This document shows positions 1 through 44,511 of a DNA stretch of 44,511 bases, piece after piece (position 1 is the stretch's first letter; each line of letters opens with the position of its first letter). This DNA comes from Butyrivibrio sp. (GTDB taxonomy: Bacteria; Bacillota; Clostridia; Lachnospirales; Lachnospiraceae). Under the pieces are notes generated by a model, which had not been told where the DNA came from, made no database searches, and was given only the letters and a program-made list of their open reading frames with translations. The stretch lies in contig JAFPVA010000196.1 of NCBI GenBank assembly GCA_017413105.1, forward strand, positions 1 through 44,511, in the 5' to 3' direction. Position numbers and translations under genes: made by a program.

Positions 1-4
1 GGAT

Positions 5-145
5 AATGATACTTCCGCTTAGCCACAACTATCGTAATGGGAGCGGCCCGGCGAGATCCGCGGGGAGGTAGAACCTATGGAGCTGCAACTACAGCCGCCT
101 GATGACTTCCCTATATCGGGGTGTCGAGGACAAATTGATACGTAT
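5..145 (+). ncRNA. candidate structured RNA or leader RNA, family not recognised
   Basis: This GC-rich stretch sits in AT-rich surroundings and has no convincing reading frame. Several helices can be drawn by eye: GCGG with CCGC around 43-62, GCTG with CAGC around 83-96, and GGGAGGT (about 63-69) with ACTTCCC (about 105-111). ACTTCCGC near 11-18 could compete for the same GGGGAGGT segment, so two exclusive folds are possible. An intrinsic terminator follows and then the MazF-Xis gene, so it may be a regulatory leader. It could equally be the 3' part of an independent ncRNA that began before the window, next to which the element inserted. I could not match it to tmRNA, RNase P, SRP or T-box signatures; a raiA-type RNA crossed my mind but is unverified. 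Confidence 0.35.
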
Positions 146-164
146 ATATATCTAACTGCTATGT

Positions 165-216
165 AAAGTGGGCTTTCCAAGCTGCACTAAGGCAAAAGAA
201 AGCCCACTTTTTATAT
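165..216 (+). terminator. intrinsic terminator / possible attenuator upstream of mazF-xis
   Basis: A perfect 12-bp stem (AAAGTGGGCTTT at 165-176 with AAAGCCCACTTT at 199-210) encloses a 22-nt loop and is followed by TTATATT. It ends the RNA-like region just 17 nt before the start codon at 233 and overlaps the approach to that ribosome site. It could therefore attenuate transcription into the MazF-Xis gene. Confidence 0.7.
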
Positions 217-232
217 TAAGGAGAATAAACAT

Positions 233-820
233 ATGAGAGAAGTAAAAAGAGGGGATATATACTTAGCTGATCTTGGAGATAACCAGGGCTCAGTACAAAA
301 GGGAGAACGTCCCGTAATTATAGTTCAGAATAATAAAGGAAACCTCTATTCACCAACAGTTACGGTTATTCCGGTAACAACCAAGATACACAGGAGCAAA
401 GGCTTTCCAACGCATGTTATCTTAGATGGGATGGCGGGCTTGACTGAAACATCGGCTTCAATGGCTGAACAGATTACTACCATCAATAAAGGAAGCCTTA
501 AGAAGTATATCGGGAGCCTGTCTGAGAACTTCATGAAGACCAGGATAAACAAGACGATCAAGATACAGCTTGGCATGGAGAGTGAATTAGAGAAAAAATC
601 CCCTGATAATATAGCAAAACCGGATGTTTTAGAGGTGCCTATATGGCATAAAGCTTCAATGACTATTGAGGAAGCGGCTGAGTATTCAAACATAGGCGTT
701 CATAAGATAAGGGAATTATGTAAAGATCCACTAAACAAGATCTCTTTTCAGATAGGAAGAAAGATATTGATTAAAAGAGCAGCATTCGACGAGTATTTAA
801 ATAATATTGAACTCATTTAA
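233..820 (+). CDS. MazF/PemK-type toxin domain fused to a Tn916 Xis-like DNA-binding domain
   Basis: The 195-residue protein has two modules. Residues 1 to about 115 are a MazF/PemK fold (RGDIYLADLG at the N-terminus, GERPVIIVQNN, then TVIPVTT). The arginine and threonine equivalent to the catalytic residues of MazF mRNA interferases appear present. Residues from about 136 to the end resemble Tn916 excisionase: IWHKASMTIEEAAEYSNIG, an HTH-like segment, and a basic GRKILIKR end. AAGGAGA eight bases before the ATG supports the start. No MazE-like antitoxin gene is visible on either side; the next gene is the integrase, as expected for an Xis-Int pair. The MazF half may cleave RNA, or it may only serve as a protein-binding fold. 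The fusion is seen directly; the function is inferred. Confidence 0.85.
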   Translation: MREVKRGDIYLADLGDNQGSVQKGERPVIIVQNNKGNLYSPTVTVIPVTTKIHRSKGFPTHVILDGMAGLTETSASMAEQITTINKGSLKKYIGSLSENFMKTRINKTIKIQLGMESELEKKSPDNIAKPDVLEVPIWHKASMTIEEAAEYSNIGVHKIRELCKDPLNKISFQIGRKILIKRAAFDEYLNNIELI

Positions 821-908
821 TAAGTAGACACAAGGTTGATAAATGCCATCTTCTATGTTATTTTTATACACGCGTGATGATGCTGCTTCGAATTATAAGG
901 AGCAGTAT

Positions 909-2084
909 ATGGGAAAAGATTTACGCGGCCGAGAACTCGGTGAAGGAATCGTGCAGAGGAAAGACGGTAAATATTCTGCCAGATTCACAAACAGAAACGG
1001 AAAAAGAATAGAGAAATACTTTGATAGCGTTGCTGATGCCCAAAAGTGGATAACACTTGCTAAGCTTGATGATGATAGCGATTCTGAAACAGCTGTAGAA
1101 TACAGGATGACAGTTGATGAATGGTTTAAGTATTGGATGAAGAATTTTAAGAAGGATTTATCACCTAATACTATTAGAAACTATAAAGAACGTTATTATA
1201 CCAATATTCAGCAATATATAGGTGGTATGCTCCTTCCGGATGTAAAAGCGATGCACTGTCAGCAAATTCTTAATGAAATGCAGGAGAGCTACGCTACATC
1301 TACAGTCTATCAGACCTATATATGCATTGGTTCAATGTTCAAGTCGGCTCTTTTAAATGATCTGATAACCAAGCATCCGCTTGATGCAGTGAACTTCAGG
1401 ACCAAGAAGGTTAAAAAGCCTATAAGAGTGCTGACGATAGATGAACAACGGCTCTTTGTCCAGTATGCGGATAAGAATCACAATGCTAAGCAGTTCAGGC
1501 TTCTTTTGCAGACAGGACTTCGAACAGGAGAGCTTATAGGGCTGACCTGGGACAACTTCGATATCGATAAGAGATTGCTTACTATTGATAAGTCTCTTGA
1601 ATATCGACATGAACGAGGATACTGGAGAGCAGGACCACCAAAGACTATGGCAGGCTTTAGAACGATTCCTCTTACTGATGAGGCTTTTGATATTCTTTAT
1701 GACCTCTACCAGAAGAGAAAGACTAGAAAAGAGTCGATGACGCTTTCGCAAGTATTAACCTTTACAGATCCAAGGCATGGAATTGAGAGAACGGTATGTA
1801 TGAAAGACCTGATCTTTATCAATTTCAGGACTGGAGAACCGGTAAAGAACTCTACCTATGACACGAACCTGTATAAGATTTGTGAGAAAGCTGGAATAAA
1901 ACCATTCTGTATGCACGCACTTAGACATACATTTGCAACCAGATGCATCGAAAGAGGAGTGAATCCAAAGTCTCTACAGAAGATTTTAGGACATGCTCAG
2001 TTATCCACTACAATGGATACTTATGTACATGTTACCGATGATTCACTTGAACTCGCAATGAAAATTTTTGAGGCTGTAAGCTGA
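909..2084 (+). CDS. int: Tn916-type tyrosine recombinase (integrase)
   Basis: Site-specific recombinase for integration and excision of the element. With the start at 909 it is 391 residues. I prefer this ATG because AAGGAG lies 6 bases upstream; an ATG at 843 in the same frame has no ribosome site. The N-terminus (GRELGEGIVQRKDGKYSARF) resembles the arm-binding domain of Tn916 Int, followed by a SAM-like core-binding domain. The catalytic domain shows TGLRTGEL (first Arg), HALRHTFATR (His-x-x-Arg), LGHAQLSTTMDTY (second His and nucleophilic Tyr). All expected catalytic motifs are present, so the enzyme is probably active. It follows the MazF-Xis gene on the same strand and ends 134 bases before ychF. 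Confidence 0.93.
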   Translation: MGKDLRGRELGEGIVQRKDGKYSARFTNRNGKRIEKYFDSVADAQKWITLAKLDDDSDSETAVEYRMTVDEWFKYWMKNFKKDLSPNTIRNYKERYYTNIQQYIGGMLLPDVKAMHCQQILNEMQESYATSTVYQTYICIGSMFKSALLNDLITKHPLDAVNFRTKKVKKPIRVLTIDEQRLFVQYADKNHNAKQFRLLLQTGLRTGELIGLTWDNFDIDKRLLTIDKSLEYRHERGYWRAGPPKTMAGFRTIPLTDEAFDILYDLYQKRKTRKESMTLSQVLTFTDPRHGIERTVCMKDLIFINFRTGEPVKNSTYDTNLYKICEKAGIKPFCMHALRHTFATRCIERGVNPKSLQKILGHAQLSTTMDTYVHVTDDSLELAMKIFEAVS

Positions 2085-2122
2085 TGATAAAAAATATGAA
2101 AATTTCGTTGGGAAGTAAAAAA

Positions 2123-2204
2123 ATAATCAAAACTTATGATTATTGGTGTAAAATGGTGTAGATTGTTTTATTCAAAATAGAAAGAATCCCTTATTTTATG
2201 GGAT
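2123..2204 (+). repeat. candidate integrase-binding / attachment region
   Basis: The spacer between int and ychF holds an inverted repeat ATAATCA/TGATTAT (2123-2129, 2137-2143), two direct copies of TGGTGTA ten bases apart (2144-2150, 2154-2160), and ATCCC/GGGAT (2186-2190, 2200-2204). Short direct repeats next to int are typical of arm-type integrase sites. The actual crossover core cannot be fixed without the other end of the element or an empty site. Confidence 0.4.
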
Positions 2205-2217
2205 ATAGGTAAAAAAA

Positions 2218-3315
2218 ATGAAACTAGGAATCGTAGGTTTACCAAACGTAGGTAAGTCAACACTTTTTAACTCACTTACAAATGCCGGTGCGCTGGCTGC
2301 AAATTATCCTTTTGCGACAATTGATCCTAACGTTGGAGTTGTAGCAGTTCCGGATAAGAGACTTAAACTTTTGGGAGATCTTTATCATTCAAAGAAGGTT
2401 ACTCCTGCAACAATAGAGTTTGTTGATATTGCAGGCCTTGTAAAGGGTGCGTCAAAGGGTGAAGGTCTTGGAAATCAGTTCCTTGCAAACATCCGTGAGA
2501 CTGATGCTATAGTTCATGTGGTTAGATGTTTCGAGGATCCTAACGTTATTCACGTTGACGGATCAATCGACCCTGCAAGAGATATTGAGACAATCAACCT
2601 TGAGCTTGTTTTTGCAGATCTTGAGGTTTTGGAGAGAAGAATCGCAAAGGTTGCCAAGACTGCCCGTATGGACAAGACTGCTGCAAAAGAGCTGGATCTT
2701 TTAAATAGGATAAAAGAGGTTCTTGAATCAGGAAAGATGGCAAGAGAACTTGAGATAGAGGATGAAGAGGAGAAGGCCATCATGAATGGCATGGATCTTC
2801 TTACCTGGAAGCCTGTAATCTACGCAGCAAATGTAATGGATGGCGATCTTGCAGATGACGGCGCTTCAAATCCTTATGTACAGTCAGTAAGGGAATTGGC
2901 AGCAAAGTCAGGAAGTGAAGTATTTGTAATCAGCGCTCAGATCGAAGCTGAGATTTCAGAGCTTGAGGCAGATGAGAAGGCTGAGTTCCTTGAGAGCCTT
3001 GGCCTTACAGAGTCAGGACTTGATAAGCTCATTGCTGCAAGCTATAAGACTCTTGGACTTATGAGCTTCCTTACATCCGGAGAGGATGAGACCAGAGCCT
3101 GGACAATCAAGATCGGAACAAAGGCTCCACAGGCAGCAGGTAAGATCCACACTGACTTTGAGAGAGGTTTTATCAAGGCAGAAGTTATTAACTATCAGGA
3201 TCTTCTTCGTGAAGGCTCCCTTTCAGCAGCAAGAGAAAAAGGTCTTGTCCGCATGGAAGGAAAAGAGTACGTGGTTCAGGATGGAGACGTAATTCTGTTT
3301 AGATTTAACGTGTGA
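2218..3315 (+). CDS. ychF: ribosome-binding ATPase YchF
   Basis: An Obg-family P-loop protein that binds ribosomes and prefers ATP over GTP; it is linked to translation and stress responses. The 365-residue length is normal. Visible features are the G1 motif GLPNVGKSTLFN at the N-terminus, the switch region DIAGLVKGASKGEGLG, an alpha-helical coiled domain around residues 130-200, and a C-terminal TGS domain ending FERGFIKAEVI ... VVQDGDVILFRFNV. It is a conserved housekeeping gene standing alone after the integrated element. The ribosome site is weak (ATAGGT before the ATG). A repeat cluster follows the stop codon. Confidence 0.97.
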   Translation: MKLGIVGLPNVGKSTLFNSLTNAGALAANYPFATIDPNVGVVAVPDKRLKLLGDLYHSKKVTPATIEFVDIAGLVKGASKGEGLGNQFLANIRETDAIVHVVRCFEDPNVIHVDGSIDPARDIETINLELVFADLEVLERRIAKVAKTARMDKTAAKELDLLNRIKEVLESGKMARELEIEDEEEKAIMNGMDLLTWKPVIYAANVMDGDLADDGASNPYVQSVRELAAKSGSEVFVISAQIEAEISELEADEKAEFLESLGLTESGLDKLIAASYKTLGLMSFLTSGEDETRAWTIKIGTKAPQAAGKIHTDFERGFIKAEVINYQDLLREGSLSAAREKGLVRMEGKEYVVQDGDVILFRFNV

Positions 3316-3333
3316 TACTGCAAAGCATCGCAG

Positions 3334-3476
3334 CAATATAGATACATAAGCCAGTGCAAGTTTACTTGCGAACTGACTTATGTATCTATATTGATATGAG
3401 GCGCGCAGCGCCTCAACGAGGAATTGCGAAGCAATTTCGAGTCTGCGGTGCTCGAAGCAATTTCGAGTCTGCGGTG
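3334..3476. repeat. composite palindromic and tandem repeat after ychF
   Basis: Three structures lie side by side. A long hairpin spans 3334-3393 with a 17-bp outer stem (CAATATAGATACATAAG at the left end) and an inner GCAAG/CTTGC stem. A second hairpin is GAGGCGC/GCGCCTC at 3398-3414. Then a 24-bp unit occurs twice, at 3427-3450 and 3453-3476; each copy contains a small CGAA/TTCG hairpin. There is no U-run after the big hairpin, so it is not a textbook terminator. A related core, CGAAGTGGTTTCGAG, recurs after mraZ. Confidence 0.8.
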
Positions 3477-3505
3477 AATATTATAACTAATATGGGAGGG
3501 GCACT

Positions 3506-4408
3506 ATGCCGGAAATAATGGGGAAGATGGATATTGCGTTTCCGCATCTTAATATCTATCTTGAAAATGTTCCAAAGAACTTTACGATTTTTGGCTTTTC
3601 AATAGCAATGTACGGAGTGATCATAGGCCTGGGCTTTTTCCTGGCTCTTTTGTTCATCTCCAAGATAGCCGGCTACACCGGACAGAACCCTGATGATTAC
3701 TGGGATGTGGCGGCTTATATAATTATTTTTTCAATCCTTGGAGCAAGAATATATTATGTAGTATTTGCCTGGGATTATTACAAAGATGATATACTTAGCG
3801 TTTTCAATATCAGAAACGGCGGCCTTGCTATCTATGGAGGCGTTATAGCAGGATATCTTACCATATTTATATATACCAGGATAAAGAAAAAGAGCTTTCT
3901 CATGATGACGGATACCATCATGTATGGACTTCTTTTGGGACAGGTCATTGGAAGATGGGGGAACTTCACCAACAGAGAGGCTTTTGGTGAATATACTGAT
4001 TCACTTTTGGCCATGAGACTTCCCGTGGAGATGGTCAGAAGCGGTGAGATAACTGAACTTATGAAGCAGCACATGGATGCAGCAACAAATTATGTTCAGG
4101 TAAGCCCAACATTTTTATATGAGAGCTTATGGAACCTGTGCCTTCTTATAATCCTTCTGATCTATTGCAAACACAAGAAATTTAACGGAGAGATTATTCT
4201 CTTTTACCTTGGAGGATATGGCCTTGGAAGAGCTTGGATAGAAGGGCTCCGCACAGATCAGCTCATTATGCCGGGCATCGGTCTTCCAGTGTCTCAGATG
4301 CTGGCCATAAGCCTTGTTATCTTTTCCGTGATAGCCAATATTATTGTAAGGATAAGACTTAAGGGCAAAAAAGCTGAGACCTGGCCGAAATGGACAGAAC
4401 AGGCTTAA
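3506..4408 (+). CDS. lgt: prolipoprotein diacylglyceryl transferase
   Basis: Integral membrane enzyme that moves diacylglycerol from phosphatidylglycerol to the lipobox cysteine of prelipoproteins, the first step of lipoprotein maturation. The 300-residue protein has about seven hydrophobic segments and the signature GQVIGRWGNFTNREAFG, plus NGGLAIYGGVIAG. The C-terminal GGYGLGRAWIEGLRTDQL is also typical. GGGAGGGG seven bases before the ATG supports the start. Likely substrates in this window are the OppA-like protein at 16503 and the M13 peptidase at 44015. The stop overlaps by four bases with the end of the opposite-strand channel remnant. Confidence 0.97.
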   Translation: MPEIMGKMDIAFPHLNIYLENVPKNFTIFGFSIAMYGVIIGLGFFLALLFISKIAGYTGQNPDDYWDVAAYIIIFSILGARIYYVVFAWDYYKDDILSVFNIRNGGLAIYGGVIAGYLTIFIYTRIKKKSFLMMTDTIMYGLLLGQVIGRWGNFTNREAFGEYTDSLLAMRLPVEMVRSGEITELMKQHMDAATNYVQVSPTFLYESLWNLCLLIILLIYCKHKKFNGEIILFYLGGYGLGRAWIEGLRTDQLIMPGIGLPVSQMLAISLVIFSVIANIIVRIRLKGKKAETWPKWTEQA

Positions 4409-4972
4409 AGCTCGTACTTGGATTTTTTCTTTGTGATCTCATTGATATAGGCAGCAGTGATCATACCGGAGGGGAGAGCGATTACAGCCACTCCCATGAG
4501 GGCAGAAATCATGGTGATGAGCTTTCCTACTTCAGTTGTGGGAATTATGTCTCCGTAGCCGATGGTGGTTATGGAGATGGTTGCCCAATACAATGCGTCA
4601 AAAAAGGTTTCAAAGAGATTGGGCTCCAACTGAAAAATTAGCATTGCTGAAACAAAAATATAGATGATTATGAGTATAAGCACAGCCATGAGCTGTGTTT
4701 TTGCTTTTCTAAGGACATTTGCGATGATGACCATGGTCTTGGAATAGCGGACGAGCTTTAAAATCCTGAATATCCTAAAGAGCCTTAGAAGCCCTATGGC
4801 AGATGAAATAGGAAGAAAAAGATACAGGATTGTCACTTTTTAATGTCAGCGGAACCATGCCCACGATAACAGCTGTAGTCATGAGGACATCATAGGCTCT
4901 GCTGGAAGCATCTCCGATATTGGATACTTCTATTACTTCATACATTCTTTTCTTAAAATCGAATTTTTCCAC
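4405..4972 (-). pseudogene. voltage-gated K+ channel remnant, internal deletion with frameshift
   Basis: The 5' part (GTG at 4972) encodes FDFKKRMYEVIEVSN and a first membrane segment (AYDVLMTTAVIVGMVPLTL). Near 4835 the frame breaks. The other frame then carries an arginine-rich S4-like helix (LLRLFRIFRILKLVRYSK), S5, the pore helix with selectivity filter TTIGYGD, and S6. The segments S2 and S3 that should lie between S1 and S4 are missing. The simplest reading is a deletion of roughly 60 codons that also shifted the frame. The distal part could still be made from a GTG at 4836 as a 143-residue pore protein, but it would lack a voltage sensor. A second channel remnant of the same family lies at 41040-41453. 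Confidence 0.8.
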
Positions 4973-4974
4973 TA

Positions 4975-5130
4975 TTAAAAATTCCCTTCTATAAAGGCGA
5001 GAAGTCCAAGAATGATCAGGAAAACACTGATGAATCTGCAAAGATATACAAAGATTCTTTCCCTTTTGTTGGTGGAGGTGATGATTCCTGAATCTGAAAT
5101 AAATTCTTTCTTACCTGATCTCTTTGTCAT
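4975..5130 (-). CDS. small single-pass membrane protein upstream of channel gene
   Basis: A 51-residue reading frame begins with MTKRSGKKEF and ends with a hydrophobic helix (VYLCRFISVFLIILGLLAFI). Its stop is two bases before the GTG of the channel gene, so the two were probably translated together. Its upstream region on the minus strand is AT-rich, and GGATATATGCA before the ATG gives a weak ribosome site. I know no family. It may be an accessory subunit or simply an N-terminal membrane segment of the old channel gene split off by a stop. Confidence 0.45.
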   Translation of the reverse strand: MTKRSGKKEFISDSGIITSTNKRERIFVYLCRFISVFLIILGLLAFIEGNF

Positions 5131-5366
5131 TGCATATATCCTTTTATAAAAAAATAAACGATAAAAAGTATCTATGTAATCATTATAGCATTATGCAGGC
5201 TTGATACGGATTGAGGTGGAGAGCGTGAAATATAAAATTTTTATGAAACATTAATTAAATATACAAGATATTATGCGGATATTTTTCTAAACCACTATAT
5301 ATGCTGATGGTTGTTGCACAATCTTTTTTGCCTGTGAAAAACCTTAAAAAACCTAGGAAAAGAGGG
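5131..5366. other. intergenic region without recognisable gene
   Basis: AT-rich spacer between divergent transcription units (the channel remnant leftward, the division cluster rightward). I see no reading frame with a ribosome site and no strong hairpin; only the mraZ promoter at its right edge is supported. Confidence 0.5.
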
Positions 5367-5395
5367 TTGTTTAATAAAAAAATATGCCTTATAAT
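5367..5395 (+). promoter_or_regulatory. main sigma-A promoter of the division cluster
   Basis: TTGTTT at 5367-5372, a 17-base spacer and a perfect TATAAT at 5390-5395. Transcription would start near 5402, exactly where the MraZ-box repeats begin. Confidence 0.8.
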
Positions 5396-5402
5396 ACAAC
5401 TA

Positions 5403-5450
5403 GGTGGTAAAAAGTGTCACAAAGTGGTAAAAAGTGGTAGAAAAGTGGTA
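5403..5450 (+). promoter_or_regulatory. array of five MraZ-box-like repeats (AAAGTGGTA type)
   Basis: Near-identical units repeat every 10 bases: GGTGGTAA, AAAGTGTCAC, AAAGTGGTAA, AAAGTGGTAG, AAAAGTGGTA. MraZ proteins bind tandem GTGG-type repeats with one-turn spacing upstream of their own gene, and this array lies between the promoter and the mraZ start codon. It would let an MraZ ring block initiation or early elongation. Confidence 0.85.
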
Positions 5451-5457
5451 AGAATTT

Positions 5458-5898
5458 GTGGGAACAGCATTTAAAGGTGAGTACAGTCATTCCATAGATG
5501 CAAAGGGAAGACTCATAATGCCTGCAAAATTCCGCGAACTTCTGGGTGATCAATTTGTGGTTACCAAGGGTTTTGACGGATGCCTTTTTGTGTTCGCACA
5601 AGATGGATGGGACGCTTTTGAAGAGAAACTTCAGGCTTTGCCTATGGATAAGCCTGAGGCCAGAATGCTTGGCAGATTCTTTATTGCCGGAGCTATAGAT
5701 GTTGAGGTGGACAAACAGGGTAGAATCCTTCTGCCTGCAAACCTTCTTCAGCATGCGAAGATCGAGAAGGAAGCAGTTGTTGCCGGAGTAGGTAACAGAG
5801 CTGAAATCTGGAGCAAGGAAGAGTGGGATAAGGCTAGTACCTTTGACGATATTAACAGTATTGCGGCTAAGATGAGCGAGTACGGTTTAAGCATCTAA
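5458..5898 (+). CDS. mraZ: transcriptional regulator MraZ
   Basis: DNA-binding protein of the AbrB/MazE-like swapped-hairpin fold that forms rings and controls the dcw cluster, including itself. The 146-residue protein has the two characteristic repeats: FKGEYSHSIDAKGRLIMPAKF near the start, and GAIDVEVDKQGRILLPANL about 60 residues later, each with the DxxGR signature. The start is GTG at 5458; the ribosome site is poor, so expression is probably kept low. It is the first gene of the cluster and lies directly behind the repeat array it should bind. Confidence 0.96.
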   Translation: MGTAFKGEYSHSIDAKGRLIMPAKFRELLGDQFVVTKGFDGCLFVFAQDGWDAFEEKLQALPMDKPEARMLGRFFIAGAIDVEVDKQGRILLPANLLQHAKIEKEAVVAGVGNRAEIWSKEEWDKASTFDDINSIAAKMSEYGLSI

Positions 5899-5915
5899 GC
5901 CATGCGATATGAATT

Positions 5916-6000
5916 TGTAAGCAAAGGCAGTTTGCTTGCAATCCGAACTTGATTACAGATAGGAATCACGAAGTGGTTTCGAGCTTGGAGCATGACCGAA
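5916..6000. repeat. hairpin repeat between mraZ and rsmH
   Basis: AAGCAAA (5919-5925) pairs with TTTGCTT (5931-5937), followed by a CGAAG...TTTCGAG hairpin near 5970-5985. The latter shares its core with the tandem units after ychF, so this belongs to the same intergenic repeat family. It separates two genes of one operon and might affect mRNA processing or stability. Confidence 0.5.
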
Positions 6001-6019
6001 AAATATATGGGGATAGGGC

Positions 6020-6955
6020 ATGGAATTCAAACATTACTCGGTACTCCTTAATGAGTGCCTGGACAATCTGAATATCAGACCTGACGGCATTTATCTTGAC
6101 GGAACGCTTGGCGGTGCGGGTCATTCCTCCCATATAGCGCAGATGCTTGGGGAAAACGGGCATCTTTATGGCACGGACCAGGATGAGGACGCCATTGCGG
6201 CAGCGACTGAAAGGCTAAGACCATTTGGGGACAAAGTCACCATTATCAGAGATAACTATGAAAATGCCGTGTCGAGGCTCAAGGCTCTTGGCGTGACCGG
6301 AGTTGATGGCATTTTGCTTGATCTTGGAGTTTCCTCATATCAGCTTGATAATGCCGAGAGGGGCTTTACTTATAAGGAAGATGTTCCTCTTGATATGAGA
6401 ATGGATCAGAGGCAGGCGCTTACTGCAAGAGATATAGTAAATGACTATTCCGAGACGGAAATCTTCCATATTATAAGAGACTACGGCGAGGACAAATTTG
6501 CCAAAAATATTGCAAAGCACATCTGCATAGAAAGGGAAAAGGCTCCTATAGAGACTACTTTCCAATTGAACGACATAATCAAGGCGGCAATTCCCGCCAA
6601 AATGCGTGAAAAGGGAGGACATCCTTCAAAGAGGACCTATCAGGCAATAAGGATAGCTCTTAACAGAGAGCTGGATGTTCTGCAGAATTCCCTGGACGGT
6701 TTTATTGATTTTCTTAATCCGGGTGGAAGACTTTGCGTAATAACCTTCCATTCGCTGGAAGACCGAATAACCAAGAACAATTTTAAAAAGAATGAGAATC
6801 CCTGCACCTGCCCGCCGGAATTTCCGGTATGTGTGTGCGGAAAGGTGTCCAAGGGAAAAGTTATAACAAGAAAGCCTATTCTTCCAAGTGAGGAGGAACT
6901 TGAGGAGAATAAGAGATCCCAGAGTGCCAAACTGAGGGTATTTGAAAAGGCTTAA
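6020..6955 (+). CDS. rsmH: 16S rRNA (cytosine-1402-N4) methyltransferase RsmH
   Basis: SAM-dependent enzyme that methylates N4 of C1402 in the ribosomal P site. The 311-residue length is normal. Diagnostic features are the N-terminal HYSVLLNE, the SAM-binding [41 protein letters not shown], and the C-terminal [19 protein letters not shown] small cysteine-rich stretch ([13 protein letters not shown]) near residue 265 is usual for this family. It is the second gene of the dcw operon, formerly mraW. Confidence 0.97.
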
Positions 6956-7039
6956 AAGTTTTGTTTTTTTGCAATCGGGGGTGGGGACATCAGGATGATA
7001 GCAACCAACGATTAGTATTTGGAAAAAGGAGGTAAGGAC

Positions 7040-7480
7040 ATGGCAAACAGATATGTATATGGAAATACAGTCAGAAAAGTAAATGAACCGATTCGCAGGA
7101 AAGCACCCTACCATGTTCAGGAGCCTTCTGGGAGAAGAAAAAAGCACCACATGAGCCTCGGAAATCTTATCATTTCTTCCGTGGCAGTGGTTTTGATGGG
7201 ACTTACTCTTGCCTGGTATATTTCGCTTCAGTCACAGGTTGCAGCAAGCGTAAAAAATATTGCTACATTACAAAGTCAACTTAATACATTGAAACAGGAG
7301 AATGATGAGGCGTATAATAGAGCGAATGGAAATTTGGATCTGGATGAAGTAAAGCGAATTGCCATTCAGGAATACGGCATGACTTATGCTACAGAGGGAC
7401 AGATTGTAACCTACTCTGACGGCGGCGGTAATGATTATGTGCGTCAGATCGCGCCTATTCCTACAAGTGATGGAAAGTGA
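7040..7480 (+). CDS. ftsL: FtsL-like cell division protein
   Basis: Small bitopic membrane protein expected to act in the septal FtsL-DivIC-DivIB complex that activates FtsW and its partner PBP. I place the start at 7040 (MANRYVYGN), as AAAGGAGG lies nine bases upstream; this gives 146 residues. A basic cytoplasmic part of about 45 residues precedes one membrane helix (LIISSVAVVLMGLTLAWYI) and a leucine-zipper-like coiled coil (QSQVAAS ... LQSQLNTLKQEND). Sequence is weakly conserved in this family, so the call rests on topology and position between rsmH and the septal PBP. Confidence 0.85.
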   Translation: MANRYVYGNTVRKVNEPIRRKAPYHVQEPSGRRKKHHMSLGNLIISSVAVVLMGLTLAWYISLQSQVAASVKNIATLQSQLNTLKQENDEAYNRANGNLDLDEVKRIAIQEYGMTYATEGQIVTYSDGGGNDYVRQIAPIPTSDGK

Positions 7481-7491
7481 TGTATTTTTAA

Positions 7492-9753
7492 ATGAAACGT
7501 AAGAAGCAAAACAGCCAAAAGTTTACGAGAGGAATGAAAGAGAAGCTGGTAGTACTATTTGTATTGGTACTACTGGCTTTCGTTGGACTTGGGGTAAGAC
7601 TGATACTTATCACCAAGAATAATGGTGAAGAATACGAGAAACAGGTGCTTTCTCAGCAGCAATATGATTCAACAACGCTCCCTTTCAGAAGAGGAGAGAT
7701 TTTAGATTCTAACGGTACAATACTTGCATACAGTGAGAAGGTCTACAATGTTATCCTGGATGCAAAGCTTCTTTTAAGAGATGAAAAATATCTTGAGCCT
7801 ACATTGAAGGCTCTTGTTACAAACTTTGATCTTGATGCTTCGGAAATAAGGGAATATCTAAGGGAACATCCAACATCTCAGTATTATATCCTGGCAAAAA
7901 AACTGTCCTATAATCAGATAAGTGCGTTTCAGGAGATGATAACTCCCGGAACAGATACATATAATGAAGATATTCAGGGAGTCTGGTTTGAATCCGGCTA
8001 CATTCGTAAATATCCAAATGGTTCTCTCGCCTGCGACATTATCGGCTTTACTTCTGCTGACAACAACGGAATGTACGGTCTTGAGGAATATTACAACGAT
8101 ACCTTGAGCGGCACAGCAGGAAGAGAGTACGGATATCTTGATGATGATTCCAATCTTGAAAGAACGACAATTCCTGCCACTGATGGCGACAGCATTGTTA
8201 CTACTATAGATGGTAATCTCCAGAATATCGTGGAGAGATACCTTAAGGAGTTCAATGATACCTATGCCAACAATGTGAGAGTAGGCAACGGCGCCAACAA
8301 TGTGGGCTGTATCATGATGGATGTTAATAGCGGCGAAGTTCTGGCTATGGCAAGCTATCCCTTTTATGATCTTAATAACCCAAGAGATACTGCCAACCTT
8401 ATCGGTATGCCTTCTGTTGATGAGAAAGGCAATAAGGTTAAGGGAGAATCGGTCTTTGATTCAGGTGTATATATAACTGAAGATATGCTTGCAGGTTTTT
8501 CTGATGAGGAGCTTTATCAGAACTATAATGCGCTTTGGAAGAATTTCTGCATAGCTGACACCTATGAGCCCGGATCTGTAGCAAAGCCCTTTACTGTGGC
8601 GACAGGACTTGAGGCCGGTGCTATAACAGGAAACGAAGTCTACAACTGCAAAGGATTCCTTAATGTGGGTGGATGGGATATCAAGTGCCACAATACCTAC
8701 GGCGATGGAATGGTTTCGGTTGAACGAGGAATAGAGATTTCCTGTAACGTGGCTATGATGTATATTGGACAGGCCATCGGAGTAAACACTTTTACCAAGT
8801 TCCAGAAAGACTTTGGCTTTGGCTTAAAGACTAATATCGATCTTGCAGGTGAAGCCAGAACAGAGGGGCTTACCTACAATGCATCTAACATGGGACCTAC
8901 AGACCTTGCGGTAAACACCTTCGGACAGGGCTTTAACGTAGATATGATCGAGATGATCACAGGATATTGCTCGCTTATAAACGGCGGCTACTACTACGAG
9001 CCCCATGTGGTAAAAAAGATTGTTTCATCCAGTGGATCAACCATAAAGAATATTGAACCTAGAGTTTTAAGACAGACAGTATCTACGAGCACTTCGGAAA
9101 AGATAAGAACCTACTGCGAAGCAGTTGTAATGGGAGATGAGGGAACAGGACGTTCAGCGAGACCCGCAGGCTACAGGATCATAGGTAAAACAGGAACAGC
9201 CCAGACACTCCCTCGTGGTAACAGACAGTACGTAGTATCTTTCATGGGAGCAGCCCCTGCAAATAACCCACAGATAGCTATTTATGTGGTTGTTGACAGG
9301 CCAAATGTGGCTGAACAGTCTACTTCCACGAGACTGGCAACTACTTTGGTTCGTGATATTCTTACAGAAGCGCTTCCTTATCTTAACTATCCTATGACAG
9401 AAGAGCTTTCCGACAAGGAGAGAGCCGAACTAGAAGAACTTAGGGCAAATCTTATAACTACAGCTACAGAGACAACAGAACCTGAGCTTACTGCCGATGG
9501 TACAGAACAGACTGAAGAGGCTGCTGAAAATGGAGAGGAAACCACGTCAGAACAGGGAGAGGAAGAACTGGTCCAGGCAGACAGCAGCAGATCTTCTATC
9601 TGGGAGTCTTTTGACAGAGATCCTTCTACGGGTTATTATGTTGATCCCAGCAGCGGAGCGCAGATAGACCCGGAGACAGGAATTGTGGTCGGTGAGGATG
9701 TCCTTCCTGATTTTTCCGGTGAATCGCCCCAACAGACATCGGAAGCTAATTAA
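7492..9753 (+). CDS. septal class B penicillin-binding protein (FtsI/PBP2B-SpoVD type)
   Basis: Transpeptidase that crosslinks septal peptidoglycan together with FtsW. It has 753 residues: a membrane anchor near residues 17-40, a PBP dimerisation domain (LPFRRGEILDSNG onward) and the transpeptidase domain. The catalytic triad motifs are visible: GSVAKPF (SxxK), SCNVAMM (SxN) and GKTGTAQT (KTG). Instead of PASTA domains the C-terminus is an acidic Thr/Glu-rich tail of about 130 residues, which ends in a short YYVDPSSGAQIDPETGIVVG segment. The start lacks a clear ribosome site, 11 bases after the ftsL stop, suggesting translational coupling. SpoVD versus vegetative PBP2B cannot be decided from sequence; as the only such gene here it is probably the division enzyme. 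Confidence 0.93.
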   Translation: MKRKKQNSQKFTRGMKEKLVVLFVLVLLAFVGLGVRLILITKNNGEEYEKQVLSQQQYDSTTLPFRRGEILDSNGTILAYSEKVYNVILDAKLLLRDEKYLEPTLKALVTNFDLDASEIREYLREHPTSQYYILAKKLSYNQISAFQEMITPGTDTYNEDIQGVWFESGYIRKYPNGSLACDIIGFTSADNNGMYGLEEYYNDTLSGTAGREYGYLDDDSNLERTTIPATDGDSIVTTIDGNLQNIVERYLKEFNDTYANNVRVGNGANNVGCIMMDVNSGEVLAMASYPFYDLNNPRDTANLIGMPSVDEKGNKVKGESVFDSGVYITEDMLAGFSDEELYQNYNALWKNFCIADTYEPGSVAKPFTVATGLEAGAITGNEVYNCKGFLNVGGWDIKCHNTYGDGMVSVERGIEISCNVAMMYIGQAIGVNTFTKFQKDFGFGLKTNIDLAGEARTEGLTYNASNMGPTDLAVNTFGQGFNVDMIEMITGYCSLINGGYYYEPHVVKKIVSSSGSTIKNIEPRVLRQTVSTSTSEKIRTYCEAVVMGDEGTGRSARPAGYRIIGKTGTAQTLPRGNRQYVVSFMGAAPANNPQIAIYVVVDRPNVAEQSTSTRLATTLVRDILTEALPYLNYPMTEELSDKERAELEELRANLITTATETTEPELTADGTEQTEEAAENGEETTSEQGEEELVQADSSRSSIWESFDRDPSTGYYVDPSSGAQIDPETGIVVGEDVLPDFSGESPQQTSEAN

Positions 9754-9782
9754 ATTTTTGAATGTTTTCAAGAGGTATGAAA

Positions 9783-10748
9783 ATGAATGATTATGTTATG
9801 AGAACAATTATCCCTACCTTTGTTTCATTTTTTATAGCAGTTGTTATAGGACCCAAGGTTATTGATCTTCTTAGACGACTGAAGGCTGGACAGACTGAGA
9901 GGGAGGAGGGACTTGAATCTCATCAGAAGAAGACCGGAACACCTACTATGGGAGGAATTATTTTTCTTATTCCTTTCCTTATTATAGGAATATTCTATGG
10001 CGCAAGTCACAAGGAAGTAATTCCGGTACTTATCCTTACCTTTGGATTCGGGCTTATAGGCTTTCTTGATGACTACATCAAGGTTGTAAGAAAGCATAAC
10101 TTAGGGCTCAGGGCCTGGCAGAAGATTCTTGGACAGTTTGTTATAACAGTTGTTTTTGCATTATACGTTCAGAAATTTACGGATATTTCTTTGGCAATGA
10201 GGGTTCCCTTTACTGCCATAGCTCTTGATTTTGGTTTCTGGAATATTCCAATATTATTCTTTATTGCACTTGGAACAGCCAACGGAACGAATTTTACAGA
10301 CGGTGTGGATGGACTTTGCGCATCAGTAACTGCTGTTGTGGCAGGATTTTTTGCGGTTGCAGCAATGCATTATATGTCAACGGGAGCTGAGGTTATGTCC
10401 TGCGCGATGATGGGAGCTCTTTTGGGATACCTTGTATATAATGTTTACCCCGGAAAGGTCATGATGGGAGATACAGGATCCCTTGCTATCGGTGGCTTTG
10501 TTACAGCAACGGCTTATGTCATGAATATGCCCATATTTATTGTTATAGTTGGTTTCATCTATGCGTTTGAAGTAATATCAGTTATTTTGCAGGTTTCATA
10601 TTTTAAGCTGACCCATGGCAAAAGAATTTTCAGAATGGCACCAATCCACCATCACTTTGAAAAGGGTGGCTGGTCCGAGACCAAGGTTGTTAATGTATTT
10701 ACTACAATCACAGTGTTACTTTGTATACTGGCTTATGCGGGCCTGTAA
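9783..10748 (+). CDS. mraY: phospho-N-acetylmuramoyl-pentapeptide-transferase MraY
   Basis: Polytopic membrane enzyme that transfers phospho-MurNAc-pentapeptide to undecaprenyl phosphate, making lipid I. From the ATG at 9783 it has 321 residues, the normal size, with about ten membrane helices. Key motifs: HQKKTGTPTMGG, FLDDYIKV (catalytic aspartates), NGTNFTDGVDGL, and the APIHHHFEKGGWSE histidine motif. ATGs at 9762 and 9777 are in frame, but AGAGG at 9771-9775 fits best with 9783. It lies 29 bases after the PBP gene in the dcw operon. Confidence 0.97.
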   Translation: MNDYVMRTIIPTFVSFFIAVVIGPKVIDLLRRLKAGQTEREEGLESHQKKTGTPTMGGIIFLIPFLIIGIFYGASHKEVIPVLILTFGFGLIGFLDDYIKVVRKHNLGLRAWQKILGQFVITVVFALYVQKFTDISLAMRVPFTAIALDFGFWNIPILFFIALGTANGTNFTDGVDGLCASVTAVVAGFFAVAAMHYMSTGAEVMSCAMMGALLGYLVYNVYPGKVMMGDTGSLAIGGFVTATAYVMNMPIFIVIVGFIYAFEVISVILQVSYFKLTHGKRIFRMAPIHHHFEKGGWSETKVVNVFTTITVLLCILAYAGL

Positions 10749-10789
10749 TGTTGCACTTGTTTTTACGTTTGGGAAAAGAGGAGTAGATT

Positions 10790-12163
10790 ATGAAGGCAGA
10801 TTTGAAGGATAAAAAAGTATTAGTCATTGGTTCAGGACTTTCAGGTGTTGGTTCTGTAAACCTCCTTAATAAAGTTGGAGCAATTCCGGTAATGCTGGAG
10901 GAAAATACCAAGGTATCTGAGACCGATATCAGAAATAAGCTTCATGAAGAAGACAGAGAAAAGACGACAATAATTATTGGCGAGATAAGCGATGAAGTGC
11001 TTGATACTATTGCACTCACAGTTCCAAGCCCTGCTGTTCCTCTTGATGCACCAACCGTTATGAGGATCAAGGCAAAAAATATTCCGATCTGGAGCGAGAT
11101 TGAACTGGCTTACAATTTTGCCAAGGGAAAAGTTGTGGCTATAACAGGTACAAATGGTAAGACCACCACAACAACTCTTGTGGGTGAGATAATGAAAGCC
11201 CACTTTGGAAAGTGCTATGTTGTTGGAAATATCGGTGTTTCATATGCAGAGAGTGCCCTTGAAATGGACGAAAACAGTGTAACAGTGGGAGAGATCAGTT
11301 CTTTCCAGCTGGAGGCTGTAGATAATTTCCATGCAAATGTATCTGCAATATTAAACATAACGCCTGATCACTTGAACAGACATCATACTATGGAGTGCTA
11401 TGTCTCCATGAAGGAAAACATCACAAACAAGCAGACCAAGGATGACACCTGCGTTCTGAATTATGACAATGAGTACACAAAGGACTTTGGTTCAAGATGT
11501 CCTGCTAAAGTTGTCTTTTTCTCAACATCACAGGAACTTACAGATGGCTTTTACCTTAAGGGCGAAGATATCTTTATGAGTACTGCGGGCAATGCCATGA
11601 AGGTCATGAATATCCATGACATGAATCTTGTGGGACTCTGCAACGTGGAAAATGTTATGGCTGCCATAGCCATGTCTCTTGCCATGGGAGTTCCGCTTGC
11701 AACAATACTAAATGTTATTCGTGATTTTAAGGCAGTAGAACACAGAATTGAGTTTGTAGCAACAAAGAGAGGCGTTGATTACTACAACGACTCTAAGGGA
11801 ACCAATCCTGATGCAGCAATTCAGGGAATCCGTGCCATGAGTAAGCCTACCATTCTTATTGGCGGAGGCTACGACAAGGGCAGCGAATACGATGAGTGGA
11901 TTGAATGCTTTGGAGATAAAGTAAAACTGCTTGTTCTCATTGGACAGACCAGGGAAAAGATTGCAGAATGTGCAAAAAAACACGGCTTTACCAATTATGT
12001 GTTTAAAGACACTTATGAGGAGGCTCTTGAGTACTGCACGGAGATGGCAGAGAGCGGTGATGCGGTTCTCCTTTCTCCTGCCTGCGCAAGTTGGGATATG
12101 TTCCCGAATTACGAGACAAGAGGTAAGAAGTTTAAGGAGTATGTAAATAAAATATCTGAATAA
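10790..12163 (+). CDS. murD: UDP-N-acetylmuramoylalanine-D-glutamate ligase MurD
   Basis: Cytoplasmic ATP-dependent Mur ligase adding D-glutamate to UDP-MurNAc-L-alanine. The 457-residue protein has the N-terminal Rossmann-like domain (KVLVIGSGLSGVGS), the ATP loop GTNGKTTTTTL, the central HLNRH motif after ILNITPDH, and the C-terminal domain with NDSKGTNPDA and LLSPACASWDMF, which are MurD-specific. GAGGAG eight bases before the ATG supports the start. murC, murE, murF and murG are not in this cluster and must lie elsewhere in the genome. Confidence 0.97.
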   Translation: MKADLKDKKVLVIGSGLSGVGSVNLLNKVGAIPVMLEENTKVSETDIRNKLHEEDREKTTIIIGEISDEVLDTIALTVPSPAVPLDAPTVMRIKAKNIPIWSEIELAYNFAKGKVVAITGTNGKTTTTTLVGEIMKAHFGKCYVVGNIGVSYAESALEMDENSVTVGEISSFQLEAVDNFHANVSAILNITPDHLNRHHTMECYVSMKENITNKQTKDDTCVLNYDNEYTKDFGSRCPAKVVFFSTSQELTDGFYLKGEDIFMSTAGNAMKVMNIHDMNLVGLCNVENVMAAIAMSLAMGVPLATILNVIRDFKAVEHRIEFVATKRGVDYYNDSKGTNPDAAIQGIRAMSKPTILIGGGYDKGSEYDEWIECFGDKVKLLVLIGQTREKIAECAKKHGFTNYVFKDTYEEALEYCTEMAESGDAVLLSPACASWDMFPNYETRGKKFKEYVNKISE

Positions 12164-12179
12164 ATGATATTTCGTGTTT

Positions 12180-12208
12180 TTGCATGAATAGCTTTAATGA
12201 GGTATAAT
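12180..12208 (+). promoter_or_regulatory. internal promoter for ftsW-divIB-ftsZ
   Basis: TTGCAT at 12180-12185, a 17-base spacer and TATAAT at 12203-12208, in the only sizeable gap (88 bases) inside the cluster. It would let division genes be expressed separately from mraZ control. Confidence 0.65.
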
Positions 12209-12251
12209 TTTTTGCTGGTGTATTTTGTAATACGTTTTTGAGGGGTATATT

Positions 12252-13409
12252 TTGGAAAGAACAGCCAGGCTGAAAAAGTCATTGTTACAGAGAATTGAAG
12301 AGAGTTATGTGGATTACAGTCTGATATTTGTCACTCTGTTTCTTTTGGCATTTGGTCTTATCATGTTATATTCCACCAGTTCCTATGACGCAAATCTTGA
12401 AAAAGGTGATGCAGCATACTATTTCAAGCATCAGCTTATTCCAACGGCTTTAGGACTCGTTACGATGATATTCATGTCCTATTTTCCGTACAGGTTTTTG
12501 CAAAAGCTTACGGTTCCAATCTATCTTTTGGCGGCAATCCTTCTTATTATGATCATTCCTTTCGGAAGGACAGTAAATGGTGCGAAAAGATGGATATACA
12601 TAGGCGGTATATCTATCCAGCCTGCGGAGGTTGCGAAGGTGGCAGCTATTGTCTTTACGGCAACCATAATAATCAAGTTAAAGGGAAATCTTATGACACT
12701 AAAGGGATATGGAGTGGCTCTATTATTCCCTTTGATTCTTTCTCTTATGGTTTATAAGATCACAAGAAATCTTAGCTCGGCGGTTATTATTCTGGGTATT
12801 GCAGTAATCATGCTGTTTATCGCTACTCCGGGCTATAAGCGATATATCCTGGCAGCACTGGGAATAATAGCCTTTGTGGCTGTTGTTATAGCGATAATTG
12901 TCAATTCTGAGGACAGCAGCGGCATGAACTACAGATTCAGACGAGTCCTTGCCTGGCTCGATCCAAATGCCTATGCCAGTGATGAGAGTTTCCAGACGCT
13001 TCAGGCTCTCTATGCCATTGGATCAGGCGGACTCTTTGGCAAAGGTCTGGGAGAGAGCATGCAGAAGATGAAGCTTCCTGAGGCTCAGAATGATATGATA
13101 TTCTCCATCATCTGTGAAGAACTGGGGCTTTTTGGAGCTATATCAGTAATGCTTATGTTCATTATCCTTATCTGGCGTCTTATGGTCATAGCCAATAACG
13201 CTCCGGATATGTATGGCGCACTCCTTGTTATAGGAGTTATGGGTCATATTGCTATTCAGGTCATTCTTAATATAGCCGTTGTCACAAACACAATTCCCAA
13301 TACGGGAATCACACTTCCGTTTATCAGTTATGGAGGTTCTGCGGTAATTATTCAGCTGGCAGAGATTGGAATTGCGCTAAACGTGGCAAGGAATATAGGA
13401 AGAAGCTGA
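12252..13409 (+). CDS. ftsW: septal peptidoglycan glycosyltransferase FtsW (SEDS family)
   Basis: SEDS-family polymerase that extends glycan strands from lipid II at the septum, working with the class B PBP. The 385-residue protein has about ten membrane helices. Family signatures are YSTSSYDA, GAKRWIYIGGISIQPAE, and the C-terminal LPFISYGGSA. The catalytic aspartate region is the extracellular loop containing FQTLQALYAIGSGGLFGKGLG and PEAQNDMIF. The start is TTG at 12252 with GAGGGG six bases upstream. RodA is the alternative, but location next to divIB and ftsZ favours FtsW. Confidence 0.94.
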   Translation: MERTARLKKSLLQRIEESYVDYSLIFVTLFLLAFGLIMLYSTSSYDANLEKGDAAYYFKHQLIPTALGLVTMIFMSYFPYRFLQKLTVPIYLLAAILLIMIIPFGRTVNGAKRWIYIGGISIQPAEVAKVAAIVFTATIIIKLKGNLMTLKGYGVALLFPLILSLMVYKITRNLSSAVIILGIAVIMLFIATPGYKRYILAALGIIAFVAVVIAIIVNSEDSSGMNYRFRRVLAWLDPNAYASDESFQTLQALYAIGSGGLFGKGLGESMQKMKLPEAQNDMIFSIICEELGLFGAISVMLMFIILIWRLMVIANNAPDMYGALLVIGVMGHIAIQVILNIAVVTNTIPNTGITLPFISYGGSAVIIQLAEIGIALNVARNIGRS

Positions 13410-13413
13410 AGCT

Positions 13414-14262
13414 ATGGCAAAGAAGAGAAGAAGAGTAAAAAAGAGGCAAAAGAAGAGAGAGTATAGCAGCTACAGACCAAGTCTTAAGGAACGCTTTGAG
13501 GATTTTCATCCCTTAGAAAGGCTGATAGATTCACTTAAATACAGTAAGAGTCTGTATATTATCGGCGGGATAATGCTCTTTCTTTTGATTGTGGCTTTTG
13601 CTGCATATAAGTATATTTCAGATACCTACACTGTGACCAATATCTATGTCAATGGCAATACCCATTATACCAATGAAGAGATAATTGACATGGTCATAAC
13701 GGACGGACTTAGTCACAATTCGCTATATCTTTCCCTGAAATACAGGGATAAGAGTATAGGAGACATTCCTTTTGTGGAAAAGATGGATGTTGATATCCTG
13801 TCACCGGATACAGTTAGGATAAATGTCTACGAGAAATCAGTGGCCGGGTACATATCATATCTTGGACACTACATGTATTTTGACAGGGACGGAATTGTTG
13901 TCGAGAGCTCAATGGAACCTTCAGACAATGTTCCTGAGGTTCTGGGGCTGAAATTTAATTACGTAATACTGTATGAAAAGCTTCCGGTAGAAAAAGAATC
14001 AGTCTTTTCGGAAATACTGGATATTACGCAGCTCTTAGATAAATATGAACTGAATGCTGAGAAGATCTTTTTTGACAATGAATACAATGTTTATCTGTAC
14101 TTTGGCGGAGTAGAGGTCAGCCTTGGCAGTAGCAGCTTCATTGATGAAAAGATAATTCAGCTTCAATATATATTACCAAACCTTGAAGGCAAAAGCGGAA
14201 TTCTCGAGATGAAGGATTATGACGAAGATACAAAAAATATTACTTTTGAAGAGAAAAAATAA
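13414..14262 (+). CDS. divIB: cell division protein DivIB/FtsQ
   Basis: Bitopic membrane protein of the divisome. The 282 residues comprise a very basic cytoplasmic tail (KKRRRVKKRQKKR), one membrane helix (YIIGGIMLFLLIVAFAAY), a POTRA domain (VTNIYVNGNTHYTNEEIIDM ... VRINVYEK) and a beta domain (YISYLGHYMYFDRDGIVVE). It starts four bases after the ftsW stop. The C-terminal tail is short. The POTRA signature and operon position make the call firm. Confidence 0.93.
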   Translation: MAKKRRRVKKRQKKREYSSYRPSLKERFEDFHPLERLIDSLKYSKSLYIIGGIMLFLLIVAFAAYKYISDTYTVTNIYVNGNTHYTNEEIIDMVITDGLSHNSLYLSLKYRDKSIGDIPFVEKMDVDILSPDTVRINVYEKSVAGYISYLGHYMYFDRDGIVVESSMEPSDNVPEVLGLKFNYVILYEKLPVEKESVFSEILDITQLLDKYELNAEKIFFDNEYNVYLYFGGVEVSLGSSSFIDEKIIQLQYILPNLEGKSGILEMKDYDEDTKNITFEEKK

Positions 14263-14306
14263 TGAATTGTCTTCGCAAAAACAAAAATTTTACTTAAAAA
14301 AATTGG

Positions 14307-14335
14307 TTGATAATTGAAAGAAAAAATCGTATCAT
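14307..14335 (+). promoter_or_regulatory. promoter for ftsZ
   Basis: TTGATA at 14307-14312, 17-base spacer and TATCAT at 14330-14335, in a 114-base gap between divIB and ftsZ. It gives FtsZ its own transcript. Confidence 0.6.
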
Positions 14336-14376
14336 AGCTATTAGGAGTCTATGAGGTTTATGAAGGAGGAGTCACT

Positions 14377-15615
14377 TTGCTGGAGATAAAGTCAAACGAG
14401 GCTGAATCTGGCTGCAAAATCATCGTTGTTGGGGTTGGCGGCGCAGGTAATAATGCTGTAAATAGAATGGTAGACGAGAATATTACCGGTGTAGAGTTCA
14501 TCGGTATAAATACAGATAAGCAGGCATTGCAGCTTTGCAAGGCCCCTAAGCTTTTACAAATTGGGGAGAAGCTTACAAAGGGACTTGGAGCTGGTGCTAA
14601 GCCTGAAATCGGACAGAAAGCGGCAGAAGAGAGTGCGGAGGAGATATCTGCAGCCCTTAAGGGAGCAGATATGGTTTTTGTTACCTGTGGTATGGGTGGC
14701 GGAACCGGAACCGGTGCAGCTCCTGTCGTAGCTAAGCTTGCTAAAGAGATGGGTATTCTTACTGTAGGTGTTGTAACAAAGCCTTTCAGTTTTGAAGCTC
14801 GTGTTCGTATGCAGAACGCTATGCTTGGCATTTCAAATATTAGAACGAATGTAGATACGCTTATTGTTATTCCTAATGATAAGCTTCTTCAGATAGTAGA
14901 CAGACGTACAACTATGCCTGATGCCCTTAAGAAGGCCGATGAGGTTCTTCAGCAGGCCGTACAGGGAATCACTGATCTTATCAATGTTCCTGCTGTTATC
15001 AACCTTGACTTTGCAGATGTTTCTACTGTAATGAAGGAAAAAGGTATTGCACATATCGGTATTGGTACCGGTAAGGGCGATGACAAGGCTACAGATGCTG
15101 TTAAGATGGCTGTAGAGAGTCCTCTTCTTGAGACTAAGGTTAACGGCGCTACAGATGTTATCATCAATATTTCCGGTGATATCACTCTTACAGATGCATC
15201 AGATGCTTCAGAGTATGTTCGTCAGCTGGCAGGAGATGATGTTAACGTTATCTTCGGTGCTATGTATGATGAGAGCAAGACAGATACATGTACTGTTACC
15301 GTTATTGCTACAGGTATTGACGACAAGGGCAAGAATGCTCCTGCAAGAGCAGCAGCTGCTCCTGTGGCTCAGCAGGCTCAGCCTGTTCAGCAGCCTACTG
15401 TTACAGCTAATGTATTTGCTCAGCAGACTGCAGGTGTTTCACCAATTCCTACTCCAAGTGTTATCACACCTAGTCCTGCAGCAGATACAGTGAGCACTGT
15501 CAATATTTCAAGACCTACAAATCTTGGAAATCTTACACTTAACAAGCCTGCAGAGGTTAAGCCTACTGTTGAGCCTAAGTCACTTAAGATTCCGGATTTC
15601 CTTCAGAGAAAGTGA
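14377..15615 (+). CDS. ftsZ: cell division GTPase FtsZ
   Basis: Tubulin-like GTPase forming the Z ring. The 412-residue protein begins at TTG 14377, with GGAGGAG eight bases upstream. Motifs: [13 protein letters not shown], the tubulin signature [15 protein letters not shown], and the synergy loop region [11 protein letters not shown]. After about residue 320 there is a long Pro/Gln/Ala-rich linker ([16 protein letters not shown]) and the conserved C-terminal tail ending [10 protein letters not shown], which is the docking peptide for FtsA/SepF-type anchors. Since ftsA is absent, SepF is the likely anchor, encoded elsewhere. Terminated just downstream. Confidence 0.98.
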
Positions 15616-15632
15616 TATAATCCAGCATTTTT

Positions 15633-15662
15633 ACCCCTTTGTATTATGCAAAGGGGTTTTTT
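15633..15662 (+). terminator. intrinsic terminator after ftsZ
   Basis: ACCCCTTTG pairs with CAAAGGGGT across a 7-base loop, followed by a run of six T. It marks the end of the dcw transcription unit. Confidence 0.93.
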
Positions 15663-15729
15663 ATGCGCTTTTTTTCGACTTAAAACGAAATATAGTGTGG
15701 AAAATGGCGAGAATTGATGATACAATAAT

Positions 15730-15758
15730 TTGTGGAGTGAAAAAGTTTTCTATACAAT
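15730..15758 (+). promoter_or_regulatory. promoter for nrdR, with possible NrdR boxes
   Basis: TTGTGG at 15730-15735, 17-base spacer and TACAAT at 15753-15758. The -10 region overlaps TACAATATACA, and an ACACTATAT-like sequence lies on the minus strand at 15690-15698. Both resemble NrdR boxes, which would mean autoregulation, but the spacing of about 65 bases is larger than the usual pair spacing. Confidence 0.5.
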
Positions 15759-15791
15759 ATACAGTAGCGTAAAAATGACGGAGGAAATGAG

Positions 15792-16304
15792 ATGAAGTGC
15801 CCTTTTTGTGGAAAAGATGACACGAGAGTTATTGACTCAAGACCAGCAGATGAAAACACATCCATCAGGAGAAGAAGAGTTTGTGATGCCTGCGGTAAGC
15901 GTTTTACTACATACGAGAAAGTAGAGACTATTCCACTTATTGTAATAAAGAAGGGCGATGTCAGGGAACCTTATGACCGTGCCAAGATTGAAGCCGGTGT
16001 TTTCAGAGCCTGCCATAAGAGACCGGTAAGCGCTGAACAGATCACAAAGCTTGTAGATGCAGTTGAGACTGAAGTTTTTAACATGGAGCAGAAGGAGATT
16101 CCAAGCCGTGCTATCGGAGAGATAGTAATGGATAAGATGAAGAATCTGGATCCTGTTGCTTATGTTCGCTTTGCTTCCGTATATCGTGAGTTTAAGGACG
16201 TAAATACCTTTATGGATGAGCTTAAGTCTGTACTTCGCAAAGAAGCAGATGGTACTATTACTGACGCAACGGACAAAAATACTCCGTTACTTAAGAAAGA
16301 GTGA
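15792..16304 (+). CDS. nrdR: transcriptional repressor NrdR
   Basis: ATP-cone repressor of ribonucleotide reductase genes, sensing dATP and ATP. The 170-residue protein begins with the zinc ribbon CPFCGKDDTRVIDSRPADE, continues CDACGKRFTTYEKVE, and then has the ATP-cone (VIKKGDVREPYDRAKIEAGV). ACGGAGGAAATGAG gives a strong ribosome site. Position directly after ftsZ is common in Clostridia. The C-terminal 20 residues are a non-conserved extension. Confidence 0.97.
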   Translation: MKCPFCGKDDTRVIDSRPADENTSIRRRRVCDACGKRFTTYEKVETIPLIVIKKGDVREPYDRAKIEAGVFRACHKRPVSAEQITKLVDAVETEVFNMEQKEIPSRAIGEIVMDKMKNLDPVAYVRFASVYREFKDVNTFMDELKSVLRKEADGTITDATDKNTPLLKKE

Positions 16305-16348
16305 TGGCAAAAGGTGATATCCGATAAAAATTGATTTCTGACATGTGG

Positions 16349-16389
16349 TCGGGGAGGGATTATGCACCCTTCCCGATTTTTATATTTTT
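16349..16389 (+). terminator. intrinsic terminator after nrdR
   Basis: TCGGGGAGGG pairs with CCCTTCCCGA (one G-T wobble) over an 8-base loop, followed by TTTTTATATTTTT. Confidence 0.92.
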
Positions 16390-16414
16390 AGGGGATAATG
16401 GCTATGTGGTTCTC

Positions 16415-16443
16415 TTGACAATCCTTTGACAAAGTCTTATATT
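16415..16443 (+). promoter_or_regulatory. strong promoter for the ABC importer operon
   Basis: A consensus TTGACA at 16415-16420, a 17-base spacer and TATATT at 16438-16443. A second TTGACA at 16426-16431 lies 11 bases downstream, inside the spacer. Confidence 0.85.
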
Positions 16444-16502
16444 TTCAATGTGGTACAGAGATACCATGCTATTACAACTTAATATAGGAGGAAGATTTTA
16501 AC

Positions 16503-18110
16503 ATGATTAAGAGGAGAATTATGAAAAAGAAAGGAACTTCACTTCTGATGGTCGTGTTAACAACACTGACTGTTGCATTGAGCGGATGCTCAAGTGACAA
16601 GGCAGGAGATTCCGCAAATAGTGGCGAGACTGCCGGGGCAGGCACTGATACAGTGACCAGCACACAAACACAGGAAGCTGCTGCAAATACGGATGATCTT
16701 TCCAAGCTTATCGTAGGTATACCTCAGGATATCGATGGTCTTGACCCACATAACTCAACAGGGGCCGGAACCAGAGAAGTATTCTACAACATCTTCGAGG
16801 GCCTTGTTAAGGCAGATTCAAACGGAAACCTTAACCCTGCTGTAGCCAGTGATTACACCATTTCAGATGATGCAACGGTTTATTCATTTACACTTAGAGA
16901 TGGAATTAAGTTCCATGATGGAAGTGCTGTTACAGTAGAGGATATCAAATATTCTATTGAGCGCAACATGGGGGTTGATGGCGGCGAGCCGCTTATTCGT
17001 GCTTATTCCAAGATTGACAGTGTAAATATTGTAGATGATTCACATGTGGACATCGTTCTTAAGGAAGCTGATTCAGACTTTTTAACACAGCTTACAGTTG
17101 CTATTATTCCTGCAGCTAACGAGCATCCTGATACCACCCCTATCGGAACCGGTCCATACAAGTATGTTTCAAATTCTCCACAGGAGAACTTCATCGTAAC
17201 AAGATTCGATGATTACTGGGGAGAGAAGGCTTATATCAAGGACGTAACCTTTAAGATTGAGTCCAACATGGATGCAATCGTTATGGATCTTGAAGGCGGC
17301 TCTATTGATATGATGGCTCGTGTAACAAGCACACAGGCTAATCAGTTGTCAGATAAGTTTGAGGTTTATGAGGGAACAATGAACCTGGTACAGGCTCTTT
17401 ACCTCAACAATGCAGTTAAGCCTTTTGATGATGTAAAGGTTCGTCAGGCGCTCTGCTATGCGATTAATCCTCAGGAGATCATGGATTTCGTATCTGACGG
17501 AGCAGGAACAGAGGTAGGAAGTGCTATGTTCCCTGCTTTCACCAAGTATTACATGCCTGAACTTAACGATACCTATAACACTGATACAGCCAAGGCAAAA
17601 GAGCTCCTTGCTGAGGCAGGCTATCCTGATGGATTCGAGTTTACTATCACAGTTCCATCAAACTATGGACAGCACGTAGATACAGCTCAGGTTATTGCTG
17701 AAGAGCTTAAGACTATCGGTGTTACAGCTAATATTCAGGAAATCGAGTGGAACTCATGGGTTAGCGATGTATACTCAGACAGAAAGTATGAGGCAACTGT
17801 AGTTGGTATTGACGCTTCAACACTTTCAGCATCAGCGCTTCTTTCAAGATATGTATCAGACGCAGGCAAGAACTTTGTTAACTTCAAGAGCGATGCATTT
17901 GATACAGCTTATGCAAATGCACAGGCTACACAGAATGACGACGAGAAGACCAAGTACTACAAAGAGTGCGAGACAATCCTTTCACAGGAAGCTGCCAGCG
18001 TATATATTCAGGATCTTCCTGAGTTTGTAGTTCTTAACAAGAAGTTTACAGGCTATAAGTTCTTCCCGCTTTATGTTCAGGATATTGCAGCAATCAAGCC
18101 TGCTAACTGA
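16503..18110 (+). CDS. peptide/nickel-type ABC transporter substrate-binding lipoprotein
   Basis: SBP family 5 (OppA/DppA/NikA) extracellular receptor. The 535-residue protein has a lipoprotein signal peptide with lipobox ALSGC at residues 26-30, followed by an Asp/Ser/Thr-rich tether. The mature domain shows IVGIPQDIDGLDPHNS, FHDGSAVTVEDIKYSIER and PIGTGPYKYV, all family hallmarks. AGGAGG nine bases upstream supports the ATG at 16503 over the one at 16521. Length and operon order fit both peptide and nickel (NikABCDE) systems; the ligand cannot be told from sequence. First gene of a five-gene operon. Confidence 0.93.
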   Translation: MIKRRIMKKKGTSLLMVVLTTLTVALSGCSSDKAGDSANSGETAGAGTDTVTSTQTQEAAANTDDLSKLIVGIPQDIDGLDPHNSTGAGTREVFYNIFEGLVKADSNGNLNPAVASDYTISDDATVYSFTLRDGIKFHDGSAVTVEDIKYSIERNMGVDGGEPLIRAYSKIDSVNIVDDSHVDIVLKEADSDFLTQLTVAIIPAANEHPDTTPIGTGPYKYVSNSPQENFIVTRFDDYWGEKAYIKDVTFKIESNMDAIVMDLEGGSIDMMARVTSTQANQLSDKFEVYEGTMNLVQALYLNNAVKPFDDVKVRQALCYAINPQEIMDFVSDGAGTEVGSAMFPAFTKYYMPELNDTYNTDTAKAKELLAEAGYPDGFEFTITVPSNYGQHVDTAQVIAEELKTIGVTANIQEIEWNSWVSDVYSDRKYEATVVGIDASTLSASALLSRYVSDAGKNFVNFKSDAFDTAYANAQATQNDDEKTKYYKECETILSQEAASVYIQDLPEFVVLNKKFTGYKFFPLYVQDIAAIKPAN

Positions 18111-18160
18111 GAAATGCACTGATTTATAAGAATTAAATTATAGATGCGAGGAATATGCAA

Positions 18161-19105
18161 ATGAAATACACGATTAAAAAGCTCTTTTCAACATTTTTGA
18201 CATTAATTGTGGTTTCTCTCTGCGTATTCCTCGCTTTTAATGTATTGCCGGGAGATCCGGCTATCAGAATGCTGGGGCTTGAGGCTTCAGATGAGCTCAT
18301 TGAGCAGACAAGACAGGCGATGGGACTTAACGATCCTCTGCTTGTGAGATATTTTAGATGGTTTACAGCTTTTTTACGGGGGGATTTCGGTACCTCCTAC
18401 AGTTACAAGGTCCCGGTGGCAGGTATGCTGCTCAATAAGATACCTATTACATTTTCACTGGGAATTCTTGCTTTTATTCTTACGGTTTTGATTTCAATTC
18501 CCATGGGGATAGTTACTGCCAAGTATGAAAATGGTGTCCTGGACAGGGCCATTACTGTTTTTAACCAGATTATCATGGCGATTCCGCCTTTCTTTTCCGG
18601 AATCCTTATTACCTTCATATTTGGTATGATACTAAAGGTTTTTACCCCGGGCGGCTTCGTATCATATGAAAAGGATTTGGTCGGATTTATCAAATATCTG
18701 ATTTTCCCGTCCTTTGCAACTGCATTTCCCAAGATTGCCATGACAGTCAAGATGCTAAGGGGCAATCTTATCGATGAGGCAGGCAAGGATTATGCCAGAA
18801 CTGCCTACAGCCGCGGTAATAATACAAATGGCGTGTTGTACAGGCATGTTTTGAAAAATGCCATGATACCGGTTATCACGTTCCTTGGAATGGCACTGGC
18901 GGACATGGTTGCCGGAAGTATTGTTGTGGAGCAGGTTTTCTCTATTCCCGGCATAAGCAGGATTTTACTTACAAGCATCAGTAACAGGGATTATCCGGTT
19001 GTTGAGGCAATTATTATGGGCATTGCCATAATCGTTATTGTATTAAATCTGTTGGTTGATATCATCTACAGGATTATCGACCCGAGAATAAGGATAGATG
19101 ATTGA
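18161..19105 (+). CDS. ABC transporter permease (DppB/NikB type)
   Basis: Membrane permease with about six helices. With start at 18161 (GAGGA eight bases upstream; ATG 18155 is too close to it) it has 314 residues. The cytoplasmic EAA loop is visible as DYARTAYSRGNNTNGVLYRHVLKNA, cut here to its key part EAGKDYARTAYSRG. The N-terminal FNVLPGDPAIRMLG is typical of the family. It pairs with the next permease; the two genes overlap at TGATG. Confidence 0.94.
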   Translation: MKYTIKKLFSTFLTLIVVSLCVFLAFNVLPGDPAIRMLGLEASDELIEQTRQAMGLNDPLLVRYFRWFTAFLRGDFGTSYSYKVPVAGMLLNKIPITFSLGILAFILTVLISIPMGIVTAKYENGVLDRAITVFNQIIMAIPPFFSGILITFIFGMILKVFTPGGFVSYEKDLVGFIKYLIFPSFATAFPKIAMTVKMLRGNLIDEAGKDYARTAYSRGNNTNGVLYRHVLKNAMIPVITFLGMALADMVAGSIVVEQVFSIPGISRILLTSISNRDYPVVEAIIMGIAIIVIVLNLLVDIIYRIIDPRIRIDD

Positions 19106-19920
19106 TGAAGAAGATCAGTTTAAAGAAAATTTTAAAAGATCCATATCTGGTCAGTGGCATTCTGATAATGGGACTGGTGCTTCTTATGATCATTGTAGGG
19201 ATTTTTTGGACGCCCTACGATCCCACCAAGATGAGTGCATCGGAAAAGCTTCAGGGGATTTCTCTAAGGCACATTATGGGTACTGACAATATGGGAAGAG
19301 ATGTGTTCAGCCGTGTTATGTACGGTAGCAGGGTTACACTTCTTATTGCCATGGGAACCATTATTATTGGAGCAGGTCTTGGAACCATAATAGGCGCTAT
19401 TACCGGATATTTCGGTGGAATGCTGGATGAGGTGGCGATGAGGGTAATCGATGCTCTTTTCGCTTTCCCGAGTATTCTTTTAGCACTGGTAATTGTCAGT
19501 GTATTTGGTGTTGGCTGGATGCAGCTGGTGGTTTCTCTTGGAATTGCCTTTGTACCAAGCTTTGCCAGAATTGTCAGAGGAGAAGTGCTCCGCTGCAAAG
19601 ATATGGACTATATACAGAATGCAAGACTTCAGGGAGTGGGTAGCTTACGAATGATATTTGTCCATATTCTGCCTAATATCAAGGGAGTGCTTGCATCTTC
19701 AATACTTATTGGATTCAATAATGCTGTTCTTGCTGAGGCAGGGCTTAGCTATCTGGGAGTCGGTTCACAGCCTCCTTACGCAAGTCTTGGAAGAATGCTT
19801 TCGGACGCACAGCAGTATATGTTCACGAGACCAAGCTATGTAATGTGTCCCGGTATTGTAATTGTACTTATGGTGCTTGGCTTTGCATTTTTAGGGGAGG
19901 GAATTAAGAGATGGGAATAA
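19105..19920 (+). CDS. ABC transporter permease (DppC/NikC type)
   Basis: Second permease, 271 residues from the ATG at 19105, which overlaps the preceding stop codon by one base and indicates translational coupling. It has the typical GTDNMGRDVFSRVMYGSRV after the first helix, and the EAA loop CKDMDYIQNARLQGVG. The C-terminus LGEGIKRWE is characteristic of the family. Its final codons overlap the start of the following ATPase gene by 10 bases. Confidence 0.95.
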   Translation: MKKISLKKILKDPYLVSGILIMGLVLLMIIVGIFWTPYDPTKMSASEKLQGISLRHIMGTDNMGRDVFSRVMYGSRVTLLIAMGTIIIGAGLGTIIGAITGYFGGMLDEVAMRVIDALFAFPSILLALVIVSVFGVGWMQLVVSLGIAFVPSFARIVRGEVLRCKDMDYIQNARLQGVGSLRMIFVHILPNIKGVLASSILIGFNNAVLAEAGLSYLGVGSQPPYASLGRMLSDAQQYMFTRPSYVMCPGIVIVLMVLGFAFLGEGIKRWE

Positions 19921-20705
19921 TCCTTGATGTTACTGACCTTCATATTGAATTCCATGATCACGATGCCCCTGAGACTGCAGTTGAGGACTTTGACCTTATG
20001 CTGGGAAAGGGCGAGATTGTTGGAATTGTTGGTGAGTCAGGTTCCGGAAAGAGTATGAGTGCCCTGGCTATAGCAGGGCTACTCAGCAGACATGCCATCA
20101 AGAAGACCGGCCGTATCATGTTCCAGGGACATGACCTGCTGACCTGCGACAGAAAGATCCTTCGCGGCTTTCAGGGAGATGAGATTTCAATTATTTTCCA
20201 GGAGCCTATGACCAGTCTTAACCCTGTTAAAAGAATTGGCTGGCAGGTGGAGGAGCCTCTTAAGATTCATCATCCGGAGATAAAAAAGGCTGAGAGGAAA
20301 AAGAAGGCTATCGAGATGCTCAATGCTGTTGGCCTTGAAAATGCTGAGGAAGTCTACTACATGTATCCCCATGAGCTTTCAGGAGGCATGAGACAGAGAG
20401 TAATGATCGCCTCAGCCATGATCGGCGATCCACAGATACTTATTGCTGATGAGCCGACAACTGCGCTGGATGTAACGGTGCAGGCTCAGATTGTTGAACT
20501 GCTTAAGAGAATCAACAAGAAGAGGGGAACTTCTATTATCTTCATCTCCCACGACCTTAGTCTTGTGAGCCAGCTCTGCGAGAGGGTAATTGTAATGCAG
20601 AAGGGCAACATTGTTGAGTCGGGATATACGAAGGATGTCTTTAATCATCCGATAAACAGCTATACCAAAAAGCTTATCGCGGCGATTCCAAAGATCGACC
20701 TTTGA
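19911..20705 (+). CDS. ABC transporter ATPase (DppD/NikD type)
   Basis: Nucleotide-binding subunit of 264 residues. Walker A GESGSGKSMS, Q-loop FQEPMTSLNP, signature LSGGMRQRVMIA, Walker B ILIADEPTTALD and switch HD (FISHDLS) are all present, so it should be active. It lacks the C-terminal oligopeptide/dipeptide extension of OppD and ends shortly after HPINSYTKKLIAAIP, giving a NikD-like length. GGGGAGGG before the ATG (inside the upstream gene) supports the start. Confidence 0.95.
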   Translation: MGIILDVTDLHIEFHDHDAPETAVEDFDLMLGKGEIVGIVGESGSGKSMSALAIAGLLSRHAIKKTGRIMFQGHDLLTCDRKILRGFQGDEISIIFQEPMTSLNPVKRIGWQVEEPLKIHHPEIKKAERKKKAIEMLNAVGLENAEEVYYMYPHELSGGMRQRVMIASAMIGDPQILIADEPTTALDVTVQAQIVELLKRINKKRGTSIIFISHDLSLVSQLCERVIVMQKGNIVESGYTKDVFNHPINSYTKKLIAAIPKIDL

Positions 20706-20743
20706 CTTTGGAGTCAGTTATTTTACTAATACAGTAGGTTTGT

Positions 20744-21562
20744 ATGGAAAAAGAAGCAGTACTTAGAGTTTCACATCTTAATGTCTTTTATAAAAACAGG
20801 AAGCGGAAGCTTTTCTCAAAACAGAGCAAGAAGATACAGGCTCTTTTCGATGTGTCTTTTGAGGTTAAGGAGGGCGAGGTCCTTGCTATTGCCGGTGAGT
20901 CCGGCTGCGGTAAGTCTACGCTGGCAAGGGCAATTGTTGGAATTAACAAGGATTATCAGGGCGAGATCTGGCAGAAGCATTCAGATCCCCAGATGGTTTT
21001 CCAGGATCCTTACAACTCCCTTAATCCTGCCAAAAAGATAGGCTGGCTTTTGGAAGAACCGCTTAAGGTGGACAAGAGTCGCAAGTGGACCAAGGAGGAG
21101 AGACAGCAAAGGGTAAAAGAGATCATGCAGGAGGTTGAGCTTCCTCTTAACATGCTGGAGAGATACCCATCACAGCTCTCAGGAGGTCAGAGGCAGAGAG
21201 TATGCATAGGTATTGCCCTTATGCGTGATCCTAAGCTTCTTATTGCGGATGAACCGGTTTCTGCGCTGGATGTTACTATTCAGGCTCAGATAATGGAACT
21301 GCTCCGTAATCTGCATAAAAAGCTTGGAATTTCCATCATCTTTATTTCTCATGACCTGAGGGTTGTTTATCAGATAAGCGATCATGTAATGGTCATGAAA
21401 AACGGCAAAGTTGTGGAGTATGGCGAGACCAAGGATGTCTACAGGAATCCTCAGGCTGAATACACCAAGCAGCTTCTAAAGGCCGCCGGAATTGTGAATA
21501 GTAACTCAAGTTACTGTTCAGACAGAAATGCGCACTCTGCTGCGCATTTCGTGAGAAAGTGA
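20744..21562 (+). CDS. ABC transporter ATPase (DppF/NikE type), C-terminus replaced by a repeat
   Basis: Second nucleotide-binding subunit, 272 residues. Walker A GESGCGKSTL, Q-loop FQDPYNSLNP, signature LSGGQRQRVCIG, Walker B LLIADEPVSALD and FISHDLR are intact. The natural end seems to be near QLLKAAGIV. The last ~20 residues (starting NSNSSYCSD) are encoded by the left half of the hairpin repeat at 21509-21655, and the stop codon lies between two of its hairpins. So insertion of the repeat has redesigned the protein tail without harming the ATPase core. Confidence 0.93.
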   Translation: MEKEAVLRVSHLNVFYKNRKRKLFSKQSKKIQALFDVSFEVKEGEVLAIAGESGCGKSTLARAIVGINKDYQGEIWQKHSDPQMVFQDPYNSLNPAKKIGWLLEEPLKVDKSRKWTKEERQQRVKEIMQEVELPLNMLERYPSQLSGGQRQRVCIGIALMRDPKLLIADEPVSALDVTIQAQIMELLRNLHKKLGISIIFISHDLRVVYQISDHVMVMKNGKVVEYGETKDVYRNPQAEYTKQLLKAAGIVNSNSSYCSDRNAHSAAHFVRK

Positions 21563-21655
21563 TTCAGGAGTGAGCGCATTCTTTCGACGAAGTCGAATTG
21601 GAATGAATGCGCGAATTCGTTACTGGAGCGAGCTGCATGCGAGTGAACAGTAACT
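21509..21655. repeat. 147-bp structured repeat (copy 1), overlapping the end of the ATPase gene
   Basis: The element is bounded by perfect 12-bp inverted ends (AGTTACTGTTCA at 21509-21520 and TGAACAGTAACT at 21644-21655). Inside are hairpin A (AAATGCGCA 21526-21534 with TGCGCATTT 21541-21549), a linker CGTGAGAA...TGATTCAGGAGT, and hairpin B (GCGCATTC 21574-21581 with GAATGCGC 21605-21612) carrying an inner TTCGAC/GTCGAA stem. A relative at 43848-43969 keeps the linker and the shape of both hairpins but not their base sequence. A shortened copy ends queH. Confidence 0.85.
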
Positions 21656-21691
21656 AACTCAATATATTGCGAGACAGATGGAGCAGTTGTT

Positions 21692-21700
21692 TGATATAAT
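21692..21700 (+). promoter_or_regulatory. extended -10 promoter upstream of 21818 gene
   Basis: TGATATAAT forms an extended -10 (TG-N-TATAAT at 21692-21700) with no good -35. The transcript would have a leader of about 110 bases in which GATATAC (about 21729) can pair with GTATATC (about 21782), with adjacent GGGG and CCCC. This leader hairpin matches no riboswitch that I know. Confidence 0.5.
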
Positions 21701-21817
21701 GGGGTTAAGAAAAAAAGTAGAAAAGTCGATATACAAGATGTAGGGGTTGGAAATGCAATAAGTATTTAGGATTTACGCCCCGTATATCATAAAAGGATAT
21801 CGAAGGGAGGGTGATAA

Positions 21818-22258
21818 ATGGCATTAGAAAGAATTGGTGGCTACCTTAATGGCTACGATGCTTATAATATCCCTAAAGCGACAGATGATCTTAAGATTGG
21901 TGCTCCTTCTCAGGAATCTTTAAGAAAGGCTCAGGAAGAGACCGCAAAAGCTGCTCCGCAGGAAGAAAACAAGGAAGCGGAAAAGCCCGGGCTTGACCTT
22001 ACCGTAAAAGAGGTTCCTGCAAGGGAAAACGCCTCTATTGAAAATATAGCAATATCTTTTGGACAGTATGATATCTCCTCCATGAATCTCTTTGAGGAGA
22101 AGGGACTTGCGTCAGAAGATATGAAGCAGGCAATATCAGGAATGCAGAGGGACAAGATACTTCATGAGTATCAGTACTTTGTTGGCGGCAAGGACCTTGA
22201 AGGCAAGCAGAGGAATATTATAGCAGGCACAGAAGATGGTCTGGTTATAAAACTTTAA
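21818..22258 (+). CDS. conserved hypothetical protein, 146 residues
   Basis: I do not recognise a named family. The protein is soluble and acidic with no signal peptide or membrane helix. A low-complexity Ala/Glu/Lys/Pro-rich middle (residues about 30-65) connects a short N-terminal motif (MALERIGGYLNGYDAYN) to a better-structured C-terminal part with a DISSMNLFEEKGLASEDM segment and a HEYQYFVG end. GGGAGGG eight bases before the ATG is a strong ribosome site. It has its own promoter and terminator, so it is a monocistronic, probably real gene. Confidence 0.8.
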   Translation: MALERIGGYLNGYDAYNIPKATDDLKIGAPSQESLRKAQEETAKAAPQEENKEAEKPGLDLTVKEVPARENASIENIAISFGQYDISSMNLFEEKGLASEDMKQAISGMQRDKILHEYQYFVGGKDLEGKQRNIIAGTEDGLVIKL

Positions 22259-22284
22259 AATCACATATTATTATGAATTATGCT

Positions 22285-22319
22285 AAGGAGCTTCTAAGTG
22301 AAAAGAAGCTCCTTTTTTA
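22285..22319 (+). terminator. intrinsic terminator
   Basis: AAGGAGCTTCT pairs with AGAAGCTCCTT over an 8-base loop and runs into six T, ending the 21818 transcript. Confidence 0.95.
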
Positions 22320-22407
22320 CGTAATTCTCAAAAGGGGGAGCGTGTAGTAAAATATGATGAGGAAATAAGACAGATTATTTTATCATGACAGGTTCTCAGG
22401 AGGGCTT

Positions 22408-23889
22408 ATGGCTAATTATACTGATGGAAATACGAGAGTTTGCGGGCTTATTGGCAACCCGGTAAGGCACACACTTTCCCCGCTTATACATAATTCACTG
22501 GCAGAGATGCTGGATATAAATCTTGTATATGTGCCTTTCGAAGTGAAGGAGGATAATGTAGGGGATGCCATAAGAGGAGCGGCAGCCCTGGATCTTCAGG
22601 GACTAAATGTTACAATTCCTCATAAGAGCGCGGTTATCCCATACCTTGATGATATAGATCCTCTCGCGAGAGGAATCGGAGCGGTAAATACTTTGGTACG
22701 AACCAATCAGGGAGGCTTTAAGGGCTACAATACCGACATGACAGGACTCTATCGCGCCATGGTTGAAGAAGGCGTTGAACTTGAGGGGAAAAAGGTTGTG
22801 ATTCTGGGAGCCGGCGGTGTGGCAAGACCTGCAGCGTTTCTTTGTGCAAGCAAGGGAGCTGAGGTTGTTTACATCTTGAACAGAACCTTTGAAAAGGCGC
22901 AGATAGTGGCAGATGAGGTAAATAAGGCCCTTTCAAAACTGGATAAGGTTGAGAAGCTTACAGATGATGGCATAGAGGCAGACGGCGTATATGGGGATTA
23001 TGAAGAAAAGGTAATCCCTATGCCTATCGGAGAGTATGACAGACTTCTTTCAGGAGATGATAAATATATTGTTCTGCAGTGCACGTCAGTAGGTCTTTTC
23101 CCCGATGTGAACAGTGCAGTTATTGAAGATGAAAGATTTTATGAGCATGTAAGTGTTGCTCTTGATATGGTTTACAGACCCGTTAAGACCAAATTTATGA
23201 AGCTGGCTGAAAATGCCGGTGCCAAGAGCTTTTCGGGACTTAAGATGCTTCTTTATCAGGGAATTGATGCATTTGAACTGTGGAACTCTGATGAGGACAA
23301 TAAGCTAAAAGTCACAGTTGAGCAGGCAAATGAGATATATAAGAAGCTTGTTATGGAGGTTTCGGGGGCAAGGAACATTATCCTTGAGGGCTTTATGGGA
23401 AGCGGAAAGACTACAGTTTCGGAGATCCTTTCAGATAAGCTTGATCTGGAACTCCTTGATACGGATGAAGCTATTGTGGAAGCAGAAGGAAGGTCCATCA
23501 ATGAGATTTTTGCAGAAGACGGCGAGGAGACCTTCAGATGCATGGAAACAGATCTTTTGGAAATGATAGTTTCTGAGCATCTTGGAGAGATGGTGATTTC
23601 TCTCGGCGGAGGATTGCCCCTTAGGGAAGAGAACAGAGATCTGCTAAAAAAGGCAGGAAAAGTAGTTTTCCTTAGAACCACGCCTGAGACAGTTTATGAA
23701 AGACTGGAAGGCGATAGCACCAGACCTCTTCTTCAGGGAGATGATCCCAAATCCAGGATAAAAGAGCTATTGGAGGACCGTAAGGAGAGGTACGAAGCCG
23801 CTGCTGATATCATAGTGGATACTGATGGCAAGACTCCTGAAGAGATTGCCAAGGAAATAATAGGATTGTTGGGAATGGTTTTTGAATGA
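22408..23889 (+). CDS. bifunctional shikimate dehydrogenase-shikimate kinase fusion
   Basis: Two consecutive functions of aromatic amino acid synthesis in one 493-residue protein. Residues 1 to about 315 are AroE: GLIGNPVRHTLSPLIHN, NVTIPHKSAV (catalytic Lys), the NADP fold GAGGVARPAAF, and the C-terminal GLKMLLYQGIDAFELW. Residues from about 323 are AroK: P-loop EGFMGSGKTTVSE, DTDEAIVEAEGRSI, FR(C)ME and GGGLPLRE for shikimate binding, and a lid with STRPLL. The AroE half carries an insertion of about 35 residues rich in acidic residues after NRTFEKA. The order fuses AroE before AroK. Start supported by AGGAGGG. It overlaps queH by four bases (ATGA). Confidence 0.95.
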   Translation: MANYTDGNTRVCGLIGNPVRHTLSPLIHNSLAEMLDINLVYVPFEVKEDNVGDAIRGAAALDLQGLNVTIPHKSAVIPYLDDIDPLARGIGAVNTLVRTNQGGFKGYNTDMTGLYRAMVEEGVELEGKKVVILGAGGVARPAAFLCASKGAEVVYILNRTFEKAQIVADEVNKALSKLDKVEKLTDDGIEADGVYGDYEEKVIPMPIGEYDRLLSGDDKYIVLQCTSVGLFPDVNSAVIEDERFYEHVSVALDMVYRPVKTKFMKLAENAGAKSFSGLKMLLYQGIDAFELWNSDEDNKLKVTVEQANEIYKKLVMEVSGARNIILEGFMGSGKTTVSEILSDKLDLELLDTDEAIVEAEGRSINEIFAEDGEETFRCMETDLLEMIVSEHLGEMVISLGGGLPLREENRDLLKKAGKVVFLRTTPETVYERLEGDSTRPLLQGDDPKSRIKELLEDRKERYEAAADIIVDTDGKTPEEIAKEIIGLLGMVFE

Positions 23890-24632
23890 ACAAACGAAAT
23901 TATTCAAAAGAGCTGGAAAACAGAATAGAGGATTTCCGGAAAAAGGGACTATATCCGAAAATTCTTCTTCACGCCTGCTGCGCCCCGTGTTCTTCCTATT
24001 GCCTTGAATATCTGCGGGAATTCTTTGATGTCACAGTTTTTTTCTACAATCCCAATATTACTGAGGAGAAGGAATATCGCAAGAGGGTTATTGAGGAAAA
24101 AAGGCTTATCGAGGAGTACAACAGACAGGTCAGGGAAAAGAACTTTGAAGGTATGAACTCTGATGAAAACGCCAGACTCATAGACATCATTGAAGGTGAT
24201 TATGTTCCGGCAGATTTTTATGAGGCTGCAAAGGGCTATGAAGACTGCAGAGAAGGTGGAGAAAGGTGTAGGAAATGCTTTGAATTAAGACTCCGTGAGA
24301 CTGCCAGAGTGGCTGCGGATAAGGGCTTTGAGTTTTTTACCACAACTCTTACCATAAGCCCCTTAAAGAATGCAGATGTCTTGAATGAAGTGGGGGAAGA
24401 AGTCTGCAGGGAGATTAAGGATGAAGTTTTCAGAGGCGCAAGAGAGCCAGGGAAAACAGAACCTTTGAAGCTGGAGTTTTTACCCTCGGATTTTAAGAAA
24501 AAGAACGGCTATAAGCGTTCAATCGAGCTGTCACATAAGTTTGATCTGTACAGACAGGACTTCTGCGGCTGCAGTTTTTCAAAAGCCCAGAGGGAACATG
24601 ATACAAGAGTGAGCGCATTGAGTGAACAGTAA
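23886..24632 (+). CDS. queH: epoxyqueuosine reductase QueH
   Basis: Non-orthologous replacement of QueG for the last step of queuosine synthesis in tRNA; a 4Fe-4S and metal enzyme. The 248-residue protein has the signature LLHACCAPCSSYCLEY, FYNPNI, the CREGGERCRKCFELRL cysteine pair, TTTLTISPLKN, and a C-terminal DFCGCSFS. All expected cysteines are present. The start overlaps the preceding stop, so translation is coupled to aroE-aroK. The last ten residues (from DTRVSALSEQ) come from a shortened copy of the hairpin repeat. Confidence 0.93.
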   Translation: MNKRNYSKELENRIEDFRKKGLYPKILLHACCAPCSSYCLEYLREFFDVTVFFYNPNITEEKEYRKRVIEEKRLIEEYNRQVREKNFEGMNSDENARLIDIIEGDYVPADFYEAAKGYEDCREGGERCRKCFELRLRETARVAADKGFEFFTTTLTISPLKNADVLNEVGEEVCREIKDEVFRGAREPGKTEPLKLEFLPSDFKKKNGYKRSIELSHKFDLYRQDFCGCSFSKAQREHDTRVSALSEQ

Positions 24633-24645
24633 CGAGACAGAAAGA
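24597..24645. repeat. shortened copy (copy 2) of the structured repeat at the end of queH
   Basis: The stretch ATGATACAAGAGTGAGCGCA followed by GAGTGAACAGTAAC and CGAGACAG matches pieces of copy 1 (linker TGATTCAGGAGTGAGCGCAT, right end GAGTGAACAGTAAC, and CGAGACAG beyond it). The central hairpin B is missing. It looks like an internally deleted derivative and includes the queH stop codon. Confidence 0.7.
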
Positions 24646-24651
24646 TAATCG

Positions 24652-24680
24652 TTGCTAGATTTGTGTTATTCTGTTAAAAT
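24652..24680 (+). promoter_or_regulatory. promoter for argS
   Basis: TTGCTA at 24652-24657, 17-base spacer and TAAAAT at 24675-24680. The leader of about 65 bases shows no T-box signature. Confidence 0.6.
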
Positions 24681-24752
24681 CGTGTAGATAATCTTTAGGA
24701 TTGGTTATGTGAACATCAGATTTCATAATTATATAGGAAAGAAGGTTGAATT

Positions 24753-26522
24753 TTGGAAAAGGTACTTGAGCTAATATCAAAAGAAGTAGGAGATGCGTTT
24801 GAGGCTGCGGGGTATGACCGCGAGCTTGGAAGGGCTACAATCTCCAACAGACCGGACCTTTGTGAATATCAGTGTAACGGCGCCATGGCAGGTGCCAAGA
24901 AGTACGGAAAGGCTCCTTTTATAATTGCGGATGAAGTTGCTGCAAAGCTTCAGGACAATCCTGCATTTGAAAAGGTGGAGTCAGTTAAACCGGGATTTTT
25001 GAACATCGTGCTCAGCGGTGATTTTGTAAGAAGCTATATTGTAAAGATGCTCCATGAGAAGCGCTTTGGTATCAGCCTTCCGGGACATGAGCCTACTGTT
25101 ATCCTTGACTACGGCGGAGCTAATGTAGCAAAGCCACTTCATGTAGGTCATCTTCGTCCTGCAATCATTGGAGAGGCTGTAAAGCGTATCCTTAAATACA
25201 CAGGTAACAAGGTTATCGGAGATATACACATGGGAGACTGGGGCCTTCAGATGGGCCTTGTCATCACAGAGCTCAAGAGAAGAAAGCCTGAGCTTCCATA
25301 TTTTGATCCTGATTTTACAGGAGCTTATCCCAAGGAGCCACCTTTCACAATTCAGGAGCTTGCGGAAATATATCCTGTTGCCAGTGCCAAGTCCAAGGAG
25401 GATGAGGCTTACAAGAACGAGGCTATGGAAGCTACAAAGCGTGTTCAGGACGGCGACCGTGCCTACAGAGCAATCTGGCATCACATCATGAACGTTTCTC
25501 TTCCTGACCTTAAGAAGAACTATGACAGCCTGGATGTTCATTTCGATCTTTGGAAGGGCGAGTCAGATGTGCATAATGTTATCCCGGGAATGGTTGAGTA
25601 TTTCAAGCAGCACAACTATGCTCATGTAAGCCAGGGCGCATTGGTTGTGGATGTTGCAGATGAGAAGGATGCAAAAGAGATGCCTCCTTGCATTATCCTT
25701 AAGTCAGACGGTGCGGCTTTATACGCTACAACAGATCTTGCAACTATTCAGGAGCGTATGAGAGAGTATCATCCTGATGCAATTTATTACTTCACAGATA
25801 AGAGGCAGGCACTTCACTTTGAGCAGGTATTCAGAACTGCCAAGAAGACCAAGCTGGTTATGCCTGAGACTGATCTTAGATTTGTCGGAAACGGCACAAT
25901 GAACGGCGCAGACGGCAAGCCTTTCAAGACAAGAGAGGGCGGAGTTATGCACCTTGAGAGTCTTGTTCAGGAAATTAATGACAAGATGTATGAGAGGGTT
26001 AAGCAGAGCAATCCTGATATGCCTGACGATGAGGCAAGGAGCACAGCTAACAAGGTTGCCCTTTCAGCTCTTAAGTACGGCGATCTTTCCAACCAGCCTG
26101 CTAAGGATTACGTCTTTGATATAGATAAGTTTATCTCCTTTGAGGGAGATACAGGCCCATATATTCTTTATACTATGGTACGTATCAAATCAATCCTCAA
26201 GAAATATGAGACAGAGGGGGGAAATGTCAAGGAAGCAAAGCTTGGCAATCCCGAGAATGAGGCAATGAAGAACCTTATGCTTCTTCTCACAAGATTTGCA
26301 GATGCTATTGAAGGTGCTGCCAAGGATCTGGCACCTAACAGAGTATGCGGATACATCTATGACCTCAGTAACGCATTTAACAGCTTCTATCACGGAACCA
26401 AGATTCTTACAGAGGCTGACGCCGACAAGAAAGAGAGTTACATCGCACTTCTTGCAATAACACTTAAGATTCTTGAGACAAGTATTGATTTACTTGGATT
26501 TAGTGCTCCTGAGAGGATGTGA
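24753..26522 (+). CDS. argS: arginyl-tRNA synthetase
   Basis: Class I aminoacyl-tRNA synthetase charging tRNA-Arg. It has 589 residues from a TTG start, with GAAGG upstream. Visible are the N-terminal additional domain, the ANVAKPLHVGHLRPAIIG (HIGH) motif, GDIHMGDWGLQMGL, the KPFKTREGG region that stands in for KMSKS in many ArgRS, and the anticodon-binding C-terminal DALR domain (DLSNAFNSFYH). The stop codon TGA at 26520-26522 lies inside the inverted end of the next repeat. Single-gene transcription unit. Confidence 0.97.
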   Translation: MEKVLELISKEVGDAFEAAGYDRELGRATISNRPDLCEYQCNGAMAGAKKYGKAPFIIADEVAAKLQDNPAFEKVESVKPGFLNIVLSGDFVRSYIVKMLHEKRFGISLPGHEPTVILDYGGANVAKPLHVGHLRPAIIGEAVKRILKYTGNKVIGDIHMGDWGLQMGLVITELKRRKPELPYFDPDFTGAYPKEPPFTIQELAEIYPVASAKSKEDEAYKNEAMEATKRVQDGDRAYRAIWHHIMNVSLPDLKKNYDSLDVHFDLWKGESDVHNVIPGMVEYFKQHNYAHVSQGALVVDVADEKDAKEMPPCIILKSDGAALYATTDLATIQERMREYHPDAIYYFTDKRQALHFEQVFRTAKKTKLVMPETDLRFVGNGTMNGADGKPFKTREGGVMHLESLVQEINDKMYERVKQSNPDMPDDEARSTANKVALSALKYGDLSNQPAKDYVFDIDKFISFEGDTGPYILYTMVRIKSILKKYETEGGNVKEAKLGNPENEAMKNLMLLLTRFADAIEGAAKDLAPNRVCGYIYDLSNAFNSFYHGTKILTEADADKKESYIALLAITLKILETSIDLLGFSAPERM

Positions 26523-26718
26523 GCGATATAAGGACTGAGTAAACACAGCATTGTGCTTGCACAAAATGCTGTGTTTATGAAAGGACTGAACGGACATGAG
26601 GAAAAAAGATACACGAACAAAGTGAGTGAATCGATTTCCGAATGCATGTAGCGACGCGAAGCTAGTCCCGTTAGGGAGATTGCGAGAGCGAAGCGGAGCA
26701 ATCCGTATTATCGCTCAC
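26519..26718. repeat. 200-bp repeat with 10-bp inverted ends after argS
   Basis: GTGAGCGATA (26519-26528) and TATCGCTCAC (26709-26718) form perfect inverted ends. Inside, TAAACACAGCATT pairs with AATGCTGTGTTTA (26540-26577) with an inner GTGC/GCAC stem. The hairpin is flanked by two AAGGACTGA copies. Two more hairpins follow: TCCC/GGGA near 26667-26678 and GATTGC/GCAATC at about 26678-26703. No reading frame is evident. The left end includes the argS stop codon. Size and ends resemble a MITE, but no target duplication is evident. Confidence 0.7.
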
Positions 26719-26733
26719 AAGTAGTAGGTAAAT

Positions 26734-28077
26734 ATGAACGACAATAATCACATGTTCAGCAACAGGAAGCTTTTCCTGTTGCTGATTCCAATTATAGCAG
26801 AACAGTTCCTGAATTCCCTTATGGGAATGGCGGACTCCATGATGGTCAGCAACGTAGGAGCAGCAGCTCTTTCCGGCGTATCTCTTGTTGATTCAATCAA
26901 CAACCTGGTAGTTCAGGCATTTAATGCCATGGCAACGGGTGGAGTCATAATCTGTTCCACATATTTCGGCCAGAAAGATATAAAAAGAGCTAATGAATCA
27001 GCAAGACAGGTGATCTTAGTCTCAACTTTTATATCTGTTTTTTTGATGGTTATCTGTCTTATTTTCAGAAATAGTCTCCTGAGTTTTATCTTTGGAAGTA
27101 TAGAAGCGGATGTAATGCATGCTGCAAGCATATATTTTCTTCTTACAATTATTTCCTATCCCGGGATTGCGCTTGCTGCAGCAGGAAGTGCTATTTTCCG
27201 TGCCCAGTCCAATACTAAGCTCCCGATGAATGTTGCCATTGTCTCAAACATATTAAACATTGCGGGCAATGCACTTCTCATCTATGGCTTTGGTATGGGA
27301 GTATATGGAGCAGCTCTGGCTACCATGACGTCAAGGATCTTTTCTGCAGTAGTTCTTTTGACCATGATTAGAAAAGATAAGTACGAGATAAATATCAGAG
27401 AGTACCATAAGATCAGGCCTGATTTTGGTAAGATAAGAAGGATTCTTGCCATGGGTATTCCAAATGGAATCGAGAATTCCATGTTTCAGTTTGGAAAACT
27501 GGCTATCCAGTCATCAGTATCACTCCTTGGAACAGCAGCTATAGCCGCTCAGTCCATGGCCAACATCTTTGAAAATGTGAATGGTGTTGCCGGAATTGGT
27601 GTCGGAATTGGACTTATGACTATTGTGGGGCAGTGCCTTGGAGCCGGTCGCAAGGATGAAGCCATTTATTACACAAAGAAGATGATAGGATGGGGATATG
27701 TTGCTATTCTGGTTAGCTGTCTTTTTACCTATGCTATTGCAAGACCCGTTGTATTTCTTGCCGGTATGGAAAAAGAGAGTGCAGAATTATGCATATATAT
27801 GCTTGGATGGATCACTATTGCAAAACCGCTTTTGTGGTCCCCTTCCTTTGTGACTCCTTATGCCATGAGAGCAGCGGGAGACGTGAAGTTTTCCATGATT
27901 GTCGCAACTCTTACCATGTGGCTTTGCAGAGTTACCCTTGCTACTTACCTTATAAGAGTAGCCGGAATGGGGGCAATGGGTGTGTGGATCGGAATGTTTG
28001 CTGACTGGGGCATCAGAGGCATTATTTACACTATTCGCTTTAAGCGGGGCAAATGGATCCATAAGGTTATTGAGTAA
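26734..28077 (+). CDS. MATE family efflux transporter
   Basis: Multidrug/toxin extrusion transporter, 447 residues with 12 predicted helices in two halves. The N-terminal IIAEQFLNSLMGMADSMMVS and the second-half MFQFGKLAIQSSVSLLGTAA are typical of the NorM/DinF superfamily. Extruded substrate and coupling ion cannot be told. It stands alone after the repeat and ends about 100 bases before the signalling gene at 28178. Confidence 0.93.
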   Translation: MNDNNHMFSNRKLFLLLIPIIAEQFLNSLMGMADSMMVSNVGAAALSGVSLVDSINNLVVQAFNAMATGGVIICSTYFGQKDIKRANESARQVILVSTFISVFLMVICLIFRNSLLSFIFGSIEADVMHAASIYFLLTIISYPGIALAAAGSAIFRAQSNTKLPMNVAIVSNILNIAGNALLIYGFGMGVYGAALATMTSRIFSAVVLLTMIRKDKYEINIREYHKIRPDFGKIRRILAMGIPNGIENSMFQFGKLAIQSSVSLLGTAAIAAQSMANIFENVNGVAGIGVGIGLMTIVGQCLGAGRKDEAIYYTKKMIGWGYVAILVSCLFTYAIARPVVFLAGMEKESAELCIYMLGWITIAKPLLWSPSFVTPYAMRAAGDVKFSMIVATLTMWLCRVTLATYLIRVAGMGAMGVWIGMFADWGIRGIIYTIRFKRGKWIHKVIE

Positions 28078-28177
28078 TTCTTCTTAGTTATTTAATCATT
28101 TTTTTATTCTATTATGTATAACAATTCAATATAATGGTTGTGTAACACTTTTTCGATAATAATTAACGGCCTATTGT

Positions 28178-30709
28178 ATGGATGTGAATAGAAAAGGAAG
28201 TCTATATTACATACGTTACACACTGACTGTGATCGGAGCCCTGGTTCTGGTCGCAGCTCTTTTCATGCTTGCACTTCTTACAAAAACTGAGACTGATACA
28301 GGTCCTGTTCTGGAACCTACAAGGGTCAATCACAGAGTTCTTTTTTTGTGTTCTTATAATCCACTGTATTTTACTTATGAAGATCAGGAAAACGGCCTTA
28401 AGGAAGCTCTTTACCCCAATGGTATTGAGTTTGATGTTATCTACATGGATACAAAGAATTATGGAAACGAAGAAGATATTGATGACTTCCATGATTTCCT
28501 TAAAGAGAGGCTAAAGAAGGACAGAGGCTATGAGGCTGTGCTTCTTGGAGATGATGACGCTCTTATTTTTGCATTAAAATACCAGGATGAACTTTTTAAG
28601 GACTATCCTATGGTATTCTTTGGCATAAATGATGCAAAACTGGCGGTAGAGGCGGCAAAGAATCCAATGATTACCGGCTTTTATGAGAAAGATTACATAA
28701 AAGACTGTATGGATCTTGCTATGACCACATTGCCCGACAGAAAATATTTTGTGGCCCTTCATGATAATTCTGCAGCCGGTGCGGCGGATGTGGATATCTT
28801 TTACTCCTATGATTCAAAATACCCGGATTATGTATTTACGGACATAAATACTGCAGAACTGAGTGAAGAGGAGCTAATTGAGGCTCTGAAAAACCTGCCG
28901 AAGGATGCGGTTCTCTTTTACATGACCTGCTACTCTGATAAAGAGGGAAAGACCTATTCCATGCTGGATAGGACAAATACTGTGGTGTCTTATGCCAGGG
29001 TTCCTGTCTTTAGAAATTATTCAGGCGGAAGGGATCAGGGCGTCCTTGGCGGAACCTATATGGACTTCCAGGCGCAGTGCAGGGATGCAGCGCTTGTAAT
29101 CTACGATGTTTTAGAAAACAGGACAGACATAGAAAGCTGTAATCTTGATGTCGATACTCCAAGTAAGACAAGCTTCAACTATAAGATGATGCAGAAATAT
29201 AATATTGATGAGGCACTTCTTCCGGCGGGAACGGAGTTTATCGACAAGCCCATCAGTATCGTAGAGTACTACAGGAGCATTATCCCGATAGCTATCATGA
29301 TCGTGGCAGCCCTGATGCTCTTTATTATAGCTTCGAATATAGCAGTGGAGCAGCAGAAGATTGCCAATCAGCAGATTAAGGAGTCAAGAGACAGCCTTGA
29401 AGAGTCGCAAAAAAAGCTTATCTATCAGGCTGAGCACGATGAACTGCTGGATCTTTTGAACAGAAAGTCTATTGTAGCCACATTGAATATGAGGCTTTCT
29501 CCAAGCGATACATATTCCATATTGATGGTGGATATTGATGGCTTTAAGTCTATAAACGAGAATTTCGGCCATGCAATTGCCGACGATGTCCTTAAGTATA
29601 TTGCCAGCAAGCTCAAGGAGATGGAGAGAAAATACAAGTGGCTTACCGGAAGGTATAGCGGCGATGAGTTTATCATCATGATTCCGGAAAAGACTCTTGA
29701 TGAGAAGTCCGCTGAGATCATTGAAATACTGGGCTCTCTAAGAAAAACGCTAACTATTGAACAGGAAGTTATCCAGCTTTCTGCAAGCGTTGGTATTGCA
29801 AATTCAGATGGAGTATCCGGTCCTGAGCAGAATATCATAAATGCGGAAATTGCTATGTATGAGGCAAAAGAGCGTGGCAAAGATACTGCTTTTGTCTATA
29901 CAGATTCAATGCAGCAGAATATGAAAGAGGAAAATCGCATCAAAGCCCTTGTTCTTGAGGCTTTTGACAAGAATCTCTTTTACATGGTCTATCATCCAAA
30001 GATTGATGCAAAGACAAAGAAGCCCGTTGGCTTTGAGGCGCTTGTCCGAATGAAGAATTTAGAAAAGAGTCCGTCAATATTTGTTCCCATTATTGAGAAG
30101 AATGGATGGATCTCAAAGCTGGGGCGTGTTACTACAAGGATAGTAATAGAACAACTGGCAGAGTGGAAGAGTCAGGGAAAAGAACTGCTTCCGGTATCAA
30201 TCAACTATTCTTCCAGGCAGGTCAATGATGCGAGGTATGTGCAGTTCCTGAATGACCTATTACAGAAGCATGATATAGATCCGGAATATGTTCAGCTTGA
30301 GATGACCGAGAGCATGTTTTTGGAAAAGAATAATCTGACTATGAGGCTCTTTGAACGCTTCAAGAAAATGGGAATAAAGATCCTTCTGGATGATTTTGGA
30401 ACAGGATATTCTTCTCTTGGGTATCTTACTTACATCCCGATAGATGAGATAAAGCTTGATAAGAGTCTGGTGGATGCTTATCTGATAGAGGGAAAGGATC
30501 TCTTTATCAGAGATGTGATACAGCTTGTCCATGATCTGAACAAGACTATCATAATTGAGGGAGTAGAGCAGGAATGGCAGTATGAAAGACTTCTTAAGTT
30601 TGGAGCAGATACCATTCAGGGCTTTTATTTTTCAAAGCCTGTTATTCCCGAGAAGGCCATAGATTTTTTGCCCCTTTCAGAAGAAAATGAGGATGTTGTG
30701 AACCGATAA
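28178..30709 (+). CDS. membrane sensor with degenerate GGDEF and intact EAL domain
   Basis: c-di-GMP signalling protein of 843 residues. Layout: a membrane helix near 14-36; an extracellular domain of about 310 residues that resembles ABC-type substrate-binding sensors (HRVLFLCSYNPLYFTYEDQE, VLLGDDDALIF); a second helix near 363-387 (IAIMIVAALMLFIIASNIA); a coiled coil; GGDEF; EAL. The GGDEF motif reads RYSGDEF, with Ser for the first Gly, so cyclase activity is doubtful. The EAL half has FEALVRM, EMTESMF, DDFGTGYSS and KLDKSLVD, so phosphodiesterase activity is likely. A TATAAT at 28130-28135 is a plausible -10. The ribosome site is poor. Confidence 0.92.
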   Translation: MDVNRKGSLYYIRYTLTVIGALVLVAALFMLALLTKTETDTGPVLEPTRVNHRVLFLCSYNPLYFTYEDQENGLKEALYPNGIEFDVIYMDTKNYGNEEDIDDFHDFLKERLKKDRGYEAVLLGDDDALIFALKYQDELFKDYPMVFFGINDAKLAVEAAKNPMITGFYEKDYIKDCMDLAMTTLPDRKYFVALHDNSAAGAADVDIFYSYDSKYPDYVFTDINTAELSEEELIEALKNLPKDAVLFYMTCYSDKEGKTYSMLDRTNTVVSYARVPVFRNYSGGRDQGVLGGTYMDFQAQCRDAALVIYDVLENRTDIESCNLDVDTPSKTSFNYKMMQKYNIDEALLPAGTEFIDKPISIVEYYRSIIPIAIMIVAALMLFIIASNIAVEQQKIANQQIKESRDSLEESQKKLIYQAEHDELLDLLNRKSIVATLNMRLSPSDTYSILMVDIDGFKSINENFGHAIADDVLKYIASKLKEMERKYKWLTGRYSGDEFIIMIPEKTLDEKSAEIIEILGSLRKTLTIEQEVIQLSASVGIANSDGVSGPEQNIINAEIAMYEAKERGKDTAFVYTDSMQQNMKEENRIKALVLEAFDKNLFYMVYHPKIDAKTKKPVGFEALVRMKNLEKSPSIFVPIIEKNGWISKLGRVTTRIVIEQLAEWKSQGKELLPVSINYSSRQVNDARYVQFLNDLLQKHDIDPEYVQLEMTESMFLEKNNLTMRLFERFKKMGIKILLDDFGTGYSSLGYLTYIPIDEIKLDKSLVDAYLIEGKDLFIRDVIQLVHDLNKTIIIEGVEQEWQYERLLKFGADTIQGFYFSKPVIPEKAIDFLPLSEENEDVVNR

Positions 30710-30728
30710 ATTATATGCTAATATGTTT

Positions 30729-30760
30729 AAGACGCCAATTCATTTTGGCGTCTTATTTAT
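30729..30760 (+). terminator. intrinsic terminator
   Basis: AAGACGCCAA pairs with TTGGCGTCTT over a 6-base loop, then TATTTAT. It separates the EAL gene from the transporter gene. Confidence 0.85.
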
Positions 30761-30778
30761 GTTCTATAGAGGTATTTT

Positions 30779-32152
30779 ATGAAGGAGAGAGAAACACTTG
30801 GAAGCAGAATGGGCTTTATCCTGCTCTCGGCAGGATGCGCCATTGGAATAGGAAATGTATGGCGATTTCCATACATGGTGGGAGAGAATGGAGGAGGCTT
30901 ATTTGTAATAGCATACGTGGTCTTTTTGCTGATTCTTGGAGTTCCGATCATGACCATGGAATATGCCATAGGAAGATCCAGCCGCCGCAGTATTTTATCA
31001 GCACTTAGGATGCTCGAGCCAAAGGACACTAAATGGCATCTTTTTGGACATGTGGCTATTGCAGGCAATTACCTTCTGCTAATGTTTTATTCAGTGGTAT
31101 CCGGATGGATACTCAGATATTTTGTCCTCACTGTATCGGGAGGCTTTGTTGGTAAGAATCCTGATGATATCTCAGTCATATATCAGGATATGATGGATAG
31201 TCCCATGACCATGATCCTTTTTATGGCCATAACCATGGTGATCACTGTAATAGTAACTTCTATGGGACTTGAGGCAGGCGTAGAGAGAGTTACAAAGGTG
31301 ATGATGGTTGCGCTCATTATCATCATGATAGGTCTTGGGGTTAAGTCCTTGAGTCTTCCGGGAGCTTCGGAGGGCGTTAAGTTTTATCTTATGCCGAATG
31401 CGGAAAATGTCAGAAAAGTAGGACTTGGAAATGTGCTTTATGGTGCGCTTAACCAGAGCTTTTTTACCTTAAGTCTTGGAATAGGCAGTATGGAAATCTT
31501 CGGAAGCTACATCAAGAAGGAGAGAAGTCTTGTGGGCGAAGCCTTCATTGTGGCCGGTCTTGATACCTTCGTGGCTATCGTTGCGGGACTTATCACTATT
31601 CCTGCCTGCTTTGCCTTCGGAGTAGCACCGGACAAGGGACCGAGCCTCATGTTCCTTACACTGCCCAACGTATTTGCATCCATGAAGGGCGGAAGGATAA
31701 TTGGAAGCTTTTTCTTCCTTTTCATGTATTTTGCAGCGCTTTCTACTATGATTGGCGTATTTGAAAATGATGTGAGCTTTTCCATGGATCTTTTTGGCAG
31801 GAATAGGAAAAAAGCAGCATTGGGAGCGGGAATTCTGATAACCTTAGGTTCTATACCATGCGCACTGGGCTTCAATGTGTGGAGCGCTTTTCAGCCGCTT
31901 AAAGCGGGAAATGTCATCATGGATCTGGAGGACTTTATTGTCAGCAATCTGATGCTTCCTATAGGTGCTTTCATAATGTGTCTGTTCTGTACCTGCAGAT
32001 ATGGCTGGGGATTCGATAATTATATCGAGGAGGTTAACAGCGGAAACGGAATCAAGATAAATCCGGCGCTGAAGTGGTATTTTAAGATTGTATTGCCTTT
32101 GATACTGGCGTTTATAGCGATATATGGTTTGTGGGGATATTTCGCAGGATGA
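30779..32152 (+). CDS. sodium-dependent transporter, NSS/SNF family
   Basis: Neurotransmitter:sodium symporter family (LeuT/MhsT fold), in bacteria usually for amino acids. The 457 residues contain the family start GFILLSAGCAIGIGNVWRFPY with the unwound helix 1, NGGGLFVIAYV, and GALNQSFFTLSLGIGSMEIFGSY around helix 6. About 11 helices are predicted, as in bacterial members lacking helix 12. AGAGG before the ATG supports the start. The gene stands alone downstream of a terminator. Confidence 0.95.
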   Translation: MKERETLGSRMGFILLSAGCAIGIGNVWRFPYMVGENGGGLFVIAYVVFLLILGVPIMTMEYAIGRSSRRSILSALRMLEPKDTKWHLFGHVAIAGNYLLLMFYSVVSGWILRYFVLTVSGGFVGKNPDDISVIYQDMMDSPMTMILFMAITMVITVIVTSMGLEAGVERVTKVMMVALIIIMIGLGVKSLSLPGASEGVKFYLMPNAENVRKVGLGNVLYGALNQSFFTLSLGIGSMEIFGSYIKKERSLVGEAFIVAGLDTFVAIVAGLITIPACFAFGVAPDKGPSLMFLTLPNVFASMKGGRIIGSFFFLFMYFAALSTMIGVFENDVSFSMDLFGRNRKKAALGAGILITLGSIPCALGFNVWSAFQPLKAGNVIMDLEDFIVSNLMLPIGAFIMCLFCTCRYGWGFDNYIEEVNSGNGIKINPALKWYFKIVLPLILAFIAIYGLWGYFAG

Positions 32153-32317
32153 GTATTGATACATTCATCTGATTCAGTTATTCGGTGTTTTTGTGGCGGA
32201 GGAATTATTGCCATAATAAGCGCTACTTCGTATAAAGAGATATAAAAAACAAACTTAGTCAAATTGTGTCGATTGAAAAAAGAGTAACTTCTAAATAGAC
32301 AAAAGGAGGATATCATG

Positions 32318-32554
32318 ATGGAAGATAAGAACAGAGTAAATGATAATGAGTTAACTGCTGTTACAGGCGGAGCAGCAACAAAGGCTTCAGCTCCAAGATT
32401 CCAGGTAGGGGATAAGGTTACACTCATTGTTTATCCTGAGTTTGGAATTGGAACAATTGTGAATGTATATATGGGAGGCACTGGCTGGAACTGCACTGCA
32501 AGATTCGATTCTGGCATTATTGATGCTTCTGATATTGAGTTCATCCCTGCGTGA
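32318..32554 (+). CDS. small protein with double-glycine-type leader and SH3-like core
   Basis: The 78-residue product (ATG 32318; a tandem ATG at 32315 is possible; AGGAGG at 32304-32309) starts with a charged segment ending NELTAVTGG. This fits the E-L-x-x-V-x-G-G pattern at which C39 peptidase-transporters cut bacteriocin and NHLP-type leaders. The rest, about 58 residues, resembles a small beta barrel: FQVGDKVTLIVYPEFGIGTI ... ARFDSGIIDASDIEF. One Cys is present. There is no dedicated peptidase-transporter or modification enzyme nearby. It has its own terminator. Export by a transporter elsewhere in the genome is inferred. Confidence 0.7.
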   Translation: MEDKNRVNDNELTAVTGGAATKASAPRFQVGDKVTLIVYPEFGIGTIVNVYMGGTGWNCTARFDSGIIDASDIEFIPA

Positions 32555-32570
32555 GATAAAAAAATTAGAG

Positions 32571-32609
32571 ATCGAGTAGGAGGATTATTTCTCCCACTCG
32601 ATTTTTTTT
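32571..32609 (+). terminator. intrinsic terminator after small leader-bearing gene
   Basis: ATCGAGTAGGAG pairs with CTCCCACTCGAT (one A-C mismatch) over an 8-base loop and is followed by eight T. Confidence 0.9.
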
Positions 32610-32760
32610 GTAATTTCTAAAAGTATTATTAAAACTGGCGTAAATTCAACACGTAAATAAATATTCGTAATAACATTAAGATGTATCCTAAGATCAGTAT
32701 GTTTATAAAATGATAAAAGATGCGAAAATGCAACAAAAGAGAAAAAGGCTGAGGAAAAAA

Positions 32761-32970
32761 ATGGATGAAAAAACACAGTATTACAAATTTATTGTCGGTA
32801 GTGTCATTGTCAGACGAACCGGGCTAAAAATAGAGAAAATAGGGAAAAAAGGTGTGTGGGAGGATGCTTCACATATGGCATACCGCTTTATCCGGGATGA
32901 CGATATGCTTGTTGAGATTACAGAAGAGGAAGCTAAGGATCTTTTAGCACAAAGGGGAATAGATCTATAA
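32761..32970 (+). CDS. hypothetical small protein, 69 residues
   Basis: No family recognised. GAGG six bases before the ATG at 32761 makes this start better than the in-frame ATG at 32710, which has none. The sequence mixes a basic N-terminal half (FIVGSVIVRRTGLKIEKIG) with an acidic C-terminus (DDDMLVEITEEEAKDLL), with no membrane helix. It lies 30 bases upstream of the LysM gene on the same strand and may be co-transcribed with it. Confidence 0.6.
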   Translation: MDEKTQYYKFIVGSVIVRRTGLKIEKIGKKGVWEDASHMAYRFIRDDDMLVEITEEEAKDLLAQRGIDL

Positions 32971-33000
32971 ACTAAGGGACATCAAGACGGAGATAAAACT

Positions 33001-33915
33001 ATGGGAAAAAGAACAAAACATTTGGTTTCAGTAGCATTTTTCATGGCTCTTTTAATTTCTTTTTTAGCACCATCTATACAGGTTCAGGCAAATGAATCTG
33101 CGACTGAGTATGCGGTACAAAGCGGCGACTGCCTCTATAAGATTGCCAAGAACCAGCTTGGAAGCGGAAGCAGATGGACTGAGATATTTGAGCTGAATAA
33201 GGACATTATAAAAGATCCTGCACTGATTTTTGTGGGGCAGAACCTTAAACTTCCGGGTGCCGCATCTGTAACTACAGTTGTCACAGCGGATACTTCTAAT
33301 GAAGCAGCTGCAGCCGGGCAGACAAACCCGGATGAGCAGAAAGAAGCTGACAAATACGCGCAGATGCTCTATGACGCAGCCCAAAAGGCTGAGCCGGCTG
33401 TTACTGCAGTTCTAAAGTCAATGGAATCAGATAAGGCTCACCTTGAGGGCTTGGATTACAGATTAAAATCAGTTGAGAGTACCAGCAGAAAGATTCTTTC
33501 TGATGCTAATGACGCTGAAATTTCTATTGAGGAGTCTGCGAAAGCTATAAAGGATTCCCTAAGGTATACCTTTGTAATTGATGATTCGGATTATGTTGAA
33601 ATGACTAAAAAAATCATGGATGCGCTTATTTCAAACGGTAATACTGTGCTTAACTTCAAGAACTTTTGGACCAATACGTCTAATCCTTATCAGGGAATAA
33701 ATATACAGCTTAAGGATAAAACCGGCGTTGTTTTTGAATTGCAGTTACATACCCCGACTTCTTACAACACCAAAGTGTTTGAGTCACATCAATATTATGA
33801 AATAGCAAGAAGCGAAACAGCAACAGAAGAGGAAAAGGCTGAGGCAAATAAGAAAATGGAAGAATTGTTTAAACGTGTTCCTGTTCCGGAAGGAGTAGAA
33901 AATCTTTCATATTAA
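33001..33915 (+). CDS. exported LysM protein with a RelA/SpoT-like domain
   Basis: 304 residues. A signal peptide (about 1-30, ending VQA) precedes one LysM domain (about 37-85: YAVQSGDCLYKIAK ... VGQNLKLP), an Ala/Glu-rich linker and a C-terminal domain (about 135-304). That domain follows the layout of RelA/SpoT nucleotide pyrophosphokinases: RLKSVESTSRKI (like the R-x-K-S-x-x-S-x-x-x-K element), KDSLRYTFVID (Asp185), YQGINIQL, FELQLHT (Glu246, as in E-x-Q-x-R-T) and SHQYYE. The usual YxSxH is changed to YQGIN. LysM predicts binding to peptidoglycan outside the cell, an unexpected place for an alarmone-type fold. Possible roles are an antibacterial toxin or a non-enzymatic wall protein. The domain call is by eye. 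Confidence 0.75.
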   Translation: MGKRTKHLVSVAFFMALLISFLAPSIQVQANESATEYAVQSGDCLYKIAKNQLGSGSRWTEIFELNKDIIKDPALIFVGQNLKLPGAASVTTVVTADTSNEAAAAGQTNPDEQKEADKYAQMLYDAAQKAEPAVTAVLKSMESDKAHLEGLDYRLKSVESTSRKILSDANDAEISIEESAKAIKDSLRYTFVIDDSDYVEMTKKIMDALISNGNTVLNFKNFWTNTSNPYQGINIQLKDKTGVVFELQLHTPTSYNTKVFESHQYYEIARSETATEEEKAEANKKMEELFKRVPVPEGVENLSY

Positions 33916-33971
33916 GGCGTCCGATTTGTGAACTTGAATTCTGATCTGTAAAGGGATTGGAGGTATATTTT

Positions 33972-34694
33972 ATGTTTATTGTAGCTATGGTTCTTACCGC
34001 CGTCTTAACATTTTTGTGGTTCATGCCCTTATATAGAAAGGCTGCAGGTCCTGACAGAGTTGGGAAAAAGCCTTTGATTACGGCATTTTTGCTTGGCTTT
34101 TTTGTGGATTTCATCGTGGCGCTTATCTTTCAGAGCCTTCTTGGATTGCTTTACAGATATGCAGGAATTGTGGATGGAAGCCTTGCCAAACACTACCTGA
34201 CAGCATTTATCTCATATGCTCTGATAGAGGAGTCGGTTAAGTTCTTCACAGCCCTGATTGTTTTGAAGATGTTTAAGATAAGGGGGGCTAAAAACTATAT
34301 TCTGGTCTTTGGCATGGTAGGGATGGGCTATGAAATTGTCGAAAGTCTGCTGTATGTAGCAAGCGCCGGAATTCTTGGCACATTCTTCAGAAGTGTTTTT
34401 GCACTTCATGTCTTCTGTCAGATATGGATGGGTATATTTGTATATCATGCGCATAAATGCAAGGAGCTTTCTGATAACAGCGGAGCTAAAAGGAATATGG
34501 CTATTGCCTTCTGTGTTCCGTTTTTGATCCATGGGATACATGATGCCTGTTCAATAGCATTTAGCTTAGGAGAAGGCCATGGCAATACCGGAGTGGCAAT
34601 CATGGTATGTGTTTTGTTGGCATGTCTTGCCATGGATGCTGTATTTGCAATAATCACTTTCAGAAAAGCGTTGAAAGAAATCAAAGAGACTTGA
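33972..34694 (+). CDS. PrsW-family intramembrane protease
   Basis: About 240 residues from the ATG at 33972, with GGAGGT seven bases upstream (the in-frame TTG at 33957 sits too early). Seven or eight membrane helices carry the family motifs: ALIEESVKFF (EExxK-like), GYEIVESLLYV (second Glu motif), FALHVFCQIW and IHGIHDAC (His motifs). PrsW proteases of the CPBP superfamily cut anti-sigma factors or process membrane peptides. It is 56 bases after the LysM-RelA/SpoT-like gene and 17 bases before mscS, so one transcript is likely. The substrate is unknown. Confidence 0.85.
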   Translation: MFIVAMVLTAVLTFLWFMPLYRKAAGPDRVGKKPLITAFLLGFFVDFIVALIFQSLLGLLYRYAGIVDGSLAKHYLTAFISYALIEESVKFFTALIVLKMFKIRGAKNYILVFGMVGMGYEIVESLLYVASAGILGTFFRSVFALHVFCQIWMGIFVYHAHKCKELSDNSGAKRNMAIAFCVPFLIHGIHDACSIAFSLGEGHGNTGVAIMVCVLLACLAMDAVFAIITFRKALKEIKET

Positions 34695-34711
34695 AAATAT
34701 GAGGACTTCAA

Positions 34712-35605
34712 ATGGAAGCTTATTTTAATGAGTTATTTGAAAACAATAAGGAAGAGATAGTTAAGTTTATTCTTGAGAACCCCGGTAAGTTTATTTTGAT
34801 ACTCATCGGAGTTATTCTTGCCATAATTCTCATGCTGGCTGTTTATTTCTTTCTTGCCTGGATATGTTTAAAAATCAGTAGAAAAATCTTTTCATCAATA
34901 GAACGACGGAAGGGTAAAAGTATACATACCCAGTTTGCGGAAAATCTGGTTAAACTTGCTATTATCATAATATTTATTGTAATTCCTCTCGGTGGAGACA
35001 AAATAGGGCAATCATTACTGGGAAGTGCTGCTGTTTTAGCAGGTGTAGTAGGATTTGCTGCACAGGATGTAATAAAGGATATTCTCGCAGGTATACAGAT
35101 AAGTATATATAAGCCTTTTGATCTTGGGGACAGGATTGAACTTGAAAATGGAACGGCGGGAGTAGTTCATAGAATCACAATGAGGCATGTGGAAATTCGT
35201 TTGATAGATACAGTTGTGCTTATAATACCAAACAGTACTATAAATGCCAAAACAATTAAGAATTACAGTTATGAGGATGTTCCAAGATCCGTGCATTTTA
35301 GTTTTCCGGTAGGTTATAAAACTGATATTAGTAAAGCAAAGCAGATAATTTCTGATGCTATAGAAGAGAGCCCATATTCTTTTCCAGGTAAAAAGGGCCA
35401 AAATGGTGAAATGATATACGGACCTGTTTATTTCATGGCCATAGATGATAGTTCCCTTGCCATGAATGTAACTGTGTATTATAAGACCGAGACACCTACG
35501 GAGGTCTTAAAGGACGACATAAATACAAGAGTATTTGAAGCTCTTGGGGATGCGGGTATCGATATCCCATATCCATATACCACTGTTGTTATGCAGAAGG
35601 ACTGA
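34712..35605 (+). CDS. small-conductance mechanosensitive channel MscS family
   Basis: Stretch-activated channel protecting cells from hypo-osmotic shock. 297 residues: a first membrane segment (FILILIGVILAIILMLAVYFF), a second (LVKLAIIIIFIVIPLG), the pore helix with glycine/alanine pattern (LLGSAAVLAGVVGFAAQDVI), and the beta domain KPFDLGDRIELENGTAGVV plus a C-terminal alpha/beta domain. GAGGACTTCAA before the ATG is an acceptable ribosome site. It follows the PrsW-like gene closely. Confidence 0.93.
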   Translation: MEAYFNELFENNKEEIVKFILENPGKFILILIGVILAIILMLAVYFFLAWICLKISRKIFSSIERRKGKSIHTQFAENLVKLAIIIIFIVIPLGGDKIGQSLLGSAAVLAGVVGFAAQDVIKDILAGIQISIYKPFDLGDRIELENGTAGVVHRITMRHVEIRLIDTVVLIIPNSTINAKTIKNYSYEDVPRSVHFSFPVGYKTDISKAKQIISDAIEESPYSFPGKKGQNGEMIYGPVYFMAIDDSSLAMNVTVYYKTETPTEVLKDDINTRVFEALGDAGIDIPYPYTTVVMQKD

Positions 35606-35621
35606 AAATTGTAAAAAAGGA

Positions 35622-36005
35622 TTATTCACCTACAGAACCACGATGATGGTTCTGTAGGCATGATAGTAAACTTAGCAAAACCATGACCGCACCTGCTATT
35701 GGGTAGACAATAATAAGTGAATTGGTTGTGCCATAGATTGCCAGTACACCAGCAAATATGCTTCCAATGCTAAATATCGCAATAGCTGTATTCCAGAGGT
35801 TTAGAAATTTTCTGTCCGGATATTTTTCCTTAAGCATAAGGATAGAATAGGGCAGTACGCCCATCGCAAGAGGTATTGCAAATGCATACAGCATGAAGTA
35901 GGAGTATACTTCGTGACTGAAGATTTCATATATTGCTCCAAACAGTGCAAGGAAGACTGTTCCGATGATATTAAAAAGCAAATGCAGCTTTAATTGTTTT
36001 TCCAT
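35622..36005 (-). CDS. hypothetical four-helix membrane protein
   Basis: 127 residues with four hydrophobic helices (LLFNIIGTVFLALFGAIYEI, YFMLYAFAIPLAMGVLPYSI, and two more). AGGAGGAACACTAAAATG gives a good ribosome site on the minus strand. No family recognised. It lies 26 bases downstream of the large glycosyltransferase fusion on the same strand, so the two probably form an operon. A 10-bp hairpin (CTACAGAACC/GGTTCTGTAG, 35630-35657) spans its last codons and faces the mscS gene end; T-rich sequence on the minus strand follows after about 10 bases, so it may terminate both convergent units. Confidence 0.75.
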   Translation of the reverse strand: MEKQLKLHLLFNIIGTVFLALFGAIYEIFSHEVYSYFMLYAFAIPLAMGVLPYSILMLKEKYPDRKFLNLWNTAIAIFSIGSIFAGVLAIYGTTNSLIIVYPIAGAVMVLLSLLSCLQNHHRGSVGE

Positions 36006-36031
36006 TTTAGTGTTCCTCCTGTTGAAATTTT

Positions 36032-38080
36032 TTAGATATATACAATGTCGCTGACACTTCGTTCCTTGATGCTTCCTCCAGTAGTGGGATTGTTGACAAC
36101 ATATCCATTAAAGTACATTGTGGAAGATCCTCCGCCATCAAGGTTATAGGCTGTTTCAACGCCCAGTCCCTTCATGAAGGTTGCAAGTTCATAGAGACTA
36201 AGGCCTTCGCTCTCAGAAGTTCTTCCATCAGACACCACAAAAACAAAGTGGTTAGCATCTATGACGCCTATGGCGGTTCTTGGATTGCTTGCCTTTGCCT
36301 TGGCAACTTCGGCATTTTCATCAACGGTAACAGAGCTGTCTTCTACAAGAGCCGGGCCAAAGGAAAATGCCTGCCAAACTCCCCTTGAAACAAGTTCTTC
36401 GGCTGAATACTCGCTGTCATTTAAAACTTCCATTGTTCCATCGGCATAAATACATAAAACATCTGATCCGTTTGCGCTGTCGCGGTAGACAATTCCGTTA
36501 CGTATAACATATCCATTTTCCTGAACACCGTAGTAATCTCCGTTTATGGCTAGTACAGCATTGTTATTTTCTGCAATCGTAGAGGTTGTGGCAGTGACAT
36601 TTTTGCCGTAAGTGTCATTTGCAAATGCTGTCTTTAAGTACTGAGCGGAGGAGAGAATAATGTCTGCCACATATATTTTGGTGTCGTTCTGATAATATTC
36701 AGTTAATGTAATGCTATAGTTATCTGAACTTACAGTATTTTCGCCTGTATAGGGCTCTGAGGCATTAATACCGGATGAGCTTTCTGTGGTTTCTGAAGAA
36801 GTCACTGTTGCACCTTCAGATACATTTGTTCTGGAATGCTTCCTGCCGGAACGAGATTTGTGAGTTTCTGATTGTGTATTATCTATGGATTCTGTTAATT
36901 GAGTATCGCTGTCAGTCTGATCAGCGAACATGGACGTATTTATTTCTGTGGCATTGGAGTTGTAGCTCTTGCTTATAACAAAGGTATCGAGGGAAATATA
37001 AGTCGTAAATGCTACCAGGACAAAAGCTGAACATATAGCCCAGAGGTGTTTTTTCATATGATCTTGCCTGCCTTTCTTAAAAATATAACTGTGTTGTATA
37101 AAGTAACTGAGTACAAAAAGTGCTAGTTCGGTGATGATCTTTGCAGCATATGCTGTTAAACCCATTCCGGTAAGCAGCTCAAGGATAAATGTGTTTATTA
37201 TGAGTATTGCGAGTGCCAGAGCAGAGTATTTTATGGCAGAAGTCGCAACGTCTTTTTGAGATTTGAAAACAACTTTTCTATTGAGAGAAAAATTCAGAGT
37301 TCCACTGATTATACGAGCGAGGGTGTTTGCCACGATGAGTGAACCGGATATCGCAGATATCACGCAAAACAGTCCGTAATCAACAAGAAAACTTATAAGG
37401 GATGAAGCACAGAAGCATAGGATTTCTTTGTATATCTTTATAGAATCCTTAATGGGATCAAAGTGAGAACTCTCATTTTTTCCTATATAGACAGTCTTTA
37501 TCAATTCCTCTTTGATCTCTATTCCATGCTTGGGTAACTCCATGAGCATGTTCATCTCATATTCGTAGCGGCTTCCACATATTTGAAGAAGTTCCGGAAC
37601 CAGCTTATCACTGTATGCTCTAAGCCCTGTCTGGGTATCATAGACTATATTTCCGGTTGTTAGTCTGTATACAAAACGGGTAATAGCATTTCCGGCGCGG
37701 CTTTTAAACGGGACCTTTCCTTCCATTTTCCGGCTGCCTAGAATAAGGCATGAGCGGTTTGCTTCTGCTACAGATGCCACCTTAATGATATCTTCAAGTC
37801 TATGCTGGCCATCTGCATCTGCGTTGACTATAGTGTATGGTGCATCATAGGTGTTATAAATGTATTCAAGCCCTGTTTTTAGTGCTTCGCCTTTTCCCTT
37901 ATTTTCATTATGAATAAGTATTCTGGCATATCTGGCTGCGTCAGAAAACACCTTGTTAAAGGCCTCCGGGCTTCCGTCATTTACTATTATGATTTCAAAG
38001 CCTTCCTGATATAGGCCCTTAGAAACATCAATCATTTTTTCATCTGGCATGTATGCGGGAATCAGAGCAATTCTGTTCAT
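36032..38080 (-). CDS. triple fusion: GT2 glycosyltransferase, GtrA, phosphodiester glycosidase
   Basis: 682 residues in three parts. Residues 1 to about 215: family 2 glycosyltransferase (IIVNDGSPE, NADADGQHR, GSRKMEGKVPFKSR, DTQTGLRAYS), of the kind that charges undecaprenyl phosphate with a sugar. About 220-340: GtrA-type membrane domain with four helices (LISFLVDYGLFCVISAISG, GTLNFSLNRKVVF), which may flip the lipid-linked sugar. Then a further helix near 345-365, a Ser/Thr-rich linker and, from about 450, an extracellular NAGPA-type phosphodiester glycosidase (AINGDYYG, NPRTAIGV, NLDGGGSSTMYFNG). This suggests synthesis, flipping and trimming of a glycan phosphodiester in one polypeptide. 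Only the domains are seen; the pathway is inferred. Confidence 0.9.
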   Translation of the reverse strand: MNRIALIPAYMPDEKMIDVSKGLYQEGFEIIIVNDGSPEAFNKVFSDAARYARILIHNENKGKGEALKTGLEYIYNTYDAPYTIVNADADGQHRLEDIIKVASVAEANRSCLILGSRKMEGKVPFKSRAGNAITRFVYRLTTGNIVYDTQTGLRAYSDKLVPELLQICGSRYEYEMNMLMELPKHGIEIKEELIKTVYIGKNESSHFDPIKDSIKIYKEILCFCASSLISFLVDYGLFCVISAISGSLIVANTLARIISGTLNFSLNRKVVFKSQKDVATSAIKYSALALAILIINTFILELLTGMGLTAYAAKIITELALFVLSYFIQHSYIFKKGRQDHMKKHLWAICSAFVLVAFTTYISLDTFVISKSYNSNATEINTSMFADQTDSDTQLTESIDNTQSETHKSRSGRKHSRTNVSEGATVTSSETTESSSGINASEPYTGENTVSSDNYSITLTEYYQNDTKIYVADIILSSAQYLKTAFANDTYGKNVTATTSTIAENNNAVLAINGDYYGVQENGYVIRNGIVYRDSANGSDVLCIYADGTMEVLNDSEYSAEELVSRGVWQAFSFGPALVEDSSVTVDENAEVAKAKASNPRTAIGVIDANHFVFVVSDGRTSESEGLSLYELATFMKGLGVETAYNLDGGGSSTMYFNGYVVNNPTTGGSIKERSVSDIVYI

Positions 38081-38165
38081 TATTAATCCTCTCTTTTGAT
38101 ATAGTGATCATAATCTGATGATATATAAGAAGCCTAAAATCAACCTTAATAGAGAATAAAACAGA

Positions 38166-38543
38166 AATCAGGAATTAGCAGTAAAGCTGGACAGGCCGTC
38201 ATGTCAGGATACCGGCGTCCTTCAGTTTTGGGTGAAATGTGGTACGGGTTTTCCGCTTATAGATGATCTTGAGGAATTATTAAAAGAAGCTGTAATAAAT
38301 GCGAGAAATGAAGCAATCCTCCATGCCGGACCTATTATAAGACCTCTCGAAAATGACAAATTTGAGATGGTATCTGTCGGGCCTACGACTTCTATGAGAA
38401 TGGAAAAGTTTGAGTATGAATTTGTAAAAACCACAGGAGTACGTGTTATTGTTGGGAAAGGTGGTATGAAAGAAAACACGGCAAAAGCATGCAAAGAGTT
38501 TGGCGCAATACACTGTGTCTTTCCAGCTGGAAATGCAGTGTAG
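38166..38543 (+). pseudogene. chimeric remnant of class I fumarase/tartrate dehydratase alpha and beta
   Basis: An open frame (ATG at 38232 is probably not a real start) begins with DRPSCQDTGVLQFWVKCG, matching the cysteine/QDTG region of the iron-sulfur alpha subunit. After a few helical residues it changes to HAGPIIRPLENDKF, GPTTSMRMEKFE and VIVGKGGMKENT, which belong to the beta subunit. So most of alpha and the start of beta were deleted, leaving an in-frame fusion. The N-terminus and the end of beta are missing as well. It should be inactive. Confidence 0.75.
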
Positions 38544-38568
38544 CCCATAATCTTTATAACGATTTGAG

Positions 38569-38597
38569 TTTACATAGCATTTTCCGTTAAATATAAT
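38569..38597 (+). promoter_or_regulatory. promoter of the type I toxin mRNA
   Basis: TTTACA at 38569-38574, 17-base spacer and TATAAT at 38592-38597. Start near 38604 gives a 100-base leader before the small toxin ORF. Confidence 0.75.
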
Positions 38598-38704
38598 AGT
38601 TCCATGGTGCTACCTAAACGGTCGCGGTTAGTCCTCTATCAGGGAGTACAAGCCCTGTTAATATAGAAACTCGCAAGAGAATACCTATAGGAGGAACCTG
38701 CCCT

Positions 38705-38797
38705 ATGATAACCATGGAAGGCTTGATTGCAGTACTTGCCCTTTGTGCAACGTTCTTTGGTCTTGGCTATTCCATTGGTAGGAATAGCAAGCATTAA
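38705..38797 (+). CDS. type I toxin peptide (holin-like/TxpA-like), 30 residues
   Basis: The peptide begins MITMEGLIAVLALCATFFGL and ends in a charged tail GRNSKH: one membrane helix with a short polar N-terminus, as in TxpA/BsrG-type and related holin-like toxins. AGGAGG at 38689-38694 is a very strong ribosome site but distant (10 bases). The 5' leader has a hairpin (CAGGG/CCCTG near 38638-38656), and TTCCATGGT near its 5' end can pair with ACCATGGAA just after the start codon, which might hide the start. A convergent RNA overlaps the 3' end. It was too short to be called by usual ORF cut-offs. Confidence 0.8.
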   Translation: MITMEGLIAVLALCATFFGLGYSIGRNSKH

Positions 38798-38838
38798 AAT
38801 AACCGCCCCAGTCTGGACAACTAAGCGGTTATTTTAAT
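38793..38838. terminator. bidirectional terminator shared by toxin mRNA and antisense RNA
   Basis: ATTAAAATAACCGC (38793-38806) pairs perfectly with GCGGTTATTTTAAT (38825-38838) across 18 bases. Both flanks are A/T-rich, so it can end transcripts from either side. The toxin stop codon lies in its left arm. Confidence 0.9.
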
Positions 38839-38888
38839 AACTGTAAATTTCGGACTAGCCGTTGCTGTACGGGTAGTACCTTTTTTGT
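38793..38888 (-). ncRNA. antisense RNA antitoxin candidate
   Basis: A promoter on the minus strand would start an RNA of about 95 bases at about 38888 that ends at the shared terminator. It is complementary to the 3' end of the toxin mRNA, the same arrangement as txpA/RatA. Near its 5' end it reads GGTACTACC ... CGGCTAGTCC, close to the 5' end of the toxin mRNA (GGTGCTACC ... CGGTTAGTCC). So the two RNAs also share a related same-sense 5' segment. Confidence 0.7.
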
Positions 38889-38894
38889 ACTTAA

Positions 38895-38923
38895 AATATA
38901 GCATTAATGCTATATTGTGTCAA
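38895..38923 (-). promoter_or_regulatory. strong promoter of the antisense RNA
   Basis: Read on the minus strand: consensus TTGACA (38918-38923), 17-base spacer, TATATT (38895-38900). It is stronger than the toxin promoter, as expected for an excess of antitoxin RNA. The spacer holds the palindrome ATAGCATTAATGCTAT. Confidence 0.85.
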
Positions 38924-38928
38924 TTTTT

Positions 38929-39197
38929 CAAGCATTGGATCGCATACATGAGAATGCAATCAGAAAGTTTCAAAAAGCGATAAATGATGAAAAAATAGCT
39001 CGCAGAAGCATCCGGATGCGGGTGTTTTACAACATGTAGACGAGCATCAAAAGGTTCAGCGAAATAACAATCTTGACGTTTGCCCGGATTGTGGCGGTAA
39101 ATTAGTAGAGAGAAATGGACGGAACGGATCATTTATTGGATGTATGAATTTTCCTAGATGTCGATATACGCGTTCTATTCATAAACAACCATGGTGA
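38929..39197 (+). pseudogene. zinc-ribbon (topoisomerase-type C4 finger) protein fragment, frameshifted
   Basis: The 3' part encodes [15 protein letters not shown] ... [14 protein letters not shown], a topoisomerase-type C4 zinc finger as found at the end of NERD-type or nuclease-like proteins. Upstream, [20 protein letters not shown] continues in another frame; the switch falls at a six-A run near 38987. The N-terminal body is absent. The antisense promoter of the toxin locus abuts the left break. Confidence 0.65.
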
Positions 39198-39340
39198 AGA
39201 TTTAGAAATGACTTGAATATGAATCATTGGAATGGTGCCAATTAGAATAAATACATCATCTTGTATTGGTGCAATATTAGTCATACAATATAAAGTATAA
39301 AGAAACTGTTAACCTTATTCGTACCAATGGAGAGTGCCTT

Positions 39341-39565
39341 ATGATAACGCAGTTCCCAGAAGTGATAACTGTTGACGGTTTTGTATATAAAAAAGTGGAG
39401 CAGAGGGCAAGTGGAGGAGCGTATTATGACTCAAAAGACAATCCTTCTGAGATAACATCGAAGTCTATGTGCTTATACCCTGACGGAGGTCTTACATACA
39501 GCTGGATGGGACTTGAGCAGAAATGGAATAAGAGTTATAGAATAGTACGTCACGCTGCAAACTGA
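39341..39565 (+). CDS. hypothetical small protein, 74 residues
   Basis: Not recognised. It has no signal peptide or membrane helix and contains aromatic and glycine-rich turns (FVYKKVEQRASGGAYYDSK, CLYPDGGLTYSWMGL). The ribosome site is poor (GAGTGCC). It is flanked by remnants on the left and the riboswitch unit on the right, and its last codons form the left arm of a terminator. Confidence 0.5.
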   Translation: MITQFPEVITVDGFVYKKVEQRASGGAYYDSKDNPSEITSKSMCLYPDGGLTYSWMGLEQKWNKSYRIVRHAAN

Positions 39566-39594
39566 ATTTGCAGCATTAAATGATTTTTTAATTT
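39554..39594 (+). terminator. intrinsic terminator after the 74-residue gene
   Basis: GCTGCAAA (39554-39561) pairs with TTTGCAGC (39567-39574) over five bases; a T-rich stretch follows after about eight bases. It contains the stop codon of the gene. Confidence 0.6.
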
Positions 39595-39617
39595 TTCTTA
39601 ATACATTTTTGATTGTT

Positions 39618-39647
39618 TTGCATAGCATTAGTCAATACAATGATAAT
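39618..39647 (+). promoter_or_regulatory. promoter of the riboswitch-controlled unit
   Basis: TTGCAT at 39618-39623, 18-base spacer and GATAAT at 39642-39647. A start near 39654 would put the aptamer at the very 5' end of the transcript. Confidence 0.5.
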
Positions 39648-39660
39648 AACAAAATATTAG

Positions 39661-39762
39661 GTAAAATCGGAGCAATCCGGTGACACAAAGCTATAGGGGC
39701 TTACTGAGCCAGCCAGCTGCATTTTATGCACCGCAGCATGGTTTGAGCTAGCGGTGTTTTTT
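39661..39762 (+). promoter_or_regulatory. c-di-GMP-I (GEMM)-like riboswitch with terminator platform, compact variant
   Basis: The leader contains GAGCAATCC, GACACAAAGC, a GGGGCTTA strand and GCCAGCCAGCTGC, which match in order the conserved strands of the class I c-di-GMP aptamer (GGCAAACC, GACGCAAAGC, GGGCCTA, GGCAGCCAGTTGCC). The two arms that normally separate these strands are very short here. An intrinsic terminator follows at once: CACCGC (39729-39734) with GCGGTG (39751-39756) and six T, containing an AGC/GCT inner stem. GCTGC of the aptamer's 3' strand can pair instead with GCAGC in the terminator's left arm. It precedes genes for cell-surface proteins, a common c-di-GMP target. Confidence 0.55.
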
Positions 39763-39777
39763 ATTGGAGATTCAATT

Positions 39778-40256
39778 ATGAACACAAGGAAAATGACAGA
39801 CAGCATTTTTGCTGTGTTTATTACAATTGGATTAGTATTGGGAATAGCGGTCTCTTTTGTTTTGACATCGCTTGAAGTAGAGGCTTCTGGAACAATCCCA
39901 GCTTATGCAGGCAGTATTTCTGTTCAGATAAACAACAATGTTCCTGAATTTAATGCCGAAGAGATTACTGTTACCTCTTTTGAGCAGTATGGAGCTTTTG
40001 ATGTAATAGCACATCAGCAGTTACTTCAAAAGAATCATCTGCACAAACCGATTCTGCTTTATTAAATAAATCGATTGATGATAATGGAAAACAGTCATCT
40101 GTTGGCTATATTGCAAACAAGAACACAAAAAAATTCCATTATCCGTCTTGTGATAGCGTAAAAGACATGAAAGAGAAAAATAAAGTATATTACGAAGGAT
40201 CCAGGGAGGGACTTATTGATCAGGGATATATCCCGTGCAAGAGGTGCAATCCGTAG
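39778..40256 (+). pseudogene. membrane-anchored Ada-type zinc-motif protein, frameshifted
   Basis: ATG at 39778 with GGAG upstream. The first frame gives a short basic start, one membrane helix or signal (FAVFITIGLVLGIAVSFVL), and a linker up to about 40010. After a one-base shift near 40015-40025 the next frame continues without a stop: SSAQTDSALLNKS, then GYIANKNTKKFHYPSCDSVK and GYIPCKRCNP. That end is a metal-binding domain of the type in the Ada N-terminus and many secreted Firmicutes proteins. The two parts fit as one protein of about 158 residues, so this is a single indel or a sequencing error. It is the first gene behind the riboswitch. Confidence 0.75.
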
Positions 40257-40279
40257 CTATAGTACAAGGAGGTTTTACT

Positions 40280-41047
40280 ATGAAATTTGTTAGACAAAAG
40301 ATTTTTTCAATGGTTATAGTTATGGCAGTGGTGATGGGAATACTATTTCCGGCACCAATTGTTAACGCGGCAAGCGGCGATACAACTGTTTATATAACAA
40401 AGTCTGGTGAGAAGTATCACTCAGATGGATGTAGTAGCCTTAAAAAAAGTAAAATATCAATTGCTTTAAAAGATGCGGTGGCTAAAGGATATTCTCCATG
40501 TTCAAAGTGCAATCCAGCATCGCTTGACTCCACGAGTGGCTCCGAGTCAACGAAAGCAGCCACCTCAAAAACATCAACTACATCTAGTAGCAATACTACA
40601 GCCACGAAAGAATCTGCTGAGGTTGAAGCATTAAAAAGTTATAAAGGAAACACAAAAGACTTTAATGCATATGATTACTATAAGAACAATTCTGATCTTC
40701 AGAGTGCTATAGGTGCGGATGGAGAAGCTTTACTAAAACATTATCAAGATTACGGAAAAAAAGAGGGGAGAATAGCAATTGTAGCTGCGGCAGCAACGGC
40801 AGCTACTACTACAACTAAATCGTCGAAGAGTAGCAGTTCTTCTGGTTATGGATTTGATACCTACAATATTCCAGAGCAACAGGATACAGAGGATACTTAT
40901 GTGCTCAACACATCGACGCTTAAGATTCATCATCCAACATGCAAGGATGTACCGAAAATAAAGCCAGCTAATTATGCTACGTCATCCTCAAGTACTGCTG
41001 AGTTGATGGCACAGGGATATACTCTTTGTGGGCATTGCTTTAAGTAG
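40280..41047 (+). CDS. secreted protein with two Ada-type zinc motifs
   Basis: 255 residues from the ATG at 40280, with AAGGAGG seven bases upstream. Parts: signal peptide (about 1-31, ending VNA); first Cys-rich Ada-like domain (YITKSGEKYHSDGCSSLKKS ... GYSPCSKCNP); Ser/Thr-rich linker; a segment NAYDYYKNNSDLQSAIG ... HYQDYGKKEGR, a short repeat unit seen in many Firmicutes surface proteins; a low-complexity Ala/Thr/Ser run; second Ada-like domain (YVLNTSTLKIHHPTCKDV ... GYTLCGHCF). Probably co-transcribed with the preceding pseudogene under the riboswitch. Its stop overlaps by eight bases with the opposite-strand channel remnant. Confidence 0.85.
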   Translation: MKFVRQKIFSMVIVMAVVMGILFPAPIVNAASGDTTVYITKSGEKYHSDGCSSLKKSKISIALKDAVAKGYSPCSKCNPASLDSTSGSESTKAATSKTSTTSSSNTTATKESAEVEALKSYKGNTKDFNAYDYYKNNSDLQSAIGADGEALLKHYQDYGKKEGRIAIVAAAATAATTTTKSSKSSSSSGYGFDTYNIPEQQDTEDTYVLNTSTLKIHHPTCKDVPKIKPANYATSSSSTAELMAQGYTLCGHCFK

Positions 41048-41453
41048 TATTGTCATTTTTCTTTTTTTCTTCGTTAAGGGCTTCCAAGTACCCGGCAGTA
41101 ATTATTCCTGCGGGAAGGGCAACTATAGCGATACCAAACAATGATGAGACCATTGTTATTATTCTGCCAGCATTTGTTACTGGATAGATATCGCCGTATC
41201 CAACTGTTGTAAGTGATACTGTAGCCCAATATATAGCGTCAAATAGCGTATCAAAAGATGAGGCTTCAACGTTAAATATTTTAAGTGCAGAAATAAGGAT
41301 GTATCCGATTGCAAGAGCACAAACGGCAATCAGTGCATCCTTAGATTTTTTTATGACATTTGCAATAATGATGAAACTTTTTGAGTATCGAAATGCTTTA
41401 AATACGCGGAAAATCCTAAATGTTCTAATAATCCTAGTGTTGTATATAGTTGG
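41040..41453 (-). pseudogene. second voltage-gated K+ channel remnant, N-terminal half lost
   Basis: On the minus strand the open frame starts inside an arginine-rich S4-like helix (RTFRIFRVFKAFRYSKSF), then S5, a pore with TTVGYGD, and S6 followed by a polar tail ending KKKNDNTT. No start codon with a ribosome site precedes it, and segments S1-S3 are absent. It is a paralogue of the channel remnant at 4405-4972, but more Lys/Asn-rich at the end. Sequence to the right of the break (41460-41571) has an unrelated plus-strand frame ending EEEIRRGSYFYTLINIYG, perhaps the tail of another lost gene. Confidence 0.8.
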
Positions 41454-41657
41454 TCATGATGAGTATCAGATGCGTGGGCGCAAGACCATATCTAGAGAAG
41501 AGGAAATCAGAAGGGGATCCTACTTTTATACCCTTATCAATATTTATGGACTTGAAGGTGAGAAGGCTTGAAAAAGCTGTCATTGTTGATTTGACACCAT
41601 TTATTGTAGAATAAATATGTAACCAAAGTACAACACTTTATAGAAATCTTGTGATGA

Positions 41658-42557
41658 ATGAGTGATAATATCGTCCGTTTTGATAAAAACCATAGAAAAA
41701 AGCAACGTTATAAGACAAATACGGCTAGAAAAATAAAAAAGAGAATTCCTGTCTCTTCTATAATTTTTGTCCTTGTATTTGGAACTGCCCTCTTTTTTGC
41801 TTTTCGGGAAATGCGAAACAGTGATACGTCAGATTCACCAAATTCAATACCAAATTCTTATTCACAGATAATTGTCACTGGTAAAACAGTCAATTACGAT
41901 AATAATGTGGCTCCACCTGAGAAAGATGACATCTGGGTGATGTATCAGAGTCTCAGCGGGCCAGATAAATGGGTTTATGATATGTTCCTTGACCTCGTTG
42001 AGAACAGGGATAAGACAGGATATAACAGTTCCATAGTTATTTCTGATAGTACGTTGGAGAGTCTGGGCGATGGTTACTTCTGGAATATATTCCTTGCCAT
42101 GTGCGAGGATCATCCTGAGTTTTTCTTTCTTTCATTATCCGACAGTAATATGGAGTCATATTATTATTCAACAGCAGGAATAACGACTTATGTGTATGAA
42201 ATAAGAAAGTCTACCAAGGAAGAAGAGATGCAGATTGCAGCTTTTGAAGAAGCTACTAAGGTGTTCATGAATGATATAGATTTATCAGCTTCAGACTTGG
42301 ACATAGAACTTCAGATACATGACAAGTTGCTCGATATGGTCAGTTATGATTATGAGTTATATGAACAGCACAAAAACGATGAAAGAATTCATGATCTCGG
42401 ATTTACCGCATTTGGAGCGTTAGTACAGGATTCATCAGGAAAAAAGAATATGGCAGTATGCGAAGGGTATTCAATGGCATTTGAGCACTTGCTACATCAG
42501 GCGGGGATTCCATGTGGCACTGTTTCCGGAAATGCATTGGTCCCGATTGCAAAATAG
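41658..42557 (+). pseudogene. membrane-anchored transglutaminase-like protein, truncated after catalytic Cys
   Basis: 299 residues. A basic cytoplasmic start is followed by one helix (VSSIIFVLVFGTALFFAF) and an extracellular region. Near the end stands AVCEGYSMAFEHLLHQAG, the catalytic Cys motif of bacterial transglutaminase-like/cysteine protease domains (PF01841). The His and Asp motifs that should follow within ~60 residues are missing: the frame ends GNALVPIAK and no continuation is visible in other frames to 42720. It is thus probably a broken gene, although the remaining protein could still be made. No clear ribosome site. Confidence 0.65.
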
Positions 42558-42753
42558 AGAATGTATTCTGAATATCCATGATTAAGAAGTTTGTTTTTGC
42601 AGTTTGTGCATATGAAATAGACTCATGATCGATAACATACTTTGTTTTGGTTATGCTGGATACATGAATGTACATTGTGAATCAAGAATTCGATAGGATT
42701 TGCTGCTGATAGTACTACAGATTGAGTGAAAGAGGAGTATTCTGGGCGCACAA

Positions 42754-42781
42754 AAGGAAAGCACGAATGCTTTCCTTTTTT
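42754..42781. terminator. bidirectional terminator between truncated gene and hepT
   Basis: AAGGAAAGCA and TGCTTTCCTT form a 10-bp stem with a CGAA loop, flanked by TTTTT on the right and AAAA on the left, so it can stop both the rightward transcript and the leftward mntA-hepT transcript. Confidence 0.9.
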
Positions 42782-42818
42782 GCTTCCAGGACTGCCAATC
42801 ATCAAAGTAACCAAAAAC

Positions 42819-43154
42819 CTATTTAATATCTTCAAGTTGCTGCTTAAACACAGGAATAACGTTAAAAACGATGTCACATATGATTGTCCAACTTGTGTTA
42901 TCATAATCGTGAACAAGTCTGTGACGAAGACCGGATATTTTACTCCATGGAATATCATTATGTGCACCCTTGAAATCTTTTGACAGGTTATAAGCATGTT
43001 CTCCGATATTGTACAAAGGAGTAGTCAGAGTCCATCTTACTGTTTCATTTTCAAGAATCTGTTCTCTGGTAAGGTTGCTTTCATTCACGTAAGCGATAAG
43101 CTTATCTACTGTAGTCTTTATCTTTTGGATCCTCTGCTCATCAGTATATTGCAT
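42819..43154 (-). CDS. hepT: HepT-like RNase toxin (type VII toxin-antitoxin)
   Basis: HEPN-domain ribonuclease toxin. The 111-residue helical protein has the HEPN catalytic motif R-x4-H in GLRHRLVHDYDNTSW, with the tyrosine of the HxY motif that MntA modifies by adding AMP. N-terminal helices (IQKIKTTVDKLIAYVNES) fit the DUF86 family. It shares one base with the end of mntA (TAATG-type overlap), showing translational coupling. Both catalytic residues are intact. Confidence 0.93.
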   Translation of the reverse strand: MQYTDEQRIQKIKTTVDKLIAYVNESNLTREQILENETVRWTLTTPLYNIGEHAYNLSKDFKGAHNDIPWSKISGLRHRLVHDYDNTSWTIICDIVFNVIPVFKQQLEDIK

Positions 43155-43459
43155 TATATTCTGATACCATCCTTCAATATGTTTTTATAAAAATCAGAAG
43201 ATTTATCAATTTCTCGTTCTTCATAGACATCGACATTCTTACCGGATATGTCATACAGCTCATCAGCTATACAAAAAACATCTGTAGGATCGAAGTCCTT
43301 ACCACCCAATACCATAATGTCGATATCAGATTCTTCAGTAGCTTCTCCTCTGGCATAAGAACCAAACAGGATAGCTCCTTTTGCAGAATATTTTGTTAAA
43401 AGGGGTTTGACCAGCGCCTTGATATTATCAACGGTATATTTTTTTAATGTAATCATCAT
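43154..43459 (-). CDS. mntA: MntA-like nucleotidyltransferase antitoxin
   Basis: Minimal nucleotidyltransferase of 101 residues that neutralises HepT by AMPylation. The fold signature GSYARGEATEESDIDIMV holds the GS and both metal-binding Asp residues; a third Asp lies in KNVDVYEE. AAGAGGA before the tandem ATG (43459/43456) supports the start. mntA comes first, then hepT, as in described pairs. Confidence 0.93.
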   Translation of the reverse strand: MMITLKKYTVDNIKALVKPLLTKYSAKGAILFGSYARGEATEESDIDIMVLGGKDFDPTDVFCIADELYDISGKNVDVYEEREIDKSSDFYKNILKDGIRI

Positions 43460-43503
43460 AAAATCCTCTTATCTACATACAAGGAAAAGCAATCTTCAAG
43501 CCT

Positions 43504-43512
43504 ATTATAGCA
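43504..43512 (-). promoter_or_regulatory. extended -10 promoter for mntA-hepT
   Basis: On the minus strand TGCTATAAT forms an extended -10 about 45 bases before the mntA start codon; no strong -35 is seen. Confidence 0.55.
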
Positions 43513-43745
43513 TTTCATACAGGTTTATGTCTTTGGGTTTATTGCGAATACTGTGATTTGCAGTCAACAAAAATCAGTCCATCAGTTGACTCCAAAGGCG
43601 AAAACAGTGATATGAATCATTCTCTGGAGTATTCCATCCGGAATCATCAACCCGGAGCCTGACAGAAATCCTACTGCCGGCGCCGTCTTGCCGTGAACCA
43701 TTATTACGCTCCGCAGGAGTGAAACTATCTGAAACATTGTCTGAT
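43513..43745. other. unassigned spacer with raised GC
   Basis: No convincing gene. From about 43600 the base composition becomes more GC-rich (for example CTACTGCCGGCGCCGTCTTG) and resembles the M13 gene to the right rather than the sequence to the left, which marks a possible junction of DNA of different origin. Confidence 0.4.
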
Positions 43746-43784
43746 AAAATGACCGGAAATCAGAAATATCCAGGTCATTTTTTT
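43746..43784 (+). terminator. intrinsic terminator of an unidentified upstream unit
   Basis: AAAATGACC (43746-43754) pairs with GGTCATTTT (43773-43781), followed by TTT. The gene it should terminate is not visible, so it may be a leftover from the transferred segment. Confidence 0.75.
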
Positions 43785-43788
43785 GCGA

Positions 43789-43817
43789 TTGAACAGCCGG
43801 CAAATGTGGGGTACTAT
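43789..43817 (+). promoter_or_regulatory. possible promoter for M13 peptidase gene
   Basis: TTGAAC at 43789-43794, 17-base spacer and TACTAT at 43812-43817. The transcript would include the structured repeat at 43848-43969 in its leader. Confidence 0.4.
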
Positions 43818-43847
43818 AAAGACATGAGTTCTTGGATAAAATTACAG

Positions 43848-43969
43848 AAATCCGCACTTACTGCGGGTTTCGTGAGAACATGATTCAAGAGTCAACCAAG
43901 CCCTGCGACGTTAGTCGCCTTCAAATGGCTTGGTTGATACATTCTTGGATTTTATATCCAAGAATGTAT
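43848..43969. repeat. structured repeat (copy 3), in front of the M13 gene
   Basis: Hairpin A is AAATCCGCA (43848-43856) with TGCGGGTTT (43862-43870); linker CGTGAGAAC-A-TGATTCAAGAGT; hairpin B is CAACCAAGCC (43893-43902) with GGCTTGGTTG (43927-43936), containing an inner GCGAC/GTCGC stem; a third hairpin has a perfect 14-bp stem, ATACATTCTTGGAT with ATCCAAGAATGTAT (43937-43969). Hairpins A and B have the same layout as in copy 1 with compensating base changes. Confidence 0.8.
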
Positions 43970-44014
43970 ACATCAATCCGAAAAACATAATATGGAAAAA
44001 GGGGGGAAGAAGAA

Positions 44015-44511
44015 ATGAAGCATTTTCCGAGATTGTTTCTTGCATTCCTGACTGCCTTCTGTCTGTGTACCGGATGCAGTGCGCCTGCAGCGCAGACAGA
44101 ACCTGTAAAGACACCCGAAAGTACAGCCGCTTCAGAAACAGTCTCCGTCCCGTCGCAGGAACCTGAGATGACCGATGAGACAGACATCAGCACACCGGAG
44201 GATATCGAGAAAGCCAAGGGCGGAAAGCCATGGCCGGATTCCCAGATGAAGGAGAATATCACCGAAGGGATGGAGCGCTCGCCGAAGGATAATTATTATC
44301 TGTATGTCAACTATGACTTCCATATGGATATGAAGAACGGCGGGAAAAAGAAAAATACCTCCAAGGAGATTGCGGACGAAATGCTGGAAGTGATGCAGGA
44401 TGATCATTCCGACAACCATGCCCAGCAGCTTGTCCAGCAGTATTACCGTGCCTTTACCGACTGGGATACCAGAAACAAAGCAGGTCTGGAGCCGCTCCGG
44501 GCCGTCGTGGA
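44015..44511 (+). CDS. M13-family metallopeptidase lipoprotein, 5' part only
   Basis: The gene runs off the window after about 165 codons. GGGGGGAAGAAGAA before the ATG at 44015 is a good ribosome site. A lipoprotein signal peptide (FLAFLTAFCLCTGC) is followed by a Thr/Glu/Pro-rich tether and then by PKDNYYLYVNYDFHMDM, the typical N-terminus of neprilysin/PepO-type (M13) peptidases. The catalytic HExxH lies beyond the edge and cannot be checked. GC content and codons (many CTG, GCC, CCG) differ from most neighbours, suggesting acquisition. Confidence 0.8.
   Translation, partial: MKHFPRLFLAFLTAFCLCTGCSAPAAQTEPVKTPESTAASETVSVPSQEPEMTDETDISTPEDIEKAKGGKPWPDSQMKENITEGMERSPKDNYYLYVNYDFHMDMKNGGKKKNTSKEIADEMLEVMQDDHSDNHAQQLVQQYYRAFTDWDTRNKAGLEPLRAVV

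Follow-up and report, generated by a model that had tools for sequence, protein, structure and literature searches.

Enzymes of the RelA/SpoT kind normally produce starvation signals within cells. The exported alarmone synthetases are a kind described in November 2025, and their Sec-signal-bearing members were placed chiefly in Streptomyces, Vibrio and Shewanella (PMC12691689). According to that source, SaEAS, an alarmone synthetase secreted by Streptomyces albidoflavus (structure 8vx3), and VpEAS are encoded at isolated loci without immunity genes and are harmless through export; SaEAS uses both ATP and GTP, and the purpose of the exported enzymes is left open between an extracellular signal and a toxin that re-enters cells. 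The protein described here appears to belong with this kind; what is new is its LysM module and a Bacillota group of apparently signal-bearing synthetases. The terms LysM, Firmicutes, Bacillota, Clostridi- and Lachnospiraceae are absent from the main text of PMC12691689, and its 1,369 supplementary sequences may include the present protein or its kin. No description of a LysM alarmone synthetase was found in the literature searched, which included the main text of that paper and parts of PMC12226406, PMC3482391 and PMC11699363; among the papers listed, PMC3482391 alone mentions both a LysM domain and an alarmone synthetase.

The window, by which we mean the whole stretch of 44,511 nucleotides analysed, contains a gene (positions 33001–33915, + strand) whose 304-residue translation comprises a signal peptide-like start, a LysM domain, a linker and a RelA/SpoT-type synthetase (SYNTH) domain; we refer to its product as the LysM-synthetase. 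The signal peptide-like segment (residues about 1–31; 33001–33093, + strand), delimited by hydropathy and reading by eye, begins with a basic MGKRTKH stretch, continues into a hydrophobic core and ends with what is, by eye, a plausible cleavage site between VQA and NE. The 15-residue Kyte-Doolittle mean of the core peaks at 2.69 from residue 8, whereas the SYNTH part does not exceed 0.76 by the same measure; judged by hydropathy and by eye, this looks like export by a Sec signal peptide. The LysM domain (residues 37–85; 33109–33255, + strand) scores 31.4 bits, above the Pfam cut-off of 20.9. Linker residues 89–104 are poorly ordered in the predicted structure (pLDDT below 50), and the SYNTH domain (residues about 110–304; 33328–33912, + strand), delimited by sequence and structure matches, is modelled at pLDDT 91–98 per ten-residue block from residue 111.

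The RelA/SpoT landmarks in the C-terminal part reflect homology, not chance. A phmmer search matched residues 119–303 to 8vx3 (E 4.9e-17), which is also the top structural match of the modelled domain. The last 200 positions of the NCBIfam XopAD profile (NF041399) match residues 102–302 at E 4.7e-37, a match that lies far under the 2000 bits which this model demands of a whole protein, and the C-terminus of PHROG 7625 matches residues 118–302 (E 9.6e-27). An earlier note on this DNA had proposed that the protein carries a signal and a LysM domain and has a RelA/SpoT nucleotidyl pyrophosphokinase fold; the LysM score, these three matches, the confident model and the signal as read by eye bear this out, with the correction that the domain begins near residue 110 and not at 135. 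The note suggested comparing residues 135–304 with PF04607 (RelA_SpoT); this Pfam model does not report the LysM-synthetase at E up to 1. At E 0.001 the same model reports six other places in this genome and not the LysM-synthetase gene. Thus, the Pfam model misses this SYNTH branch, and because it does so, Bacillota proteins of this kind may be under-annotated. Two other loci of the genome (L005 and L006, on contigs C107 and C161) carry RelA_SpoT matches to the second half of the profile only, in frames of about 350 residues.

In SaEAS, D121 is the residue that was inactivated, and R124, K154, N169, E182 and Q184 are among the ATP-binding positions (PMC12691689). In the window protein the aligned residues are D185, R188, N218, N234, E246 and Q248; five of the six are thus retained (D185, R188, N234, E246 and Q248), and Asn218 takes the place of K154. 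We examined conservation in an alignment of 45 rows (A2), made up of the window protein, its relative L007 and 43 of 57 viral loci, near-copies and others among the 57 having been left out by hand. The D185, R188, E246 and Q248 columns are conserved in all 45 rows, that of Asn234 in 43 and that of Lys220, which the window protein has, in 41. The loss of Asp185 and Glu246 in homologues, by which the earlier note would have been refuted, is therefore not seen. That note also took the altered YxSxH motif to leave activity open. By comparison with relatives, YxGxN is the branch's own syn3 form and not decay; GxN typifies adenosine 3'-pyrophosphokinases and SxH typifies RSH enzymes (PMC12226406), and SaEAS, aligned with the window protein, has YKGLN at this position. 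Since SaEAS with YKGLN uses both nucleotides, YxGxN does not decide between ATP and GTP. The real departure from SaEAS is residue 218, and it is on Asn218 that the question of activity rests instead. In a nine-row comparison this residue is Lys in seven rows (L007, L128, L130, L131, L132, L133 and L138, the last a Streptomyces plasmid homologue), Glu in L135 and Asn in the window protein. Column 218 is mixed in A2 as well, with Lys in 12, Glu in 11, Arg in 9 and other residues or gaps in 13 of the 45 rows, so Lys at this position is not universal. Judging from these residues, enzymatic activity of the window protein is likely, not certain.

Scanned once with the full protein, the GTDB genome collection yielded a single relative, L007, which lies on an uncultured Lachnospiraceae contig and is 56% identical to the window protein over residues 2–304. 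It has the same LysM-linker-SYNTH order, with a LysM score of 27.2 bits, above the Pfam cut-off; its signal is less certain, and its first codons, kept as they are, are out of frame with the remainder in its assembly. We also searched a SYNTH alignment (A1) against genomes of the genus (79), the order (392), the class (391) and the phylum (398) and the full protein against 299 family genomes, these sets partly overlapping. Among the rows and frames examined in these searches (L044, L045, L047 and L048, weak matches of the order search, being excluded), no second genome had LysM and SYNTH together. At the family level, 62 of the 299 genomes match, nearly all via the LysM part, with SYNTH matches besides the window gene in two of them (G239, and G144 twice). 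Matches were found in two genomes of the genus, the other one being a MuF-domain protein (L140), in 11 of the order, five of them weak (E 7.6e-5 or above), and in six of the class, two through fragments. SYNTH frames of 227–228 residues in four species of one genus of the same family (g299; L039–L042) have no evident signal or MuF part and may be what is left of prophage genes of the MuF kind. Ten of the phylum genomes match, and seven of these belong to one family (f135) with eight genes. By reading, a hydrophobic segment precedes the SYNTH domain in seven of the eight (L136 is without a clear one); the proteins are stand-alone, roughly 225–311 residues from the first Met, without LysM as far as read, and look Sec-exported. 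The short SYNTH proteins found in this phylum (L128–L136 in G1056, G1161, G1169, G1246, G1292, G1336, G1356 and G1377), most of them from f135, are candidate Sec-exported synthetases.

A maximum-likelihood tree of 62 SYNTH domains, rooted at the midpoint and without L134 (motif filter), pairs the window protein with L007 (support 100/99) and joins this pair to five of the six Sec-labelled stand-alone proteins, which have hydrophobic N-terminal segments (98/94). The sixth, L135, lies outside the group on a long branch. None of the six MuF-labelled rows falls inside this seven-row group; MuF labels were given by length and reading for L009, L043, L122, L123 and L127, and Pfam confirmed MuF for L010 and L140 only. 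Besides the Streptomyces homologue, the surrounding set of 22 rows (88/97) includes 14 rows from viral contigs, with frames that bear other N-terminal stretches; the deepest forks are weak (74/80). By this tree the predicted exported forms of Bacillota are kin, although exported forms as a whole need not share one origin. Because the deep forks are weak, the root is a midpoint and the 14 viral-contig rows have other N-termini, a phage-borne ancestor of the SYNTH domain is possible.

The nearest neighbour is an 86-aa ORF (32710–32970, + strand), which ends 30 bases upstream of the LysM-synthetase and has no family match under E 0.09 in the Pfam, NCBIfam, PHROG and PADLOC searches; it may or may not belong with that gene. 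Among 150 family genomes it was found in its own genome only and in none of the other 149, and no counterpart was seen among the ORFs beside L007, whose gene, unlike that of the window, sits between 810-aa and 483-aa ORFs. No neighbour shared by the two genes was seen that could serve as an immunity candidate, and family searches of the neighbours recognised no adjacent antitoxin or hydrolase. An HD_4 alarmone hydrolase was found in this genome only in a 759-aa Rel-type frame, which also carries the best RelA_SpoT match. A neighbouring immunity gene, as sought by the earlier note, was rejected on these grounds, although the 86-aa ORF could conceivably encode one; a defence system was rejected as well, the five proteins tested giving no PADLOC match. 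The transporter, MscS and glycosyltransferase genes on the flanks are about 69–81% identical in DNA to those of other genus members, in keeping with a contig from this genus. Between these flanks lie a 79-aa ORF, the 86-aa ORF, the LysM-synthetase and a PrsW-like gene; this stretch has one DNA match in the genus (72% over the 79-aa ORF, in G638). The 79-aa ORF (32315–32554, + strand) has weak family matches only, and its N-terminal NELTAVTGG stretch presumably resembles double-glycine leader peptides. The gene for the PrsW-like membrane protease (33957–34694, + strand; Pfam E 6.3e-14) is directly downstream, its likelier start being the ATG at 33972 with GGAGG upstream; 19 of 31 genomes of the genus, this one included, encode such a protein, the others being at most 34% identical among the matches listed. 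Farther along, a 682-aa protein (36032–38080, − strand) reads by eye as a glycosyltransferase joined to a membrane part resembling GtrA, with a C-terminal part resembling a phosphodiester glycosidase.

We think that the LysM-synthetase makes alarmones after export, retained in the cell wall of its producer, and give this a probability of roughly 0.55. The protein would be exported by its Sec signal peptide, and the LysM domain would bind peptidoglycan and retain the synthetase at the surface. The SYNTH domain, in which the fold and most active-site residues were found, would pyrophosphorylate a purine nucleotide at its 3'-OH, with ATP as the donor, giving (p)ppApp and/or (p)ppGpp. By analogy with published SaEAS and VpEAS, the substrate nucleotides may come from nearby lysing cells, and export would remove a harmful activity from the producer's cytosol; with the activity kept outside, no immunity gene would be needed. 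Secreted SaEAS is the nearest solved structure both by sequence and by fold, and the lack of a conserved immunity candidate is as published for Sec-exported members. The catalytic residues conserved in A2, the domain order shared with L007 and the grouping of this pair with stand-alone proteins that have hydrophobic N-terminal segments also speak for it. On the other hand, nucleotides are scarce outside cells. Also against this reading, Asn218 stands where SaEAS, L007, five Sec-type proteins and the Streptomyces homologue have Lys, export is predicted by eye, with the first codons of L007 out of frame, and the SYNTH kin include phage and injected toxins, the 22-row set of the tree holding viral-contig proteins. 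A new extracellular role was one of two options in the earlier note; it fits the published exported synthetases (PMC12691689), and we prefer an enzyme that works on released nucleotides at the surface of its producer.

The other option was a toxin against neighbours, in which LysM would keep the protein at the wall and SYNTH would enter neighbouring cells and drain ATP or GTP like Apk1 and Apk2. This stays open because related domains arm several delivery systems, as warheads of T6SS, MuF-phage, T7SS and T3SS proteins (PMC12691689, PMC12226406, PMC3482391). An N-terminal anchor with a C-terminal toxin is the layout of polymorphic toxins, with LysM among their adhesion domains (PMC3482391), and the phage proteins matched by SYNTH in tblastn are head proteins. 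However, the surroundings give no support: no delivery domain was matched in Pfam, NCBIfam or PHROG, and the L007 neighbourhood, the 150 family genomes and the HD_4 search yielded no conserved immunity candidate. SaEAS, moreover, is reported not to have inhibited B. subtilis, S. venezuelae or S. coelicolor (PMC12691689). On balance, we regard a delivered toxin as rather unlikely. A phage gene was considered because the phage matches are head proteins, and was rejected: the protein has no Pfam MuF match, and in the tree the window protein and L007 group with stand-alone proteins that have signal-like starts. The viral contigs searched held no full LysM-synthetase. A mobile element was likewise rejected, as 80 plasmid records match in a search with the whole protein and none covers 80% of it.

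A catalytically weak or dead derivative, serving as a nucleotide binder, surface sensor or decoy, would explain why Asn218 replaces an ATP-contacting Lys; yet the four invariant residues and Lys220 are all retained and column 218 varies across the wider family, and we hold such a derivative to be distinctly unlikely. That SYNTH pyrophosphorylates another 3'-OH, for example that of tRNA ends, like toxSAS of the PhRel2/FaRel2 type, strikes us as highly improbable. An assembly error could have joined a LysM gene to a phage gene, the bin being fragmented (327 contigs, contamination 7.28), but the recurrence of the domain order in the separate assembly of L007 and the match of the flanking genes to the genus leave such an artefact next to no credence.

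If the exported, wall-held enzyme is the right reading, the wall-tied form would argue for surface action, and it offers a system in which a signal can be tested against a re-entering toxin. As a tentative extension, which we consider possible but would not favour, Bacillota may have a lineage of Sec-exported synthetases of their own, some Lachnospiraceae fixing theirs to the wall and producing surface alarmones from the nucleotides of lysed neighbours, as a lysis detector or signal source and not a delivered toxin.

Among known systems, the cytosolic small alarmone synthetases RelP and RelQ have SxH, whereas the window protein has GxN, a signal-like start, LysM and no PF04607 report. The match to the XopAD C-terminal domain is confined to the final 200 of the profile's 2133 positions, and the window protein is without the SKWP-repeat part. 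Apk1/Tas1 (6ox6), a T6SS effector, is a weaker structural match than SaEAS, and Pfam finds no PAAR in the window protein. The Apk2 toxins, adenosine 3'-pyrophosphokinases of MuF phages (PMC12226406), have the RYT and GxN signatures in common with it; however, they carry an N-terminal MuF where the window protein, without a MuF match in Pfam at E up to 1, has LysM, and YH in syn4 where it has LH. No IapK- or Aph1-like neighbour was seen beside the window gene, and the tree keeps the LysM pair apart from the six MuF-labelled rows. SaEAS is about 25% identical to the window protein over the structural alignment and has Lys154 at the position of Asn218. The host, a Lachnospiraceae-type member of the Bacillota, is unlike those of SaEAS and VpEAS, and of these three proteins that of the window alone has a LysM domain between the signal and the SYNTH domain.
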